Origin: Streptomyces venezuelae
GTDB taxonomy: Bacteria > Actinomycetota > Actinomycetes > Streptomycetales > Streptomycetaceae
DNA: 64,000 bases
Reading direction: 5' to 3'
Assembly: GCF_008642335.1 (NCBI RefSeq)
Contig: NZ_CP029191.1
Coordinates: 186,001 to 250,000 of the forward strand
The notes beneath the pieces are model-generated. The model had not been told where the DNA came from. It saw only the letters and a list, made by a program, of their open reading frames with translations, and did no database searches. Position numbers and translations under genes: made by a program. This document shows, piece after piece, positions 1 through 64,000 of this stretch (the stretch's first letter is position 1; each line of letters starts with the position of its first letter).

Positions 1-1998
1 GCGGCGGGCGGACGGCTGCGCTTCACGCACCCGCTGCTGCGCCGGGCGGTGCTCCGGCGTGTCGCGCCCGACCGCCGCGGAGCCGCCCACCTCCGCCTCG
101 CCCACGCCTGCCGCGACCGCCTCCCCCGCCTGATCCAGCTCGCCTGCGCGGCGGACGACCACGACGCACGGCTCGCCGCGTCCCTCGCCGCCGCGGCGGC
201 CGCACACCGCCCTCACGCCGAGCGTTCCGCCGCCCTGGCCCGCGCCGCGGCCCTCACGGCCGCCCCCGAGACGCGGACCGACCGGCTCGCCGACGCGGCG
301 GAAGCGGCGCGCCTCGCCGGGGATCCCGTACGGGCCCGTGCGCTGCTGTCACGGGCCGGCACCGTCCCCGCACACGGTGGCGTCCACCGGGTACGCGGCC
401 TGCTCGCCCTCGCGGACGGCCCGGCCGACGACGCCAGGGAGTCCTTGCTCACCGCGGCGGCACTGCTCCCGCCCGCACGGGCCCGCCGCGCACTCATCGG
501 CGCGGCGGAGGCCGCATGGTCGATGGGCGACGCGGCCGCCTACCGGGACGCGCTGACGCGCTTGCCGCCATGCGACGACGACCCACTGCTGGAGGCATAC
601 CGGACCGGAATGTGCGCGGTCCTTGCAGGCCACACCACGGAGGGCCACGCGTCACTGCGCCGCTGCTTGGCCGGTCTGCGCGGGGCGGGACTGGCGGAAA
701 GGGCCGGTGAGGCGGCGGGGCAGGGGGAAGAGGCTGATGGGGTGCGGGCCGATGCGTTGCATGCCGAGGAGGACGGCCTCTGCGGGGCCGGCCAGACCGG
801 GGAAGCCGACGTGGCAGGCGTGCTCGGCGGGCCGCTGCACGCCAGGGCGACCGGCTTCGACGCGGCCCGCCAGGCCGGGGAGGCCGGCGGGGCGGGTGGG
901 TTCATGCGGGCTGGGGCCGCTGCTCTTGTGGTGGGTGAGGTTGAGGTTGCCTGTGAGGCCGGGGCTCGGGCGCTCGCGGCCGTCCGCGCCTACGGACCCG
1001 AGGTCCTGTTGCCGCGCGCCCTGGAACACCTGGCGTACGGAGAGCTGCGTGCGGGACGCCACACCAGCGCCCGCGCGCACGCTCTCGAAGGGCTCCGGGC
1101 GGCGCATCGGATCGGGCAGACCAACGTCGCCGTGTCGCTGCACGCCGTCCTCGCGCTCGCCGCGTCCGTGGAAGGGGACGCCGACGCCTGCGCCGCGCAC
1201 GCGGCGGCCGCCGCGGCAGGTGCCGGGCCGCACGGACTGGCGCAGGCCGCCACCCTCGCCGTCTGGGCCGTGGCCCGTACCGAACTCGCCACGGGACGTC
1301 CCGCCGACGCGGCGGCGCGGCTCGCCCCGCTGGTCGCTCCCGGGCCGCGGCGCGGTCACTTCGCCGTGCGCTTGCTGGCCGTGCCCTGCTTCGTGGAGGC
1401 GGCCGTGCAGGTCGGGCGCGTGGCGGAGGCGCGGCGCGCCACCGCGGAGTTCACCCGCTGGGCCGGAGCGACCGCCGACGGGCTCGCGTCGGCCCAGCTC
1501 GCGCGCTGCCGTGCCCTGTTGGCACCGCCGGTGAAGGCAGCCGCGGCCTTTGCGAGCGCGGTCGCCCACCACGACCGCCTGCCGGGCGAGTTCGAGCGCG
1601 GCCGTACGCAACTCCTGTACGGACAGTGGCTGCGGCGCCGTCGCCGTACCCGCGAGGCGCGCGGGCCGTTGCGGGACGCGCTGGTCTCCTTCGAGCGGTG
1701 CGGGGCACGGGCCTGGGCGGACCGCAGCCGTGCCGAACTGCGTGCGGCGGGCGAGGCGGTCGGCGGGGAGCGGAGCCCCGGGCCCCTGTCGGCGCTGACC
1801 CCGCAGCAGCAGCGCATCGCCCGGCACGTCGCGGAGGGTGCCACCAACCGGGAGGTCGCGGTGCGCCTCTCGGTGAGCCACCGCACCGTCGACCATCACC
1901 TGCGGAACGTGTTCGCGGCGCTCGGCGTACGGTCCCGCGTCGAGCTGTCGCGGCTGCTCGCCGGGGAGGGCGGAACCGGCGTCGTCACCGTCGGATGA
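1..1998 (+). CDS. LuxR-family (LAL-type) transcriptional regulator, 5' end outside window
   Basis: The open frame is already running at base 1, encoding FTHPLLRRAV, a conserved block that follows the AAA-like ATPase of LAL regulators, so the ATPase half lies upstream of the window. The middle is a long Ala/Arg-rich helical region of TPR-like character. The last ~65 residues form a LuxR helix-turn-helix (LTPQQQRIARHVAEG, then NREVAVRLSVSHRTVDHH). LAL proteins are DNA-binding activators, often of antibiotic clusters; the target here is unknown. A stretch at about 690-965 is G-rich on this strand, has unusual third-position use and encodes a low-complexity Ala/Gly/Glu segment unlike its surroundings. 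The gene ends convergently with, and overlaps by 14 bases, the response regulator at 1985-2626. The family call is secure, the function is not. Confidence 0.85.
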   Translation, partial: AAGGRLRFTHPLLRRAVLRRVAPDRRGAAHLRLAHACRDRLPRLIQLACAADDHDARLAASLAAAAAAHRPHAERSAALARAAALTAAPETRTDRLADAAEAARLAGDPVRARALLSRAGTVPAHGGVHRVRGLLALADGPADDARESLLTAAALLPPARARRALIGAAEAAWSMGDAAAYRDALTRLPPCDDDPLLEAYRTGMCAVLAGHTTEGHASLRRCLAGLRGAGLAERAGEAAGQGEEADGVRADALHAEEDGLCGAGQTGEADVAGVLGGPLHARATGFDAARQAGEAGGAGGFMRAGAAALVVGEVEVACEAGARALAAVRAYGPEVLLPRALEHLAYGELRAGRHTSARAHALEGLRAAHRIGQTNVAVSLHAVLALAASVEGDADACAAHAAAAAAGAGPHGLAQAATLAVWAVARTELATGRPADAAARLAPLVAPGPRRGHFAVRLLAVPCFVEAAVQVGRVAEARRATAEFTRWAGATADGLASAQLARCRALLAPPVKAAAAFASAVAHHDRLPGEFERGRTQLLYGQWLRRRRRTREARGPLRDALVSFERCGARAWADRSRAELRAAGEAVGGERSPGPLSALTPQQQRIARHVAEGATNREVAVRLSVSHRTVDHHLRNVFAALGVRSRVELSRLLAGEGGTGVVTVG

Positions 1999-2626
1999 GG
2001 CCGAGGTGCGTGCCGGTGGCGACGGCGGACGTACGGGAATCGACGTCGAGCTTGGCGTAGATGCGGGCCAGGTGCGATTTGACGGTGCCCTCGGTGAGGT
2101 GGAGGCGGGCGCCGATGGCCTGGTTGGACAGGCCGTCGGCGACGAGGGCGAGGACTTCGGTCTCGCGGCTGGTGAGAGTGGTGGCGGGGGTGCGCAGGCG
2201 GTTCATCAGGCGGTCGGCGACGGTGGCGGCGAGTGTGGTGCGGCCCGCGGCGGCGGTGCGTACGGCGGCGGCGAGTTCCTCGGGCGGGGCGTCCTTGAGG
2301 AGGTAGCCGGTGGCTCCGGCCTCGATCGCGGGCAGCGTGTCGGCGTCGGTGTCGTACGTGGTGACGATCAGGACGCGCGGCGCCCGCGGCCGTGCGGTGA
2401 TGGCGGCGGTGGCCTGCGCGCCGTTCATGCCCTTGCCGAACTGGAGGTCCATGAGGACGACGTCGATGTCGCCCTGGGCGGCGCGGGCGACGGCCTCCTC
2501 CGCCGTGGCCGCCTCGGCGGTGACGGCGATGCCCTCCTCCGTCTCCAGGACGGCGCGCAGTCCGGCCCGCACGACGGGGTGGTCGTCGGCCAGGAGCAGC
2601 CGGATCGGGGTCTCGTGCGGCGTCAC
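1985..2626 (-). CDS. NarL/FixJ-type response regulator
   Basis: This 213-residue protein has a complete receiver domain (acidic pair in LLLADDHP, phosphoacceptor Asp in VVLMDLQF, conserved Lys in GYLLKDA) and a C-terminal LuxR helix-turn-helix (LTSRETEVLALVADGLSNQAI). It should be phosphorylated by the histidine kinase encoded immediately upstream. I chose the GTG at 2626 because it overlaps the kinase stop codon (GTGA), the usual coupling for such pairs; the frame continues upstream, but only as antisense to the kinase gene. The nearby divergent ABC transporter at 4045-5804 is the likely regulated target, by analogy with many actinobacterial kinase/regulator/exporter loci, which is inference from position. 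Confidence 0.93.
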   Translation of the reverse strand: MTPHETPIRLLLADDHPVVRAGLRAVLETEEGIAVTAEAATAEEAVARAAQGDIDVVLMDLQFGKGMNGAQATAAITARPRAPRVLIVTTYDTDADTLPAIEAGATGYLLKDAPPEELAAAVRTAAAGRTTLAATVADRLMNRLRTPATTLTSRETEVLALVADGLSNQAIGARLHLTEGTVKSHLARIYAKLDVDSRTSAVATGTHLGLIRR

Positions 2627-3861
2627 GGGCGGGCCTCGCGTGCGGGGTCGGGGGTGGGAAGCGGGCTTGTGCGGTTCAGGGGGAGTCGGACCTTCAGCGT
2701 CGTGCCGCCGCCCGGCGCGGATTCGATCGTGAGGGTGCCGCCGAGCGCGTGGACGCGGGAGCGCATGGCGGCGATCCCGAATCCACCGGTTTCGGGGTCG
2801 GGCGCGGACAGCCCGCCCGGGTCGAAGCCCCGCCCGTCGTCGACGACGTCCAGGGCGACATGGTCGCCGAGGCAGTGGAGGGTGACCTCGGCGCTGCGGG
2901 CTTCGGCGTGGCGGACGGTGTTGGCGAGGGCGGACTGGGCGATGCGGAGCAGCGCGACCTCGTGCGCGGTGGGCAGCGCTACCGGATCGCCGCTGAGGTG
3001 GAAGTCCGTGGTGACCTGGTGGCGGGTGCTGGTGGTGGCGCAGAGCCGTTCCAGAGCGTCGGGCAGCGTGGTGCCCTCCAGGGCGGGCGGGGCGAGGGCG
3101 ACGACGAAGCGGCGGGCCTCGGCGAGGTTGTCGACGGCGGCCTGGCGGGCCTGGTCGACGTAGCGCGCGGCGTTGTCGGGGGCGGTGGGCAGGGCGCGTT
3201 CGGCGGCGCGCAGCAGGAGCTGGATGCTGGACAGGCCCTGGGCGAGGGTGTCGTGGATCTCGCGGGCGAGCCGTTCGCGTTCGGCGAGGACGCCCGCGGT
3301 GTGCTGGGCGGCGGCGAGGTCGGAGCGGGTTGCGGTGAGCTCTTCGATCAGGCGTCTGCGCTGGTCGCTCTCCCGGTACAGGGCCTGGTATCCCCACACC
3401 ACCGCGACGGCGACGGCGGCGCCGAGGGCCGGTCCGATGGCCATGGCGATGCTGAAGGTGCCCTGGTGGGCGGCGTAGCCGGAGATGGCCGCCGCGGCGG
3501 TCGCCACGACGGCGACGAGCCCGGCGCGCCGGGGCAGCAGGTGGAGCTGGAGGAAGTTCAGCGGGAACGCCACCCACACCGCGTCCGGGGACAGCCCGAG
3601 GAGTACGAGCCAGACGGCGCCCACCGCGGTCAGCCACAGCGCGGCCGCCCGTAGCGAGCGCCGCACACTCGGCAGGGCGGGGCCCACCGCGTAGACCAGA
3701 CCGCACACGGCGGCGACGGCGACGACCCATCCCGCGTGCGGACGCCCGTCGGCCGCGGCGCGCACCGCGGTCAGCGCGAGCAGGCCGACGACCATGAGGT
3801 GCAGGCACCAGGCCAGGGCACTGGTGGTGGGGGTCGGGGCCGGTGCGGCGGTGGTGTTCAC
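2623..3861 (-). CDS. Sensor histidine kinase (HisKA_3 type), membrane bound
   Basis: This 412-residue protein starts with several hydrophobic segments (about residues 15-160, five to six membrane spans, no large extracytoplasmic loop). It continues with a HisKA_3 dimerisation/phosphoacceptor helix (LAREIHDTLAQGLSSIQLLL, the His being phosphorylated) and a HATPase_c domain with the N box (ANTVRHAEA) and G boxes (VDDGRGFD, GFGIAAMRSR). It forms an operon with the response regulator at 1985-2626 through a 4-base stop/start overlap. The short loops suggest that it senses something in or at the membrane, as kinases that guard against envelope-active compounds do; this is inference. It is transcribed divergently from the ABC transporter genes across a ~180-base gap. 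Confidence 0.92.
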   Translation of the reverse strand: MNTTAAPAPTPTTSALAWCLHLMVVGLLALTAVRAAADGRPHAGWVVAVAAVCGLVYAVGPALPSVRRSLRAAALWLTAVGAVWLVLLGLSPDAVWVAFPLNFLQLHLLPRRAGLVAVVATAAAAISGYAAHQGTFSIAMAIGPALGAAVAVAVVWGYQALYRESDQRRRLIEELTATRSDLAAAQHTAGVLAERERLAREIHDTLAQGLSSIQLLLRAAERALPTAPDNAARYVDQARQAAVDNLAEARRFVVALAPPALEGTTLPDALERLCATTSTRHQVTTDFHLSGDPVALPTAHEVALLRIAQSALANTVRHAEARSAEVTLHCLGDHVALDVVDDGRGFDPGGLSAPDPETGGFGIAAMRSRVHALGGTLTIESAPGGGTTLKVRLPLNRTSPLPTPDPAREARP

Positions 3862-4044
3862 AGTGCTCCCAGCCTAAGGAGAAGACCGGTGCGGGGCCTC
3901 CATCGAAAGTTAGAAGTCGGGTGCCGCCTTTGGACGCGTCGATTGCTGCCCTGCGCCAGATGCCCCGGGCGGGGGCCGGCAACGACGGTGGGGACACACC
4001 ACTTACTCCCACCCCCCATGCACTGTAAGGAGCGGGCCCACGCC

Positions 4045-5136
4045 GTGTTCGTCGCCTGGAGAGACCTGAAGTTCGCGAAGGGCCGCTTCGCCCTGATGGG
4101 CACCGTGATCGTGCTCATCACCCTGCTGGTGGGGTTGCTGTCCGGGCTGACCGCCGGGCTCGGCCGGCAGAACACGTCCGCGATCACCGGCCTGCCCGCC
4201 GACCGGATCGCCTTCGGCGCGCCCGGCGGCGGCGAGGAGTTGTCGTACGCCGATTCCACCGTCACCGAGCGGCAGTGGCAGCGGTGGGCCGAGGCGCCCG
4301 GCGTGCGCGGCGCCGAACCGCTGGGCATCACCACGACCCGGGCGACGGCCGGGAGCAGGAGCGCCGGTGTGTCCGTCTTCGGCGTCCGGCCCGGTTCCGG
4401 GCTCGCCCCGGACGGCGACGCGCTCGACGACCGCACCGCGGTCCTGTCGGCCGACGCCGCCGACCGGCTCGGCGTGGCCGCGGGCGGCACCGTCGACCTG
4501 GCAGGACAGCGGCTGACCGTCGCCGCGGTGAGCGGTGACGCGTCCTTCAGCCACACCCCCGTCGTCTGGACCAGCCTCGGCACCTGGCAGAAGACGGCAC
4601 CTCCGACCGGCGACGACCGGCAGGGCCCGACCGCGACGGTCATCGCCCTGAACACCACGTCCGGCTCCCGCCTCGACGCCACGGACCGGGCGGCCGGTAC
4701 CAAGACGGTCGCCAAGGACGACTCGCTCTCCGCGATCGGCTCCTACGCCTCGGAGAACGGCTCCCTGCAACTGATGCGCGGCTTCCTGTTCGCCATCTCG
4801 GCCCTGGTCATCGGCGCCTTCTTCACGGTGTGGACCATCCAGCGCAGCGGCGACATCGCCGTGCTCAAGGCGCTGGGGGCCTCCACCGCCGCCCTGCTCG
4901 GGGACGCGCTCGGCCAGGCCGTCGTCCTGCTGGCCGGCGGAACCCTGGTCGGCACGGGCATCGCCGCCGGGATCGGGGCCCTGGTCGCCGACTCCGCCGT
5001 GCCGTTCGTCCTCACGCCCGCCACCGTCGTCGTTCCGGCCGCCGTCATGGTCGCGCTCGGCGCGCTCGGGGCCGTCCTGTCCGTCCGCCGCATCACGTCC
5101 GTCGACCCGCTGACCGCGCTGGGGAGCGTCCGATGA
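4045..5136 (+). CDS. ABC transporter permease, FtsX/MacB family
   Basis: This 363-residue membrane protein has an N-terminal membrane span (after FVAWRDLKFAKGRFALMG), a large extracytoplasmic domain of about 220 residues and three C-terminal spans, the FtsX/MacB topology. I start it at the GTG at 4045, preceded by AAGGAG at 4027-4032, because FVAWRDL is the usual start of this family; an ATG at 4018 is in frame but overlaps the ribosome site. The stop overlaps the start of the ATPase gene (ATGA). Such permeases export lipids, peptides or drugs, or transmit force to periplasmic partners; the substrate cannot be read from the sequence. The divergent two-component system is the probable regulator. 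Confidence 0.9.
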   Translation: MFVAWRDLKFAKGRFALMGTVIVLITLLVGLLSGLTAGLGRQNTSAITGLPADRIAFGAPGGGEELSYADSTVTERQWQRWAEAPGVRGAEPLGITTTRATAGSRSAGVSVFGVRPGSGLAPDGDALDDRTAVLSADAADRLGVAAGGTVDLAGQRLTVAAVSGDASFSHTPVVWTSLGTWQKTAPPTGDDRQGPTATVIALNTTSGSRLDATDRAAGTKTVAKDDSLSAIGSYASENGSLQLMRGFLFAISALVIGAFFTVWTIQRSGDIAVLKALGASTAALLGDALGQAVVLLAGGTLVGTGIAAGIGALVADSAVPFVLTPATVVVPAAVMVALGALGAVLSVRRITSVDPLTALGSVR

Positions 5137-5804
5137 GCCTCACCCTGACCGACATCACCCTCACCTACCCCGACGGCGACACGCGCCTGACCGCCCTCGA
5201 CCGCGTCAGCCTCGACGTACCGAAGGGCAGCCTGACCACCGTCCTCGGCCCGTCCGGTTCCGGCAAGTCCAGCCTCCTCGCGGTCGCCGCCACGCTCGTC
5301 ACCCCCGACGCCGGGACCGTCATCGTCGACGGCACGCCCACCACCGGCCTGTCCCGCCGTGAGCTCACCGCTCTGCGCCGCCGCCGGATCGGCGTCGTCT
5401 TCCAGCAGCCGAACCTGCTGCCCTCCCTCACCGCCGTCGAACAGCTGCAGGTCATGGCGGAGATCGACGGCCGCAGGGCCCGTACCGCGCGGGACCGGGC
5501 CGCGGAGCTGCTCGACGCCGTCGGACTCACCGGTCAGGCGGACCGCCGCCCGCACCAGCTCTCCGGTGGCCAGCGGCAGCGCGTCAACATCGCCCGCGCC
5601 CTGATGAACGAGCCCACGGTCCTCCTGGTCGACGAGCCGACCAGCGCCCTCGACCACGAACGCGGCGCCGCCGTCATCGACCTGATCGCCCGCCTCACCC
5701 ACCGGCGCGCCACCGCGACCGTCCTGGTGACGCACGACCGCACGCATCTCACCGCCGCCGACCGGATGGCGGAGGTCCGCGACGGGCGCCTGTCCCCGGC
5801 CTGA
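5133..5804 (+). CDS. ABC transporter ATP-binding protein (LolD/MacB-like)
   Basis: This 223-residue ATPase has all nucleotide-binding motifs: Walker A (GPSGSGKSS), Q loop ([10 protein letters not shown]), signature ([15 protein letters not shown]), Walker B ([11 protein letters not shown]) and the switch His (VLVTHD). Its short length and the LPSLTAVEQ element place it with the LolD/MacB-type ATPases that pair with FtsX-like permeases. It overlaps the permease stop by four bases, so the two subunits should be made together as a 2:2 exporter. It is the last gene of this two-gene unit; the next gene starts about 100 bases later with its own ribosome binding site. Confidence 0.95.
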
Positions 5805-5907
5805 AGGAACCCGTCGGCCGATTGTCACGCGGGTGGCTAGTCCCCCACGCGTTCCTGCCCGACGGTGGTCCCTCCGAACGGTGTGGACCGAGTGGAAGGG
5901 GCCAGCG

Positions 5908-7086
5908 GTGAGGCGAAGACGATTTGTGGCGGGAACGATCGGCACGCTCTCAGGGATCGCTCTCGGTGCGGGCACGGCCCGAGCCGACGCGGAGGCACCC
6001 CGGTCGCGGGGCCCGCGGAACGTACGGCCCGGGTCGTGGGGCCCGCGGAACGCACAGGACTGGCGGGCCGTCCCGGCACCGGGCAGCACCCCCGCCGCAC
6101 AGCTGCGCCGCATCTCCGCCGCCGGGGCGGGCCTCGCCTGGGCCGTCGGTGAGGAGGGGCTCGCCGGGCCCTCGCGCGGGCGGGCATTGGCCATGGTGTG
6201 GAACGGCAGTGCCTGGTCGAAGACCGATCTGTCGCACCTGGACTACAGCGGGCGGCTGAGCGATGTCGCGGGCGTCTGCGCAACCGCCGCGTGGAGCGTC
6301 GGCCTGCCCACGGGTGACGCGAGTCCGCTGCTGCGCTGGGACGGGTCCACCTGGCGCGAGGCCTCCTTTCCCGGGCGGGGCGAGGCCGGTGTCAGGCTCG
6401 AGTCGGTGGCGGTCGGCGCCGACCGGCGGGTGTGGATCTGCGGCGCCCGGGGCGGCGCAGCCCGGTTGCTGCTCGGCGACGGCAGGCGCTGGACCTGGCT
6501 CGACCCGCTGCCGGTCGCGAGCGCCAACCTGTACCGGGTCGTCCTGCGCGCGCCGAACGAGGTGTGGGTCAGCGGCGACCAGGCCTCCGGCGGCGGCTGG
6601 TCGGGCCTCGTGGCCCGCTGGAACGGCTCGTGGACCGTCCTGCCGCCGATCACGGGCGCCCGCCTCGGTATCGGCGACGTGCACGCGGCCGCCGCGGACG
6701 ACGTATGGGCCGTCGGCACGGAGGCCGGCGTCGGCGGACCACCGGGACGCCCCGGCAACCCGGCCCTCGCGCACTGGGACGGCACGGCGTGGACCCGGGT
6801 CCAGCCGGGCTTCACCGTCGGGTCGCTGTCCGGGATCGCGGGTGACGCGCAGGGCCGTGCCGCGTGGATATCGGGGTGGAACCACCAGGACCAGAGCCGC
6901 AGCACGTATCTGCGCCGGGACGGCGCCGGCTGGACCGTCGTCCGCGGCCCGGCGGGCGGGGCGACGGCTCCGTACCTGAATGACGTGACCGCCGTGCCCG
7001 GCACCAACGGCTTCTGGTCGGTCGGCATGACCAGCCCGGTGCCGGCCCCGCCGACCGAGGCGTACACGGAACGGCTCGACGGCTGA
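5908..7086 (+). CDS. Secreted WDG-repeat (beta-propeller-like) protein, paralogue 1
   Basis: This 392-residue protein starts with an Arg-rich signal sequence (RRRRFVAGTIGTLSGIALG, ending near ARADA) compatible with Tat or Sec export. The body repeats a short pattern, an Ala-Trp-x-Val-Gly strand followed by a Trp-Asp-Gly-x-x-Trp turn (for example LLRWDGSTW, HWDGTAW, WAVGTEAG), typical of six- or seven-bladed propellers. No catalytic motif is visible. I chose the GTG at 5908, with GGAAGGGG just upstream; in-frame starts at 5833 and 5881 would put unusual residues ahead of the signal. Two related genes lie in tandem at 47240-49500. Function unknown; a cell-surface binding or scaffold role is a guess. 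Confidence 0.75.
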   Translation: MRRRRFVAGTIGTLSGIALGAGTARADAEAPRSRGPRNVRPGSWGPRNAQDWRAVPAPGSTPAAQLRRISAAGAGLAWAVGEEGLAGPSRGRALAMVWNGSAWSKTDLSHLDYSGRLSDVAGVCATAAWSVGLPTGDASPLLRWDGSTWREASFPGRGEAGVRLESVAVGADRRVWICGARGGAARLLLGDGRRWTWLDPLPVASANLYRVVLRAPNEVWVSGDQASGGGWSGLVARWNGSWTVLPPITGARLGIGDVHAAAADDVWAVGTEAGVGGPPGRPGNPALAHWDGTAWTRVQPGFTVGSLSGIAGDAQGRAAWISGWNHQDQSRSTYLRRDGAGWTVVRGPAGGATAPYLNDVTAVPGTNGFWSVGMTSPVPAPPTEAYTERLDG

Positions 7087-9440
<2,354 letters not shown>

Positions 9441-9481
9441 CCCCGGGACCGGCCGACCTGAATCACACCCCCTGTCGCCCA

Positions 9482-10257
9482 GGAGGGCTGACGGCGGTGG
9501 TCACCGTCCGGCTCGCCGAACCGCAGTTCGAGGGACAGACCAAGGAGGTTCTTGGCACCTCGGCGGCCCGCCGCGTCGTCGGCGGCGTGGTCGGCGAGGG
9601 GCTCAGGGCGTTCCTGACCTCCACCGGACGGGACACCGCCCACCAGGCGCGCGCCGTCATGGACAAGGCCGTCGCCGCCGCGCGCACCGCGTCGCGGCCC
9701 GCCGGCACAAGGAGACGCAGCGCCGGAAGACGGCCCTGGAGTCCTCGTCGCTGCCCGCGAAGCTCGCCGACTGCCGCAGCGACGACGTGATGCGCGGCGA
9801 GCTCTTCGTCGTCGAGGGCGACTCGGCGCTCGGCACGGCGAAACTGGCCCGGAACTCCGAGTTCCAGGCCCTGTTGCCGATCCGCGGCAAGATTCTCAAC
9901 GTCCAGAAGGCGTCCGTGTCGGACATGCTGAGGAACGCCGAGTGCGGGGCGATCGTCCAGGTCGTCGGGGCGGGCTCCGGGCGCACCTTCGACCTGGACT
10001 CGGTGCGCTACGGAAAGATCATCATGATGACGGACGCCGACGTGGACGGCTCCCACATCCGCGGCCTGCTCCTGACCCTGTTCCACCGCTACCTGCGGCC
10101 CATGGTCGCGGCCGACCGCGTCTTCGCCGCCGTGCCGCCGCTGCACCGCGTCGAGCTGATCCAGCCGAAGAAGGGCCGGGACACATACGTCTACACGTAT
10201 TCGGACAGCGAACTGCGCGACACACTCCGCGAGTTCAGGAGCAAGAACATCCGCCGG
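9482..10257 (+). pseudogene. Remnant of ParE/ParY-type topoisomerase subunit
   Basis: Beginning 41 bases after the gyrB stop, the DNA encodes the middle and C-terminal part of a ParE-type subunit: GLTAVVTVRLAEPQFEGQ in one frame, then, after loss of one base at about 9690, VAARRHKETQRRKTALE and a good TOPRIM region (FVVEGDSALGTAKLARNSEF, MMTDADVDGSHIRG) in the next. The similarity ends near YSDSELRDTLREFRSKNIR (about 10254), where the RYKGLGEM part should follow. The whole ATPase domain (roughly 300 residues) is missing, so no functional product is possible. Its placement directly behind a spare gyrB matches parYR of the clorobiocin and coumermycin loci. The single-base frameshift could be a base-calling error, but the missing ends could not. 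Confidence 0.85.
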
Positions 10258-10428
10258 CGCCACGTCGTTCCCCATCAGCAGGCGAAGACTCGCTCGGCGG
10301 CTTCCAGGTCGGTGAGAGGATCGACATATGAGGCCGAAAATCGCTCAACTCCTGTGACGCGAGCAACCTCTGTGACATGCCGCGCGGTCCCCCACCCTCG
10401 ACGAACCCGTCGACCGAAGGGACAGCAC

Positions 10429-11628
10429 ATGTCGGCACGGAACTCTCTGGCGGGCAGGGCCGCGTTGGCCGTATCGGCCGCGGTGACGGCGGGGGCGCTC
10501 ATGGCCCCCGCCTCCGCGGCCGCCCACCCGCACGCACCGGCCGACGGCCGTCACGCTCCGGCCCAGCGGGCCATGGACGCCGCCGTCGAGGACGGCGTCC
10601 CCGGTGTGACGGGCCAGGCGACGGACGCGTACGGCACCTGGAACGGCACCTCGGGCGTCGGCGACCTGACGACCGGACGACCACGCGGCCCCCGCGACCA
10701 CTACCGCATCGGCAGCGTCACCAAGACCTTCGTGGCGACGGTCCTCCTGCAGCTCGCGGGAGAGGGCGAGCTCGACCTGGACGACACGGTGGACCACTGG
10801 CTGCCCGGCCTCGTGCGGGGCAACGGCCACGACGGCAGACACATCACCGTCCGTCAGCTCCTCAACCACACCAGCGGCATCTACGACTATTACGCCGACC
10901 CCGACTTCGCGACGTCCTTCCGGCTGCGCGACGGCTTCTTCGAGCACCGCTACGACACCTGGCGCCCCGAACAACTGGTGGCGGTCGCCATGCGGCACGA
11001 GCCGACCTCCGCCGAGCCGGGCAAGACCTGGCACTACTCCGACACGAACTACATCCTCGCCGGAATGATCCTGGAGAAGGCCACCGGGCACTCGTACGCC
11101 CACGAGGTCCGCAAGCGCATCATCAAGCCACTGAAGCTGCGCGAGACCTCGGTCCCCCGCACCGGCCCGCACATGCCGCGGCCCAGCAGCCGCGCGTACT
11201 CGAAGCTCTCCGACGCCGCCACGGGACCGTCGTACGACGTCACGGAGTTCAACCCGTCCGCCGCCTGGACGAGCGGCGGCATGATCTCCGACTCGGCCGA
11301 CCTGAACCGCTTCCACGAGGCCCTGCTGGGCGGCGAACTGCTGCCCGAGCGGCAACTCAACGAGATGAAGACGACCGTCGCCATGAGCGAGGAATATCCG
11401 GCGGCCGCCCGCTACGGACTCGGCATCGCCGAACGCCGGCTGAGCTGCGGCCGGACGGTCTGGGGCCACCACGGCGGCATCCTCGGTTCCACCACGGAGT
11501 CGGTGGCGACCGAGGACGGGCGCCACGCGCTCTCCTTCAACTTCAACGGCGACTGGACGGGTGACAGCGACGCGGTGATCGAGGCGGAGTTCTGCGAGTC
11601 GGGGAGGGGAACGGACGGCAACGGCTGA
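10429..11628 (+). CDS. Secreted serine hydrolase (beta-lactamase / D-Ala-D-Ala carboxypeptidase family)
   Basis: This 399-residue protein has a Sec signal peptide (MSARNSLAGRAALAVSAAV..., cleavage near ASAAAHP) and the class C beta-lactamase/DD-peptidase fold motifs: S96-V-T-K, the tyrosine motif YSDTNY, and HHGG near the C terminus in place of KTG. HxG in this position is typical of esterase and DD-peptidase members (EstB or R61-like). It probably acts outside the membrane on peptidoglycan stems or on a small ester/amide. Start: ATG with GAAGGGA at a good distance. It stands alone between the ParY remnant and the sigma factor locus. Substrate unknown. Confidence 0.88.
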   Translation: MSARNSLAGRAALAVSAAVTAGALMAPASAAAHPHAPADGRHAPAQRAMDAAVEDGVPGVTGQATDAYGTWNGTSGVGDLTTGRPRGPRDHYRIGSVTKTFVATVLLQLAGEGELDLDDTVDHWLPGLVRGNGHDGRHITVRQLLNHTSGIYDYYADPDFATSFRLRDGFFEHRYDTWRPEQLVAVAMRHEPTSAEPGKTWHYSDTNYILAGMILEKATGHSYAHEVRKRIIKPLKLRETSVPRTGPHMPRPSSRAYSKLSDAATGPSYDVTEFNPSAAWTSGGMISDSADLNRFHEALLGGELLPERQLNEMKTTVAMSEEYPAAARYGLGIAERRLSCGRTVWGHHGGILGSTTESVATEDGRHALSFNFNGDWTGDSDAVIEAEFCESGRGTDGNG

Positions 11629-11672
11629 CCCTCTGACCGACTGACCGGCTGACCCGGCTGACCCGGCCGACG
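11629..11672 (+). repeat. Short tandem repeat of CTGACC units
   Basis: Immediately after the serine hydrolase stop there are about five imperfect copies of a 7-10 base unit (CTGACC with G/C-rich spacer). It lies between two convergent genes and could be a slippage tract or part of a poor terminator; no stable hairpin is obvious. Confidence 0.45.
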
Positions 11673-11693
11673 GAGGACTTGGCGGTCCGGGGC

Positions 11694-12633
11694 TCAGATT
11701 CGGCTGAGCGCGGTCTCCCGCTCGACGCGTGACAGCTTCGCGGGGTTGCGTACGGAGTAGAGCCCGGTGATGAGGCCGTCCTCGGTCCGGATCGCCACGA
11801 CACCGTCGACGCCGCCGTCGCGCCGCAGCAGGAATCCGGGCCAGCCGTTGACCTGCACCGGTTCGGCGGTGATACCCGTGTGGAACGCGACAAGGCCGGT
11901 GGTGAGCAGTCGGGCGACCTTGTCAGACCCCACCACCGCGTGCAGCGTGGCCCTTCGGGCGCCGCCGCCGTCGCCCAGGTAGACGACGTCCGGGGCGAGT
12001 ATGTCGACCAGACCCTGGAGGCCGCCGGAGTCGATCGCCCGCTGGAAGGCACGGAGCGCGGCCTGACCGTCCGCCTGCGACACCAGGCCGCGCGACCGGC
12101 GTGCCGCGACGTGGGCGCGCGCCCGGTGGGCGGTCTGACGGACCGCGGCGAGGCTCTTGCCGACGGCGTCGGCGATTTCGTCGTACTCCAGCTCGAACAC
12201 CTCGCGCAGCACGAACACCGCGCGTTCGGTCGGCGTGAGCGTCTCCATCACGAGCAGCATCGCCATCGACACGCTGTCGGCCAGTTCGACGTCCTCGGCC
12301 ACGTCGGGCGCCGTCAGGAGGGGTTCGGGGAGCCAGGGTCCGACGTAGGACTCCCTGCGGCGGCCGAGCGTGCGGAGCCGGTCGAGTGCTTGCCGGGTGA
12401 CGATCCGCACCAGGTAGGCGCCGGTCCCGCACCGCGTCGAGGTCGACGCCCACCCAGCGCAGCCAGCTCTCCTGCAGGACGTCCTCGGCGTCGGCGGCTG
12501 AGCCGAGCATTTCGTAGGCGACGGTGAACAGCAGGTTCCGGTGCACGACGAACGCCTCGGTGGCCGGGTCGAGATGGTCTGCCCGCGCCCCGGTCACGCC
12601 ACTAGCGCCGCTCTCCGCACCGTGCTCGCTCAT
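11694..12633 (-). pseudogene. ECF41-type sigma factor, frameshifted (SigJ-like)
   Basis: Read across two frames this is a complete ECF41 sigma factor. Residues 1 to ~58 (start at 12633) carry sigma region 2.1-2.2 (FTVAYEMLGSAADAEDVLQE). About two bases are then missing at roughly 12420, and the rest continues in another frame with region 2.4 (RIVTRQALDRLR), the family linker WLPEPL, region 4 (LTPTERAVFVLREVF) and a C-terminal SnoaL-like extension with the DGGG and NP-KL (here NPAKL) motifs that define ECF41 and control its activity in place of an anti-sigma factor. As written the gene is inactive. A promoter of the ECF41 type faces it at 12677-12703. Real decay and base-calling error are both possible, but the broken divergent target gene favours decay. 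Confidence 0.85.
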
Positions 12634-12676
12634 GGTCCGCTCCCACCTGTGCCTCTCGGCCGTGTTCCCCGCACAA

Positions 12677-12703
12677 GACGCCGCCGCCCGCCGTTCTGTG
12701 ACA
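12677..12703 (-). promoter_or_regulatory. ECF41-type promoter of the sigma factor gene
   Basis: On the minus strand the -35-like TGTCACA (12703-12697) and -10-like CGTC (12680-12677) are separated by 16 bases, matching the known ECF41 target consensus TGTCACA-N16-CGTC. It points at the ECF41 gene itself, so it predicts autoregulation. Confidence 0.7.
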
Positions 12704-12738
12704 TCCCCGCGTGATGACCCACGTCACGCCCCCACTCA

Positions 12739-12765
12739 TGTCATGGCGACGGCGGCACCGGCGTC
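12739..12765 (+). promoter_or_regulatory. ECF41-type promoter of the MFS gene
   Basis: TGTCATG (12739-12745) and CGTC (12762-12765) are separated by 16 bases, again the ECF41 arrangement, facing the MFS gene at 12833. The bases around the two -10 elements (CGGCGTCTTGTG at 12759-12770 and its exact reverse complement at 12672-12683) form a 12-base inverted repeat, so the two promoters are mirror images. Confidence 0.65.
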
Positions 12766-12832
12766 TTGTGGGCGTCGGGACGCCGCGCGGACGATCCGTG
12801 CGGCGCGCACCACCACGAGTGAGGACGAAGTC

Positions 12833-13865
12833 ATGGCCATCACGAAGCCGCAGGATCCCGCGGCTGATCCGCGCCGGTGGGCTGCGCTGTTCTTCATCGG
12901 GCTCGCCCAGCTCATGATCGTTCTGGACGAGACGGTCGTGAACATCGCGCTGCCGTCGCTCCAGCGGGACCTCGGGATCCCCGACGGCGACCGGCAGTGG
13001 GTCATCACCGGATACATCCTGGCGTTCGGCGGTCTGCTGCTGCTCGGCGGCCGGATCGCCGACTACACGGGGCGCAAGCGGGCGTTCCTGATCGGACTGC
13101 TCGGCTTCGCCGCCGCGTCGGCGCTCGGCGGGGCGGCGGGCTCCTTCGAGACGCTGCTGGCCGCCCGGGTTTTGCAGGGCGGGTTCGCCGCGCTGCTGGG
13201 TCCGTCCGCGCTGTCGCTCCTGACGGTGACGTTCACGCATCCCAAGGAGCGGGCGAAGGCGTTCGGGATCTGGGGAGCGATCACCGCCATGGCCGGTGCG
13301 CTCGGACTGCTGGCGGGTGGCGCGCTGACCGAGTATCTGAGCTGGCGCTGGTGCCTGTACATCAGCGTGCCGCTCGCGTTGGTCGCGGCGGTGGGCGGGT
13401 ACGGGGTGCTGACCGAGTCGAGGCGGCAGGGACAGGCGCGGTTCGACGTCTTCGGCGTCCTGCTGGTGACGAGCGGACTGGTCGCACTCGTCTACGGCAC
13501 GAGCCGGACCGAGGCCGACGGCTGGGGTTCGGCGCCGGTCGGCGAGCTGCTGGGCGCGGGCGCGGTGCTGCTGGGCGCGGGCGCCGTGCTGCTCGCCGCG
13601 TTCGCTCTCGTCGAGAACCGGGTGCCGCCAGCCGCTGCTGCCGATGCGTCTCGTCGCCGACCGCACGCGGGGCGGCGCCTACCTGGGCGCGGGGCTCGCC
13701 ATCCTCGGCATGTTCGGCGCGTTCCTCTTCATGACGTACTACCTGCAGGGCATCAAGGGTTACTCGCCGATCAGGACAGGGGTGGCCCTCCTGCCGATGA
13801 CCGTGGCGGTCCTGCTCACGGCCGCCGGGCTCGCGACCCGGCTCCTGCCGCAGGTCCGCTCCGAC
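12833..13865 (+). pseudogene. MFS drug transporter (DHA2-like), frameshifted and 3'-truncated
   Basis: From the ATG at 12833 the frame encodes the first eight or so membrane spans of a DHA2-type exporter with motif A-like GGRIADYTGRKRAFLIG and the DETVVNIALPSLQRDLG start. Near 13630 one extra base shifts the frame: the expected VPQPLLPMRLVADRT continues in the next frame, where spans with GAYLGAGLAILGMFGAFLF and GVALLPMTVAVLL follow. Similarity stops near 13865 (LATRLLPQV), leaving about 344 of an expected 480 residues; the last spans are missing and a small gene on the opposite strand occupies the space. It probably exported a toxic compound under control of the divergent ECF41 factor; now non-functional. 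Confidence 0.82.
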
Positions 13866-13898
13866 TTGAGGGATGCCCTGGCCCACGGATACCCCGGC

Positions 13899-14093
13899 TC
13901 AGGGATGCTCCGGGCTCTGCTCGGGCGGTGTCCCGCCGCCGGGGCCACCGCCCTTGTCGCCCTTGTCCGTCCCATGGTCGTGGGCACCGGCGCGGCGCCC
14001 ACCCGGCTGGCGCGCTTTGAGCTCGGCACTGTCCTGGGGCGTCGCTCCGCCCTTGGCACTGCGCCGCTGTTCGGGCTGCTGCGGGTTCGACAT
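13899..14093 (-). CDS. Small hydrophilic Gly/Pro/Lys-rich protein
   Basis: A 64-residue reading frame starts at the ATG at 14093, eight bases after GAGGGGAG; an ATG at 14099 is also in frame. The product (MSNPQQPEQRRSAKGGATPQ..., then a Gly/Lys/Asp-rich tail) has no hydrophobic core and looks disordered. Its base composition is normal for a coding region and the ribosome site is good. I do not recognise a family; small basic disordered proteins of this kind are common in Streptomyces. It sits convergent to the truncated end of the MFS gene, and may mark the point where that gene was cut. Confidence 0.55.
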   Translation of the reverse strand: MSNPQQPEQRRSAKGGATPQDSAELKARQPGGRRAGAHDHGTDKGDKGGGPGGGTPPEQSPEHP

Positions 14094-14181
14094 CACCATC
14101 GCTCCCCTCGCTGTTCCCCGTGTCCCATGGTCGCACGCAGGTGCTCTTCGGTCCCGTCGAGCGGAACCCTAGGATCGGCGC

Positions 14182-14721
14182 ATGGGACGCTCGACGCCGA
14201 TAGAACCCTTGTCACAACCGCTCACGGACGGGGTCGTGGCCGTACGCCCCCGTCGCGCGCCGGACCTGCCCGCCATCGAGGCGGCCAGCCACGACCCGGA
14301 CACGGTCCGGTGGCTCGACGACCCGCCCATGGACGAGGCCGCCCGCAGCACGAGCCTGTCCCGGGTGGAAGAGGCGTGGCGCACGGGTCGTGCCGCGCCC
14401 TTGGTGATCGCGGACGCCCTGACGGACGAGCCGGTCGGCATCATCAACCTGCAGTTCCGGGACGATGACGTGGCGACCGTCGCGTACAGCGTGTTCCCTG
14501 CCCGGCGCGGCCAGGGCATCGCCCCCAGGGCCGTGCGACTGCTCACGGGCTGGGGCCTGAACGAACTCGGGTTGCGTCAGCTCCTCCTCGAGGCCGACGA
14601 AGGCAACACGGCGTCGGTCAGGGTCGCCGAGAAGTGCGGGTTCCGGCGGATCGGCAGTCGGGTCGAGGAGACCGGGGACAGTTCGCGCACGCTGGTCGTG
14701 TTCGTCTGCGCGGAGGGTTGA
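14182..14721 (+). CDS. GNAT N-acetyltransferase, RimJ/RimL type
   Basis: This 179-residue protein has the Acetyltransf_3 layout: an N-terminal substrate part (VAVRPRRAPDLPAIEAASHD), the acetyl-CoA pyrophosphate loop as ARRGQGIAPRAVRLL, and the closing NTASVRVAEKCGFRRIG. It should transfer an acetyl group from acetyl-CoA to an amino group on a small molecule or a protein N terminus. It is alone on this strand and convergent with 14736-15146; the substrate cannot be predicted. Confidence 0.88.
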   Translation: MGRSTPIEPLSQPLTDGVVAVRPRRAPDLPAIEAASHDPDTVRWLDDPPMDEAARSTSLSRVEEAWRTGRAAPLVIADALTDEPVGIINLQFRDDDVATVAYSVFPARRGQGIAPRAVRLLTGWGLNELGLRQLLLEADEGNTASVRVAEKCGFRRIGSRVEETGDSSRTLVVFVCAEG

Positions 14722-14735
14722 TCCGCGGGCGGTCG

Positions 14736-15146
14736 TTACCGTACGAACTTCCATGTGACGCCGTTGATCACGCCTACATCGAGGGGCGCCAGGCGGCCGA
14801 ACGCCGTCTGGCTGAGGTCGATGTGCGTCGCGGCGCACGACGGGCACTTGTCCCGGACCGGCACGGTGATCGTCCTGCCCTGGTACGTCACCTGAACCGA
14901 AATCCCCCGGCACAGCGGGTCGTTGTTCGGGTTCGCCGTCGTCCACCAGGCGGCGGACACGGCCACCAGGTCCTGCGTCGACGCGTCGATGGGCGTGCCG
15001 CAGGCGCCGTAACCCCTGTCGTTGTAGTACGTGGACTTCCCGGACATCGGCTGGCCGATGGGTATGTCGGCGTGGGCCGTTCCGGTGCCGACCGCGACAC
15101 CGACGACCGCCGCGACCACGACACCGCTCCACCGTCCGATTCTCAT
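14736..15146 (-). CDS. Secreted double-psi beta-barrel (RlpA/expansin-like) protein
   Basis: The 136-residue product has a signal peptide (MRIGRWSGVVVAAVVGVAVG, cleavage near TAHADI). The mature part carries the DPBB signature: GKSTYYND near the start, a GACG motif, IDLSQTAFGRLA and paired cysteines (ACGTP, LCRG, KCPSC). This fold occurs in RlpA, kiwellin/barwin-like and expansin-like proteins; the small single-domain form resembles secreted actinobacterial and fungal proteins that bind cell walls or are elicitors. The Asp of IDLS is the lytic-type Asp, so weak wall-modifying activity is possible. I chose the ATG at 15146 because the signal peptide follows it directly. Confidence 0.8.
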   Translation of the reverse strand: MRIGRWSGVVVAAVVGVAVGTGTAHADIPIGQPMSGKSTYYNDRGYGACGTPIDASTQDLVAVSAAWWTTANPNNDPLCRGISVQVTYQGRTITVPVRDKCPSCAATHIDLSQTAFGRLAPLDVGVINGVTWKFVR

Positions 15147-15446
15147 GACGTGCCACCCCACTCCCGTCACGGGCACCCTCACGGCGAGAGCGCTCTCATG
15201 CGGCGAGAGCCTGCGAGCGACCGCTGCGGACCCGCAAGGTTCCCGGACGGGGTATGGCGTCAACCCGCCCTGCGCCTGATGTCGTTGAGGGTCCCGTTCT
15301 GCTGCGGCTGACGTGGCGGGGAGGACGGAACCCCGGCCCCTCACACGCCCGCCGCCCCGCGGCCCGGAAAGGCGTGATGACGGTGCCGGGTGGGGAGGGC
15401 GAGGGGCGGGCGAGGCTCGGAGGGAGCCGCGGGTGCGGCCGTTGCG
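15147..15446. other. Intergenic stretch, nothing recognised
   Basis: This 300-base gap between two minus-strand genes contains the promoter region of the DPBB protein and the end of the AlkZ-like gene. The open frames across it have poor codon character, and I see no strong repeat or terminator. Confidence 0.4.
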
Positions 15447-16580
15447 TCAGAACGTCTCGACCCGTACGCGTTCGCTCGCCTTGTCCGACAGGAACGCCGC
15501 CACCGCCCGCCCCTCCTCCGCGACCTCCGCCCGCTCCGCGCGGGAGAAGCGCCGCAGCGGTGTCGCGACCACGGTGTCCTTCTCCACGGTCCACGTCGCC
15601 GCGACCCGACCGTCGACCAGGACGACCCGTTCCCCGGCGACCGACAGTCCGCGGTGGGCGTCGTCGATGATCCGGCCGCGGTCCTGGTAGCCGAGGATCG
15701 CGTTGTCGAACGCGGGCAGGAACCGGACCGGCGCCGGGGTGTCGGGGTCCGGGCGGGGCGCGTCGGGCAGGTCGAGCAGTTCACGGCCGCGCTCGTCGCG
15801 GAAGGAGACGAGGTCCGGGCGGGCGGCGGCGACCGCGGCGGGGAGTCCGGCGAGACCGCTCCAGGCGCGCAGGTCGGCCGTGGCGGCGGGGCCGAACGCG
15901 GCGAGGTAGCGGCGCAGGAGCGCCTGCCCCACGGGGTCGGAGCCGTCCGGGGACGAGGTGTTCGGGGAGGGCGAGGACGGGTCGGGTTCCGGTTCCTCCC
16001 CCAGCCACGTGGCGAGCGGGAGGTTGCGTACGCCTCCCTTCGTCCGCCACAGGCCCCGTGGCGGCAGCTGCACCATGGGCACGAGCGCGGCGATCAGCAT
16101 CTCCCCCAGCGCCCGCGCCGGCACCCCCGGCCAGCGGTCGGCGACCGCCCGCGTCAGTTCGGCCATGGTGCGCGGCTCGCCGTCGGCCATCGTCTCCCGG
16201 CCCGCCGCGGCGAGTGCGTCGAGGTCCACGCCGTCGAGCTCGCGGCGATACACGCCGAGCACCCGTTGGCGCAGCATCGCGTCGTGCCGGGCGCGCCAGG
16301 CCAGCACGTCATCGGCGGTGACGAGATGGACCGTACGGCGCATGAGGTGCGTACGGACCACGCGCCGCTCGACGAGCAGGTCGGAGAGGGTGCCCGGCTC
16401 GAAGGCGCGCAGCCGCGACCAGAGCCCCACGAACGGTTCCTGCGGCTCCTGCGCCTGGAGCCCGCAGAGGTGGGCGACCGCGTCGAGGGCCGGCAGGTCG
16501 GCGCGGTCGAGGAGCAGTTGCCGTGCGAGCGTCGCGCGGTTCAGTGTTCGGGTGTCGAGGACGGTCACGTTCGCGGACAT
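15447..16580 (-). CDS. AlkZ-like DNA glycosylase (winged-helix, HTH_42 family)
   Basis: The 377-residue protein belongs to the HTH_42/AlkZ family: LARQLLLDR, then the glycosylase motif Q-A-Q in LCGLQAQEPQEP, SRLRAFEPG, VRTHLMRRTVHLV and a late RGRIIDDAHRGLSVAGERVVLVDG. In AlkZ of azinomycin producers and in E. coli YcaQ, the Q-x-Q/Q-x-D residues remove alkylated bases and unhook crosslinks. Many Streptomyces have several paralogues, some for self-protection against a DNA-alkylating metabolite. The ATG start at 16580 gives the usual N terminus. It stands alone upstream of the RiPP operon, with no direct link visible. Confidence 0.82.
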   Translation of the reverse strand: MSANVTVLDTRTLNRATLARQLLLDRADLPALDAVAHLCGLQAQEPQEPFVGLWSRLRAFEPGTLSDLLVERRVVRTHLMRRTVHLVTADDVLAWRARHDAMLRQRVLGVYRRELDGVDLDALAAAGRETMADGEPRTMAELTRAVADRWPGVPARALGEMLIAALVPMVQLPPRGLWRTKGGVRNLPLATWLGEEPEPDPSSPSPNTSSPDGSDPVGQALLRRYLAAFGPAATADLRAWSGLAGLPAAVAAARPDLVSFRDERGRELLDLPDAPRPDPDTPAPVRFLPAFDNAILGYQDRGRIIDDAHRGLSVAGERVVLVDGRVAATWTVEKDTVVATPLRRFSRAERAEVAEEGRAVAAFLSDKASERVRVETF

Positions 16581-16695
16581 GCGGCTGCTCCTGGGTGCTC
16601 GGTGCTCGGTTCTGCGCGGCCGAGCACCACGCTCCCAGACAACGCGGTCAGCTTCTGTCCTCTACTCCCGTCTCCTGTCCGCGGCCCGTTGCCCT

Positions 16696-17355
16696 TCAGA
16701 TCGCGATCGACTGCTGGAGCCAGCGGCTGACGCGGTACGGCAGCCACCACGCGTACGGGCCGATGTCCAGGACGAGTTGTTCGGCGCGGAAGTCGTCCAG
16801 GACCGCCTTCGGGACGGTGTCGGCGGGGGCGCCGTGGTCGAGGCGGTCGATGGTCGTCTCGTACTCGGGTTCGTCGGCGGTGAAGCGGCGCAGCTCGCCC
16901 CACCTGCGGTCGCGGATCTGGATGAAGCCCGGACCCTTGCGCCACAGGCATTTGCACAGGTAGTGGCCGCGCCGCCAGGTGTTCAGCGCGTCCTCGGCGC
17001 CGTCCGGGCCGAGGAGCACCGCGGGCGGCTGGAGGTGGCTGAGCATGCGCCACCCGTCCGCCGAGTCCGGGTCGAGCCGCAGTTTCCACTCGACCATGAC
17101 GGCCCGCGCGGTCAGGTCCCTGACGAGGCCGAGTCCGTGCAGCGCGGCGGCCGGGTCCGCGGTGGCCGTGAGGTCGACGGGGTCGGGCAGGCGTACCCGG
17201 CGCGCACCGAGCTGCCAGAGTCGTTCGGCGTGCCCGCCGGGCGGTCCTGGCAGGGGCACCTCGCCGAGGAACATGCCGGGCAGCTCGCACGCGGCGGGGT
17301 CGTAGTCGCGCCAGGCGAGGAGGGTCGGCGTCGGCGTGGCGAGGGTCGCGGTCAC
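16696..17355 (-). CDS. DUF5825 family protein, RiPP operon partner
   Basis: This 219-residue soluble protein matches what I know of DUF5825, a family found almost only next to rSAM_ocin_1-type radical SAM enzymes. It has no catalytic motif I can name; visible conserved-looking elements are WRDYDPAACELPGMFLGEVP at the N terminus and KCLWRKGPGFIQIRDRRWGEL (a few Trp/Arg-rich strands) in the second half. The GTG start at 17355 overlaps the radical SAM stop (GTGA), so the two are translationally coupled and probably act together, for example in substrate delivery to the radical SAM enzyme. It is the last gene of the RiPP operon. Confidence 0.75.
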   Translation of the reverse strand: MTATLATPTPTLLAWRDYDPAACELPGMFLGEVPLPGPPGGHAERLWQLGARRVRLPDPVDLTATADPAAALHGLGLVRDLTARAVMVEWKLRLDPDSADGWRMLSHLQPPAVLLGPDGAEDALNTWRRGHYLCKCLWRKGPGFIQIRDRRWGELRRFTADEPEYETTIDRLDHGAPADTVPKAVLDDFRAEQLVLDIGPYAWWLPYRVSRWLQQSIAI

Positions 17356-19304
17356 TGTGCTCCTCCGGATCGGGCGGGCTCGGGCACGGGCACGGACGCG
17401 GGCTCCGGCGCGAGTGCCGTCTCCTCCGCGTGGATGTGCCGCATGAAGTCGAGGCGGAGCAGGTCCTCGTTGACCGCGGCGGGTGCGATGTGGACGTACT
17501 GGCCCGCGTCGGAGAAGACGATGCCGAGGGCGAGCCAGGAGTCGAGGAGTTCCTGGACCCTGGCCTCGTCGAGGGTCATGTCGGAGACCCGGGCGGCGGC
17601 CTTCCGCAGGAGTGCCTGGACGCTGTGCGGCTGGTCGAGGAGGCGGAAGACGGCCAGCTCGAAGGGGTCGGTGAGCTCCATGGCGCGCCAGGAGAAGGTG
17701 CGCCGGCGGCTGACGAGGACGATGCGGTCGCCGTGGTCGTCGTGGGTGAGGCGGGCGTCGGTGTGGTGTCTGCGCCAGTCGGCGAGTGCTTCGTTGAGCG
17801 CCTTCACGGTGGTCTCGCCGATGCCGCGGGCCGGTGCCTCGAAGACGTACGCCATGCCGTACAGCTCTTCTTCGGGCAGGTCGTACGTGAAGCGGTAGTG
17901 GCCTTCGGGGCGCAGGCCGGTGAAGCCCAGTTCGGGGCGCTCGAAGTAGGGGCTGAAGCGTTCGATGGCGATGCGGGCGGAGAGGTCGACCGGTGGGTCG
18001 AGGTGTTCGAGTGCGGGGATCTGCGCGATGACGGGGTCGTAGTCCTCGGCGCTCTCGCCGGGGAAGCCGTGGAGGTAGTTCCAGGCGACGGAGAGGCCCG
18101 TCTCGGCGCCGTCGCGGAGCATCCGGACGTTCTGGCAGCCGCTCACGCCTTTGTCCATCAGGTCGAGGACGCGGCTGTTGAGGCTCTCGATGCCGGGCTG
18201 TACGTAGATGAGTCCCGCGTCGGCGAGGGTGCGCAGCTGGCTGCGCTTCATGTTGGCCTTGATCTCGATGTGCAGGCGCAGGTCGTAGCCGCTCTCGATG
18301 ATGCGGGGCAGCACGGTGGTGAGGTAGCGCATGTCGAGGATGTTGTCGACGACGTACATGTCCAGGACCTTGTGGCGGCGGGCCAGGTCCATGATCTCTT
18401 CGTAGAAGGTGTCCGGGCTCTTGGAGCGGAACTCCATGAACGAGCCGTTGAGGCCGCAGAACGTGCAGTGGTGTTTCTCGCCCCACCAGCAGCCGCGTGC
18501 GCCTTCGACGACGAGTTTGGGCTCGACCCAGTTGCGGGCCACGGACGCGGCGAGGCGCTCGAAGTAGCCGCTGTAGTCGGGCGGCAGGATCGCGGCGGGC
18601 GGCAGCGGCCGGGTGGCCATGGGGTTGGCGACACTCTTGCCCGTGGCGTCGCGGTGGCAGAGCCCCGGGATGTCGTCGAGCGGGGTTCTCTCCGTGAGCG
18701 CGGTGAGCAGGGCGGGGAAGGCGGCCTCGCCCTCGCCGCGTACGACGTGGTCGACGAAGTCGAAGTTGCGGTGCACGGCGGCGCCCTGTTCGCCGTCGCA
18801 GTTGGCGCCGCCCATGACGGTCACGAGGTGCGGGGCGAGCTCTTTGACGCGGCGGGCGCAGGCGAGGGCGGCGGTGTTCTGCTGGAAGGTGGAGGTGAAG
18901 CCGACGACGTCGGGTTCGCTCGCCACGACCTGCCGGGCGATCATCTCGACGAACTCGGGGACGATCCGGTGCAGTGCGCGCGTCATCTTCATCCGCGCGG
19001 CCTTCAGCTTGCCGGTCATGACGGTGGTGAACTCGTCGTCCCGCCACTCCGGGTCGTCGTAGAGGGCGGAGGAGAACACCCAGTCGCCGCAGCCCATGAA
19101 GTACGAGGAGAGCGCGTAGTACTCGTAGTCGTCACCGGTGAACTCGGTGCGTTCGGTGATCCAGTCGGTGAAGGCGAGGTTGGCGTGCAGCACCTCGGCG
19201 GTTGCGCCGGGGACGCGCTCGTCCACGCTCCGTTTGAGGATGCCCAGGGCGAGCGACGGAAGGTCGATGGGCGACCAGGGCATGTTGACCAGCAGTACGC
19301 GCAC
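17352..19304 (-). CDS. B12-binding radical SAM RiPP maturase (rSAM_ocin_1 type)
   Basis: This 650-residue enzyme has an N-terminal Rossmann-like cobalamin-binding domain (MRVLLVNMPWSPIDLPSLAL..., VMGGANCDGEQG) and a radical SAM barrel whose [4Fe-4S] ligands are in the variant spacing C272-x7-C280-x2-C283 (GCWWGEKHHCTFCGLN), characteristic of the 'RiPP maturation radical SAM protein 1' group. A C-terminal extension of about 200 residues includes a winged-helix-like part (LTDPFELAVFRLLDQPHSVQ), which may bind the leader peptide. The expected chemistry is radical modification, often C-methylation, of the precursor encoded just upstream at 19374-19502. ATG start; a strong hairpin lies in its 70-base leader. 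Confidence 0.92.
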   Translation of the reverse strand: MRVLLVNMPWSPIDLPSLALGILKRSVDERVPGATAEVLHANLAFTDWITERTEFTGDDYEYYALSSYFMGCGDWVFSSALYDDPEWRDDEFTTVMTGKLKAARMKMTRALHRIVPEFVEMIARQVVASEPDVVGFTSTFQQNTAALACARRVKELAPHLVTVMGGANCDGEQGAAVHRNFDFVDHVVRGEGEAAFPALLTALTERTPLDDIPGLCHRDATGKSVANPMATRPLPPAAILPPDYSGYFERLAASVARNWVEPKLVVEGARGCWWGEKHHCTFCGLNGSFMEFRSKSPDTFYEEIMDLARRHKVLDMYVVDNILDMRYLTTVLPRIIESGYDLRLHIEIKANMKRSQLRTLADAGLIYVQPGIESLNSRVLDLMDKGVSGCQNVRMLRDGAETGLSVAWNYLHGFPGESAEDYDPVIAQIPALEHLDPPVDLSARIAIERFSPYFERPELGFTGLRPEGHYRFTYDLPEEELYGMAYVFEAPARGIGETTVKALNEALADWRRHHTDARLTHDDHGDRIVLVSRRRTFSWRAMELTDPFELAVFRLLDQPHSVQALLRKAAARVSDMTLDEARVQELLDSWLALGIVFSDAGQYVHIAPAAVNEDLLRLDFMRHIHAEETALAPEPASVPVPEPARSGGAQ

Positions 19305-19330
19305 GGGCGCTCCTCCGGGGGGTGTGAGGG

Positions 19331-19367
19331 CCGGCCGGCCCCCGGGGTGCGCCCGGGGGCCGACCGG
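19331..19367 (-). promoter_or_regulatory. Attenuator hairpin between RiPP precursor and radical SAM gene
   Basis: Bases 19331-19346 and 19352-19367 pair over 16 positions with one mismatch (GGCCCCCGGG core) around a 5-base loop. The hairpin lies just behind the precursor stop and ahead of the radical SAM ribosome site and has no T-run, so it would act as a partial terminator or mRNA stabiliser and keep precursor levels above enzyme levels, a common RiPP arrangement. Confidence 0.65.
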
Positions 19368-19373
19368 TGGGGA

Positions 19374-19502
19374 TCAGTCCTCGACGGTGTCTTCGCCGTC
19401 CTCGGCGTTGCGGAACGGGACGGTGACCGTGATGCCGACGCTCGGCTTCCGGTTCGTCTCGTCCTCCGCGAGCGGGTCGTTGTGGATGACGTCCTTCTGC
19501 AT
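19374..19502 (-). CDS. RiPP precursor peptide, 42 residues
   Basis: A short reading frame starts at the ATG at 19502 with GAGGAGAG in ideal position. The peptide begins MQKDVIHNDPLAEDE, continues with a short basic linker (TNRK) and a beta-prone hydrophobic stretch PSVGITVTVPFRN (residues 20-32), and ends in a very acidic tail (AEDGEDTVED). No Cys is present, and the only aromatic is Phe30, so sulfur crosslinks are excluded. The most plausible modified residues are the Val/Ile/Thr/Pro of the hydrophobic part. It lies 30 bases after the S9 peptidase gene and 69 bases before the radical SAM gene on the same strand. The precursor role is inferred from size, position and ribosome site. Confidence 0.8.
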   Translation of the reverse strand: MQKDVIHNDPLAEDETNRKPSVGITVTVPFRNAEDGEDTVED

Positions 19503-19532
19503 GGCTCTCTCCTCTCGGTAGGTCGCGCTGAT

Positions 19533-21317
19533 TCAGTGCTGGACGGTGTGGTGCATCGACCCGTCACCTTGCGGAGCGGGGCGTCTGGGTGGGCGGAGCT
19601 CCCTGTCGAGGAAGAGCACCGCGCGGCGCAGTACGGTCATGTGGTCGCCGCCGTCGTAGCCGTCGTGCCCGGAGTCCAGCCAGAGGGACTCGTGCCGGGC
19701 GCCGGCCGTGTCGAGGGCGGCGAGGTAGGAACGGACCTGCTGCGCCGGGCACTTGGTGTCGTGCGTGGCGGCGACGACGAGCAGCGGGTCCCGTACGCGG
19801 GCGGCGTACCGGATCGGCGAGCTGTGCGCGTACCGCGCGGGCACCTGGTCGGGTGTGCCGCCGAACAGCCGCTCGTCCAGGGCGCGCAGGGCCACGGTGC
19901 CCGCGGCGTGGGCGGCGGCGTAGTCGGCGACGGGCTTGACGGCGACGCCCGCCCGCCACAGGCCGGGCCGGGTGCCGAGGGCGAGCAGGACGAGGTAGCC
20001 GCCCCAGGAGGTGCCCCACAGGCCGGTCGCGTCCGGGCGGATCAGGCCGCGTGCGGTGAGGTCGGCGTGGACGGCGGCGAGGTCGGCGACCTGGGTGTGG
20101 CCGACGCCGTCGCGGTACGCGCGCTGCCAGTGGGGTCCGTAGCCGGTGGAGCCGCGGTAGTTGACGCGGGCGACGGCGAAGCCGGAGGCGACGAGGGAGT
20201 GCACGGTGCCGTCGTAGGCGTCCCTGTCGTGGTCGGCGGGGCCGCCGTGGACGAGGAACACGGCGGGGTGCGGTCCCGTGCCGTCCTCGGGGAGGCTCAG
20301 CAGGGTGTGCACGGGGCCGTCGGGGCCGGGGGTGCGGATGTCCCGCACGGTGCCGGGGACATGGCCTGCGACGGTGCCGAGAGGTGGCAGTGGGGTGCCG
20401 GCGCTGGAGGTCATCGTCGGCGGGTGCGTGGTGTCGGTCCAGAGGGTGTGGAGGTCGCCGCCGGGGCGCGGGGCGGCGTCGAGGAGGGTGCCGGGCGGGG
20501 TCGGTACGGGGGTGAGGGTGCGGGTCTTCAGGTGGGCGCGGTGGAGCAGGGAGCGGCCGTGGCGGTCCTGGCGGATCAGGACGGAGTGGCCGTCCGGGTA
20601 CCAGCGGGCGGTGATCTGGGTGTCGAAGGCGCACCAGTCGTGGGTGACGGGGCCGGTGGCGGGGGTCCAGGTGGCGAGCAGGTAGCGGTCCTCGTGCTCG
20701 CGGACGAGGAGGAGCGTGGGGCGTGGCCCGGTGGGTGCGAAGCCGAGGGCCCAGAGCCTGCCGTGCGGGCCGTCGCCGGGCAGGACGGCGAGCACGGTTC
20801 CGTCGGGCGTGAGGAGGGTGACGGCGGCGGGCGAGTCGGCGGTGCGGGTGAGGGCCAGGAGGTCGCCGCCCGGGGCGAGTCCGGCGAGGGCGGCGAGTCC
20901 TTCGACGCGCGTCACCTCGCGGCCGGGGCCGCCGCGTGTGCCGATGCGGATGGTGGTGCTGTCGTCGAGTCCGATGCCGATGGTGGCGAGGGGGCCGTCG
21001 GTGACGGCGAGGCCGCGGGCGGTGCCGTCCGGGACGCCGGTGAGTCCTGGCCTGTCGGGTCCGCCGGTGAAGGCCTGGTGGCGCCATCGGCCGACGCCGC
21101 GGGCGTCCTCGTCGAACCACCAGACCCGTGCGTCCCGGTCGATGGCGCCGTGCAGGGTGCCGCCCGGCCGGTCGGTGACGCGTCGGGAGCGGCGGGTCGC
21201 GGCGTCCCAGGTGCAGATCTCGCAGCGGCCCTCGGCGTCGGCGGTGAAGACCATCCGGCGCGGGTCGGCGGCGCACACCTCGGGCAGGGCGGCGCGGTAG
21301 ACCTGGAAGCGGCTCAT
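19533..21317 (-). CDS. S9-family (prolyl oligopeptidase) serine peptidase of the RiPP operon
   Basis: This 594-residue protein has an N-terminal beta-propeller (about residues 1-340, with strands such as ARVWWFDED and LLALTR) and a C-terminal alpha/beta-hydrolase domain with the triad Ser437 (LWGTSWGGY), Asp520 (ATHDTK) and His551 (SGHDGYDG), as well as the HGGPADHD oxyanion loop. No signal peptide is seen, so it works in the cytoplasm. S9 enzymes cut short peptides, often after Pro; in this operon it is the candidate leader or follower protease for the 42-residue precursor, which has Pro at positions 10, 20 and 29. The ATG at 21317 overlaps the MFS stop (ATGA). Confidence 0.9.
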   Translation of the reverse strand: MSRFQVYRAALPEVCAADPRRMVFTADAEGRCEICTWDAATRRSRRVTDRPGGTLHGAIDRDARVWWFDEDARGVGRWRHQAFTGGPDRPGLTGVPDGTARGLAVTDGPLATIGIGLDDSTTIRIGTRGGPGREVTRVEGLAALAGLAPGGDLLALTRTADSPAAVTLLTPDGTVLAVLPGDGPHGRLWALGFAPTGPRPTLLLVREHEDRYLLATWTPATGPVTHDWCAFDTQITARWYPDGHSVLIRQDRHGRSLLHRAHLKTRTLTPVPTPPGTLLDAAPRPGGDLHTLWTDTTHPPTMTSSAGTPLPPLGTVAGHVPGTVRDIRTPGPDGPVHTLLSLPEDGTGPHPAVFLVHGGPADHDRDAYDGTVHSLVASGFAVARVNYRGSTGYGPHWQRAYRDGVGHTQVADLAAVHADLTARGLIRPDATGLWGTSWGGYLVLLALGTRPGLWRAGVAVKPVADYAAAHAAGTVALRALDERLFGGTPDQVPARYAHSSPIRYAARVRDPLLVVAATHDTKCPAQQVRSYLAALDTAGARHESLWLDSGHDGYDGGDHMTVLRRAVLFLDRELRPPRRPAPQGDGSMHHTVQH

Positions 21318-22528
21318 GCGGCGGCCTCCGCGAGGGCGGCGCGCCGCGTGGTGTGCACGGCGAGCAGGCCGAGCAGCGCGGCGCAGACGAGTGCGGGTGC
21401 GGCGGTGCCGATCCGGTCGGCGCACAGTCCGGCGAGGACGGGGGCGAGAGCGGCGGCGCCGCCGGACGCCGTCGCGAGGACCGCGCCGACGCGCGCCTGC
21501 ACGGAGGGTTCCGTGACGAGGAGGGCGCGTGCCTGGAGGACGACGGCGGGCAGCGGCACGAGCAGGCAGACCGCGCCGAGCAGCAGCCCGTACGTCCAGG
21601 GCCCGGCGGCGGTGGCGAGGGCCGCGGTGAGCGGTACGAGCAGCCAGGTCACGCCGACGAGGACCCGGGCGGCGCCGACCCGCACGGCGACGCGGGGCGC
21701 GGCGAGCGACCCGGCGAGACCGGCGGCGCCGGAGACCGCGAGGACGACGCCCAGCGGGAGGGCGCCCGAGCCGGAGCGTTCCAGGGCGAAGACGGCGGCG
21801 TAGTAGAGCGCGACGGCGACGCCGTTGACGAGGGCGATCCACACCAGGACGAGGCGCAGGAGCGGTTGCCGCCGCACGAGGTGCAGCCCGGCGGCGGCTT
21901 CACGGAGCAGCCCTCCCCCGTGGGGCTGCTCCGCGGCTTTCAGTTCGGCCCGCATCCCGCGTACGCAGCAGGCGGCGACGGCGTACGAGACGGCGTCGGC
22001 CAGGAAGGGCAGCGCACGCGAGAGCTGGTAGGCGGCGCCTCCGACGGCGGGTCCGAGGATGAGGGCGCCCTGGTCGGCGGCGGCGAGGCGGGCGACGGCG
22101 CGGGGCTGGTCGTCGGGCGGGCAGACCAGGGCGACCGTGCCGCGCGATGCGGCGTCGTGCGTGGCGGTGGCGAAGCGTTCGACGAGGACGGCGCCCAGGA
22201 GGTGCGGGAGCGTGAGGTGGCCGAGGGCGAGCACCAGGGCGACGGAGCCCATGGCGAGCGCGGAGACGACGGCGGACCAGAACATGATCGTCTTGCGGGC
22301 GCCGCGGTCGGCCGGGACGGCGGCGAGCGGTCCCAGCAGGATCCCGGCGGCCAGCGAGAGGCCGGCGACGAGCCCCGCAGTCTGCGCGGAGTGACCGAGG
22401 GAGAGGAGCAACAGCGGGAGTACGACACCGGAGGCCTGGGTGCCGAGCGCGTCGGCCGCGTTGGCCCACCAGAAGAGCCGGAAGTCGCGGGCGGAGGTGC
22501 CTGCGGAAGAGAGGGACGACGACTCCAC
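21314..22528 (-). CDS. MFS transporter, putative exporter of the RiPP product
   Basis: This 404-residue membrane protein has twelve predicted spans with the enterobactin-exporter-like (MFS_3) look: SARDFRLFWWANAADALGTQ at the start and motif A-like PADRGARKTIMFW in the first loop. I chose the GTG at 22528, which has GGAGGAATTGC immediately upstream; the frame extends about 65 codons further but that part is low-quality coding sequence. It is the first gene of the RiPP operon, directly behind the promoter at 22603-22632, and is coupled to the peptidase by a 4-base overlap. Export of the mature peptide, and so self-protection, is the likely role. Confidence 0.85.
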   Translation of the reverse strand: MESSSLSSAGTSARDFRLFWWANAADALGTQASGVVLPLLLLSLGHSAQTAGLVAGLSLAAGILLGPLAAVPADRGARKTIMFWSAVVSALAMGSVALVLALGHLTLPHLLGAVLVERFATATHDAASRGTVALVCPPDDQPRAVARLAAADQGALILGPAVGGAAYQLSRALPFLADAVSYAVAACCVRGMRAELKAAEQPHGGGLLREAAAGLHLVRRQPLLRLVLVWIALVNGVAVALYYAAVFALERSGSGALPLGVVLAVSGAAGLAGSLAAPRVAVRVGAARVLVGVTWLLVPLTAALATAAGPWTYGLLLGAVCLLVPLPAVVLQARALLVTEPSVQARVGAVLATASGGAAALAPVLAGLCADRIGTAAPALVCAALLGLLAVHTTRRAALAEAAA

Positions 22529-22602
22529 GCAATTCCTCCATGAACATGAAGCTGCTGTGAAGAGAGGTGAAGAAAGTGGGATGGGAGTGAAACGAGAGCG
22601 GG

Positions 22603-22632
22603 ATCGTAGCCAGCGCCGCGAGCGGGCTACAA
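22603..22632 (-). promoter_or_regulatory. Promoter of the RiPP operon
   Basis: Reading on the minus strand, TTGTAG (22632-22627) and TACGAT (22608-22603) resemble vegetative -35 and -10 boxes with an 18-base spacer. They stand about 75 bases ahead of the MFS start codon, and no other promoter-like site is visible inside the operon. Confidence 0.5.
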
Positions 22633-22994
22633 GGTGCGGGGTCCGCTGTCCGAAAAGCGCAGTGGAATGGGCACAAGGCGGACTCCCGGCTCGGCCACAA
22701 GGGGAAGTTCGAGTTCCGCCAGGACGCACGTGACGGGTGGGACCAGAGGGGCGTCTGTGACGTGAGGGACGCCATGACGGACACGTACATCCATGTGCGA
22801 CAGAGGGTAATTACGTACGCAGACGCGCCCGTCTCCGGGACCGGAGGCGGGCGTGGTCGGAGCCGTCCCGTCCGGACTATGGCCGGTTCACGTCGATCCC
22901 GGTGGACGCGGCCCGGATCGCGGAGGTGTGTCCCATCGGCAACAGTGGGCACGAGGAGGGACGGATGACCGTACGGCCGGGGTGAGGACGAGCA
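22633..22994 (+). other. Leader region upstream of the MgtC gene
   Basis: These ~360 bases between the RiPP promoter and the MgtC start hold no gene. They contain AT-richer sequence around 22800 (GGTAATTACGTACGC) that could be a promoter, followed by ~190 bases able to form several hairpins (for example CCCA...TGGG near 22933). MgtC-type genes are often preceded by Mg-sensing leaders, but I do not recognise an M-box here. Confidence 0.3.
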
Positions 22995-23714
22995 ATGGAA
23001 CCGAGTGGCCAGGGATGGGTGCAGCTGGCCGAGTTCGCCGTGGCCTTCGGCCTGTCCGCCGCGATCGGCCTGGAACGTGAGATCCGACAGAAGGCGGCGG
23101 GGCTGCGGACCTACACCACCGTCGGCGTGGGCGCCGCGCTGTTCACCCTGGTCAGCAAGTACGGGTTCACGGACGTGCTCCAGTCCGGCACCGTCACCCT
23201 CGACCCGTCCCGGGTGGCCGCGCAGATCGTCTCCGGACTCGGCTTCATCGGCGCCGGCGTCATCTTCGTACAGCGGGGGTCCGTACAGGGCCTGACCACG
23301 GCGGCGACCATCTGGCTGACGGCCGCCGTGGGCTCCGCGGCGGCGGCCGGCCTGCCGCTGCTCGCGGTCCTCGCCACCGCCTCGTACTTCCTCGTCGCGT
23401 ACGCCGTCCGCCCCCTGGCCCGCCGCCTCTCGCTCCTGCGCTCGGTACCCGTCCACTACCGCATCACCTATCTCCAACGCCCGGGCCTGCTGCAGGACCT
23501 GTTCGCGGAGTGCACGCGCGCCGGCTTCGACATCGCCGAGGTGCGCACCCTCAGCGCCTCCGTCCCCAAGGGCGCCTACGGCGGCGAGACGGAGCACACG
23601 GTCGAGGTCCTCCTGGCCGTGGTGGGACGCGGCGACGGCGACGCGCTGACGGCGCGTTTCGTGGCGGTGGACGGGGTGGTGGCGTGCGCACGGCCCGGTT
23701 ACGGGGACGAGTGA
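22995..23714 (+). CDS. MgtC/SapB family membrane protein
   Basis: The 239-residue protein has the MgtC family pattern: four to five membrane spans in the first ~145 residues with AFGLSAAIGLEREIRQKAAGLRT, the conserved QIVSGLGFIGAGVIF and GLTTAATIWLTAAVG, and a soluble ACT-like C-terminal domain (about residues 150-235). MgtC proteins help cells grow at low magnesium and modulate the F-ATPase or membrane potential. ATG start with a weak ribosome site (GAGGACGAG). Single gene, convergent with the TetR gene that follows. Confidence 0.92.
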   Translation: MEPSGQGWVQLAEFAVAFGLSAAIGLEREIRQKAAGLRTYTTVGVGAALFTLVSKYGFTDVLQSGTVTLDPSRVAAQIVSGLGFIGAGVIFVQRGSVQGLTTAATIWLTAAVGSAAAAGLPLLAVLATASYFLVAYAVRPLARRLSLLRSVPVHYRITYLQRPGLLQDLFAECTRAGFDIAEVRTLSASVPKGAYGGETEHTVEVLLAVVGRGDGDALTARFVAVDGVVACARPGYGDE

Positions 23715-23739
23715 GGGGTCCGGTTGCTCAAAGCCTGTG

Positions 23740-24306
23740 TCACAACCCCGGCGCGTCGAGCACCCGGGTCACCAGGTCCCGTGCGTACGTCCCGTCGTGC
23801 CCGGACGGGCGGAACAGGATGCGGTACATCATCGGCGCGACGACATGGTCGAGGACCGTCTCGACGCCGGGTGCGGTCTCCCCGCGGTCCGCCGCGCGGG
23901 CGAGGATCACGTCGACCTGCTCGGCCGCATAGGCGGAGCACTGGCCCGCGTTGCTGCCGTCGGGGTCGCCGAGGAGGGCGTCACGGATGTACGCGCGGCC
24001 CGCGGGCGACCCCATCTCGTCGAGGAACTGCTCGGCCCAGGCCCGCAGATCGCTCCTCAGGTCCCCCAGATCCTCCGGCGGCGCCTCCGGACGCAGCCGT
24101 TCGACCGCCACGTCCGACAGAAGCGCCTGCAGATCGCCCCAGCGACGGTAGACCGTCGACGGGGTGACCTCCGCGCGGGCCGCGATCATCGGAACGGTCA
24201 GCGCGTCGCGGCCCACCTCGTCCGCGAGTTCACGTACGGCGGTGTGCACCGCCTCCTGCACACGGGCACTGCGCCCGCCGGGGCGCGCCATCGGTCTACG
24301 ACTCAC
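23740..24306 (-). CDS. TetR/AcrR-family transcriptional repressor
   Basis: This 188-residue regulator has an N-terminal TetR helix-turn-helix (ALTVPMIAARAEVTPSTVYRRWGDLQALL) and a helical ligand-binding domain of the TetR_C_16/RutR-like size. It follows the amidase gene by nine bases and so is co-transcribed with it, suggesting autoregulation of the operon from the inverted repeat at 25980-26045. The inducing ligand is unknown but may be the amide substrate of the amidase or a related nitrogen compound. Confidence 0.9.
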   Translation of the reverse strand: MSRRPMARPGGRSARVQEAVHTAVRELADEVGRDALTVPMIAARAEVTPSTVYRRWGDLQALLSDVAVERLRPEAPPEDLGDLRSDLRAWAEQFLDEMGSPAGRAYIRDALLGDPDGSNAGQCSAYAAEQVDVILARAADRGETAPGVETVLDHVVAPMMYRILFRPSGHDGTYARDLVTRVLDAPGL

Positions 24307-24315
24307 GCCATCACC

Positions 24316-25734
24316 TTAAAGCGCGTCCCGGCGCGGGCCCGCAGCGGCGGTCACCGGGGCGTATCCCCGCGCGGGCACCGCCTCCTCGTACGCGTGCCCG
24401 ACCCGCAGCACCATGGCCTCGCCGAGCGGCCGCCCGAGCAGCTGCATGCCGATGGGCATCCCCGCCCCGTCGCGCCCGACCGGGACGGACAGCGCGGGAA
24501 CACCGGTGATGTCCGCGGGGGCCGAGAGACGGACGTACGCGTCGGAGACGCTCTCGCTCGTGCCGTCGGGCCACACGACGACTTCCTGATCCGTGCGCAC
24601 CGCGGTCACGGGAACGGTCGGCGCGGCGACCACGTCGACCTCGTCCAGCATGCGCAGCCACGCCTGCCGCATCAGGGTGCGGGCCCGCTGGGCACGCAGA
24701 TAGTCGCCGGCGGACATGAGCGCGCCGGCCTCCAGCAGGACGCGGATGTCGGCGCCGTACCGCTCGGGCGCCGAGCGCAGGGTCCGCTCGTGGTAGGCGG
24801 TGGCCTCGGGGACCATCAGGCCCCACTGGGTGGCCTGGACGTAGCGGGTCATCGGGATCTCGACCTCGACGAGCGTCGCGCCAAGGGCCCGGAGCTGCTC
24901 GACGGCGTCACGCACGGCCGTCTCGACCTCGGGGTCGACGTGCTCGAAGTAGTAGTTGCGCGGTACGCCGACCCTTACTCCCGTCAGGTCAGCGCCCGGC
25001 GGCGGCCGGTAGTCCACGGAGGACGGGGTGGGCAGGCTGGCGGGGTCGCGGGGGTCGTGGCCCGCGAGGACGGACATCACCAGGGCGGCGTCCTCGACGG
25101 TCCGCGTCAGGGGGCCCACGTGGTCGAGCGACCAGGACAGGGACGTCACGCCGTGCCGCGGGACGAGGCCGTACGTGGGCTTGAGGCCGACGACGCCGTT
25201 CAACGCGGCCGGTACGCGGATCGACCCCCCGGTGTCGGTCCCGAGGGCGAAGGTCGCCGCGGCGGCCGCGACGGCGACGGCCGAGCCACCGCTGGAACCG
25301 CCCGCCACACGGTCCGGGTCCCAGGCGTTGCTGGTCTGCGGCGTGGTGAGCCCGTAGGCGAACTCGTGGGTGTGCGTCTTGCCGACGAGGGCGGTACCGG
25401 CCGCGGCGAGGCGCGCGGCGACCGTGCTGTCGGTGGCGGCCGCGGGGTGATCCGCCCGGGCGCGGGAGCTCGCGGTGGTCGCCAGACCGGCGACGTCGAT
25501 CAGGTCCTTCAGCGCTACGGGGATTCCGTGCAGGGGACCGTGCGTTCCGGCAGCGCGCTCGGCCGCGCGTGCGGACTCGCGGGCCCGCTCCCCCGTCACC
25601 GTGACATAGGCCTGGAGGGAGGGTTCCGTCCGGGCGATCCGGTCGAGCACGGAGTCCACGAGCTCGACGGGGGACAGTCGCCGCGTCCGGATCTCCTCGG
25701 CGGCGGCGGTGAGGGTCAACTCATACGGCTGCAT
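24316..25734 (-). CDS. Amidase-signature hydrolase (AtzE/GatA-like)
   Basis: This 472-residue enzyme carries the amidase-signature triad region: Lys in IPVALKDLIDVAG, the glycine/serine-rich GGSSGGSAVAVAAAAATFALGT (cis-Ser) and the nucleophile Ser in GTDTGGSIRVPA. It hydrolyses an amide or carbamate in the cytoplasm. The small AtzG-like gene just upstream, which overlaps its start by 14 bases, makes an AtzE-type amidase (biuret or urea-derivative hydrolysis as an E2G2 complex) more likely than a GatA of tRNA amidation. The ATG at 25734 opens MQPYELT, a normal family start. Confidence 0.9.
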   Translation of the reverse strand: MQPYELTLTAAAEEIRTRRLSPVELVDSVLDRIARTEPSLQAYVTVTGERARESARAAERAAGTHGPLHGIPVALKDLIDVAGLATTASSRARADHPAAATDSTVAARLAAAGTALVGKTHTHEFAYGLTTPQTSNAWDPDRVAGGSSGGSAVAVAAAAATFALGTDTGGSIRVPAALNGVVGLKPTYGLVPRHGVTSLSWSLDHVGPLTRTVEDAALVMSVLAGHDPRDPASLPTPSSVDYRPPPGADLTGVRVGVPRNYYFEHVDPEVETAVRDAVEQLRALGATLVEVEIPMTRYVQATQWGLMVPEATAYHERTLRSAPERYGADIRVLLEAGALMSAGDYLRAQRARTLMRQAWLRMLDEVDVVAAPTVPVTAVRTDQEVVVWPDGTSESVSDAYVRLSAPADITGVPALSVPVGRDGAGMPIGMQLLGRPLGEAMVLRVGHAYEEAVPARGYAPVTAAAGPRRDAL

Positions 25735-25951
25735 CGCGGGCGGCCTCCACCACGCGGGTCTCTTCCGCCGACCGGTGAGCGGCGGGCGGGGTGTCGGCGA
25801 AGTCCAGTTCCCGCAGGACGGAGACGACCGAGTGGATGTGGTCGGCCGTGGCCGCGACCACCTGGGTGCGGTCACCCGCCAGCGGGAGTCCGGAACGCGC
25901 GGCCCATCGGGCGGCCTCCGGCGGGGTGAGGGGCGGTTCGACGTCGGACAT
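25721..25951 (-). CDS. AtzG-like small subunit of amidase
   Basis: A 76-residue protein (SDVEPPLTPPEAARWAARSG..., then VVAATADHIHSVVSVLRELDFADTPPA) resembles the AtzG/DUF4089 group, distant relatives of GatC that pack against AtzE-type amidases and stabilise them. It overlaps the amidase start by 14 bases and is first in the AtzG-amidase-TetR operon. The family match is by pattern and by context; short proteins of this group diverge quickly. Confidence 0.72.
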   Translation of the reverse strand: MSDVEPPLTPPEAARWAARSGLPLAGDRTQVVAATADHIHSVVSVLRELDFADTPPAAHRSAEETRVVEAARDAAV

Positions 25952-25979
25952 GGGGATCCCTTCCTCATCACTGTCACTA

Positions 25980-26045
25980 AAAGCTAAGCGTTTGCGTTAG
26001 CCCCAACGTAGGGCCTACGCTCACTTAACGCAAACACTTAGCTTT
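25980..26045. promoter_or_regulatory. Large inverted repeat, probable TetR operator
   Basis: Bases 25980-25999 (AAAGCTAAGCGTTTGCGTTA) and 26026-26045 are inverted copies, matching at 19 of 20 positions and separated by 26 bases. The repeat fills the gap between the divergent amidase and metallo-hydrolase genes, so the TetR protein of the operon would control both directions. The arms are much AT-richer than the surroundings. Confidence 0.75.
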
Positions 26046-26076
26046 AACCAGCCGCTGTCACCGCCAGGGAGCACAC

Positions 26077-26982
26077 GTGCAGACGCCGACCCCGCCCCGA
26101 ACCCCTCACTGGTCCGTCGGAGACGTCACCATCCACCGCGTCGACGAGATCCCCCTCCCGCCCGAGACGGGCCCTTGGCTGCTCCCGACCGCCACGCCCG
26201 ACGTGACGGCCCAACACGCTTGGCTGCACCCGGACTTCGCCGGTGACGGGGGCGTCCTGCACCTCGACAGCCACACCTTCGCGCTCACCGTGGGCACGCT
26301 TCGCGTGCTCGTCGACACCGGTATCGGCAACGGCAAGACGCGGGCGAACCCGGCCTGGCACGACCTCCGCACCGACTACCTGCGGCGCCTCACCGACGCG
26401 GGCTTCCCGCCGGACACGGTCGACCTCGTCGTCCTCACGCACCTGCACACCGACCACGTCGGCTGGAACACCCGCGAGGAGGACGGCACTTGGGTCCCCA
26501 CGTTCCCCCGCGCCCGTTACGTCACCTCCCGCGCCGAGCGGGAGTTCTGGACCGGCCACGACATGGACGAACCGCGACGGCAGATGTTCCGCGACTCCGT
26601 GCATCCCATCGAGGAGGCGGGACTGCTCGACCTGGTCGACATCCCGGCCGAGGGCGCCGAAGTCGCACCGGGGGTCCGTCTCGTACCCACGCCCGGCCAC
26701 ACACCCGGCCACATCGCCGTCCGAATCGGCAGCGACGGCGAATCAGCCGTGATCACGGGCGACTTGCTCCACCACCCCGTACAACTCCCCCACCCCCACA
26801 TCGGAAGCTGCGTCGACATCGACCCCGAACAGGCCGAGGCCACGCGCAGCGCTCTGCTCGCCTCGCTCGCCGGCACGGAGACGCTGCTCCTCGGCACCCA
26901 CTTCCCCGACCCGACGGCCGGCCGCGTGGTGTCCGACGGGGATACGTACCGTCTGGCGCCGGTCCCGCCGACGCGGGCCTAG
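26077..26982 (+). CDS. Metallo-beta-lactamase-fold hydrolase
   Basis: The 301-residue protein has the MBL zinc site HLHTDHVGW (H-x-H-x-D-H), a second His in PTPGHTPGHIAVR, the bridging Asp in VITGDLLHHP, and the last His in LGTHFPDPTAG. The set is typical of lactonases and other small-ester hydrolases of the AHL-lactonase-like branch, including quorum-quenching enzymes, though many act on other substrates. GTG start at 26077 with AGGGAG five bases before. It is divergent from the amidase operon across the inverted repeat at 25980-26045 and probably belongs to the same response. Confidence 0.87.
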   Translation: MQTPTPPRTPHWSVGDVTIHRVDEIPLPPETGPWLLPTATPDVTAQHAWLHPDFAGDGGVLHLDSHTFALTVGTLRVLVDTGIGNGKTRANPAWHDLRTDYLRRLTDAGFPPDTVDLVVLTHLHTDHVGWNTREEDGTWVPTFPRARYVTSRAEREFWTGHDMDEPRRQMFRDSVHPIEEAGLLDLVDIPAEGAEVAPGVRLVPTPGHTPGHIAVRIGSDGESAVITGDLLHHPVQLPHPHIGSCVDIDPEQAEATRSALLASLAGTETLLLGTHFPDPTAGRVVSDGDTYRLAPVPPTRA

Positions 26983-26997
26983 TGCCGCGAGCCGCGA

Positions 26998-27996
26998 TCA
27001 GGCCGATCGGGCCGATCGGGCGAAGGAGGCGAGTCGTTCGGCGAACTCCGCGACCGCCGTGCGCAGTTCTTCGGGGCGTTCAATGACGAACGGCCGGTCG
27101 AGCGACGCCAGCACGGGAGGCAGCCAGTCGAGGCGTTCCGCCCGCACTTCGGCCCGCACCCAGGATTCACCGCCGCCGCACCCATCCTCCTCAGGGACAC
27201 ACGGCTCCAGACCCGCGACGCTCACGGGAAGGCGGGCGCGGACCTGCTCGACCGTGCCCTGGATCCGCACCGTCACCTCATACCGGTACGCGGCCGTGGC
27301 GAACCCGGTCAGCACACGGTCCGCCGGATCGAACCCGTCGGGCACCTCGAACGAAGCGCCCGCCAGAGGCCGCGCGGACGTGACGCGGTCGAGCCGGAAG
27401 GTCCGTTCCTCGTCGATCTCCGGGTCCTTGCCGGTGACGTACCACCGGCCCGCATGCGCGACGATCCCGTACGGATGCAGGGTGCGGTCGCCGCGCAGCC
27501 CCTTGCGGTCCGCGTACCGGAGCGCCACCGGCCGCCGGTGGCGTACCGCGTCGGCGAGCGTGAGCAGCACCTCCGAGTCCGGCACGGGCAGCGCGCCCGG
27601 CTCGTCGGTGAAGGCCAGGGAGTCCAGGACCGTGTCGAGACGGCGGGCCACACGGGCGGGCAGCACACGCCGGATCTTGGCCGCCGCCGTCTCGCCGGCC
27701 GTGCCCCCGGGCGTGAGGCCCGCGCGGCGCCCGGCGATCAGCCCGAGCAGGACGGCGAGCGCCTCGTCGTCGCCGAACATCAGCGGGGGCAGCGCCGTAC
27801 CGGGGGCGAGCCGGTATCCGCCGTAGCGGCCGCGCACGGACTCGACGGGCACGTCGAGGTCGATCAGCTGGTCCACGTAGCGCCGCACGGTCCGCCCGTC
27901 GACACCGAGCCGTTCCGCGAGTTCGGCGACCGTACGGGTGCCGCCGGACTGCAGCAGTTCCAGGAGTGTGAGCACGCGGCCGACCGGTCGGGACAT
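26998..27996 (-). CDS. WYL-domain transcriptional regulator (YafY-type)
   Basis: This 332-residue protein has an N-terminal HTH_11 winged helix (MSRPVGRVLTLLELLQSG, then TVAELAERLGVDGRTVRRYV), a linker, and a WYL domain with the ligand-facing arginines and the core sequence HPYGIVAHAGRWYVTG (W-Y variant), followed by the WCX extension. WYL proteins bind nucleic acids or small ligands and regulate a neighbouring gene. It is divergent from the VOC gene at 28141, and a palindrome at 28022-28052 lies between them. Confidence 0.9.
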   Translation of the reverse strand: MSRPVGRVLTLLELLQSGGTRTVAELAERLGVDGRTVRRYVDQLIDLDVPVESVRGRYGGYRLAPGTALPPLMFGDDEALAVLLGLIAGRRAGLTPGGTAGETAAAKIRRVLPARVARRLDTVLDSLAFTDEPGALPVPDSEVLLTLADAVRHRRPVALRYADRKGLRGDRTLHPYGIVAHAGRWYVTGKDPEIDEERTFRLDRVTSARPLAGASFEVPDGFDPADRVLTGFATAAYRYEVTVRIQGTVEQVRARLPVSVAGLEPCVPEEDGCGGGESWVRAEVRAERLDWLPPVLASLDRPFVIERPEELRTAVAEFAERLASFARSARSA

Positions 27997-28021
27997 GTCG
28001 GCAGCCTAATGCGAATCCAGG

Positions 28022-28052
28022 CGAATACAGGACCGATTCTGTCCACTATTCG
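28022..28052. promoter_or_regulatory. Palindromic operator between WYL regulator and VOC gene
   Basis: The sequence CGAATA-CA-GGAC-N7-GTCC-AC-TATTCG is a 31-base dyad, perfect except for the two middle positions of each arm. It lies 26 bases from the WYL start and 89 from the VOC start, a good place for autoregulation and control of the divergent gene. Confidence 0.65.
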
Positions 28053-28140
28053 TCCTAGCGTGCAGCGCACACGGCCGCAACGGCCGAACACCCAACGCCC
28101 GACGCCGGGCGCCGGACGCCCAACCGAGGAGCAGAGCAGC

Positions 28141-28545
28141 ATGCACGCCACGGAAACCGCCGACTTCGTCTCCGTCCGCATCATCACCGCCGACGTCGCC
28201 CGTCTCGTCGCCTTCTACGAAAAGGCCACCGGTACCCGTGCCACCTGGGCCACCGAGGACTTCGCCGAGCTCAGGACCCCGACGGCGACCCTCGCGATCG
28301 CGAGCACCCGCACGGTTCCGCTCTTCGCCCCCGGGTCCGCGCGCCCCGCCGACAACCACAGCGTGATCATCGAGTTCCTCGTCGACGACGTCGACCGCCT
28401 GCACGACGCCTTGCGCGGCTGGGTCCCCGACTTCGTCAACGGCCCGACCACCATGCCCTGGGGCAACCGTTCCCTGCTCCTCCGCGACCCCGACGGCAAC
28501 CTCGTCAACTTCTTCACGCCCGCAGCGCGGCTGTCCGCGGACTAG
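28141..28545 (+). CDS. VOC-family (glyoxalase/bleomycin-resistance fold) protein
   Basis: The 134-residue protein has one VOC module of two beta-alpha-beta-beta-beta units (FVSVRIITADVARLVAFYEKATG, then a metal-side Glu in DHSVIIEFLVDD-type sequence and RDPDGNLVNFF). Such proteins are lyases, dioxygenases or drug-binding resistance proteins; small single-module forms like this are common targets of WYL regulators. ATG start with GAGGAGCAGAGC upstream. It is divergent from the WYL regulator at 26998-27996. Substrate unknown. Confidence 0.85.
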   Translation: MHATETADFVSVRIITADVARLVAFYEKATGTRATWATEDFAELRTPTATLAIASTRTVPLFAPGSARPADNHSVIIEFLVDDVDRLHDALRGWVPDFVNGPTTMPWGNRSLLLRDPDGNLVNFFTPAARLSAD

Positions 28546-28558
28546 GGATGTCCGCGGA

Positions 28559-29428
28559 CTAGGACTGCCTGCGGATCGGCGTCGCGGCCGCGTCGTACGG
28601 GAGCGTGGAGAGGGCGTCGGCGTAACCCCGTTCCATGGCCTGCCGTTGGCGGGTCGTGTGCGGGGTCGCGGGGTGCGTGGCCAGGCGCGCCATGCGTTCC
28701 TCGTGGCCCCGGGCCATCTCCGCTGCCGTCGCACGCCAGTCGGCGTCGTCCGGTACGCGGACCAGCTCCACGCAGGCCGGGACCGTGCCCTCGGCCAGCG
28801 CGGCCGCCGCGCGTTCGTGGCCGTCGAGGAGCAGCCAGCCGTCCAGGAAGGACACCCACCACAGCAGTACGGGGGCGAGAGTTCCCTCACGGACGTGCTT
28901 GCGGAGGGCCTTGACGCGGGGCGCGTCCGGCGCCGGGAGCGGGCGCAGCGGCACCACGCCGTGCCAGCCCCCGCCACAGAGCAGCTCGATCGTCGCGTCC
29001 GGCCAGTCCTGGACGAGGTCGCAGCTCCAGATGCCGGGGGCGAACGTCGTACGCGGGGAGAGTCGCCAGCGTCCGGGCCGCAGCGGCGCGTACTGCGGCG
29101 CGTCCTCCAGCCAACGTGCGTATCGGTGCGGCCACTCGCCCCCGGCCCGCATCGTCGCGGCGGACAGGGGCGGCAGCGGGGAGCGGTGACCGGGCAGACG
29201 GTGCAGGTGGAGGTCATGGCAGCAACCGTCGCCCTCCGACCGTGCCTGTATCAGCGGACGTTCGTCCTGCAGCAACGCCCAGCGACGACGCCCCGCACGC
29301 TCAAAGCGAAGCGAGGAGGACGGGGAAGACGACGGGCGCGCGCCCAGCGGTGCGGCCTCCGGTACGGCCTCCGGTACGGCCAGGACGAGCCCGCCCCCTG
29401 GCAGTGGTTCCCTCGTCGCTCTGTTCAT
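28559..29428 (-). CDS. Uncharacterised protein with ParB/sulfiredoxin-like segment
   Basis: I do not recognise the family with certainty. The 289-residue product has a hydrophilic, poorly conserved-looking first 90 residues, then RTTFAPGIWSCDLVQDWPD, RVKALRKHVREG and a striking segment LLWWVSFLDGWLLLDGHERA. The DGHER/A-A-A-L pattern recalls the DGxHR box of ParB/Srx folds and of 'L-DGHDR' proteins seen in actinobacteria; the C terminus is helical and charged. No signal peptide. It ends convergently with the VOC gene and lies 15 bases downstream of the SARP gene, so it is probably in one transcript with that regulator. Confidence 0.6.
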   Translation of the reverse strand: MNRATREPLPGGGLVLAVPEAVPEAAPLGARPSSSPSSSLRFERAGRRRWALLQDERPLIQARSEGDGCCHDLHLHRLPGHRSPLPPLSAATMRAGGEWPHRYARWLEDAPQYAPLRPGRWRLSPRTTFAPGIWSCDLVQDWPDATIELLCGGGWHGVVPLRPLPAPDAPRVKALRKHVREGTLAPVLLWWVSFLDGWLLLDGHERAAAALAEGTVPACVELVRVPDDADWRATAAEMARGHEERMARLATHPATPHTTRQRQAMERGYADALSTLPYDAAATPIRRQS

Positions 29429-29443
29429 GGGTCCAGTGTCGCG

Positions 29444-31459
29444 TCATGCCAGCGCGTCCCCGACACGAGCGAGCCATACGTCGACGGGTCCGGCCGTGAG
29501 CACCCCGCTGCCCGCGCCGGCCAACTGCCCCGCCGCCGGCAGCAGGCGTGACCGGACCAGCTCCAACGCCGCCCGGTCCCCCACGCGCAGGGCCGCCTCC
29601 GCCGCCACGCAGCACAACGCCTCGTAGAGCAGGTCGGGTGGCGGCTCGGGCAAGGCTCGCAGGGCCGCTCGCGCCTGCGCGTGGCGCCCCCTCTCGGCGA
29701 GGGCCAGCGCCTCGGCCCAGGGGCGGTGCGGGCCCCAGTCCAGGGCGAGGTCGACGTCGGGCGGCAGCCGGTGCGCCAGGCGCAGGGTGACCAGCGCCAG
29801 CGGAAGCAGCCCCGTGCGCATCCCCGGCATCCCGGCCTCGTCCAGGTGCGCGGCCGCGACCCGCATTCCGGTCTCGGCCCGCGCCACGTCCCCGGACGCG
29901 GCGTGCCGCAGCGCGTCGTACCACCGTGTGAAGACGCCGACCAGCGGCAGTTCGTGACGCTCCGAGAGACGCGTCGCGGCGGCCGCGTGCGCGTCGGCCC
30001 CCGGGAAGTCGCCGAGCCCGGCGCGCGCCTGCAGGCGGACGAGGTGACCGAGCACTTCGAACGTCACCAAGCCCTGCCGAGCGGCGAGTTCGACGAGCTC
30101 GATGCCGATGGTGTCGCGCCGCGCGGCCAGGCCCGCGCGGGTGAAGGACTGCATGTACGTCCCGTTGAGCGCGAACGCGAGCAGCGCGGGGTCGTCGAGG
30201 TGCCGCGCCAACCGTTCCGCCTCGCGCGCGGCCTGCGGTCCGCGGGGTGTCCTGGCGCCGCGCGTCTCCACCGCGACGGTGGCGAGGAGGCGGCAGCGTG
30301 TCGCGTCGGACGCGTCCTGAGGCAGGTGCGCGAGGGCCCGTTCCGCGGTCGCGACGATCCGCCGGGCGAGCTCGGGGTCGTCGCCGCGCGTCCAGATCGC
30401 GGGCACGTCGAAGGCGCCGATCACACGAGCGGTCAGTTCCGCGTCGCCGTACTCCTCGGCCGCCTCGACGACCTCCATGCGGTGCCGCCGGGCGGCCTCG
30501 AGTCCCCCTGCGCCGGTCACGGCGAGGTTCCGGATGAGGCCGACGGTCGACTCCAGACGGGCGCGGGCGCCGGCCTCGACGGTGCGGTCGTACGACGCCG
30601 CCGCCTCGCTCCAGAGCCGGGACGCCGACCGGCGAGGCGGCTCCCCTGCCGGGCCGAGCGGCGAGCTCTCCCCCTCCAGAGCCGCGTCCTGCGCGAGGAT
30701 GTCCGACTCCAGGCGGCGCAGGCCGGGGCCCGGGTCGAGCCCCAGCTCGTCGGCGAGCGTGGCACGGGCGCGGCGGAGTGTCGCGAGGGCGTCGCCCTGC
30801 CGGCCGCTCCGGTACAGCGCGAGAGACAGCAGCCGCCAGGCGTCCTCGCGCCACGGGTGGCGGGCCACGTGCGCGTCGAGGTCGGGCACGACGTCGGCGG
30901 CCCGGCCGCACGCCAGCGCGGCCTCGGCGCGCCGCTCGACGGCCAGCGCGCGCAGTTCGGCGAGCCGGGAACGTTCCGTACGCGCCCACTCCTCGTCCGC
31001 GAAATCGGCGTAGGCGGGGCCCCGCCACCATCCCAGCGCCTCGTCGAGGCGGCGCAGCGCGTCCGGCGGCGGCGCCTGCCGTGCCTCGCTCACGGCCGTC
31101 TCGAACCGCCAGGCGTCGACGGCGTCCGGCGCGGCCCGCAGCGCGTAGCCAGGTCCCTCGGTCACGAGGAGGCGGGCGGGCGCGCGGTGCGGCCGGTCGG
31201 GTTCCAGGACCTTGCGCAGGGCGGTGACAAACGTCCGGACCGTCCCGAGCGCACGCTCCGGCGGGTCGTCCCACAGCTCGTCGACGAGACGCGTGACGGG
31301 TACGACGTGGCGCCGGGCGACGACCAGACGGGCAAGGACGGCGCGCTGCCGCGGCCCGCCCAGGTTGAGCGGACCTCCGGAGTCCCAGGCGGTCACGGTC
31401 CCGAGGACCCCGAACCGCACTGATCCCGACGGGTCCGGCCGCTCCGTTCCCTTCACCAC
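29444..31459 (-). CDS. SARP-family (AfsR/BTAD) transcriptional regulator
   Basis: The 671-residue protein begins with an OmpR-like winged helix (about residues 12-105, FGVLGTVTAWDSGG... LLVTEGPGYALRA), then the bacterial transcriptional activation domain (about 110-260, YADFADEEWARTER to LGLDPGPGLRRLE), followed by a ~400-residue helical, TPR-like region. I see no Walker A/B motifs, so unlike AfsR it lacks the NB-ARC ATPase. SARPs activate antibiotic or other secondary clusters; no cluster is directly adjacent, though the RiPP operon is about 9 kb away. Start codons GTG at 31459 or 31456; either is plausible. Confidence 0.88.
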   Translation of the reverse strand: MVKGTERPDPSGSVRFGVLGTVTAWDSGGPLNLGGPRQRAVLARLVVARRHVVPVTRLVDELWDDPPERALGTVRTFVTALRKVLEPDRPHRAPARLLVTEGPGYALRAAPDAVDAWRFETAVSEARQAPPPDALRRLDEALGWWRGPAYADFADEEWARTERSRLAELRALAVERRAEAALACGRAADVVPDLDAHVARHPWREDAWRLLSLALYRSGRQGDALATLRRARATLADELGLDPGPGLRRLESDILAQDAALEGESSPLGPAGEPPRRSASRLWSEAAASYDRTVEAGARARLESTVGLIRNLAVTGAGGLEAARRHRMEVVEAAEEYGDAELTARVIGAFDVPAIWTRGDDPELARRIVATAERALAHLPQDASDATRCRLLATVAVETRGARTPRGPQAAREAERLARHLDDPALLAFALNGTYMQSFTRAGLAARRDTIGIELVELAARQGLVTFEVLGHLVRLQARAGLGDFPGADAHAAAATRLSERHELPLVGVFTRWYDALRHAASGDVARAETGMRVAAAHLDEAGMPGMRTGLLPLALVTLRLAHRLPPDVDLALDWGPHRPWAEALALAERGRHAQARAALRALPEPPPDLLYEALCCVAAEAALRVGDRAALELVRSRLLPAAGQLAGAGSGVLTAGPVDVWLARVGDALA

Positions 31460-31625
31460 TCCGCCACCCGTCCCGTCCCGTCCGTTCCTGTCCCGTTACC
31501 TGGCCCGTTCCTGACCCCTACCTGTCCCGCTCACTGATCGGTTGCTGATTCGCCGGCGGCAGGCTGAACGCGTCCGCCGTCACCGGCGGCCTCGTCCCAT
31601 CCCCCATCCTCCCGGAGAGCGCACC

Positions 31626-32516
31626 ATGGCACCGACCGTCCCCGGCTTCGACACCGGCTTCGACCACCAGCACGTCCCTGTCGCGGACGGCGTACGTCTC
31701 CACGTCGCCGTCGGCGGCTCCGGCAGCCCCGTCGTGTTGCTGCACGGCTTCCCGCAGACCCACCTGATGTGGCGGCACGTCGCGGCCGACCTCGCCGCGG
31801 AGCACACCGTGATCTGCCCCGACCTGCGCGGGTACGGCGCCAGCGACAAACCGGCCGACCTCGACGGGGCAACGTACTCCAAGCGCACGATGGCTGCCGA
31901 CGTCGTCGCGCTGGCCCGCGCCCTCGGCCACGACCGGTTCGCCCTGGCCGGCCACGACCGCGGCGCCCTCGTCGCCGTACGGGCCGGACTCGACCACCCG
32001 GAGGCGGTCACACACCTCTTGTCCCTGGATGTGCTGCCGACGCTCGACATGTGGGAGGTCATGCACGGCACCACGGCCGCCGTCGGCTTCCATCTGTACC
32101 TGATGGCTCAACCGCCCGGCCTGCCCGAGGAGTTGATCGGCGGCGCCCCGGACGCGTTCTTCGGTCACTTCCTCGACATCTGGACGCGCGATCCCGCCGC
32201 GATCCCCGCCGACGTACGCGCCGCCTACCTCAAGGCGTGCCGCGAGGCCGTGCCGTCCATCGTCGCCGACTACCGCGCCTCCGCCCACATCGACGTCCGG
32301 CACGACCGGGCCGACCGGGACGCGGGCAACCGGCTCGCCATGCCCGTCTCCGTGCTCCAGCAGGACTGGGGCGCGGCACTCGGCTTCGACGCCGCCGCGC
32401 TGTGGCGCGCCTGGGCCCCCGACCTGCATCACGCGACCGTGTCCTGCGGCCACTTCATGGCGGAGGAGGAGCCCGCCGTGGTCAGCGCGGCGATACGCGA
32501 CCTGCTCGCCCGCTGA
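31626..32516 (+). CDS. Alpha/beta hydrolase, haloacetate/fluoroacetate dehalogenase-like
   Basis: This 296-residue enzyme has the haloalkane dehalogenase/epoxide hydrolase fold: oxyanion loop LLHGFPQTHLMW, RGYGASDKP, and the nucleophile elbow GHDRGALV in which Asp replaces Ser, as in fluoroacetate dehalogenase and epoxide hydrolases. The final His is in SCGHFMAEE, and cap-domain Trp/Tyr residues follow the family. It would form an alkyl-enzyme ester on Asp and release the acid or alcohol. ATG start with GGAGAG upstream. Together with the haloacid dehalogenase-like gene immediately downstream (opposite strand) it may form a small dehalogenation set, which is inference. Confidence 0.87.
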   Translation: MAPTVPGFDTGFDHQHVPVADGVRLHVAVGGSGSPVVLLHGFPQTHLMWRHVAADLAAEHTVICPDLRGYGASDKPADLDGATYSKRTMAADVVALARALGHDRFALAGHDRGALVAVRAGLDHPEAVTHLLSLDVLPTLDMWEVMHGTTAAVGFHLYLMAQPPGLPEELIGGAPDAFFGHFLDIWTRDPAAIPADVRAAYLKACREAVPSIVADYRASAHIDVRHDRADRDAGNRLAMPVSVLQQDWGAALGFDAAALWRAWAPDLHHATVSCGHFMAEEEPAVVSAAIRDLLAR

Positions 32517-32555
32517 GCACTCTCCCCCCTCCCCCGTCCGCTCTCCCCCTGGGTC

Positions 32556-33287
32556 CTACTTCCTGCGGCGGTCGAGCTTCTCGATCAGGTCGGGCAGGTC
32601 GTCGGCGTAGAGGTCGAACGCGTCCGAGGGAGCGGGCGGGTCCCCGACGGGGCGCGCGACGTAGGCCGTGCGCAGGCCGAGGCTCTGCGCGGCACGCAGG
32701 TCCCACGCGTGGGCGGCGACCATCAGCAAGCGCTCGGGCGGGCGCCCGGACACGGTGACGGCCAGGCGGTAGACCGCCGGGTCGGGCTTGTAGGTCCGGG
32801 CGTCCTCGGCGGACAGCGCCTGGTGCCAGCGCAGTCCGGCGTACGCGTTCAAGTCCAGCAGCGCCGACCTGCTCGCGTTGGAGAGCGCGAGCAGCGGAAA
32901 ACGTTCGGCGAGACGGGCGAGTCCGGCCACCGTGTCGGGCCACGGCGGGAGCTTCCGTCCCGTCCGGGCCAGCGCGGCCACCGCGTGCGCGTCGTCGACC
33001 TTGACGCCATCCTCGACCCTGACGGCGTCGTCGACCTTGACGGCGTCGGCGACGAGCCGCGCCGCCTCCAGGTCGAGGACATCGCCGGCGGCATAGGGCC
33101 GTGCACCGCCGACGATGCGCTGCTGCTCGCGCTCGACGTGCGTCTGCCACAGCGACAGAAGCCGCTCGACCTCGAAGTCGTCGAGCGAAGGGGCGAAGGC
33201 GCCGATGCCCGCGTGGATCCCGGCGGGTTCGTCGACCAGCGTGCCGAGGACGTCGAACACGACGGCATCGATTTCGAGCTCTGACAT
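32556..33287 (-). CDS. HAD-superfamily haloacid dehalogenase type II
   Basis: The 243-residue protein has the HAD motifs: nucleophile Asp in AVVFDVLGTLVDEP, motif II Ser in LLALSNASRS, the Lys of motif III in DARTYKPDPAVYRLA, and the motif IV region LMVAAHAWDLRAAQSLGLRT. The VAAHAWDL block with A-H in place of D is typical of L-2-haloacid dehalogenases. It has an extra hexapeptide repeat (DAVKVD-like, three copies) in the cap domain, encoded by 18-base units at 32994-33047. ATG at 33287 is the sensible start; the frame upstream runs into intergenic DNA. Confidence 0.88.
   Translation of the reverse strand: MSELEIDAVVFDVLGTLVDEPAGIHAGIGAFAPSLDDFEVERLLSLWQTHVEREQQRIVGGARPYAAGDVLDLEAARLVADAVKVDDAVRVEDGVKVDDAHAVAALARTGRKLPPWPDTVAGLARLAERFPLLALSNASRSALLDLNAYAGLRWHQALSAEDARTYKPDPAVYRLAVTVSGRPPERLLMVAAHAWDLRAAQSLGLRTAYVARPVGDPPAPSDAFDLYADDLPDLIEKLDRRRK
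32994..33047 (-). repeat. Three 18-base tandem repeats inside the HAD gene
   Basis: Units at 32994-33011, 33012-33029 and 33030-33047 differ by few bases and encode the hexapeptide series DAVKVD, DAVRVE, DGVKVD. They lie in the cap domain and look like a recent in-frame expansion. Confidence 0.8.
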
Positions 33288-33398
33288 GGGGGCTCCAGAA
33301 GCAGGGCGACGGATGGCGTTGGTCGCCCCAACGCCACGCTGTGGCACCCGAATTCCCTTGTCCTCATCGGTCACACGTCGACGTATGCGTGTGGGCAC

Positions 33399-33872
33399 TC
33401 ATGGAGTCGGCGTCCGAGCGGGGACCTTGTGGACGGCCGTGTCGTCGGGGCTCAGGCGCCGCCCGTCCGCGGACAGCACTTCGAGGGTACGAAGACTCTG
33501 GCCCTGTCGGCGGTCGACCAGCTGCGAGTGCGGCTCGCCGGGCGCGAAGAAGTTCTGCTCGCCCCACTGCCGCAGCGCCACGATGACGGGAAAGAGCGCC
33601 CTGCCCTTGGGCGTCAGGACGTACTCGCGATAGGCGCTGCCGTCCGAGGCCGGGACGGACTCGAGGACACCGCCGTCCACGAGGGTGCGCAGGCGCGCGG
33701 TGAGGATGTTCTTGGCCACGCCGAGGCTGCGCTGGAACTCGCCGAAGCGCCTGCTCCCGTCGAAGGCGTCCCGCACGATCAGCAGGGACCACCAGTCGCC
33801 GATCGCGTCCACCGACCGGGCCACCGGGCATTCACTGTCGTCGAAACGCGTCCTGGTCACCACGGGGTCCAC
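33399..33872 (-). CDS. HxlR-family transcriptional regulator
   Basis: The 157-residue regulator has the HxlR winged helix: ECPVARSVDAIGDWWSLLIVRDAF, GSRRFGEFQRSLGVAKNILTARL, and the wing GSAYREYVLTPKGRAL. One Cys (in ECPVARS) sits at the position often used for sensing electrophiles or aldehydes. It is divergent from the MFS gene at 33987 and a 20-base inverted repeat lies between them, so it most likely represses that pump and itself. GTG start at 33872; an internal GTG GTG a few codons on is possible. Confidence 0.9.
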   Translation of the reverse strand: MDPVVTRTRFDDSECPVARSVDAIGDWWSLLIVRDAFDGSRRFGEFQRSLGVAKNILTARLRTLVDGGVLESVPASDGSAYREYVLTPKGRALFPVIVALRQWGEQNFFAPGEPHSQLVDRRQGQSLRTLEVLSADGRRLSPDDTAVHKVPARTPTP

Positions 33873-33893
33873 CTCTCACCTCTCACTCACTAC

Positions 33894-33960
33894 CTGGTTG
33901 CAACATGCTACCAACGAGCGCTACCGTCACCATCCCCCTCTGGTAGCAAGTTGCAACCAG
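33894..33960. promoter_or_regulatory. Inverted repeat, probable HxlR operator
   Basis: CTGGTTGCAACATGCTACCA at 33894-33913 and TGGTAGCAAGTTGCAACCAG at 33941-33960 are inverted copies matching at 19 of 20 positions, with a 27-base spacer. Each arm contains the short palindrome GTTGCAAC, so each can bind one dimer. The pair is centred in the divergent promoter region. Confidence 0.78.
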
Positions 33961-33986
33961 ATATCGACAGGCGGAGGTGCGCGCGG

Positions 33987-35327
33987 ATGACCTGCCACGG
34001 CGAGGCTGTGACACGACGACCCGAGGTTCAACCCGCGAAGGCCGCAGAGGACACGGAGGCCGCATTGGCCGCGGAGGCCTCGGAGGCCTCGGACACCCCG
34101 GAGACTCCGGGGGCCTCGTTCACCCTCTCCCCCGGCATCGTGCTCCTCTTCGCCGTCGCCTGCGGAGCGGCCGTTGCCAACGTCTACTTCTCCCAGCCGC
34201 TTCTGGTGACCATGGGCCACGACCTCGCCATGAGCCCCGCGCTCATCGGCAGCGTGGTCACGCTCACGCATGTCGGGTACGGCCTCGGGCTCTTCTTCCT
34301 CGTACCGCTAGGAGACATGGCGGACCGCAGGCGGCTCGTCGTGGCCCAACTCCTCTTCCTGGTCGGCGCTTTGGCGATCGTGGCCACCGCCGGCACGCCG
34401 GGGATGCTGCTCGCGGGCATGGCCGCGACAGGGCTCCTCGCGGTCGTCACACAGACACTCGTGGCCTTCGCGGCCTCCCTGGCGCCCGCCGCGAGCCGTG
34501 GACGGGTCGTCGGTCTGGTCACCAGCGGCGTGGTCGTCGGGATCCTGTTGGCGCGCACCGCGTCCGGCGTGCTGGCCGATCTCGCGGGCTGGCGCTCCGT
34601 CTACGTCGCATCGGCCTCGCTCACCGCCCTGCTCGCGCTCGTCCTGCACCGGGTGCTCCCGCGCGACGAGCCGCTGACGTCCGGCAGCGACACGACCCCG
34701 GCGACACCCCTTCGCTACGGCGAACTCCTGCGCTCCACCGTCACCTTGTTCGCCCGCGAGCGACTGCTGCGGCTTCGCGCCCTGTTCTGCCTGCTGGTGT
34801 TCGCCGCCTTCAGCACCCTGTGGAGCAGCGTCGCGCTGCCGCTCAGCGAGGCCCCGTACTCCCTGTCCCACAGCGCGATCGGCGCGCTCGGACTGGTCGG
34901 TGCCGCCGGCGCGCTCGCCGCGACCGCGGCGGGGCGCCTCAACGACCGCGGGCTCTCCCGGCAGACCACCGGCGTCGCGCTGGCCCTGCTCGCCGTCTCG
35001 TGGGTGCCCCTCGCCTTCACCCGCGGCTCTCTCGCGGCGCTGATCGTCGGCGTGGTCCTCCTCGACCTCGCCGTTCAAGCGGTCCACGTCACCAACCAGA
35101 CCCTCATCTACGCCCTGCACCCGGAGGCGGGCAGTCGGCTGATCGGCGGCTACATGGTCTTCTACTCGGTCGGCAGCGCCACCGGCGCCATCGCCGCGAC
35201 CTCCCTCTACACGGTGGGCGGTTGGGGAGCCGTGTGCGCACTGGGTGCGGCGTTCAGCTGCGTCGCGCTCGCACTGTGGGCGGCCACCCGGCGGAGCGCG
35301 GACGGGGCTGCGCGCGAGGCGGGGTGA
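33987..35327 (+). CDS. MFS transporter (YnfM/YgaY-like)
   Basis: This 446-residue transporter has a hydrophilic, Glu/Ala/Ser-rich N-terminal tail of about 45 residues (with repeated GAGGCCTCG DNA), then twelve membrane spans including VANVYFSQPLLVTMGHDLAMS and motif A GDMADRRRLVVAQ. This subgroup includes arabinose/drug exporters. The ATG at 33987 has GGAGG upstream; a GTG at 34008 is the alternative. It is divergent from the HxlR regulator across an inverted-repeat operator, so its expression is likely induced by the compound it removes. Confidence 0.9.
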   Translation: MTCHGEAVTRRPEVQPAKAAEDTEAALAAEASEASDTPETPGASFTLSPGIVLLFAVACGAAVANVYFSQPLLVTMGHDLAMSPALIGSVVTLTHVGYGLGLFFLVPLGDMADRRRLVVAQLLFLVGALAIVATAGTPGMLLAGMAATGLLAVVTQTLVAFAASLAPAASRGRVVGLVTSGVVVGILLARTASGVLADLAGWRSVYVASASLTALLALVLHRVLPRDEPLTSGSDTTPATPLRYGELLRSTVTLFARERLLRLRALFCLLVFAAFSTLWSSVALPLSEAPYSLSHSAIGALGLVGAAGALAATAAGRLNDRGLSRQTTGVALALLAVSWVPLAFTRGSLAALIVGVVLLDLAVQAVHVTNQTLIYALHPEAGSRLIGGYMVFYSVGSATGAIAATSLYTVGGWGAVCALGAAFSCVALALWAATRRSADGAAREAG

Positions 35328-35373
35328 TTCGGCGTCAAAGGCCGTTGTCAGTGCCTCCACATAGAGTGAATAC

Positions 35374-35402
35374 ATCACTCGGGGAACATCACTCGGGGGA
35401 AC
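35374..35402 (+). repeat. Direct repeat in the leader of the VWA gene
   Basis: ATCACTCGGGGAAC (35374-35387) is followed at once by ATCACTCGGGGGAAC (35388-35402), a near-perfect tandem duplication between a possible promoter (TTGTCA at 35345, GAATAC at 35368, 17 bases apart) and the ribosome site GGGGGAG. It could be an activator or repressor site. Confidence 0.6.
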
Positions 35403-35422
35403 CTCGAAGGGGGAGCACTGAC

Positions 35423-36481
35423 GTGTCCGCAAACAGGATTCAGCACAAGGTGAATCACGTCGCGCTGGTGGTCGACTGTTCCGGTTCGATGCAGCCGCAC
35501 CAGAGCCAACTCATTCGCGTGGTGGACGAGTTCGTGGCGGGCTTGAAGGCCGAATCGGACAGCCTCGGTCACGAGACCCGTATCAGCCTCTATTCCTTCG
35601 ACCACAAGGTGGAGAACCTGGTCTGGGACATGGACGTGAAGCACCTTCCGTCCATGCGCGGGCTGTACCGGGTGAAGAACGGAGCGACGGCGCTCATTGA
35701 GGCTTCTCTGAAGTCCCTGGACGACCTCGGCCACATCTGGGAGGAATACGGGGAGCACAGCTTCCTCCAGATCGTCGTCACGGACGGCGAGGAGAACGCC
35801 TCCGGCGGCGACAGGCGCCACGACGGCGACATGACCATCCTCGGCCCCTGGCTCGACAGGATCACGGCGAAGATGAGCGGGCTGCCCGGCCACTGGACGT
35901 CCGCGATCCTCGTGCCGAACTCGCTGGCCAAGCGCACCGCGCAGAACTACGGCTTCCCTGCGGGCAACATCGCCATCTGGGACGCCGACTCCCAGAAGGG
36001 CGTCGAGGACGCGATCGGCACCGTGCGCGCCGCCGCCACCAGCTTCCTCCGCGGCCGGGAGCAGGGCGTGCGCGGCACGAAGAACCTGTTCGCCGTCGGC
36101 CAGGACATATCGGTCGACGAGGTGCGCGCGAACCTCGAACCGATACCGGCCGACAAATACCGTCTCCTGAAGGTCGACAAGGAGACCGAGATCCGCCCCT
36201 TCGTCAACTCGCATCCGGGCGTCACATACGAAAGGGGTGCCTGCTATTACCAGCTCGGCGCCCGGGCCCAGGTGCAGCAGAACAAGGAAGTCATCGTCGT
36301 CGAGAAGGACACCGACCGCGCCTATACGGGGGATGCGGCGCGGAGTCTTCTGTTCGGTACGGGTATTCACGGAACCGTGTCCGTGAAGGCGGGCAACAAT
36401 CCCAAGTTGGAGGTGTACGTCCAGAGTCGTTCGGTGAACAGGAAACTCAAGCCGAATACGCGTCTGCTCATCATGCTCTGA
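35423..36481 (+). CDS. VWA-domain protein
   Basis: The 352-residue cytoplasmic protein has a von Willebrand factor A domain (about residues 10-220) with an intact MIDAS metal site, D18-C-S20-G-S22, the Thr region NGATALIEA and the Asp of VVTDGEENAS. The remaining ~130 residues (KYRLLKVDKETEIRPF, GACYYQLGARAQVQQNKEVIVVE) form a beta-rich domain I cannot name. Similar proteins in actinobacteria sit alone or near phage-like or stress genes. GTG start at 35423 with GGGGGAG. A role in metal-dependent binding of a protein partner is all that can be said. Confidence 0.85.
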   Translation: MSANRIQHKVNHVALVVDCSGSMQPHQSQLIRVVDEFVAGLKAESDSLGHETRISLYSFDHKVENLVWDMDVKHLPSMRGLYRVKNGATALIEASLKSLDDLGHIWEEYGEHSFLQIVVTDGEENASGGDRRHDGDMTILGPWLDRITAKMSGLPGHWTSAILVPNSLAKRTAQNYGFPAGNIAIWDADSQKGVEDAIGTVRAAATSFLRGREQGVRGTKNLFAVGQDISVDEVRANLEPIPADKYRLLKVDKETEIRPFVNSHPGVTYERGACYYQLGARAQVQQNKEVIVVEKDTDRAYTGDAARSLLFGTGIHGTVSVKAGNNPKLEVYVQSRSVNRKLKPNTRLLIML

Positions 36482-36538
36482 GGGTTCTGAGAGTTCCGAC
36501 AGAGGGAGGCAGAGGACGAGTGACGGGCGACCGCGCAA

Positions 36539-37027
36539 TCACGTCAGATGAGAATTCGGGGATTTGGCAGCGTCGGCGTACTCGGACAATTCGATGACGG
36601 TGAGGCCGGCCCCCTCGATACGACCCGTGCCGGACGTGTCGGGCCGCCGCCAGGCGACGACCACGCGGCGCACTCCCGCGTCGCGGATCAGCCGGGCGCA
36701 GGGGCGCGGTCTGGGGCCTTCTTCGGTGCACGGCTCCAGCGAGGCGTAGAGGGTGGCCGCGGGCAGGCGGGGGTCGTCCGGCCGGAGTTTGGCCAGGGCA
36801 CCTTCCTCGGCGTGGTGGTGCGCGCCGCTCTCCCTAGAGTAGGAGCGGGCGAGTTCGGTGCCGTCGTCGGCGACGACGACCGCACCGGCGCTGAACTCTG
36901 ATTCCGAGTGGGGGCTCGCCGTCGCGAGCTGGCAGGCGACGGCGAGCCAGGCCCCGTCGGCGACGGTGGTGCGGTCGCCGGGCCCGGGCCGGCCGCAGGC
37001 GGTGGGAGAGTGCTCGTTCACGTTCAT
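36539..37027 (-). CDS. Cytidine/deoxycytidylate deaminase-fold protein (RibD-like)
   Basis: The 162-residue protein has the deaminase zinc motifs: HAE in SGAHHHAEEGAL, where the Glu is the proton shuttle, and the second half-site in SLEPCTEEGPRPRPCARL. The wide spacing between the two Cys (9 residues) resembles RibD (8 residues) rather than the PCxxC of cytidine deaminases, and RVVVAWRRPD follows as in RibD-type domains. No reductase domain is attached. It could deaminate a pyrimidine or pterin-like compound. Start ATG at 37027 with AAGGAG eleven bases upstream. Confidence 0.82.
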   Translation of the reverse strand: MNVNEHSPTACGRPGPGDRTTVADGAWLAVACQLATASPHSESEFSAGAVVVADDGTELARSYSRESGAHHHAEEGALAKLRPDDPRLPAATLYASLEPCTEEGPRPRPCARLIRDAGVRRVVVAWRRPDTSGTGRIEGAGLTVIELSEYADAAKSPNSHLT

Positions 37028-37199
37028 GGAGTGTCGGTCTCCTTGAGGGCTACCGCAGGAGTACCACGCCCCCCGCCACGGCTTGCTTCGGAACGTACGT
37101 GTGCCCGGCATTTCCTCGACAAGACATCAATCGGCCGTGCCGGGCGCGTCCGGGACCTGCGGTGTCCCGCCGGCCGGCGCGGGATGAAACGATCGAGGG

Positions 37200-37907
37200 A
37201 TGTCTGACTTGATCATTGCCGCCTGTGACGGAGCGGCGAAGAAGAATCCCGGGCCCGCGGCCTGGGCCTGGGTGGTCGCCGACGCGGACGGCCACCCGCA
37301 GCGCTGGGAGGCCGGTCCGCTCGGCCACTCCACGAACAACGTGGCCGAGCTGACCGCGCTCGCGGAACTCCTGGAGGCCACCGACCCGGCCGTGCCGCTC
37401 GAGGTACGGATGGACAGCCAGTACGCGATGAACGCGGTCACCAAGTGGATCGCGTCGTGGAAGCGCAACGGGTGGCAGACCGCGGCGAAGAAGCCGGTCG
37501 CCAACAAGGACCTGGTCGTGCGCATCGACGCGCTGCTGCAGGGACGCGAGGTGACGTTCCGGCACGTGGCCGCGCACCGCGTGGACGGTGACCACCTGAA
37601 CGCGATCGCGGATGTCGCCGCCAGCGACGCCGCGACGAGCCAGCAGCCCGCGGGCACGGCGCACGGCGCGACGGAGATCCCGGAGCCGCGGGCGGACCGC
37701 ATGACCGCCTCCCCCGCGAGCCGTACGCCCCGGAAGGCCGCCGCCCGCACGAAGACGGCCTCCGGGAAGGCGTCATCGGGGCCCGTCATCAAGGCCAAGT
37801 TCCCCGGGCGCTGTCACTGCCAGAAGCCGTACGCCGCCGGCGAGAAGATCGCCAAGAACGCACACGGCTGGGGCCACGTGGAGTGCCGGGACACCGCCGG
37901 CGAGTGA
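37200..37907 (+). CDS. Ribonuclease H-family protein with C-terminal zinc-binding-like tail
   Basis: This 235-residue protein has a type I RNase H domain with catalytic acidic residues D10 (AACDGAAKKN), E50 (NNVAELTALAE), D72 (RMDSQYAM) and a final Asp in NAIADVAAS; it cuts the RNA strand of RNA-DNA hybrids. After a disordered Ala/Arg/Thr-rich linker (about 145-195) comes a C-terminal block KFPGRCHCQKPYAAGEKIAKN...HGWGHVEC whose Cys/His set (C-x-C ... H-x2-C) looks like a small zinc site. This extension is not part of ordinary RNase HI. ATG start at 37200 with GAGGG upstream. Stand-alone gene. Confidence 0.9.
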   Translation: MSDLIIAACDGAAKKNPGPAAWAWVVADADGHPQRWEAGPLGHSTNNVAELTALAELLEATDPAVPLEVRMDSQYAMNAVTKWIASWKRNGWQTAAKKPVANKDLVVRIDALLQGREVTFRHVAAHRVDGDHLNAIADVAASDAATSQQPAGTAHGATEIPEPRADRMTASPASRTPRKAAARTKTASGKASSGPVIKAKFPGRCHCQKPYAAGEKIAKNAHGWGHVECRDTAGE

Positions 37908-38106
37908 CCTCGCCCGCTCCTTCGGTGGCGTGCGGGGCCATGCGGCGGATCACGGCCGTTGCGGCATTCGGGCGAGAACGCGTGTCCGGCCGCGGGGGCG
38001 CGCGTTGATCACCGCGGGCGCCCAGAGTTGTGCTGCTCCGGTCGCGCACGCGTGTGGTGACCCGACCGGGCGCCCTCAGGTACATACGACTGCAAGGAGA
38101 TCCACC

Positions 38107-38346
38107 ATGTCCGCAACGAAGAAGACGCTGAGCGTGGTCCTGGGCACCGGCGCCCTGGTGATGGGCGCGGCGGGTATGGCCTCGGCCGACGCGGGCGCGC
38201 AGGGCGCGGCCCTCAACTCGCCGGGTGTCATCTCGGGCAACGCCGTCCAGGTCCCGATCCACATCCCGGTCAACGCCTGTGGCAACACCATCAACGTCAT
38301 CGGCCTGCTGAACCCGGCCTTCGGCAACACCTGCGTCAACGACTGA
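38107..38346 (+). CDS. Short chaplin
   Basis: The 79-residue precursor has a Sec signal peptide (SATKKTLSVVLGTGALVMGAAGMASADA) followed by one chaplin domain (SPGVISGNAVQVPIHIPVNACGNTINVIG..., ending GNTCVND) with the two cysteines of the short chaplins. Chaplins self-assemble into amyloid fibrils at the surface and allow aerial hyphae to grow out of water, which fixes the source as a sporulating Streptomyces-type actinomycete. AAGGAGA six bases before the ATG is a strong ribosome site. A good bidirectional terminator follows at 38402-38438. Confidence 0.95.
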   Translation: MSATKKTLSVVLGTGALVMGAAGMASADAGAQGAALNSPGVISGNAVQVPIHIPVNACGNTINVIGLLNPAFGNTCVND

Positions 38347-38401
38347 CCTGACGCCCCCGCGCCGCGCCGAGCCGAGTCCCGGCTCCGCGGCGCACCGGAG
38401 C

Positions 38402-38438
38402 AAGCGCGCCGCCGACCTTCCCTTTCGGCGGCGCGCTT
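38402..38438. terminator. Bidirectional intrinsic terminator
   Basis: AAGCGCGCCGCCGA at 38402-38415 pairs perfectly over 14 bases with 38425-38438 around a 9-base loop, with a T-rich tail on the plus side and an A-rich one on the minus. It separates the chaplin from the convergent gene at 38475-38813. Confidence 0.85.
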
Positions 38439-38474
38439 TCGTGCGCCGTGCGGTGCACCCGCCGGTGGGCGGGG

Positions 38475-38813
38475 CTACCAGTTGTCCGGCCGCACCTCGT
38501 AGGTGAGCGTGTAGTGGGCGCCGTCACCGCGGAACACGGCGACCTGCTCACCGCGGCCCGAGACGGCCGGGCTGATGTGGAAGTCGCCCAGGTGGTCGTC
38601 GGGGTCGAAGTCGTCGTGCTCCCACACGGAGACGACGTCCGCTCCGCTGTTGGACAGGGTGAACGGTCCGTTGTTGACGTTGATGACGTCACCCTTGCTG
38701 ACGTCGCCGCGTCCCCAGACGCGGCCGCCGCGGAAGTCCACCCACGTCTCGTCCTCGCCGTTGTCCTCGGTCTCGATGCAGCGCAGTTGGTAGAACTTGA
38801 CCTGGTGTCCCAT
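38475..38813 (-). CDS. Small acidic C2-like protein
   Basis: The 112-residue soluble protein (GHQVKFYQLRCIETEDNGEDETWVDF..., later VWEHDDFDPDDHLGDFHISPAV) is rich in Asp/Glu and beta-strand patterns. The LRCIETEDN start, the central GDVINVNNG and the DDFDPDDHLG loop resemble C2-like or calcium-binding beta-sandwich proteins found in actinobacteria, often described as 'LEC-IET-DE' proteins. No signal peptide. ATG start at 38813 with GGGAG. Function unknown; calcium binding is a guess from the acidic loop. Confidence 0.65.
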   Translation of the reverse strand: MGHQVKFYQLRCIETEDNGEDETWVDFRGGRVWGRGDVSKGDVINVNNGPFTLSNSGADVVSVWEHDDFDPDDHLGDFHISPAVSGRGEQVAVFRGDGAHYTLTYEVRPDNW

Positions 38814-38892
38814 GTCCGTCTCCCTGATCCTTCTCTTCGTCGGACGGGTTTCCGACACCCACGAGAATGCGCGCATCAGGACTATCATCGCG

Positions 38893-38908
38893 TCCACTCT
38901 GGAGTGGA
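38893..38908. promoter_or_regulatory. Palindrome in divergent promoter region
   Basis: TCCACTC-TG-GAGTGGA is a perfect 7-base dyad with a 2-base spacer, placed between the C2-like gene and the divergent gene at 38970. Just beyond it GTGTACG occurs twice in direct order (38914-38934). Probably a repressor site. Confidence 0.55.
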
Positions 38909-38969
38909 TTAATGGTGTACGACCCAGGGTGTACGTTTCTGCGTGGAGACGAGCACGTTTCATGGACCC

Positions 38970-39575
38970 ATGAGCGACTCGAGCGACCCCATGGATGCGT
39001 CAACCGCGCTGGTCACAGCCGCGGACGTCACTCTCGAACCGATCGGTGCCCGGGCGCTCCTCGTGGACAGGGACGTGCTCCTCGTCCCCGATCCGCCGCC
39101 GCTCCTCGTCGAGCCGCCGGGGGCGCTGGTCGCGGTGATCGCGCCGGTGCCCGAGGGGAGCGGGCCCGTGGAGCGGATCGGGGTGGCCGACGTCGAGCAC
39201 CTCGTCCAGGGCGAGGGCCAGGACCAGGACCGCGAGGAGGGCCTGGACCTGGGGCAGGGTGGGGGTGAACCCGCGTCGGGCGTGCTGGCCAGTGTCGTCA
39301 GGCTCTCGGGTCCGTCGCGCTACGTGGTCCGTGCCGAGCCCGCCACACAGCGGCGCCTGGCGGAGGCGTTGCGCGAGGAGGACGGCGACCTGTGGGCGGC
39401 GATGCGCGAGCTCGGCTACGACTCGCCGGTGCCCGCAAGGCCCAGAAAGGCGGGCCTGGCCACGCTGAGCGAGGACCGGCTCGACGCGCTCGCCGCGGGA
39501 CCCTGCCGGGTCATCCGCACCTGCCTGCCCCACCCGCCGCGCCCCGACACGCCCCACCCGCCGACCGGCCCGTGA
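38970..39575 (+). CDS. Conserved-type hypothetical protein upstream of a kinase
   Basis: I do not recognise a family. The ~200-residue protein (ATG at 38970, or GTG at 38943 in the same frame) has Pro/Val/Leu-rich strands in the first third (ALLVDRDVLLVPDPPPLLVEPP), a Gln/Asp/Gly-rich low-complexity stretch (EGQDQDREEGLDLGQGGG), and a helical part RRLAEALREEDGDLWAAMRELG. The stop overlaps the kinase start (TGATG), so it is coupled to the two-component genes. The 100-160 region is plainly repetitive and may be disordered. Confidence 0.5.
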   Translation: MSDSSDPMDASTALVTAADVTLEPIGARALLVDRDVLLVPDPPPLLVEPPGALVAVIAPVPEGSGPVERIGVADVEHLVQGEGQDQDREEGLDLGQGGGEPASGVLASVVRLSGPSRYVVRAEPATQRRLAEALREEDGDLWAAMRELGYDSPVPARPRKAGLATLSEDRLDALAAGPCRVIRTCLPHPPRPDTPHPPTGP

Positions 39576-40798
39576 TGACCGGCCCCGGAACCGTCCTCGG
39601 CAGGCTGTACCGGGCGGCGCCCGCCGTCCAGGACTCCGTGCTGGCCGCCGCGCTCCTGCTGCCCGACCTGTTCCTCTTCTCGGACTTCGCGCTGCCCTCC
39701 GTCGAACTCGCCGGCCGGCTGCTCACGGTCGGGTACGCCGTGCTCGGCTACGCGGCGCTCGCGGCGCGTCGGCGGGCGCCTCTCGCGGTGTTCGGTTACG
39801 TGTGGGCGCACGCGCTCGGCGGCGAGCTCCTGACCGCCGCCGGGGCGTTCGACTACAGCCCGACCCTGGGCCTGCTCGCCGCCCTCTACACCGTCGCCGC
39901 CCTGCGCGGCGCCCGGCCCGCCGTGTTCGCGCTGGTGTCCGTGGCGGTACCGGTCGCGCTCTCGGTGCGGGCGGCGCTCGCCGACGTACCCGAAGCGGAA
40001 CGGCTGACGTCTTTGATCGGGGTGGCCTGCTTCTACGGGCTGCTCAATCTGGAGGTGTGGGCGGTCGGCAGGTGGGTGCGTGCGGGGCGGGGCGCGGCGG
40101 TCCGTGACCGGCTCGCGGTGGCCCGCGCCGAGGAGGCGGTGCTGTCCGAACGGGCGCGTACGGCACGCGAGTTGCACGACATCGTCGCCAACGCGGTCAC
40201 CGTCATGGTGCTGCAGGCGGGCGGTGCCCGTCATGTGCTGCGGACCGACCCGGGCCGGGTCGAGAACGCGCTCGACCAGATCGAGTCGTGCGGCAAGACG
40301 GCGGTCGCCGAGCTGCGGCACATGCTGCTGGTGCTGCGTGCCGACGGCGAGCGGCTCGCCGCCGAGGAGCCGAGCTTCGGCCTCGCCGACCTGGACCCGC
40401 TCCTCAACGGCGTGCGTCAGGCGGGTCTGACCGCGCACTTGCGGGTCACGGGCGCCCCCGCCCCGCTCAGCAGGAGCGTCGACCTGACCGCGTACCGGCT
40501 GGTGCAGGAGGCGCTCACCAACGCGGCCAAGCACGCGGGTCCGGGTGCGGTCACCGTCGTACGGCTCGACTGGCACCCGGCGGGCGATCGGCTGAAGATC
40601 ACGATCCTGGACGACGGCCGGGGTGCCCCGCCCGCCGACCGCTCCGAACTCTCGACCGGGCACGGCCTGCTGGGGATGCGCGAGCGGGTGGCGGTGTGCG
40701 GCGGCACGTTCGAGGCCGGTCCCGCCAGGAACGGCGGCTTCCGGGTCGCCGCGGGCCTGCCGACGCAGAAACTCCCCCCGCGGGAGGTCGGGTCATGA
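39575..40798 (+). CDS. Sensor histidine kinase (HisKA_3 type)
   Basis: This 407-residue kinase has six or so membrane spans with short loops in the first ~165 residues, then the phosphoacceptor helix (ARTARELHDIVANAVTVMVLQAG) and a HATPase_c domain (VQEALTNAAKHAG, ILDDGRGAPP, GHGLLGMRERV). It overlaps the next gene by ATGA, the normal kinase/regulator coupling, but that response regulator has lost its second half, so this kinase has no local functional partner. Confidence 0.92.
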   Translation: MTGPGTVLGRLYRAAPAVQDSVLAAALLLPDLFLFSDFALPSVELAGRLLTVGYAVLGYAALAARRRAPLAVFGYVWAHALGGELLTAAGAFDYSPTLGLLAALYTVAALRGARPAVFALVSVAVPVALSVRAALADVPEAERLTSLIGVACFYGLLNLEVWAVGRWVRAGRGAAVRDRLAVARAEEAVLSERARTARELHDIVANAVTVMVLQAGGARHVLRTDPGRVENALDQIESCGKTAVAELRHMLLVLRADGERLAAEEPSFGLADLDPLLNGVRQAGLTAHLRVTGAPAPLSRSVDLTAYRLVQEALTNAAKHAGPGAVTVVRLDWHPAGDRLKITILDDGRGAPPADRSELSTGHGLLGMRERVAVCGGTFEAGPARNGGFRVAAGLPTQKLPPREVGS

Positions 40799-40976
40799 TC
40801 CGGGTACTGATCGCCGACGACCAGGCGATGGTGCGTTCCGCGCTCGCCATGCTGCTGACCGGCGAGGACGGCATCGAGGTGGTGGGCGAGGCCGCGGACG
40901 GCTCCGAAGCGGTGGCGCGCGCCGCGGAGCTGCGTCCCACGGTCGTCGTCATGGACGTACGGATGCCCGGCACGGG
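40795..40976 (+). pseudogene. Truncated response regulator (receiver N-terminal half only)
   Basis: The reading frame starts normally at the ATG coupled to the kinase, with acidic pair in VLIADDQAM and phosphoacceptor in VVMDVRMPG, but the similarity stops at about 40976, right after RMPG. The remaining receiver helices and the LuxR DNA-binding domain are missing. The frame runs on to 41133 through DNA that is the reverse strand of the next gene, so the tail is nonsense. The break abuts the truncated LuxR gene, indicating a deletion that joined two convergent genes. Confidence 0.88.
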
Positions 40977-41589
40977 GGGTCGCGCCGGCGATCTCGTCGT
41001 TCTTGCCGATGACGACGATGGCCGGGGGGAGGTGGACCTGCCGGGGGCGCAGCGGTTTGTCCGTCACGTAGCGCGTCACGGCTGCGGCGAGCGGCTCCGC
41101 CAGTTGGGCGGCGCGTACCTTCTCCGATGGTGAGAAGGGTCTGGAGTGCCGCTCGCGCAGCAGGACCAACGCGCCCCGGGCGACGCCGCGTCGGGACAGG
41201 GCGATGCACAGTTCGCTGCCGTAGGCGTCGGCGGCCATGATGCCGTGGAGCCGGCGCGTGTCGGGGCAGGGGTCCTGTGCTCCCGCGCCGAGCACGACGG
41301 CCGGGCAGGGGCCGTGGAGGAGGTCGGCGACGGGTCTGCGGGTCCGGCCGAGGGCGTTCGCGCGGTCCATCCGGCGCCGTGCGACGCTGCTGTAGCTGTT
41401 CTCGCAGGCGAGAAAGCAGCGCGCGCCCGTGACGGGGTCGAATCCGGAGAGCAGATAGCCGTCGTGCGGCAGGATCGTGGCGAGATGCCGCGAGAGTACG
41501 CTCCCCAACTCCGCCACGGTTTCCGCTCGCGCCGCCGCCTCCGGCACGGCGCGGCTCACCGCGTCCACGGAGCTCGTACCCAAGACCAT
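40970..41589 (-). pseudogene. Truncated LuxR-family regulator (GAF-like N-terminal part only)
   Basis: From the ATG at 41589 about 200 residues match the N-terminal sensory part of a LuxR-type regulator: LSRHLATILPHDGYLLSGFD, LCIALSRRGVARGALVLLRE, SPSEKVRAAQLAEPLAAAVTRYV. The usual continuation after IVVIGKNDEIAGATPRA, with its C-terminal helix-turn-helix, is absent; similarity ends at about 40970 where the DNA becomes the response regulator fragment. Without its DNA-binding domain the product cannot regulate transcription directly. Confidence 0.8.
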
Positions 41590-41800
41590 GGGTCGAGCGT
41601 GACAGCCCGCTCGGCAACTGTCGCTCTTTTTACGCCCTTTGGTGGTACGTGCGGTCGCGGGGCTTGCGCGGTTGCGCGGGGAGTCTTAGAGGTCGTTCTC
41701 TTTCCGAACCTCGTGTGCGGATTCCGCTGGTCAAGCATGGGATTGCGACTGTCGCGGAAGCCTGGACTCGTTGCTGATCGAGTTGCCGTGGGGGTGTCGG

Positions 41801-42276
41801 ATGCCGTCGATGCGGGCGGTTCTGGAAGCGCGACGGAAGGCCGCGGCCGTGCGAGTGGAGGAGCTTGAAGCCGAACTCGAGCGGGTGCGGGAGGACTTGG
41901 CGGACGCCGAAGAAGTCTGGCCGAGGAGGAAGCACCTGCCGATACGGCCGTCGGTCCGTCACGGAGGAAGCCGGTGGGACCGCGCCGTGCGGTGCCGCAT
42001 CGGGAGAACGCGGCCGGACTCGAGGATCTCTCGGTGGACTATCAGGCGGTGATGGCCGCTGCTGCGGAGGCCGGAGCTGACGGGTTGGGTGCCCGGCGGG
42101 CAGCAGTGGTGCTGGGCTGGGACAGTGGGTCCGCCTCCCGCGTCGAGGGCGCGAGGGCTCGCTTGAAGCGGCTGGTGGAACGGGGCTGGCTGATCGAGGA
42201 GAAGCCGGGCAGGTTCACGCTGCCCGAGCGGGAACAGCCCGATGATGATGCCGGGCGGCCAGGCGGCGGTTCATGA
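41801..42276 (+). pseudogene. Coiled-coil / winged-helix protein, frame-disrupted, next to IS element
   Basis: From 41801 the frame encodes MPSMRAVLEARRKAAAVRVE, an Ala/Glu/Arg-rich coiled coil, to about 41919; then similarity of character moves to another frame (LAEEEAPADTAVGPSRKPVG, then LDDLS-like linker, AAAEAGADGLGARRAAVVLGWD and a small winged-helix RLKRLVERGWLIEEKPGRFTL). Read together they look like one ~150-residue DNA-binding protein of a type common beside insertion sequences in Streptomyces, with a short deletion at the switch. The 3' end overlaps the IS, so the true end is uncertain. Confidence 0.55.
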
Positions 42277-43150
42277 GGGCGATCATCGACCAGCGGATGA
42301 CGGCTTCGCTGGTGTCGGTGCGTCGTTCGTAGTCCCGGACCAGGCGTCGGCTGCGCAGGAGCCAGGCCAAGGACCGTTCCACGACCCAGCGGCGAGGCAG
42401 TGGCTGGAAGCCGCGGACGTCGTCCGGGCGGCGGACGATGTCGAGGACGATTCCCAGGTGCTGGGCGGTCCAGTCGGTGAGGTGGCCGGTGTAGCCGCCG
42501 TCGGCCCAGACCCGTGCCAGGTGCCGGAAGTCCTTCTTTGCCGCGGGCAGAAGGGTCCGGGCGGCGTCCCGGTCGGTCGTAGATGCGGGGGTGACCTGCA
42601 CGTTTAGGAGGAGTCCGAGGGTGTCGGTGAGCAGGTGCCGCTTGCGGCCGTTGATCTTCTTGCCCGCGTCGAAGCCGCGTGAGGCGTGGGCGACGGTGGC
42701 GTCCGCCTTCACCGACTGCGAGTCCACGACCCCCGCGCTCGGCTCGATGCTGCGGCCCTCGCCGGTGCGGACGGCTTCCCGCAGCCGGTCGTGCAGCTCG
42801 GTGACCAGTCCCGTGTCCCGCCAGCGGGTGAAGAAGGCATAGACGCGCGGCCAGGGCGGAAAGTCCGCGGGCATCGCCCGCCACTTGATGCCGTTGTCGA
42901 CGAGGTAGCGCACCGCGTCGATCATCTGCCGGTGGCAGTAGCCCTCCGGACGCCCGCCGCGGCCTGAAAGCCAGCCCGGGACCGGCAGCAGGTCCCGCAC
43001 CACGGCCCACTCGGCATCACTCATGTCCGAGATGTATCGGGGCCGGCGCTGCGGCCATTCGACGGCGTTCCCGAACCTGTGGGCGAGGCAGTCACACCCA
43101 CGAGTGGACGAACTGGACTCGGTGACCACGACCACGCGACACTTCGACAA
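42215..43150 (-). CDS. IS5-family DDE transposase
   Basis: The protein (starting at MSDAEWAVVRDLLPVPGWLS, ATG at 43024, or at GTG codons near 43129-43135; a TTG lies at 43150) has the IS5/IS4 RNase H-like core: first Asp in GVVDSQSVKA, second Asp in VWADGGYTG, and the Y-R-E region VVERSLAWLLRSRRLVRDYER with the catalytic Glu. It would move the element by a cut-and-paste or copy mechanism. The frame is intact, so it may still be active. Its coding strand faces away from the DUF3291 gene. Confidence 0.9.
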   Translation of the reverse strand: MSKCRVVVVTESSSSTRGCDCLAHRFGNAVEWPQRRPRYISDMSDAEWAVVRDLLPVPGWLSGRGGRPEGYCHRQMIDAVRYLVDNGIKWRAMPADFPPWPRVYAFFTRWRDTGLVTELHDRLREAVRTGEGRSIEPSAGVVDSQSVKADATVAHASRGFDAGKKINGRKRHLLTDTLGLLLNVQVTPASTTDRDAARTLLPAAKKDFRHLARVWADGGYTGHLTDWTAQHLGIVLDIVRRPDDVRGFQPLPRRWVVERSLAWLLRSRRLVRDYERRTDTSEAVIRWSMIALMNRRLAARHHHRAVPARAA

Positions 43151-43152
43151 CA

Positions 43153-43203
43153 GGGCCTCTTGGTTCTCGCTGGACTCGACATCCGCGAGCTACCAAGAGG
43201 CCC
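43153..43203. repeat. Inverted repeat upstream of the transposase
   Basis: GGGCCTCTTGGT (43153-43164) and CTCGC pair with GCGAG and ACCAAGAGGCCC (43192-43203) to give a 12 + 5 base stem with a 14-base loop. It may be the IS end or a hairpin that blocks read-through into the transposase gene. Confidence 0.7.
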
Positions 43204-43292
43204 TTCCTTCATGCACCCGCCCCGGACAACTCACCCGAACCAGCACCGCGTTCGAACCTGTCCGACCACACGAGCGGATAGAGAACAGGCAG

Positions 43293-43793
43293 TTAGGCCG
43301 TGGGGACGGCGTCCGCCCGCAGGGCGTCGACGGCCTCGGCCGCCGTGTAGGTGGAGGCGAAGGTGAACGCCCGTGGGGAGGGGCCGTTCGTCCGCAGGTC
43401 CGCCAGCCGCTCCAGACCCTCGTCCACCGTGGGTATGTGCCCGGCGGGCACCCACCACAGCACCAGGTACGCCTCGACGTGCCGGTCGAACCACTCGCGT
43501 CGCCGCCGCATCACCTCCAAGTGGCCGCTGCGGTACGTGAATTCCCACAGCGCCTCGGGCGTCTCCCACACCGACATGGTGACGATGACGTCCTCACCGG
43601 CCGGGCGCAGTGCGGTGGCGTCGTGCGCCCCCTCCTCCACGAGTCGCCACACGAACCCGGGCGCGCCGTCGGCGGCGCCGTTCACGGGGTTGAGCAGCTC
43701 GACGAACGACTCCATGCGCGGGTCGTCCAGGGGGAAACGCAGCTTGGCGAGGTTGAGCTCGGCGAGGTGGGCGGCAGGCACGGCTGAGGTCAT
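43293..43793 (-). CDS. DUF3291-family protein
   Basis: The 166-residue protein matches the DUF3291 pattern (an antibiotic-monooxygenase-like ferredoxin fold): LAELNLAKLRFPLDDPRMESF, GFVWRLVEEG, VTMSVWETPEALWEFTYRSGH and WFDRHVEAYLVLWWVPAGHIP. Function is not known; relatives occur beside oxidoreductases. It follows the ArsR-like regulator gene on the same strand by 32 bases and is probably the last gene of the ACP-ketosynthase operon transcript. Confidence 0.85.
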   Translation of the reverse strand: MTSAVPAAHLAELNLAKLRFPLDDPRMESFVELLNPVNGAADGAPGFVWRLVEEGAHDATALRPAGEDVIVTMSVWETPEALWEFTYRSGHLEVMRRRREWFDRHVEAYLVLWWVPAGHIPTVDEGLERLADLRTNGPSPRAFTFASTYTAAEAVDALRADAVPTA

Positions 43794-43825
43794 GACCTCA
43801 TCCCAGCACGAGCCGCTTTTCTATG

Positions 43826-44521
43826 TCAATGATTATTGTTTTTAGAAGCCTCGATGATCACGCAGCACTCCCCCGGCCTGGCGTCCATCCGGGCGCGCAC
43901 CGCCCCGTCCGCCCCGATCAGCCCCTCCAGCAGCGCGAGGTTCATGCCGCACACCAGGGGCGGAAAGCGCTCGGCCACGGCGTGGAACGGGCAGTTGCGC
44001 ATGCGGACGACGCGGGAAACCGACCCGCTCGCCTCCTCGTCCGCGCCGTCACCCGTGGCCTCGATGTGCGGTTCGTAGCCGCGCGCGGCCAGCAGCTCCA
44101 CCGCCGCGTCCAGGTCCTCGCAGGGCTCCGCCGGTCCGCGCAGGGCCTCGCCCCTGCGGCGCGCCGCCGCGCACAGCCCGTCGTCCAGACCGGCCTCCTC
44201 GGCGGCCTCGGCGAGGAGTTCGGCGGCGGTGCGGTAGTCGCGGGCGGGCAGCGAGATCGAACGTTCGGCCCGCGCCCGCGTGTAGACCTTGGCGGGACGG
44301 CCCGCCCCCGGCCCCGAACGGCCCGTCAGGCGCCGGCTGCCGCTCTCCAGGAGCCCGGCCTCTGCCAGCTTGTCCAGGTGGTGCGCCGCGAGCGTGCGTG
44401 CCACTCCGGTCGCCTCGGCTGCCTCGTTGCGCCCGACCTCACGGCCTTGCCCCGCCACGTACTCGTACAGGCGACGCCGCACCGGATCCTGCAGTGCCGC
44501 GATCGCGTCGATGTCCTCCAC
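43826..44521 (-). CDS. HTH regulator with SufR-like cysteine cluster
   Basis: The 231-residue regulator has a winged helix at the N terminus (RRRLYEYVAGQG, RTLAAHHLDKLAEAGLLE) and a C-terminal domain with MRNCPFHAVAERFPPLVCGMN and RPGECCVII. The spacing Cys-(x13)-Cys ... Cys-Cys recalls SufR and related regulators that hold an Fe-S cluster. It lies nine bases behind the alpha/beta-hydrolase gene, so it is in the ACP-KS operon and may make that operon responsive to iron or redox state. GTG start at 44521. Confidence 0.8.
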   Translation of the reverse strand: MEDIDAIAALQDPVRRRLYEYVAGQGREVGRNEAAEATGVARTLAAHHLDKLAEAGLLESGSRRLTGRSGPGAGRPAKVYTRARAERSISLPARDYRTAAELLAEAAEEAGLDDGLCAAARRRGEALRGPAEPCEDLDAAVELLAARGYEPHIEATGDGADEEASGSVSRVVRMRNCPFHAVAERFPPLVCGMNLALLEGLIGADGAVRARMDARPGECCVIIEASKNNNH

Positions 44522-44530
44522 CTGGCCATT

Positions 44531-45418
44531 CTAGGAACAACGGCCGGCGGGAGACTCTGCTCGGCCGGAGGCGTGGGCCGCCGCTTCCTCCAGCAGAAAG
44601 GACGCCACGAGGGAGGTGACCGCCTCGGGCCGCTGCAACGGCAGCATGTGGTCGCAGTCGGGAAACGAGACGAACCGGCTGCCCTCGATCGTCGCGGCGA
44701 ACGCCAGCAGCTCCTCGCGCGGGTTCAGGTGGTCGTGGCCACCGCTGAAGACCAGCGTGGGCACCCCGGACAGCCCGCCGTGCAGGGGGCGGCGGCGGGT
44801 GATCAGGGCGGTGGCCAGCAGGTCCACCTTGCGCGGCACGTGGGCCGCGTTGCGCATGAAGCGCCGCAGATAGCCGCGGGTCAGCGCCCGGCGGTGGACG
44901 TGGTGGCTCTCGTCGAGGCACAGCAGTCCGTCGGCCATCAGGGCGGCGAAACCCTCCGCGTCGCCGGCCCTGGCACAGCCGACGGCGGTTCGCAGGTGGC
45001 TCTCGATCTCGTCCGTGACGTCGCCGGGGACGCCGCCGAGGAGCAGCCGTGCGACACGCTCGGTGTGGCCCTGCGTGTACTGCAGGGCGACGGCGGCGCC
45101 CAATGAGTAGCCGTAGAGGCGGACGCGGGGGGCGCCGAGGTCCTCGACGATGGCCTCGATTCCTTCGCAGAGGAGGTCGAGGCCGTCCCCGTTCCGGAAG
45201 GCGGCGGGGTCGAGGCCGGGCAGGTCCACGGTGACCAGGCTCGTCCTGGGCAGGACGGTGTCTTCCAGGTAGGCCCAGTCGTGCATGCCCTCCAGCACCC
45301 CGCCCAGCGCGACGACCGGCTCGGCGCGTGTCTCCGGGGCGGGGTCCGACTGCCGCAGCACGCGGTAGTTGTACGGCACCCCGTGCGCGGTCACTGTGCG
45401 GACGTATTCCTCGATCAT
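44531..45418 (-). CDS. Alpha/beta hydrolase of the ACP-ketosynthase operon
   Basis: The 295-residue hydrolase has the nucleophile elbow GYSLGAAVAL (Ser), a catalytic Asp in FSGGHDHLN and the last His in PDCDHMLPL. It belongs to the large esterase/thioesterase-like group (similar to DhcH-type and proline-iminopeptidase-like enzymes). In the same operon as ACP and ketosynthase genes it could release or condense an ACP-bound acyl chain. ATG at 45418 with GGAAAGAAG upstream; a GTG at 45439 is in frame. Confidence 0.83.
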   Translation of the reverse strand: MIEEYVRTVTAHGVPYNYRVLRQSDPAPETRAEPVVALGGVLEGMHDWAYLEDTVLPRTSLVTVDLPGLDPAAFRNGDGLDLLCEGIEAIVEDLGAPRVRLYGYSLGAAVALQYTQGHTERVARLLLGGVPGDVTDEIESHLRTAVGCARAGDAEGFAALMADGLLCLDESHHVHRRALTRGYLRRFMRNAAHVPRKVDLLATALITRRRPLHGGLSGVPTLVFSGGHDHLNPREELLAFAATIEGSRFVSFPDCDHMLPLQRPEAVTSLVASFLLEEAAAHASGRAESPAGRCS

Positions 45419-45499
45419 GCTTCTTTCCGGTTCGGTCACAGCGATCGTTCAGGGGCGGGGGCGAGCGGTCTCGGGCAGGGGCCGAGCGGTCTCGGGCGG

Positions 45500-46756
45500 T
45501 CAGTCGCGGGCGAAGACGAGTACGGAGTTGTGCCCGCCGAAACCGAGCGACGTGCTCACCGCACAGTCCAGGCGGGTCGGCCTCGCGGCCCCGGCGACCA
45601 CTTCCACGGGTACGCGCGGGTCCTGCGTCCGGAGGTTCACCGTCGCCGGCACCAGCTGCTCCTCCAGGGCGAGCACGGTGAACGCCGCCTCGATGCCGCC
45701 CGCGGCGCCCAGCGTGTGACCGGTCATGGACTTGGTCGAGGTCACCAACGGACCCTCGCCCAGGACGCGGTGCAGCACGGCGGCTTCCACCAGGTCGTTC
45801 ATGACGGTGGACGTGCCGTGGGCGTTGACGTGTCCGATGTCGCCGGGGGCCACGTCCGCGTCGGCCAGCGCGGCGCGCAGCGCCAGCTCGATGCCGGCCT
45901 CGCTCGTGGCGACGGGCGAGGAGGCCTCGCTGGAGGTGGCCGCCCCGTACCCGCGAACGGTGGCCATGGCCTTCGCGCCGCGCGCCCTGGCGTGTTCCAC
46001 ACGCTCGAGGACGAGGATCCCGGCCCCCTCCCCCACCACGAACCCGTCCCTGTCGACGTCGAACGGACGGCAGGCGGCGGTGGGTTCCGTCGTCCGGGTG
46101 GACAGCGCCTTCGCGTTGCACGTGCCGGCGAAGACGGCGCGGGAGCACATGGACTCCGCGCCGCCCGCGACGGCGATGTCGCAGGCGCCCGCGCGCAGCA
46201 GGTGGAGGGCGGTCCCGATCGCGTCGGTGCCGGAGGAGCACGCGGTGGCCACCGCGAGGCTGGGCCCGCGGGTGCCGAGGTCCCGGGCGACGCTGCCCGC
46301 CGCGCCGTTGACGACGGTCAGCGGCGCCATCCTCGGGGACACCCGGCGCGGGCCGCGCTCGGTGAGGACGCGGTGCTGCTCGTCGTAGAAGGTGAGGCCG
46401 CCGTGGGCCGAGCCGACGACCACGGCGACGCGCGCGCTGTCCCACACGTCGGGGCCGAGTCCGGCGGCCGCCACGGCCTCCCGGGCCGCGACGACGGCGA
46501 GCTGCGCGAAGCGGTCCATGAGCCGGTGGCTGGCCACGCCGAGCACGGCGTCGATGTCGAGGTCGCCGTCGTCGATCGTGTACATGAAATCGCAGGGCAG
46601 ATCCTGCAACGGGTCCGGCCGCCGGACCCCTTGGGGGACGGTGGCGGTGGTGACCTGGTGCCAGGTGTGCTTCACGCCGACGCCGGCGGCGGTCACGAGG
46701 CCGAGACCGGTGACGACGGCCGCGGGCGCGGAGGCGCTCGTGGTGCCGGCCGTCAT
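45500..46756 (-). CDS. Beta-ketoacyl-ACP synthase (KAS II/FabF-like)
   Basis: This 418-residue condensing enzyme has a full C-H-H triad: Cys173 in AVATACSSGTDA, His313 in VNAHGTSTV and His347 in SMTGHTLGAAG, so it is catalytic and not a chain-length factor. The rest follows KS folds (VVVGSAHGG, GGAESMCSRAVFAG, VGEGAGILVLERV). It lies directly behind, and four bases overlapping, a dedicated ACP gene. There is no ketoreductase, acyltransferase or dehydratase nearby, so the pair may act in trans with other systems or make a short diketide. Confidence 0.93.
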   Translation of the reverse strand: MTAGTTSASAPAAVVTGLGLVTAAGVGVKHTWHQVTTATVPQGVRRPDPLQDLPCDFMYTIDDGDLDIDAVLGVASHRLMDRFAQLAVVAAREAVAAAGLGPDVWDSARVAVVVGSAHGGLTFYDEQHRVLTERGPRRVSPRMAPLTVVNGAAGSVARDLGTRGPSLAVATACSSGTDAIGTALHLLRAGACDIAVAGGAESMCSRAVFAGTCNAKALSTRTTEPTAACRPFDVDRDGFVVGEGAGILVLERVEHARARGAKAMATVRGYGAATSSEASSPVATSEAGIELALRAALADADVAPGDIGHVNAHGTSTVMNDLVEAAVLHRVLGEGPLVTSTKSMTGHTLGAAGGIEAAFTVLALEEQLVPATVNLRTQDPRVPVEVVAGAARPTRLDCAVSTSLGFGGHNSVLVFARD

Positions 46757-46989
46757 GCCGCGGCTGCCTTCTGGCGCACGACGGACATGAGCGTCGCGAC
46801 GGTGTCGCGCGACGAGAGGGTCTTGTCGGCCAGATCGATGGCGCACTCGTCCTCGATCAGCAGGAGCAGTTCCTCCAGGGCGAGGGAGTCGATGGCCAGC
46901 TGATAAAGGGGGACGTCCGACGACACGTCGTCCAGACGGACCCCGAAGTTCTTCTTCATGAGAACCGTGACACGCTCGGTGGCTTCCAC
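46753..46989 (-). CDS. Acyl carrier protein
   Basis: The 78-residue ACP has the phosphopantetheine site Ser35 in LAIDSLALEELLLLIED and the usual four-helix layout (VTVLMKKNFGVRLDDVSSDVPLYQ before it). It would carry acyl chains for the ketosynthase. GTG start at 46989 with AAGGAG ten bases upstream; the stop overlaps the ketosynthase ATG. It heads the operon ACP-KS-hydrolase-regulator-DUF3291. Confidence 0.92.
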   Translation of the reverse strand: MEATERVTVLMKKNFGVRLDDVSSDVPLYQLAIDSLALEELLLLIEDECAIDLADKTLSSRDTVATLMSVVRQKAAAA

Positions 46990-47239
46990 GTCGGTACCGC
47001 TCCTTGGTCGCGATGGTCGACTGGGGAACGCGCCACCGCACGGGAGGTCACGGGTCACGGGCGGGGAGGGGTGCATTCTCCGGTGCGTCCCGTCCCGCGT
47101 CATTCACTCGCGGGCGGAGTGTCGGCATAGCGGCGTTGACGGCGCGGGGGCGGCAGCACCGGGGGGACGGCTGAATGCCGCCTATTCGCGGACGTGTGCA
47201 TGCCAATATGCTGTGCGACCTTCGCGTCCTGGGGGTGTC

Positions 47240-48376
47240 GTGAACGGTCTTCGTACTCTTCGTACGCTCCGCACGGTCGGATTCTGCTTGGTGATCGCGT
47301 GCGCCGCGGTGGTGTCACCTGCCGCGGTCGTGTCGTCGGCCGCGGCCGCGGAGCCCGGCACGACCGCGGGGCCCGGCACGGCGGCGCACGCCGACTGGTC
47401 GGCGCTGCCCGTGCCGCCGGCCGCCGCGCCTCCGGCCGTCTCCGATCTCGCCGCACGCGGGCCCGACGAGGTGTGGGCGACCGGATCCGAGCAGGCCGCC
47501 GACGGGCAGCGCCCGATGCTGTACCGCTGGGACGGCACGGCGTGGCGCCGGGACACGACGTTCCCCGGCGCCGAGGAGCCGGGACGCCTCGGCAAGGTGC
47601 GGTTCGTGGGCGAGGAGACGTGGATTTTCCGTACGCGGGACGGGGCCGGGGAGATCCTGCGCCGGTCGGCGGAGGGCACGTGGAGCACCGTCCCGCTGCC
47701 CCAGACCCTGTGGGCGTACCAGGACTTCGTCGCCGTGCCGGGTGCCGCGTGGGTGGTCGGCGAGGACAGCACGGGACTGAAGGTGCTGCACTACGACGGG
47801 TCCCGCTGGACCCTGCAGCCCACCCCGGACGGCGTGCTGTACCTGATGGGGATCACCGCGCGTACGGCCACCGACGCCTGGGCCTGGGCGGACACCAGCA
47901 CCGGAGCCGGAACGGTTGTCCTGCACTGGGACGGCACACAGTGGCGGGACGCCGAGGTGCCGCTGCCGACGAACAGCAACGTCCACACGATGCTGCTGGA
48001 ACTGGCCGGGCGGATGACGATCGTCGGCAGCCAGTACACGGACAGTGTGGGCCGCACCTACCTGATGACGTGGAACGGGCGCGACTGGCGCACCACGTAC
48101 CCGGCGCTGGGTGACACCGACGCCTCCGGCATGGTGCGCGGCCCGGACCGCGCGCTGTGGCTGCCGGTCCGCAGCGACCGGGCGTTCCAGTCGAAGTACG
48201 CGCGCCTGGACGGCCGTCGCATCACCTACTCCTACGGTCCTGAGCGCACCAACGCGATCCTCGTCAAGCCGCGGGCGCTGGCCACCGTCGGGGACTCGCT
48301 GCTGTCCTTCGGGACCGTGGAGATCTACGGCTCGAAACCGAATCTGATGAGCGAGCGGCTGGGAGGCCGGCGATGA
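47240..48376 (+). CDS. Secreted WDG-repeat (beta-propeller-like) protein, paralogue 2
   Basis: The 378-residue protein has a Sec signal (LRTVGFCLVIACAAVVSPAAVV, cleavage near AAAAEP) and the same repeated Trp-Asp-Gly/Ala-Trp-x-x-Gly pattern as 5908-7086 (YRWDGTAWRRD, HYDGSRWTLQ, HWDGTQWRD). It is coupled by ATGA overlap to the next paralogue and divergent from the ACP operon. GTG start at 47240. No enzyme motif; likely an extracellular propeller protein. Confidence 0.72.
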   Translation: MNGLRTLRTLRTVGFCLVIACAAVVSPAAVVSSAAAAEPGTTAGPGTAAHADWSALPVPPAAAPPAVSDLAARGPDEVWATGSEQAADGQRPMLYRWDGTAWRRDTTFPGAEEPGRLGKVRFVGEETWIFRTRDGAGEILRRSAEGTWSTVPLPQTLWAYQDFVAVPGAAWVVGEDSTGLKVLHYDGSRWTLQPTPDGVLYLMGITARTATDAWAWADTSTGAGTVVLHWDGTQWRDAEVPLPTNSNVHTMLLELAGRMTIVGSQYTDSVGRTYLMTWNGRDWRTTYPALGDTDASGMVRGPDRALWLPVRSDRAFQSKYARLDGRRITYSYGPERTNAILVKPRALATVGDSLLSFGTVEIYGSKPNLMSERLGGRR

Positions 48377-49500
48377 CCCGTACAGGGGCTGTCGGACGAC
48401 GTCTACTCGTCGCCGTGCTCGCCGTGGCCATGACGGTCGTGGCCGTGATGGCCACGGCCGCGGCGGAACCCCGGTCCTGGCAGCACGTTCCGGTTCCGGA
48501 GCAGGTGCGGCCGCAGGCCGGCTTGAACGAGGCCGTGGCGGTCGGTCCGGACCGGGCGTGGGCGGTGGGTGCCGACGCCGTCGGGCGCGAGGCGCCGGGG
48601 TTCCCGCTGGTGCTGCGCTGGGACGGAACCGCCTGGCAGCGCCAGAGCCTGCCCGGTGTCGGCTGGCAGGGCGAACTGCTGTCCATCGCCGCGGAGTCGG
48701 CGACGGAGGCCTGGGCGGTGGGGCGCGACGCGGCGGGCGGCGCGCGTCTGCTCCGCTTCGACGGCAAGGCGTGGCGCGAGAGCCGGGCGCCGCGCGGCGT
48801 CGCACTGGCCAAGGTCGTGGCCGGTGGCGGCGAGACGTGGCTGATCGGTTCGCGGGAGGGCGCGCAGGTGCTGCTGCGCCGGGACGGCGGCGGCTGGCGG
48901 GATCTGCCGGTGCCACCCGGGTCGGTGTACGGGCTGCACATCCTGGCGGCCGACGACGTCTGGGCCGCGGGCTCCAGCGGGTCGGGGGCGACCGTGTCGC
49001 ACTGGGACGGGAAGGCGTGGCAGCAGACGGTCGTCGACGGGTTCCCGCGGGCGGGCGTGGGCACGGTGCTCGCGACGTCGCCGACGGAGGTGTGGGCGGG
49101 CGGCACGGCCGGGTTCGTCGGCGGTCCGCCCGGCAAGCCGATACCGCCGCTGCTGGTCCGGTGGGACGGGGAGAACTGGAGCCGGGTGACCGTGCCCACG
49201 AACTTCGGCGCGATCACCTCGCTGGCGCCGTCCGCGTCCGGCAAGCTGGGCTGGGTCGCGGTGGCCCGCTCCCAGAAGTGGGGCCCGCCGGGCACGTACC
49301 CTCCGCTCGTACCGGGGCCGGACTTCCTGGCCTGGGACGGGCAGTCCTTCGCCGAGTACAGCGAACCGGCGGTGCCGGGCGAGGGCGACTCCTCGGTGCT
49401 GCAACTGGCGCCGGTGCCGGGCACGGAGTCGGTCTGGGCGGTCGGCCGTGCGGCCGGACCCGAGGGTACGTTCGCGCCGCGCATCCTGCGGTTCGACTGA
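48373..49500 (+). CDS. Secreted WDG-repeat (beta-propeller-like) protein, paralogue 3
   Basis: A 375-residue homologue of the preceding gene: signal peptide (GRRLLVAVLAVAMTVVAVMATAAA), then repeats such as LRWDGTAWQRQ, WDGKAWQQT and RWDGENWSR, with several Ala-Trp-Ala-Val-Gly strands. Its first codons overlap the stop of paralogue 2, so both are made from one transcript and may assemble together. The third copy, at 5908-7086, is 40 kb away. Confidence 0.75.
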   Translation: MTRTGAVGRRLLVAVLAVAMTVVAVMATAAAEPRSWQHVPVPEQVRPQAGLNEAVAVGPDRAWAVGADAVGREAPGFPLVLRWDGTAWQRQSLPGVGWQGELLSIAAESATEAWAVGRDAAGGARLLRFDGKAWRESRAPRGVALAKVVAGGGETWLIGSREGAQVLLRRDGGGWRDLPVPPGSVYGLHILAADDVWAAGSSGSGATVSHWDGKAWQQTVVDGFPRAGVGTVLATSPTEVWAGGTAGFVGGPPGKPIPPLLVRWDGENWSRVTVPTNFGAITSLAPSASGKLGWVAVARSQKWGPPGTYPPLVPGPDFLAWDGQSFAEYSEPAVPGEGDSSVLQLAPVPGTESVWAVGRAAGPEGTFAPRILRFD

Positions 49501-49549
49501 GACCGGGGCGACCGGGGCGACTCGGGCGACTGCGGCGCCAGGTGCGCGG

Positions 49550-50299
49550 CTACGCCAACTTCGCGCTCTGGGCGTCCACCACTGCCTTGCCGATCTTTGC
49601 GTTGCCGGGGCGGGCCTGGGTGAAGGCCATGCCGTCCACCGCGTAGTACAGGGCGATGGTGTCGCCGTGGCGGGCCGCCTGGGCGCACATGGTGTGGGTC
49701 ATTCCCTCGTACTTCGTCGTCACCTTGAAGGCGAGGGACTCGTCGGCGCCGTTCGGCTCGGGCGCGGTTTCCGCGGTGATCGACGAGTACGAGCCCGTGT
49801 TGCGGCCCGCCTTGGCGGAGAAGCCCGTGCCGCAGGAGCGGACGGCCTTGGACAGGTCGGCCAGGGTGGTCTTCGCCTCGCCGTCGCCGTAGGTGGCGAG
49901 CGTGACGTAGGTGAAGTCGCCGGGGCCCTTCGCTCCCGTGGCGAGACGGATCAGGTCGGCCTTCGGGGTGCCGAGGGGGAGTTGGTTGGTCGCGTAGGCG
50001 ACCGGGGCGCAGGCGGCCTTGTCGACCTTCAGTTGCTCCTGGGACGAGGCGAACGCGTACTTCTTGTCCGGCTTCTTGACCGTGAACCCCTTGACCTCGT
50101 GCTCGGTGAGCGCGGCACGGCGCAGCTCCGCGGCCGGGTCCACCGGCTTCTCCGGGGACTTCGCGGAGTCCTTCGACGTGCCGGTGGAGGTGTCCTCGGA
50201 TGACGAGGAAGACGAGTCCGAGTCTCCGCAGGCGCCGAGGGTCAGGGCTGACACCAGGGCCAGAGCGGGCGCGGCCAGGGCGGTTCGGGTCCGCTTCAT
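49550..50299 (-). CDS. Secreted lipoprotein
   Basis: The 249-residue protein has a lipoprotein signal (RTALAAPALALVSALTLGACGD; lipobox LGAC with the Cys at about residue 24) followed by a Ser/Thr-rich linker and a beta-rich domain with TVKKPDKKYAFASS and two further cysteines. The pattern resembles actinobacterial LppX/DUF-type lipoproteins, but I cannot name the family. It is anchored to the outer face of the membrane. It ends convergently with the propeller pair. Confidence 0.75.
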   Translation of the reverse strand: MKRTRTALAAPALALVSALTLGACGDSDSSSSSSEDTSTGTSKDSAKSPEKPVDPAAELRRAALTEHEVKGFTVKKPDKKYAFASSQEQLKVDKAACAPVAYATNQLPLGTPKADLIRLATGAKGPGDFTYVTLATYGDGEAKTTLADLSKAVRSCGTGFSAKAGRNTGSYSSITAETAPEPNGADESLAFKVTTKYEGMTHTMCAQAARHGDTIALYYAVDGMAFTQARPGNAKIGKAVVDAQSAKLA

Positions 50300-50423
50300 G
50301 AGGGGTGGGGCTCCTGTCTTCGGGCTCGACTCGGCGTACGCCGGGCGCGTCCGCGGCACTCTAGTGCGGGGCGGCCCCACGGGGCACACGCGCCCCACGT
50401 CGGGGCTGGTTTTCGCCGTCCGG

Positions 50424-50822
50424 CTACGGCCGGCCCGCCGTCCCGTACGCCTTCTCCGGCAACTCCCCCACCAGGCCGCCCTTCGCCTCCGTGTACCCCG
50501 CCCGTCCGGCGGCGTCCCGCGTGAGCGGAATCGGGTGGTCCGGTGCCCTGAACGCTTCGCGTCCCGTGATGCCCAGGTCGCCTTCGTGGCGGTGACCCCG
50601 CTCGGTCAGGCGCGAGATCAGGGTCGGCATGACCGACTCGTCCGCCACCACGATGTCCACGTCGATGATGGGCTTGGCCGCGCACCCCGGCACGGCCGTA
50701 CTGCCGACGTGTTCGATGCTCGCCGCGATGTCCGCGGCATGCGGGGCGAGTTGGCCGTGCAACTGTCGGAACCGGTCGGCCCAGTGCGGAGTGTGGTCGG
50801 TGACCACGATCGTTTCGCTCAC
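50424..50822 (-). CDS. GrpB-family protein with apparent internal deletion
   Basis: The 132-residue product starts as a normal GrpB/UPF0157 nucleotidyltransferase-like protein (VVTDHTPHWADRFRQLH, EHVGSTAVPGCAAKPIIDVDI). After GITGREAFRAPDHPIP the expected HHLY-type block and the following ~45 residues are missing, and the sequence jumps to a C-terminal motif RAGYTEAKGGLV. The frame is kept. Family members are about 170-175 residues, so this copy is probably non-functional or has altered activity. It precedes the atypical response regulator gene. Confidence 0.7.
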   Translation of the reverse strand: MSETIVVTDHTPHWADRFRQLHGQLAPHAADIAASIEHVGSTAVPGCAAKPIIDVDIVVADESVMPTLISRLTERGHRHEGDLGITGREAFRAPDHPIPLTRDAAGRAGYTEAKGGLVGELPEKAYGTAGRP

Positions 50823-50832
50823 CGCGCCGGTC

Positions 50833-51519
50833 TCACCTGGACGGGCGGGCCGCTTCGTGGCGGCGGACCAGACCCCACTGGTAGGCGAGGGAGACGAGCT
50901 CCACCCGGTTCCGGGCGCCCAATTTCGCCATGATGCGGCAGGCGCGGGTCTTGGCCGTGGTGCAGGAGATGAACTGCTTGTCGGCGATCTCCTGGTTGGA
51001 GAGGCCGGTGCCGATCAGCACCAGCATCTCCCGCTCGCGCGGCGTGAGGCTGTCCATCGGAATGCCGGGGGCCTGGTCGGCGGCCCTTTCGCGTAAGACA
51101 CATTCGTCGATGACCCGCTGCACGATGCGGGGCGACAGGTGCGCCTGCCCCTGGGAGACCACGCGGATCGCGCGGAACAGCTCCTCGGGCTCGGCGTCCT
51201 GGAACAGGAAGCCGCACGCGTGTGCCGCGAGCGCGTCGAACACCTGCGAGTCCGCCGCCGGCGCGGCCATCGCGAGGACGCGTACGCCGGACAGCTGCGG
51301 ACGGGCCGTGATGCGCCGGGTCGCCTCGATGCCGGTCATGACGGGCAGTTGAGGGTTCATGAGGACGACGTCCGGGCGGAGCCGCTCCGCGAGCTCCACG
51401 GCCCGGGCACCGTCTCCGGCCTCCCCGACCACCGCTATGTCCGGCTGCGCGGCGAGCAGCGTGGCGCAGCAGGTGCGCAGCAATGCGTCGGTGTCCACGA
51501 GGAGCACGGAGATGCTCAT
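50833..51519 (-). CDS. NarL-type regulator with degenerate receiver (Asp-less)
   Basis: The 228-residue protein has a receiver domain plus LuxR helix-turn-helix (LTPREREMLVLIGTGLSNQEI), but the phosphoacceptor Asp is replaced by Asn55 (DVVLMNPQLP), the second acidic residue of the pair by Thr10 (LVDTDAL) and the conserved Lys by Gln107 (GFLFQDAE). It therefore cannot use ordinary phosphorylation and belongs to the Asp-less receiver group (RedZ and similar regulators), some of which bind small ligands such as antibiotics. It stands alone, without a kinase gene nearby. Confidence 0.85.
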   Translation of the reverse strand: MSISVLLVDTDALLRTCCATLLAAQPDIAVVGEAGDGARAVELAERLRPDVVLMNPQLPVMTGIEATRRITARPQLSGVRVLAMAAPAADSQVFDALAAHACGFLFQDAEPEELFRAIRVVSQGQAHLSPRIVQRVIDECVLRERAADQAPGIPMDSLTPREREMLVLIGTGLSNQEIADKQFISCTTAKTRACRIMAKLGARNRVELVSLAYQWGLVRRHEAARPSR

Positions 51520-51699
51520 GGCTTCTACTCCCTAGGCGAGCGGCGAGGGATGGACGGGCGGGGCGGGGACGGGCTCCGCCGGGGGACGGCGGTGGGGACC
51601 GGCGCGGCTGTGCCCTCTCCCTCTTACTGACGAATCAGGGCAGGGAGATGTGAGGTCCGCCGGTCGTCTCGTCTCGCGCTGTCGTCCGGTCCACGTCCC

Positions 51700-52854
51700 T
51701 CAGGACGTGCTCGCCGTCGGCTGTGCTCCAGGTGCCGGTGCCGGAATCCTCGGGATGTGCTGGGCGTGGAACTGCTCCAGTCGCCGCTGCGCGAGCAGCA
51801 GCGTGCCGCGCTGGCGGCCCGGAACCTGGCGGCGCAGGGAGACCAGGGCGGGGCCCAGGGCGCGAACCGCCTCGGCGTCCTTCACGCGGTCCCAGAGATG
51901 GTGGGCGCGGTCCGCTGCCGCCTCCACCTCGGGGGAATCGGGGGCCTGGCCCGACGTGAGGCGGGCGGACGCCACGGCGAGCCACGTTTCGCAGCTGCGC
52001 GCGGGGTCACCGGCGAACCTCGCCAGGTCCGCCCGTACTTCCATCCAGTGGATGACCTCCTTGGACCCGGGGCCGTGCGTGCGCAGCGCGCTCTGTTCCC
52101 AGGAGGCCGCGAGCGAGGCCGCCTCGCCGTGCCGGCCCGCCTCGACGGCAGCGGTGATCGCCGCGTGCGGGTCCATGGGGGCGTCGGCGGACTGCGCGGG
52201 CCGCCGGGGCGGGCTCGGGGGCGTTGCGGGGTCGTGGAAGGGCAGCAGGTCGGGGGCGTCGTCGCCGAGGCCCTGCGCGGCGGCCTGCTGGTGGAGCTGG
52301 AGGGGCGGCGGGCGGTGGCCGCTGCGGAGGATCGTGGCGACGGCCTTCATGTACGCGGGAATCGCGGGTGTGCGGCGCCGGGCGGGCGGGGCGATCCGAC
52401 CGTGGAGCGCGACGCCGGGTCCCGCGTCGAGGGCGTGTTCGGTGAGGGCCTGCCAGCTCTCCGTGTCGGCGTGCAGGTCGGCGATCACCGTGGTGCTGCC
52501 GGCCGGGCGGTGCCGCAGTTCCTGCGTGAACCAGTGCCACGGGAAGCCGGTGTAGCGCACCGTCGCCGTGGTGGTGCGGGCGAGCGCGACGTGCAACTGC
52601 CGCTGGCGGCGGTCGAGGTGGACCTGCCCGATGAGGTAGACCGTCAGGTGTCCGGGGGTCACGGCCGCGGCTCTCAGGCGGGTCAGCACCGTCTGCGGGT
52701 CCAGCGGGTCCGCCAGTTCCACGATGCTCGCGGTCGGCGTCCCGGCGAGCGTCTCCGTGGGCACGGCCGCGAGGACGGGAAGCACGGAAGCCGCGTCCAC
52801 CAGGCGTCCCTTGCCCACCGGGGCGGCCGCGACGAGCAGCACGGTTCCAGGCAT
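51700..52854 (-). CDS. Uncharacterised protein, possible caspase-like/helical architecture
   Basis: I do not recognise the family. The 384-residue product starts MPGTVLLVAAAPVGKGRLVD (ATG at 52854), and its first ~200 residues have an alternating strand-helix pattern. One strand, LTVYLIGQVHLD, is followed by ALARTTTATVRYTGFPWHWF and TTVIADLHADT. The order resembles the strand-GHG-loop and strand-Cys-loop parts of caspase-like (C14) domains, but both catalytic positions are replaced. The second half (from about 240) is helical, TPR-like (ITAAVEAGRHGEAASLAAS). Start and function uncertain. Confidence 0.5.
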   Translation of the reverse strand: MPGTVLLVAAAPVGKGRLVDAASVLPVLAAVPTETLAGTPTASIVELADPLDPQTVLTRLRAAAVTPGHLTVYLIGQVHLDRRQRQLHVALARTTTATVRYTGFPWHWFTQELRHRPAGSTTVIADLHADTESWQALTEHALDAGPGVALHGRIAPPARRRTPAIPAYMKAVATILRSGHRPPPLQLHQQAAAQGLGDDAPDLLPFHDPATPPSPPRRPAQSADAPMDPHAAITAAVEAGRHGEAASLAASWEQSALRTHGPGSKEVIHWMEVRADLARFAGDPARSCETWLAVASARLTSGQAPDSPEVEAAADRAHHLWDRVKDAEAVRALGPALVSLRRQVPGRQRGTLLLAQRRLEQFHAQHIPRIPAPAPGAQPTASTS

Positions 52855-53111
52855 GGGTCCCTCCCTCTCGATCATCACGTCAGCACCGTATCCGCATCTC
52901 ACGCTCGACGCGCCCATCGAGATTTTCCCGTAGTACGGCGGCCGGTACGGAGACCGGTGGGGTGACGGTACCGGGTGCGGCTCCTGCGGGGGTGTGGTTC
53001 GGGGTGCGGACCCCAACTGCGGCCTGCGCTTTTGGAGTCGGCGACGACGATACGGGCGCGGTGGCGCCGCAGAATCGGCCCGGACCGACCTGAAGGGAAG
53101 GGCCGCGCTCG

Positions 53112-53924
53112 ATGACGGTGCGACGTACGCGACGTCCGATGCTGGGGATCCTGGGCGGGATGGGACCGTTGGCCACGGCCGCGTTCTACCGCAAACTGGT
53201 CGAACGCACCCCGGCGGACGCCGATCAGGGGCATCTGCCCGTGATCGTCTGGGCCGACCCCGGCGTCCCCGACAGGACCTCCGCCCTGCTCGGCGAGGGA
53301 CCCTCCCCCCTTCCCGCGCTCGTGGAGGGCGCCCGGGAACCGCGGCGCCCGGGTGCCACGTGCATCGCGGTGCCGTGCAACACCGCGTACGCGTACGTGG
53401 AGCAGGTGACGCGGGTGACGGGAGTGGAGGTCGTCGACATGATCGACGCGGCGCTGGAGCAGGCCGCGCGCAGTGCGCGGGCCGTCCGGCGCGTGGGCGT
53501 CCTCACCACCCGCGGCACCCGCGCCGCGGGCCTGTACGAACGGGCGGGCGCACGCCTCGGGCTCACCGTGGTCCAAGTGCCCGACGAGGCACAGTGCGCA
53601 TACGTGGATCCCGCGATCCGCGCGGTCAAGGCGGGGGCGGACATGGCCGGGGCCGCGCGGTGGATCGCCGCCGCCACCCGTGTCCCGCAGGAGCTGGGCG
53701 CGCAGGTGGCCGTCGCCGCCTGCACGGAGATTCCCCTGGTGGCCGGGGAGGTGGCCCGGGTGTTGCCGATGGTCGACTCGGCGGAGGCGCTCGCCGACCG
53801 CGTGGTCGACCGGCTGTGGCGACCCTCTCCGCGGGAGTTCGTTCCGGGGGACGGGAACGGCCGCGTAATCTCGTGTCCACGTACGGATGCGCAGGAACGC
53901 ACCGGTCCTAACCTGCGGAGATGA
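53112..53924 (+). CDS. Aspartate/glutamate racemase family protein
   Basis: The 270-residue protein follows the Asp/Glu/hydantoin racemase fold with two catalytic cysteines, CIAVPCNTAYAY and AVAACTEIPL, and an N-terminal GILGGMGPLAT. It interconverts L- and D-amino acids without a cofactor. Its stop overlaps the start of the PucR gene (ATGA), and the following genes complete an amino-acid-racemising operon, so a D-amino acid role is likely. ATG at 53112. Confidence 0.9.
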   Translation: MTVRRTRRPMLGILGGMGPLATAAFYRKLVERTPADADQGHLPVIVWADPGVPDRTSALLGEGPSPLPALVEGAREPRRPGATCIAVPCNTAYAYVEQVTRVTGVEVVDMIDAALEQAARSARAVRRVGVLTTRGTRAAGLYERAGARLGLTVVQVPDEAQCAYVDPAIRAVKAGADMAGAARWIAAATRVPQELGAQVAVAACTEIPLVAGEVARVLPMVDSAEALADRVVDRLWRPSPREFVPGDGNGRVISCPRTDAQERTGPNLRR

Positions 53925-55609
53925 TCAGGCACATGTCGACGCACCCCGCCCGCGGTCTGAGCCGGGTGCTCGAGGACCTCGGGCCCTCGCTCCTGGATCT
54001 GCTCCTCGGCGACCCCGCGGCCGCGACGGAGCTCGGCGGCGTCGGCATCCACGACCCGCACGACGAACAGCACCACCCCGATCGGGCCATCGTGCTCGGC
54101 GTCGGCGTGCACGGGGCGGAGGAGACCGCCCGGCTGATGCGCGCGCTCGCGGGCGCGGGCGCCGCCGCGCTGGTCGTGCGCGAGCCCGTCGACACGGCGG
54201 ACCTGGAAGCCGTGGCGCAGGAGACCGGAATCGCTCTGCTGGCGCTGACCCGCGGGGCGTCCTGGGCCCAGCTGGCGGCGATGCTGCGGACCCTGCTGTC
54301 GGAGGGCGACGTGGGCGGGGTCGACGAGCAGACCCTGGGCGGCGTGCCGTCCGGTGACCTCTTCGCACTGGCCAACGCGATCGCGACGCTGCTGGACGCA
54401 CCGATCACCATCGAGGACCGCCGTTCGCGCATCCTGGCCTTCTCCGGACGTCAGGACGAGGCGGACCCGGCCCGGGTGGCGAGCATCCTGGCCCGGCGGG
54501 TGCCCGAGCGGTATCTGCGCCTCCATGAGGAGCACGGCGTCTTCAAGGAGCTCTACCGCACCGACCGGCCCGTCCACATCCCGCCGCCGACGCTGGGCGA
54601 CGAGGTCGCGCTGCCGCGCGTGGCGATCGCGGTGCGGGCGGGCGACGAGGTACTCGGATCGGTGTGGGCGGCGTTGCGGAAGCCGCTCACCGAGGAGCGG
54701 GAAGAGGCGTTCAAGGAGGCGGCCAAGCTGGTCGCCCTGCACATGCTCCGCTTCCGGGCGGGCGCCGACGCCGAGAACCGGCTGCGCGCCGATCTGGTGA
54801 CGACGGCGCTGGAGGGCGGCTCCGGGGCGGTCGCGGCGCTCGGCCGGCTGGGTCTCGCCGACGAACCCCTCCTCGTCCTGGCCATGGGGCTCGCACCCGC
54901 GTCCGCGACGAGCGGCGACCACGCGCAGCTCGCCGCCGAGCGGCAGCGGCTGGCCACGGCGCTGGCCGTGCATCTCACGGCGGTGCGGCCGCGGTCGGCC
55001 GTGGCGCTCCTCGGCGATGTCGCCTACGCGCTGTTCCCCGTCGCCGACGACTCGGCGGCCGCGCGGGAGCGTGCCGTCCAGGTGGCGGCGAACTTTCTGC
55101 GGCGCACGGGCGATCGCGGCGACGCGGTCGTCGGCATCGGCTCGGTGGCGCCGGAGCCGGCCGCACTGGCCAGGTCCCGTACGAACGCGGACCGCGCGCT
55201 GCGCGTGCTGACGAGCCGTCCCGGTGACGGCGGCAGGCGCGTCGCCGCCATCGCCGACGTCCACATCGACGCGCTGCTGCTCGAGATGCGGGACCTCGCG
55301 GTCGCCAACCGCGACGAACTGTCGGGCCCGCTCGCCCGGTTGACGGCGTACGACCGGCGGCACAACGCGCATCTCGTCGAGACGCTGCGGGCGTGGCTGG
55401 ACGCGTTCGGCGACGTGATCGGCGCGTCGGCGAGCGTCTTCGTCCACCCCAACACCTTCCGCTACCGGATCCGGCGCGTCGCCGAGGTGGGGCAGATCGA
55501 TCTGCGGGATCCGTCCGCGCGGTTCGCCGCGATGCTGCAGTTGCGGCTGATGGGGGCGTACGACGGGGGCGGCGACGCTTCCGGGGCGGGCCGCCGGACG
55601 GGCGACTGA
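53921..55609 (+). CDS. PucR/CdaR-family transcriptional regulator
   Basis: This 562-residue regulator has the PucR layout: an N-terminal purine catabolism-like domain (SRVLEDLGPSLLDLLLGD), a middle GGDEF-like/GAF-like part and a C-terminal HTH_30 (VETLRAWLDAFGDVIGASASVFVHPNTFRYRIRR). Start: ATG at 53921, overlapping the racemase stop, or at 53933 (MSTHPARG) with a better-placed AGG. Position within the operon suggests that it senses an amino acid and controls this operon. Confidence 0.88.
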   Translation: MIRHMSTHPARGLSRVLEDLGPSLLDLLLGDPAAATELGGVGIHDPHDEQHHPDRAIVLGVGVHGAEETARLMRALAGAGAAALVVREPVDTADLEAVAQETGIALLALTRGASWAQLAAMLRTLLSEGDVGGVDEQTLGGVPSGDLFALANAIATLLDAPITIEDRRSRILAFSGRQDEADPARVASILARRVPERYLRLHEEHGVFKELYRTDRPVHIPPPTLGDEVALPRVAIAVRAGDEVLGSVWAALRKPLTEEREEAFKEAAKLVALHMLRFRAGADAENRLRADLVTTALEGGSGAVAALGRLGLADEPLLVLAMGLAPASATSGDHAQLAAERQRLATALAVHLTAVRPRSAVALLGDVAYALFPVADDSAAARERAVQVAANFLRRTGDRGDAVVGIGSVAPEPAALARSRTNADRALRVLTSRPGDGGRRVAAIADVHIDALLLEMRDLAVANRDELSGPLARLTAYDRRHNAHLVETLRAWLDAFGDVIGASASVFVHPNTFRYRIRRVAEVGQIDLRDPSARFAAMLQLRLMGAYDGGGDASGAGRRTGD

Positions 55610-55816
55610 TCAGAGCCGGACGCCTGGCGGCACCGCCAGGTCGGCGTGCGTGTCGTGGAAGGTGTTCGCCCGTTCGACGGTGCGTACCCAGTCATCGTTT
55701 CGGTCTGCCGTACGAAAGCGCGGGCCACATGTGTGATGCACGTACGAACCCCGTTCCTCGCGTCCTGCCTAGCGTGGTGGTCATCCGCGGTCACCCCATC
55801 CCTGGAGGACTCCCCC

Positions 55817-56947
55817 GTGCAGGCCGACCATCCTTCCCTCCCTGCGCCGCCACCCCTCGGCGCGCTCCTCGACGACCTCGGAGAGCTCGTGACCTGCGAG
55901 TCGTACTCCGCCGACCACGCGGCCGTGGCCCGCAGTGCGCGGGTCGTCGCCGATCAGGGCAGCAGGCTGCTCGGCGCGCGGCCGCGGACCCTGGAGGTCG
56001 GCGGGGTCACCCATCTGCAGTGGAGCTTCGGGACCCCGCGCGTGCTGCTCCTCGGCCACCACGACACGGTCTGGCCCATCGGCACCCTCAAGACCCACCC
56101 GTTCTCGGTGCGGGAGGGCGTCGCGCGGGGGCCCGGCATCTTCGACATGAAGGCGGGGCTCGTGCAGATGTTCCACGCCTTGTCGATGCTGCCCTCCCTC
56201 GACGGCGTCTCCGTCCTGGTCACCGGGGACGAGGAGGTCGGCTCGGACACCTCGCGCGCGCTCATCGAGGACACGGCGCGCGTCTGCCGGGCCGCCCTCG
56301 TCCTGGAGGCGTCGGCGACCGGCGGCGTCCTGAAGACCGCCCGCAAGGGCGTCTCCCACTACGAGATCACGGTCCACGGCCGTGCCGCCCACTCCGGCCT
56401 GGAACCGGAGAAGGGCGTCAACGCCGCCACGGAGCTCGCCCACCACCTCCTCGCCCTGCGGGGCATCACCGACGCGGTGAACGCCCGCACCGGGCCGGGC
56501 ACGACGATCACGCCGACGGTGATGTCGGCCGGTACGACCACCAACACCGTTCCGGCCCGCGCCCGGCTGAACATCGACGCACGCGTCCCCACCTCGGCCG
56601 CCCAGACAGCGGTCGACGACCTCCTGAAGGGCCTCGTCCCGCACGACCCCGAAGCCCGCCTGGAGGTGTCCGGCGGCCCCAACCGGCCGCCCCTGGACGC
56701 CGCATCCTCCCGGAGCCTGTTCGCGCTGGCCGCAGGCATCGCGGACCGCATCGGCCTCGGCCCGCTCCGGCAGACGGCCGTCGGCGGGGCGTCCGACGGC
56801 AACTACACGGCGGGCGTCGGCTGTCCGACGCTCGACGGCCTCGGTGCCGTGGGCGACGGCGCGCACGCCGACCACGAGCACGTCGTGACCTCCGAGATGG
56901 TGCCCCGCACCCAACTCCTCGCCCACCTCGTCGGAGCGCTGCTGTGA
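55817..56947 (+). CDS. M20-family metallopeptidase (N-acyl-amino acid deacylase-like)
   Basis: The 376-residue enzyme has the M20 dinuclear zinc motifs: GHHDTVWP, the Asp in GIFDMKAGLVQMF, GDEEVGSDTS with the catalytic Glu, and the last His in HADHEHVVTSE. Relatives include glutamate carboxypeptidase, ArgE/DapE and N-succinyl-amino-acid desuccinylases. In this operon it is the likely L-specific deacylase. GTG at 55817 with GGAGG nine bases upstream; the stop overlaps the GNAT gene (GTGA). Confidence 0.9.
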   Translation: MQADHPSLPAPPPLGALLDDLGELVTCESYSADHAAVARSARVVADQGSRLLGARPRTLEVGGVTHLQWSFGTPRVLLLGHHDTVWPIGTLKTHPFSVREGVARGPGIFDMKAGLVQMFHALSMLPSLDGVSVLVTGDEEVGSDTSRALIEDTARVCRAALVLEASATGGVLKTARKGVSHYEITVHGRAAHSGLEPEKGVNAATELAHHLLALRGITDAVNARTGPGTTITPTVMSAGTTTNTVPARARLNIDARVPTSAAQTAVDDLLKGLVPHDPEARLEVSGGPNRPPLDAASSRSLFALAAGIADRIGLGPLRQTAVGGASDGNYTAGVGCPTLDGLGAVGDGAHADHEHVVTSEMVPRTQLLAHLVGALL

Positions 56948-57747
56948 ACCACCTCGACATCCGGGAACTCCACACCATGGAGGAGTTCGAGGCCGTCTGC
57001 CGTCTCTACGCCGACATCTGGGGCACCGAGCCGGGCACGGGCCCGATCTCCGCCGAGGTGATGCGGGCGCTGAGCCACGCGGGCAACTACGTCGGCGGAG
57101 CGTTTGAGGACGGACGCATGACGGGCGCCTCCGTCGCGTTCTTCGCGGAGCCCGCGGGCACCACCCTCCACTCCCACATCACGGGCGCCGCCATGGGCCG
57201 CGGCATCGGCCTGGCCCTCAAGCTGCACCAGCGCCAATGGGCCCTGGACCGCGGCCTGAAGCGCATCACGTGGACGTACGACCCCCTCATCCGCCGCAAC
57301 GCCCACTTCAACCTCACCAAACTCGGGGCGCGTCCCGTGGAGTACCTGGAGTCCTTCTACGGCGCCATGGACGACGCCATCAACGGCGGCGACGAGTCGG
57401 ACCGCGTCCTGACCGCCTGGGACCTGTCGGCGCCGCGCCTCGCGGCCGAACACGACGGCATACCCCTGCCCGCCGGCGCCGCACACGCCGTGCGCGACCA
57501 CGAAGGACTCCCCCGGCTCGGGTCCACCGACGCCGAGTTCGTCCTGATCGACCTGCCGGACGACATCGAGGCGCTGCGCCGCACCGACGCCGCCGCGGCC
57601 CGCGCCTGGCGGCTCGCCGTGCGGGAGACCCTCGGCGCCCTGCTCGCCGACGGCGGCCGCGTCCTCGGCCTCCACGACCGGCGCAGCTACGTCGTCCACC
57701 GCGCGCCAGCCACCTCCGCCCACCTGCCCCATGGGAGCAACCAGTGA
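56944..57747 (+). CDS. GNAT-like acyltransferase of the racemase operon
   Basis: The 267-residue protein has an N-terminal GNAT-type domain (MEEFEAVCRLYADIWG, TGASVAFFAEPAGTTLHSHITG, GRGIGLALKLHQRQWALDRG as acetyl-CoA loop, NAHFNLTKLGARPVEY) and a helical extension. This subgroup is found next to N-succinylamino-acid racemases, where the known member transfers a succinyl group to D-amino acids. The GTG start overlaps the M20 stop, and its own stop overlaps the racemase start. Confidence 0.85.
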   Translation: MNHLDIRELHTMEEFEAVCRLYADIWGTEPGTGPISAEVMRALSHAGNYVGGAFEDGRMTGASVAFFAEPAGTTLHSHITGAAMGRGIGLALKLHQRQWALDRGLKRITWTYDPLIRRNAHFNLTKLGARPVEYLESFYGAMDDAINGGDESDRVLTAWDLSAPRLAAEHDGIPLPAGAAHAVRDHEGLPRLGSTDAEFVLIDLPDDIEALRRTDAAAARAWRLAVRETLGALLADGGRVLGLHDRRSYVVHRAPATSAHLPHGSNQ

Positions 57748-58856
57748 CCAAGTCGAAGATCACCGGCGTCGAACTGCGCCGCATCGCGATGCCGCTCGTC
57801 GCGCCGTTCCGCACCTCGTTCGGCGTAGAGTCCGCCCGTGACGTGCTGCTCGTGCGGGTCGTCACCGCCGACGGCGAGGGCTGGGCCGAGTGCGCGGCGA
57901 TGTCCGAGCCCCGCTACTGCAGCGAGTACGTCGACGGGGCCCAGGACGTCCTGCGCAAGTTCCTGATCCCCGCGCTGCCCAAGGACGGCGTGGACGCGGC
58001 GGCCGTGGGCCGGGCCCTGGAGCCCTTCACCGGCCACCACATGGCGAAGTCCGCCCTGGAGAGCGCGGTCCTCGACGCGCAACTGCGGGCCGGCGGCGAG
58101 TCGTTCGGGTCGTACCTGGGCGCGGCGCGCGACCGCGTCCCCTGCGGTGTCTCCGTGGGCATCATGGACTCGGTCCCCCAACTCATCGACGCCGTCGAGC
58201 GGTACGTCGCCGAGGGGTACGTGCGGATCAAGCTGAAGATCGAGCCGGGCTGGGACGTCGAGCCCGTGCGCGCGGTGCGCGAACGCTTCGGGGACGATCT
58301 GCTGCTGCAGGTCGACGCGAACGCCGCGTACACGCTCGTCGATGCCCAGCACCTCGCCAAGCTGGACGACTTCGGTCTGCTGCTGATCGAACAGCCCCTG
58401 GCCAACGACGACATGGTGCAGCACGCGCAGCTCGCCAAGCTCCTGCGCACCCCGATCTGTCTGGACGAGTCCATCGAGTCCGCCGCGCACGCGGCCGCCG
58501 CGATCTCGCTCGGGGCCTGCTCGATCATCAACGTCAAGCCGGCCCGGGTGGGCGGCTATCTGGAGGCCCGGCGGATCCACGACGTCGCGCGCGCCCACGG
58601 CGTCCCCGTGTGGTGCGGCGGGATGCTGGAGACCGGTATCGGCCGGGCCGCCAACGTCGCGCTCGCGGCGCTGCCCGGGTTCACGCTCCCCGGCGACACC
58701 TCCGGCTCGCACCGCTACTTCGCCACCGACATCACCGAGCCCTTCGTGCTCGCGGACGGCCACCTCGACGTCCCCACCGGGCCGGGCCTGGGCACGGAGC
58801 CACTGCCGGACGTCCTCGCCCAGGTGACGACGGCCATGGAGTGGATCGGCCTCTAG
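57744..58856 (+). CDS. Enolase-superfamily racemase (N-acyl/N-succinyl-amino acid racemase, MenC-like)
   Basis: The 370-residue enzyme has the MLE-subgroup barrel: the first catalytic Lys in the K-x-K motif of YVRIKLKIEPGWD, metal ligands Asp (LQVDANAAYT), Glu (LLIEQPL) and Asp (ICLDESIES), and the second Lys in INVKPARVGG. These belong to o-succinylbenzoate synthase/N-succinyl-amino-acid racemases. There are no menaquinone genes nearby, while a GNAT and an M20 enzyme are coupled to it, so racemase function is favoured. GTG start overlaps the GNAT stop with GGGAGC upstream. Confidence 0.88.
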   Translation: MTKSKITGVELRRIAMPLVAPFRTSFGVESARDVLLVRVVTADGEGWAECAAMSEPRYCSEYVDGAQDVLRKFLIPALPKDGVDAAAVGRALEPFTGHHMAKSALESAVLDAQLRAGGESFGSYLGAARDRVPCGVSVGIMDSVPQLIDAVERYVAEGYVRIKLKIEPGWDVEPVRAVRERFGDDLLLQVDANAAYTLVDAQHLAKLDDFGLLLIEQPLANDDMVQHAQLAKLLRTPICLDESIESAAHAAAAISLGACSIINVKPARVGGYLEARRIHDVARAHGVPVWCGGMLETGIGRAANVALAALPGFTLPGDTSGSHRYFATDITEPFVLADGHLDVPTGPGLGTEPLPDVLAQVTTAMEWIGL

Positions 58857-59295
58857 GGGGTAGTGCATGGCGCGGCCCGGCCGCTGTGGACCTCGGCCGC
58901 GCCGCGCCGTAGTTCGTCCGCCGTCCCACGGACGCGGTCGACAAGCACCGTGGTGTCCGCCGCGTCCATGCCGGGAATCCGGTCCTTTCAGAGAGGCCGG
59001 GGGACTCCGTACCTCGACGAGTTCCACCCTGAATCAAGTGCGCGATGCATCGCTGCCCTACCCCCTCGATGTGCATGGAAATGGGCCGCCGTACATTCCT
59101 GACCGCTCTTTCCTTGCGCGACCAGTATCGTGCCGGGGCTCTCAAGGCGTCCAATATCGGTTCGTACTGAGCACTAGTCCGGTCAGTTATGGGGGTTTGT
59201 GCCCCCGTTCCGGAGAGCGGAACGGGCGGGCCCCGTGTCCTCCGGATGGCGCAGCCGACGTGCGTACCCGCGTCCCTGCCGGTCTGCTGAGTGAG
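58857..59295. other. Intergenic region with palindrome
   Basis: About 440 bases without a clear gene. It contains GCGATGCATCGC (59042-59053), a perfect 12-base palindrome, and AT-richer DNA near 59150-59200 that may hold the promoter of the next gene. On the minus strand a 38-codon frame (58983-58867) has good codon use but no family match and could be a remnant. No terminator is obvious after the racemase gene. Confidence 0.4.
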
Positions 59296-59940
59296 ATGGG
59301 CCACCACATAGAGAGCCCGCGCGAAGCGGGCACCACACGACGTGACGTACTGGGCATGGCAGCGGTGCTGCTGGCGGGCGGCGCCCTCACGGCGGGGGCG
59401 GCCGCACCGCGGCCGGTCGAGGAACTCGACTCCTGCGAGGCCGACTACGACGCCGAGTTCGAGTCGGCGCTCGCCGACGGCGACGCGGAGTTCCCCGAGG
59501 ACGAGGAGCGCGGCTTCGCGGCCGGTCCCCGCCGGTTCACCCTCCCGCTGCGCCGCAGGTACCGGATCACTTCCCGGTACGGGGCGCGCGGCAACTGGCT
59601 CGCCGGCCACCACACCGGTATCGACCTCGCGGTCCCCCGCGGCACCGCCGTGTACGCGGTGGGCGGCGGGGTCGTCGTGCTCGCGCGCTGGTCGGGTGCG
59701 TACGGCAAGGCCGTCACCGTACGGATGCCGGACGGGCACTACGCGGTGTACGGACACCTCTCCCGCATCCGGGTGCGCAAGGGTGCCCGCGTCCGCGCCG
59801 GGACGCGCCTGGGGAACAGCGGCAGCACGGGGCGTGCCACCGGGCCCCATCTCCACCTGGAGATACGGTCCCGGCGCCACTACGGCTCGGACGTCAGCCC
59901 CTACCGCTATCTGGCGCGGCGGGGAGCCCGCCTCTGGTAA
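59296..59940 (+). CDS. M23-family (LytM) endopeptidase, secreted
   Basis: The 214-residue protein has a twin-arginine-type signal (TTRRDVLGMAAVLLAGGALTAG) and an acidic linker, then a LytM domain with zinc ligands H-x3-D in GHHTGIDLAVP and the HLHLE motif, plus the last-strand GHLSRIRV. It cuts peptidoglycan crosslinks outside the cell. ATG at 59296; the ribosome site is weak (GAGTGAG). It stands alone, convergent with the next gene. Confidence 0.88.
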   Translation: MGHHIESPREAGTTRRDVLGMAAVLLAGGALTAGAAAPRPVEELDSCEADYDAEFESALADGDAEFPEDEERGFAAGPRRFTLPLRRRYRITSRYGARGNWLAGHHTGIDLAVPRGTAVYAVGGGVVVLARWSGAYGKAVTVRMPDGHYAVYGHLSRIRVRKGARVRAGTRLGNSGSTGRATGPHLHLEIRSRRHYGSDVSPYRYLARRGARLW

Positions 59941-59961
59941 CACTTCCGGCACCGGAGGCCT

Positions 59962-60783
59962 TCAGGAGCCCAGGGACTTGAACGCCCGCGTCTGCTCGAC
60001 GATGGCCCGTTCCGTGGGCAGCCGTTCGATGGACGAGGCGCCGAAGAAGCCGACGATGCCGGTGGTGTGCTCCAGGACGTACCGGGCGTCCTCGGGCTCG
60101 GCGATGGGACCGCCGTGGCAGAGCACGAGGGCGTCCGGGTTGACCCGCTTGGCGGCGTCGTGCATGTCCTGCACGGCGGCCGCCGCCTGGTCGAGCGTCA
60201 TGGCGGTGCCCGCGCCGATGGATCCCTTGGTGGTGAGGCCGACGTGCGGGACGAGGATGTCGGCGCCCGCCCTCGCCATCTCGGCGGCCTGCTCCGGGTC
60301 GAAGACGTAGGGCGCGGTGAGCAGGTCGCGTTCGTGGGCGGCACGGACCATGTCGATCTCCAGGCCGTACCCCATGCCGGTCTCTTCGAGGTTGACGCGG
60401 AACGTGCCGTCGTACAGGCCGACGGTGGGGAAGTTCTGCACGCCGGTGAAGCCCATGGCCTTGAGCTGGTCGAGGAAGAGGTCCATGCGGCGGAACGGGT
60501 CCGTGCCGCAGACGCCCGCGAGGACCGGGGTGTCGCGGACGACGGGCAGGACCTCCCGTGCCATGTCGACGACGATCTCGTTGGCGTCGCCGTACGGCAG
60601 GAGTCCGGCCAGGGAGCCGCGGCCCGCCATCCGGTAGCGGCCGGAGTTGTAGATGATGAGCAGGTCGACGCCGCCCTCCTCCGCGCACTTGGCGGAGAGT
60701 CCGGTGCCCGCGCCCGCTCCGATGACGGGCTGTCCCGCGGCGACCTGGGCGCGCAGCCGGGCGAGTGCTTCCTTGCGGTTCAT
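59962..60783 (-). CDS. Phosphoenolpyruvate hydrolase-like TIM-barrel protein
   Basis: The 273-residue barrel ([75 protein letters not shown]) belongs to the family annotated as PEP hydrolase-like, which is nearly always paired with a Tm-1-like protein, as it is here (24 bases behind it). The paired proteins are thought to act in small-molecule catabolism or stress, but their reaction is not established. Confidence 0.85.
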
Positions 60784-60807
60784 GGGGTTGCTCCTCGAAG
60801 CGGTGGG

Positions 60808-62061
60808 TCAGCGTGCGGCCTGTGAGGCGGCGCGTTCGCCGATCAGCTGGTGCAGGCGGTCGGCCATGGCCACCGCGAAAGCCCCGTCGTTGATGTGGGA
60901 GTCGACCTCGTGGAGGCGGACGCCGCTGCCGCAGACGGTGGCGCGCAGCGCGTCGAGGCCCGTCCTGTCGGCCACCGGGTCGGCGAAGGGCGCGTCCGGC
61001 ATGTCCACGGCCGAGAGTCCGCGCAGGGGCCAGAAGAGTTCGGCGGGGCCGCGGGCCGCGGCGAGCTTGTGGCCGAGCATGGCGCCGAGGGCCGCCATCT
61101 CCCGTGCGGTCGTCCGCATCAGGGTGACCGTCGGGTTGTGGACCAGGAACCGCCGGCCCGCGAAACGCTCGGGAACGCTGTCCGCGGGGCCGAAGTTGAC
61201 CATGTCGAGGGCTCCGGGCGCGACGACCTGCGGAATGGCGGCGGCACCCGCCGCGGTGAGCCGGTCGGGGCCCGCGCTGAGCACTCCCCCGACGAGTTCG
61301 TCGGCGAGTTCGGTGGTCGTCAGGTCGAGGACGCCGTCCAGCAGACCGTCGGCGGCGAGCTTCTCCACGGCGCGGCCGCCGGCGCCGGTGGCGTGGAAGA
61401 CCAGGACCTCGTAGCCGAGTTCGGCGAGGCGGGCGCGGGCCGTGTCGACGGCGGGCGTGGTCACGCCGAACATCGTGGCGGCGACGACCTTGCGCCGCGG
61501 GCCCGCGAGCTCTTCGTAGCTGCGCTCCTGGCGGCGTGCCATGCCGGCCGCGGCGGCCGCCGCGTTGCCGAGTATGTGGCTCGACACGGAGTTGATGCCG
61601 GAGATGTCGACGACGCTGTACATCATCGTGAGGTCGCTGCTGTCGACGTACGGTGCCACGTCACCGCCCGCCATGGTGGAGACCAGGACCTTCGGCACGC
61701 CGATGGGCAGGGCGCGCATGGCCTGCGCGGCGATGGCCGAGCCACCGCTGCCCGCCGCGGCGAGCACCGCGTGCAGCTTGCCCTGGTGGTGCAGGTCGAG
61801 CACGACACGGGTCAGTCCGTCGGCCATCGCGGCGACCGCGGCGCCGCGGTCCCCGGCGGCGCGCAGCGAGCCGAGGTCGTGTCCTGCGGCCCGGGCGACC
61901 ACGTCGGCGGGCACGTCGGCCACGGGCGCGTGGGCGGGCGGCGGCAGGACGCCGACGTCGACGAGCAGGACGTCACTGCCGTACTCCCGGAGCCGTTCGC
62001 GCAGCCACGCGTACTCCTCGCCCTTCGTGTCCAGCGTGCCGACGAGGACCACGGTCGCCAT
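60808..62061 (-). CDS. Tm-1-like ATP-binding (UPF0261) protein
   Basis: The 417-residue protein has the Tm-1/UPF0261 pattern: MATVVLVGTLDTKGEEYAWL, a nucleotide-binding AAAGSGGSAIAAQAMRALP, VSTMAGGDVAPYVDSSDLTMMYSVVDI and a C-terminal SHINDGAFAVAMADRL. The plant member Tm-1 binds ATP and blocks a viral RNA polymerase; in bacteria it is fused or adjacent to the TIM-barrel protein, as here. Start ATG at 62061 with AAGGAG upstream. Divergent from the MocR regulator. Confidence 0.87.
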   Translation of the reverse strand: MATVVLVGTLDTKGEEYAWLRERLREYGSDVLLVDVGVLPPPAHAPVADVPADVVARAAGHDLGSLRAAGDRGAAVAAMADGLTRVVLDLHHQGKLHAVLAAAGSGGSAIAAQAMRALPIGVPKVLVSTMAGGDVAPYVDSSDLTMMYSVVDISGINSVSSHILGNAAAAAAGMARRQERSYEELAGPRRKVVAATMFGVTTPAVDTARARLAELGYEVLVFHATGAGGRAVEKLAADGLLDGVLDLTTTELADELVGGVLSAGPDRLTAAGAAAIPQVVAPGALDMVNFGPADSVPERFAGRRFLVHNPTVTLMRTTAREMAALGAMLGHKLAAARGPAELFWPLRGLSAVDMPDAPFADPVADRTGLDALRATVCGSGVRLHEVDSHINDGAFAVAMADRLHQLIGERAASQAAR

Positions 62062-62171
62062 GTACTCCACACTCCTTCAGGTGCTCGGTGCTGTGATCCT
62101 GCGACCGGTCCCCGTCCCGGGCAACGGCCAGTGGGACCCGATTGGCCTGCGCGGCACGCGAGTAGGCGAAG

Positions 62172-63635
62172 ATGAAGGGCATGGCGAAGATCCCGACGGC
62201 CCGTTTGTCGCGGCTGCTCACCGGCTGGTCATCGGAGGGCGCGGCTCCACTTCCGCGCAGGCTCGCGGACGCTCTGCGGGAGCTGGCGGAGCGGGCGGAC
62301 GTGGCTCCCGGCTCGACTCTGCCCTCACAACGCGAACTCGCGGGCGTGCTGGGGGTGAGCCGCTCCACCGTGACCGCCGCGTACAGCCTCCTGGAGGCCG
62401 AGGGCTGGCTGGAGAGCCGGCGCGGCAGCGGTTCGCGGCTGCGCGGCTCGGGGGCCCTGGAGCAGCCCGCGGACGAGGACCGGCAGGGGGGCGAGGGCCG
62501 GCTCGCCAGTTTCGACGCGCGGACGAGCGGCGCCGATCTGTCGAGCGGTGCGCTGGACGGGCTCGGCGCGGTGGCCGACACGGTCGGCGCGCTGACGGGC
62601 GCGGAGCTCGCCCCGCTGCTGCGCGCGGACGGCTATCTGACGCACGGGCTACCGGAGTTGCGCGAGGGCATAGCGGCGTACTACCGCGGGGCCGGGCTGC
62701 CCACCGAGCCGGAGCAGATCCTGGTCACGGCGGGGTCGCAGCAGGCCGTGTGGCTGGTCGCGCAGGCGCTGGTCGACCCGGGTGACACGGTCGTGGTGGA
62801 GAACCCGACCTACCGTGGCGCCCTGGAGGCGCTGCGGTCGCGCGGCGCGCGGCTCGTCCCGGTCGGCGGGGACGGGCCGGGCGGGGGCGGCGCGGGATCG
62901 GACGCGGCGGCCCTGCGGCGGCTCGGCGCGAAGGTGCGGCCGCGGCTCGTCTACCTCCAGCCGTCCGTGCACAACCCGACCGGCCGCAGTCTGGACGGCG
63001 CGGCGCTGCGGGAGTGGGCGTCGGCGCTGGGCGAGCGCGAACTGTTCACCGTCGAGGACACGGCGTGCGCGGAGCTCGGCCTCGCGGACGACGGTGCGCC
63101 GGTGCCGCTTTCGGGCCGCCTCCCCGCGACGTCCACGATCACGGTGGGAACGCTGTCGAAGCTGTTCTGGGGCGGGCTCCGGGTGGGCTGGGTGCGGTCG
63201 TCGCCGCACATCGTGGCGCGCCTCGCGAAGATCAAGACATCGGTGGACCTGTCGTGTTCGGTCGTGGACCAGCTGGTGGCGTCGCGGCTCCTTGCCGGGC
63301 TGCCGCAGGCACGGACCGCTCGCCGCGCGGTGCTGCGCGGGCAACTGAAGGGCGCGGAGAAGCTGTTGCGCTCGCGCGCCCCGCACTGGGAGTGGGACCG
63401 GCCGGCCGGTGGACCCGCCTTGTGGGTACGGGTGCCGGGCACCGACACGGAGGCGCTCGCGCAGCTGGCTCGGCGCCGGGGCGTGGCCGTCGTGCCGGGC
63501 TCGGCGTTCTCCGCGGTGGACGGGTTCCGCGACCGGCTGCGGCTGCCGTACGCACACGGCGTCGACCTGCTGGAACGGGCCCTGCCGACGCTGCTCGACT
63601 GCGCGGCGCGGAGCCGGGTGCCCACCGGGAGCTGA
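62172..63635 (+). CDS. MocR-type (GntR-aminotransferase) transcriptional regulator
   Basis: This 487-residue protein joins an N-terminal GntR winged helix (GSTLPSQRELAGVLGVSRSTVTAAYSLLEAEGWLE) to a fold-type I aminotransferase-like domain with the PLP Lys in TLSKLFWGGLRVG. MocR proteins bind PLP aldimines of amino acids or GABA and switch neighbouring genes. It is divergent from the Tm-1-like/TIM-barrel pair across ~110 bases and is the likely regulator of that operon. ATG at 62172 or 62181. Confidence 0.92.
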   Translation: MKGMAKIPTARLSRLLTGWSSEGAAPLPRRLADALRELAERADVAPGSTLPSQRELAGVLGVSRSTVTAAYSLLEAEGWLESRRGSGSRLRGSGALEQPADEDRQGGEGRLASFDARTSGADLSSGALDGLGAVADTVGALTGAELAPLLRADGYLTHGLPELREGIAAYYRGAGLPTEPEQILVTAGSQQAVWLVAQALVDPGDTVVVENPTYRGALEALRSRGARLVPVGGDGPGGGGAGSDAAALRRLGAKVRPRLVYLQPSVHNPTGRSLDGAALREWASALGERELFTVEDTACAELGLADDGAPVPLSGRLPATSTITVGTLSKLFWGGLRVGWVRSSPHIVARLAKIKTSVDLSCSVVDQLVASRLLAGLPQARTARRAVLRGQLKGAEKLLRSRAPHWEWDRPAGGPALWVRVPGTDTEALAQLARRRGVAVVPGSAFSAVDGFRDRLRLPYAHGVDLLERALPTLLDCAARSRVPTGS

Positions 63636-63696
63636 TCCCCCGTCACCGGGGCGGCGGGCCGAGCCCGTTGTCAGACCCTGCTGTCAGCATGACGGC

Positions 63697-64000
63697 ATGG
63701 GATTTTTCGACGACTTGGTGTACCCGGCGGGGGAACGGCTCGAGGACCCGCCCGGGGGACCTGCGGGGCGGCGCGGCGAGTCGGTCCGGCTGGGCCCTCC
63801 GGACGACGATGTGGCCCGGCAGCGGCCGCCGCTCGACTGGTTCGCTCCGGCCGTGGTGCCGCAGCCCGCGGTGGCGGGGAGCGGACCGGCGGCGAAGGTG
63901 CTGCTGTCCGGCTGGTCCGTGTGGCCCGGCTCGGTCACGCTGCACCTCGCCGTGCACCGGACGGTCATCCGCCAGGGAGACGGTGAGGCCCGGCAGCAGT
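63697..64000 (+). CDS. Uncharacterised protein, 3' end outside window
   Basis: The frame starts at ATG 63697 and is still open at base 64000 (101 codons seen). It begins MGFFDDLVYPAGERLEDPPG, continues Pro/Gly-rich, then DWFAPAVVPQPAV and a beta-type run KVLLSGWSVWPGSVTLHLAVH. No family is recognised from this part. Codon use is normal. Confidence 0.6.
   Translation, partial: MGFFDDLVYPAGERLEDPPGGPAGRRGESVRLGPPDDDVARQRPPLDWFAPAVVPQPAVAGSGPAAKVLLSGWSVWPGSVTLHLAVHRTVIRQGDGEARQQ

Follow-up and report, generated by a model that had tools for sequence, protein, structure and literature searches.

The window, a stretch of 64,000 nucleotides of Streptomyces venezuelae DNA, contains a five-gene operon that, all steps of our explanation taken together, in all likelihood encodes a clavusporin-type (mpc-like) RiPP pathway. 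By analogy with clavusporin, its product is probably a small carbon-methylated, surface-active peptide. Profile comparisons further indicate homology between the DUF5825 protein of the operon and the C-terminal half of the enzyme it is paired with, a B12-binding radical SAM (rSAM) enzyme. The available parts of the literature report that clavusporins are C-methylated peptides in whose biosynthesis a B12-rSAM/DUF5825 pair homologous to that of the window acts (Nat Chem Biol 2025), that their leader is removed by a prolyl oligopeptidase, MpcP (PMC12951456), and that DUF5825-paired B12-rSAM enzymes C-methylate (PMC12257519); the title of the clavusporin paper ties the product to surfactant action and development. 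Given this work on a homologous pair and protease, and the presence of the same operon in Streptomyces clavuligerus, with a core segment that differs by one residue, the class is already known, and the description of the operon as uncharacterised in the earlier note falls away. Its grouping of the genes as a RiPP operon stands, supported by the families of the five genes and by a peptide found in 49 of 52 related loci, and its preference for C-methylation over thioether or lanthionine chemistry is probably right, since the homologous pair is reported to C-methylate. The leader motif, the two prolines flanking the core and the kinship of DUF5825 with rSAM are points beyond that note.

Table 1. 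Features of the operon, in positions of the window.
Feature	Position	Strand	Description
MFS transporter	21314..22528	-	404 aa; PF07690 86.7 bits vs cut-off 33.4; probable exporter
S9 prolyl-oligopeptidase-type peptidase	19533..21317	-	594 aa; PF00326 122 bits; probable leader and follower protease
Precursor peptide	19374..19502	-	42 aa; leader about 1-20, probable core 21-29, acidic follower 30-42
B12-binding radical SAM enzyme	17352..19304	-	650 aa; TIGR03975 (rSAM_ocin_1); C272-x7-C280-x2-C283
DUF5825 protein	16696..17355	-	219 aa; PF19142; N-terminal part (about 1-115) related to the last part of the rSAM barrel, C-terminal part (116-219) RRE-like
Promoter-like site TTGTAG-N18-TACGAT	22603..22632	-	pattern located in the window sequence

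The five co-directional genes run along the minus strand from 22528 to 16696 (Table 1), with the MFS and peptidase genes overlapping as ATGA and the rSAM and DUF5825 genes as GTGA. Two marks of the clavusporin (mpc) type, a B12-rSAM/DUF5825 pair and a protease of the prolyl-oligopeptidase family, are present. The rSAM enzyme scores 624.8 bits against TIGR03975 (cut-off 281.85) with an intact cysteine motif, and matches both PF02310 and PF04055; C272, C280 and C283 are invariant in a 41-row alignment (A2). DUF5825 reaches 255 bits against PF19142, where the gathering cut-off is 25, and the peptidase carries a GTSWGG nucleophile motif at residue 435. The source genome has one TIGR03975 match and one DUF5825 match, and no TTA codon occurs in any of the five genes. 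The operon is flanked by an AlkZ-like gene (15447-16580) and a divergent MgtC gene (22995-23714), both of which are kept beside it in a single one of the 52 related loci (L002). The layout with its overlaps, the rSAM cysteine motif, the promoter at 22603-22632 and a cysteine-free precursor with Phe30 as its single aromatic residue (His7 aside) had all been proposed in the earlier note and are confirmed here, the promoter boxes lying exactly where they had been placed.

Five related loci (L002, L003, L004, L005 and L022) preserve both promoter boxes, with a varied spacer between them. A looser pattern occurs upstream of the MFS gene in 7 of 50 relatives, the boxes being different in two of the seven, whereas mononucleotide shuffles gave it 2 times in 2550; on these distributions, conservation of the promoter-like site is confined to the nearest clade. 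Just upstream of the -35 box, at 22650-22660, lies a conserved element, GCGCTTTTCGG, seen likewise in the same five loci, which is possibly an operator.

The precursor, MQKDVIHNDPLAEDETNRKPSVGITVTVPFRNAEDGEDTVED, begins with an ATG downstream of an AGGAGAG-type ribosome-binding site. A DUF5825 scan of a genome collection yielded the 52 related loci, all named Streptomyces except one Streptacidiphilus. By tblastn the peptide is present in 49 of them, always between the peptidase and rSAM genes and always with the gene order of the window; it was not found in L015 and L044, where the contig starts at the rSAM gene, or in L038. We counted 37 distinct precursors, including those of the window and S. 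clavuligerus and leaving out L012 (whose gene runs into N), L046 (whose frame is displaced), the divergent L062 and the spurious L072. Among these, Val or Ile occupies positions 22, 24, 26 and 28 in 37/37, Pro29, Arg31 and Ala33 are each kept in 37/37, and Pro20 is kept in 36/37, the exception being L033; the tail beyond Pro29 varies in length and sequence. L033 itself has two tandem precursors (5636-5935), both without Pro20 and the second also without Pro29. The median pairwise dN/dS of the first 31 codons is 0.39 (1231 pairs passing the dS filter), which points to only moderate selection on the precursor codons; five of the seven nearest 42-mers show dS 0 and dN 0.02 to 0.05 relative to the window precursor, and for these five, with no synonymous changes, dN/dS is uninformative and purifying selection leaves no sign in the codons.

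We also scanned 108 loci for the leader, using two patterns picked after the peptides were seen (NDP, and a KKVVVRE-like pattern): 84 matched on the sense strand (70 by the first pattern, 14 by the second) and none on the antisense strand, the loci not being wholly independent, as L060 and L061 are two S. clavuligerus records and the contigs of L043 and L113 are equal in length. Matches were found in 66 of the 72 loci with a peptidase gene and in 18 of the 36 without one. The six peptidase-bearing loci without a match are L012, L038, L046, L103, L106 and L148, of which L103 and L106 nonetheless carry a related peptide, MKRRSV(R/Q)NDPIS... L148 and L038 have peptidase, rSAM and DUF5825 genes and no precursor by leader motif, and L038 has none by tblastn either. 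The search for homologous peptides beside DUF5825 and rSAM that had been suggested earlier has thus been run, and loss of the 42-residue frame where rSAM and DUF5825 persist, which had been named as a refuting result, was looked for and at these counts (49/52; 84/108) does not refute the precursor.

Because earlier DUF5825 profiles, being iterated, could have picked up fragments of rSAM, we built clean alignments of 141 DUF5825 and 106 TIGR03975 sequences. The fused open reading frames of L098, L099 and L108 were left out of these, as were rSAM rows that were short and any row containing unknown residues. Compared profile to profile, the two families match with a probability of 95.1%, E 3e-8 and a score of 66, and after 60% redundancy filtering (22 and 10 rows) with 95.9%, E 6e-9 and a score of 71 over 165 columns, each E-value being for one comparison. 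In the unfiltered comparison, DUF5825 columns 74-206 align in order with rSAM columns 393-605. Controls stayed at background: reversed alignments scored 15.4 and 16.6, the best of 50 column shuffles 24.9, the peptidase 21.6 and the MFS protein 13.9. The N-terminal part of DUF5825 matches only the barrel part of rSAM (score 42.9, E 1e-6), and its C-terminal part only the C-terminal part (score 43.6, E 4e-7); for the four remaining pairings the scores are 11.6 to 19.8. DUF5825 thus seems to be related specifically to its partner enzyme, since two other radical-SAM groups from the same loci score 9.5 to 17.5 against DUF5825 (small alignments, of 6 and 5 sequences) and 159 and 193 against TIGR03975 itself. 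It is visible only with diverse alignments on both sides: profile A1, made of close relatives only, found no match in the single window rSAM sequence (probability 0.1) or among PDB sequences.

None of the 141 DUF5825 sequences has a cluster-binding CxxxCxxC or Cx7CxxC motif, the cysteine signature of radical SAM enzymes. The confident DUF5825 model weakly resembles part of a radical-SAM barrel together with a RiPP recognition element (RRE). Foldseek alone gave no match for this model at E <= 0.001; in a further structure comparison the top two rows were an RRE with bound leader and the fourth was another RRE. Neither DUF5825 nor rSAM matched an RRE or PqqD model in Pfam at E 10, and the AlphaFold model of rSAM was poor (pLDDT 56.8). 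Natural fusions of rSAM and DUF5825 in a single open reading frame occur in L098 (6452-9031), L099 (6399-8948) and L108 (6925-9189). On the alignments and the model, DUF5825 may be a half-enzyme that binds the leader and came from a partial duplication. We lean towards the broader reading that the family consists of non-catalytic half-copies, derived through partial duplication from the C-terminal half of rSAM_ocin_1 enzymes, that retain the last barrel strands and the RRE-like domain, have given up the B12 domain and the Fe-S cluster, present a (K/R)xVVxNDP-type leader to the full enzyme and have in places been re-fused to it. A description of DUF5825 as a radical-SAM half was not found in print in the parts of the literature covered, and the primary clavusporin paper may state it; term searches found neither DUF5825 nor PF19142 in the main text of two RRE papers (PMC12710340; PMC7470986).

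We propose that the 42-residue precursor, once made, would be bound through its leader segment KDVIHNDPLA, most likely by the RRE-like domain of DUF5825, for which the peptide KDVIHNDPLAEDE is a putative leader ligand. DUF5825 would hold the peptide on the B12-rSAM enzyme, which would add methyls to carbons of the Val/Ile/Thr-rich core, as reported for the homologous pair; by that analogy the core of the window precursor is probably C-methylated by the two proteins. The S9 peptidase would then cut after Pro20, and probably after Pro29 too, and the MFS protein would export the product, which outside the cell would probably be a surfactant aiding development, as the title on clavusporin has it. 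The motif M.K..V.NDP is common to precursors with otherwise different cores, which points to a common recognition step, and the two conserved prolines suggest excision of the nonapeptide SVGITVTVP by the peptidase, the evidence for the second cut being conservation. Two tandem precursors that share the NDP leader and stop at or close to an aliphatic core (for example ...VTVGVSVSF and ...VISVMVVVSF) stand before the rSAM gene in L062 (5506-5869), L096 and L097.

The peptidase might remove the leader only, after Pro20, so that Phe30 and some of the acidic tail would stay on the product, or other proteases might trim it; the available part of PMC12951456 mentions just leader removal by MpcP, and Arg31 and Ala33 match Pro29 in their invariance. 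Pro29 is invariant, however, whereas the tail varies, and L062, L095, L096 and L097, which have no such peptidase gene in the stretch fetched, have precursors whose ends lie at or close to the aliphatic core (MEKTVVENDPQIDDPDSALVTVGVSVSF is an example). We keep the leader-only cut as a tentative alternative, short of likely, and prefer excision at both prolines. A different chemistry, in which the rSAM enzyme performs a cross-link, an oxidation or an epimerisation instead of C-methylation, has a precedent in the B12-rSAM that cross-links ortho-tyrosines in the pbs pathway, according to the available part of PMC12257519; it is quite improbable here, for it is the DUF5825-paired type of rSAM, the type found in the window, that is reported there to C-methylate, and the core (21-29) contains no aromatic residue.

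The role given to DUF5825 could be otherwise within the same pathway, the protein being a structural or catalytic partner that, for instance, closes the rSAM active site while the C-terminal domain of rSAM binds the leader. We consider this unlikely: a leader-bound RRE fills the first two rows of the structure comparison and another RRE the fourth, and of DUF5825 the L108 fusion retains just the C-terminal, RRE-like part, as though this were the part required. Leader binding by DUF5825 is the reading we retain. That the 42-residue frame is a chance open reading frame could be argued from its shortness, its lack of a family model and its omission from the S. clavuligerus plasmid record, whose gene table is incomplete, but it is next to impossible for a frame conserved in 49 of 52 loci with its ribosome-binding site and residue pattern, and the lack of antisense leader matches over 108 loci contradicts it at the sequence level.

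The operon is not rare: among 392 genomes sampled in the genus, 90 have a DUF5825 match above its cut-off (91 at E <= 0.001). A phylum-level sample of 396 genomes gave four such genomes, all in the genus of the window and including the window's own genome. TIGR03975 is found at E <= 1e-80 in 99 of the 392 same-genus genomes; 88 genomes have both families, 11 have TIGR03975 only and 3 have DUF5825 only, so that 88 of the 91 genomes with a DUF5825 match also have TIGR03975, and the three DUF5825-only cases comprise one match below the cut-off, one interrupted by a stop and one partial. A clear origin of DUF5825 would explain this near-constant pairing, predict the place of leader binding and assist genome mining with the leader motif, which already picks up precursors whose cores are quite different. 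In its title, the clavusporin paper links products of this class with surface activity and development. An rSAM and DUF5825 locus with a peptide of another type, such as MEIKKVVVREEQQSTGRRPAVLEKRPTR, was seen in L116 (7611-14422), and the same peptide class occurs in L108, L114, L117, L119, L120, L123, L124, L126-L130 and L135; in L116, the only one of these examined for its neighbours, rSAM has a PNKP-ligase-type gene before it and DUF5825 an arginine deiminase gene (PF02274) after it. A Streptomyces plasmid locus without an rSAM match (L063) holds a DUF5825-like fragment (8132-8485), perhaps a remnant, about 0.6 kb beyond genes for an epsilon-poly-L-lysine synthase and an M1 metallopeptidase.

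The window precursor lacks the repeat motif of poly-cyclopropylglycine RiPP precursors. That class, as described in the available part of PMC9062424, was set aside for want of the repeat. The closest known systems for DUF5825 include RREs such as TbiB1 (5v1u, 5v1v) and the ThcOx RRE (5lq4), and the radical SAM protein NifB (7jma, 7bi7, 7jmb); unlike those RREs, DUF5825 also has a barrel-derived N-terminal half, and sequence-level RRE models do not match it. Some biphenomycin-like, pbs-type pathways with YHxYxY precursors hold a second B12-rSAM beside a DUF5825 protein (PMC12257519, available part). In contrast to the biphenomycin-like MNIO RiPPs, the five genes of the window include no MNIO (PF05114) match, and the FHAFRF, FHTFMF and YHxYxY motifs are absent from its precursor. 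The clavusporin system, from what is available of its description, shares with the window the B12-rSAM/DUF5825 pair and the prolyl-oligopeptidase-type protease. Going by the compound's name, S. clavuligerus is presumably the clavusporin producer. A plasmid search with DUF5825 returned 20 records, all from Streptomyces; S. clavuligerus accounts for 16 of these, with 72.7% identity. The S. clavuligerus operon consists of MFS, alpha/beta hydrolase, peptide, 'RiPP maturation radical SAM C-methyltransferase' and DUF5825 genes. The precursor gene there (L060, 5645-5761) has no listed feature in the plasmid record though its four neighbours have one, the gene table being incomplete. It encodes MQKDVIHNDPLAGDEENRKPSVGITITVPFRNAEDADED, and it is this S. 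clavuligerus peptide, rather than the published clavusporin precursor sequence itself, to which we liken the window precursor: the two differ by one residue within 21-29 (SVGITITVP against SVGITVTVP in the window, V26I), and the acidic tail of the window peptide is three residues longer.
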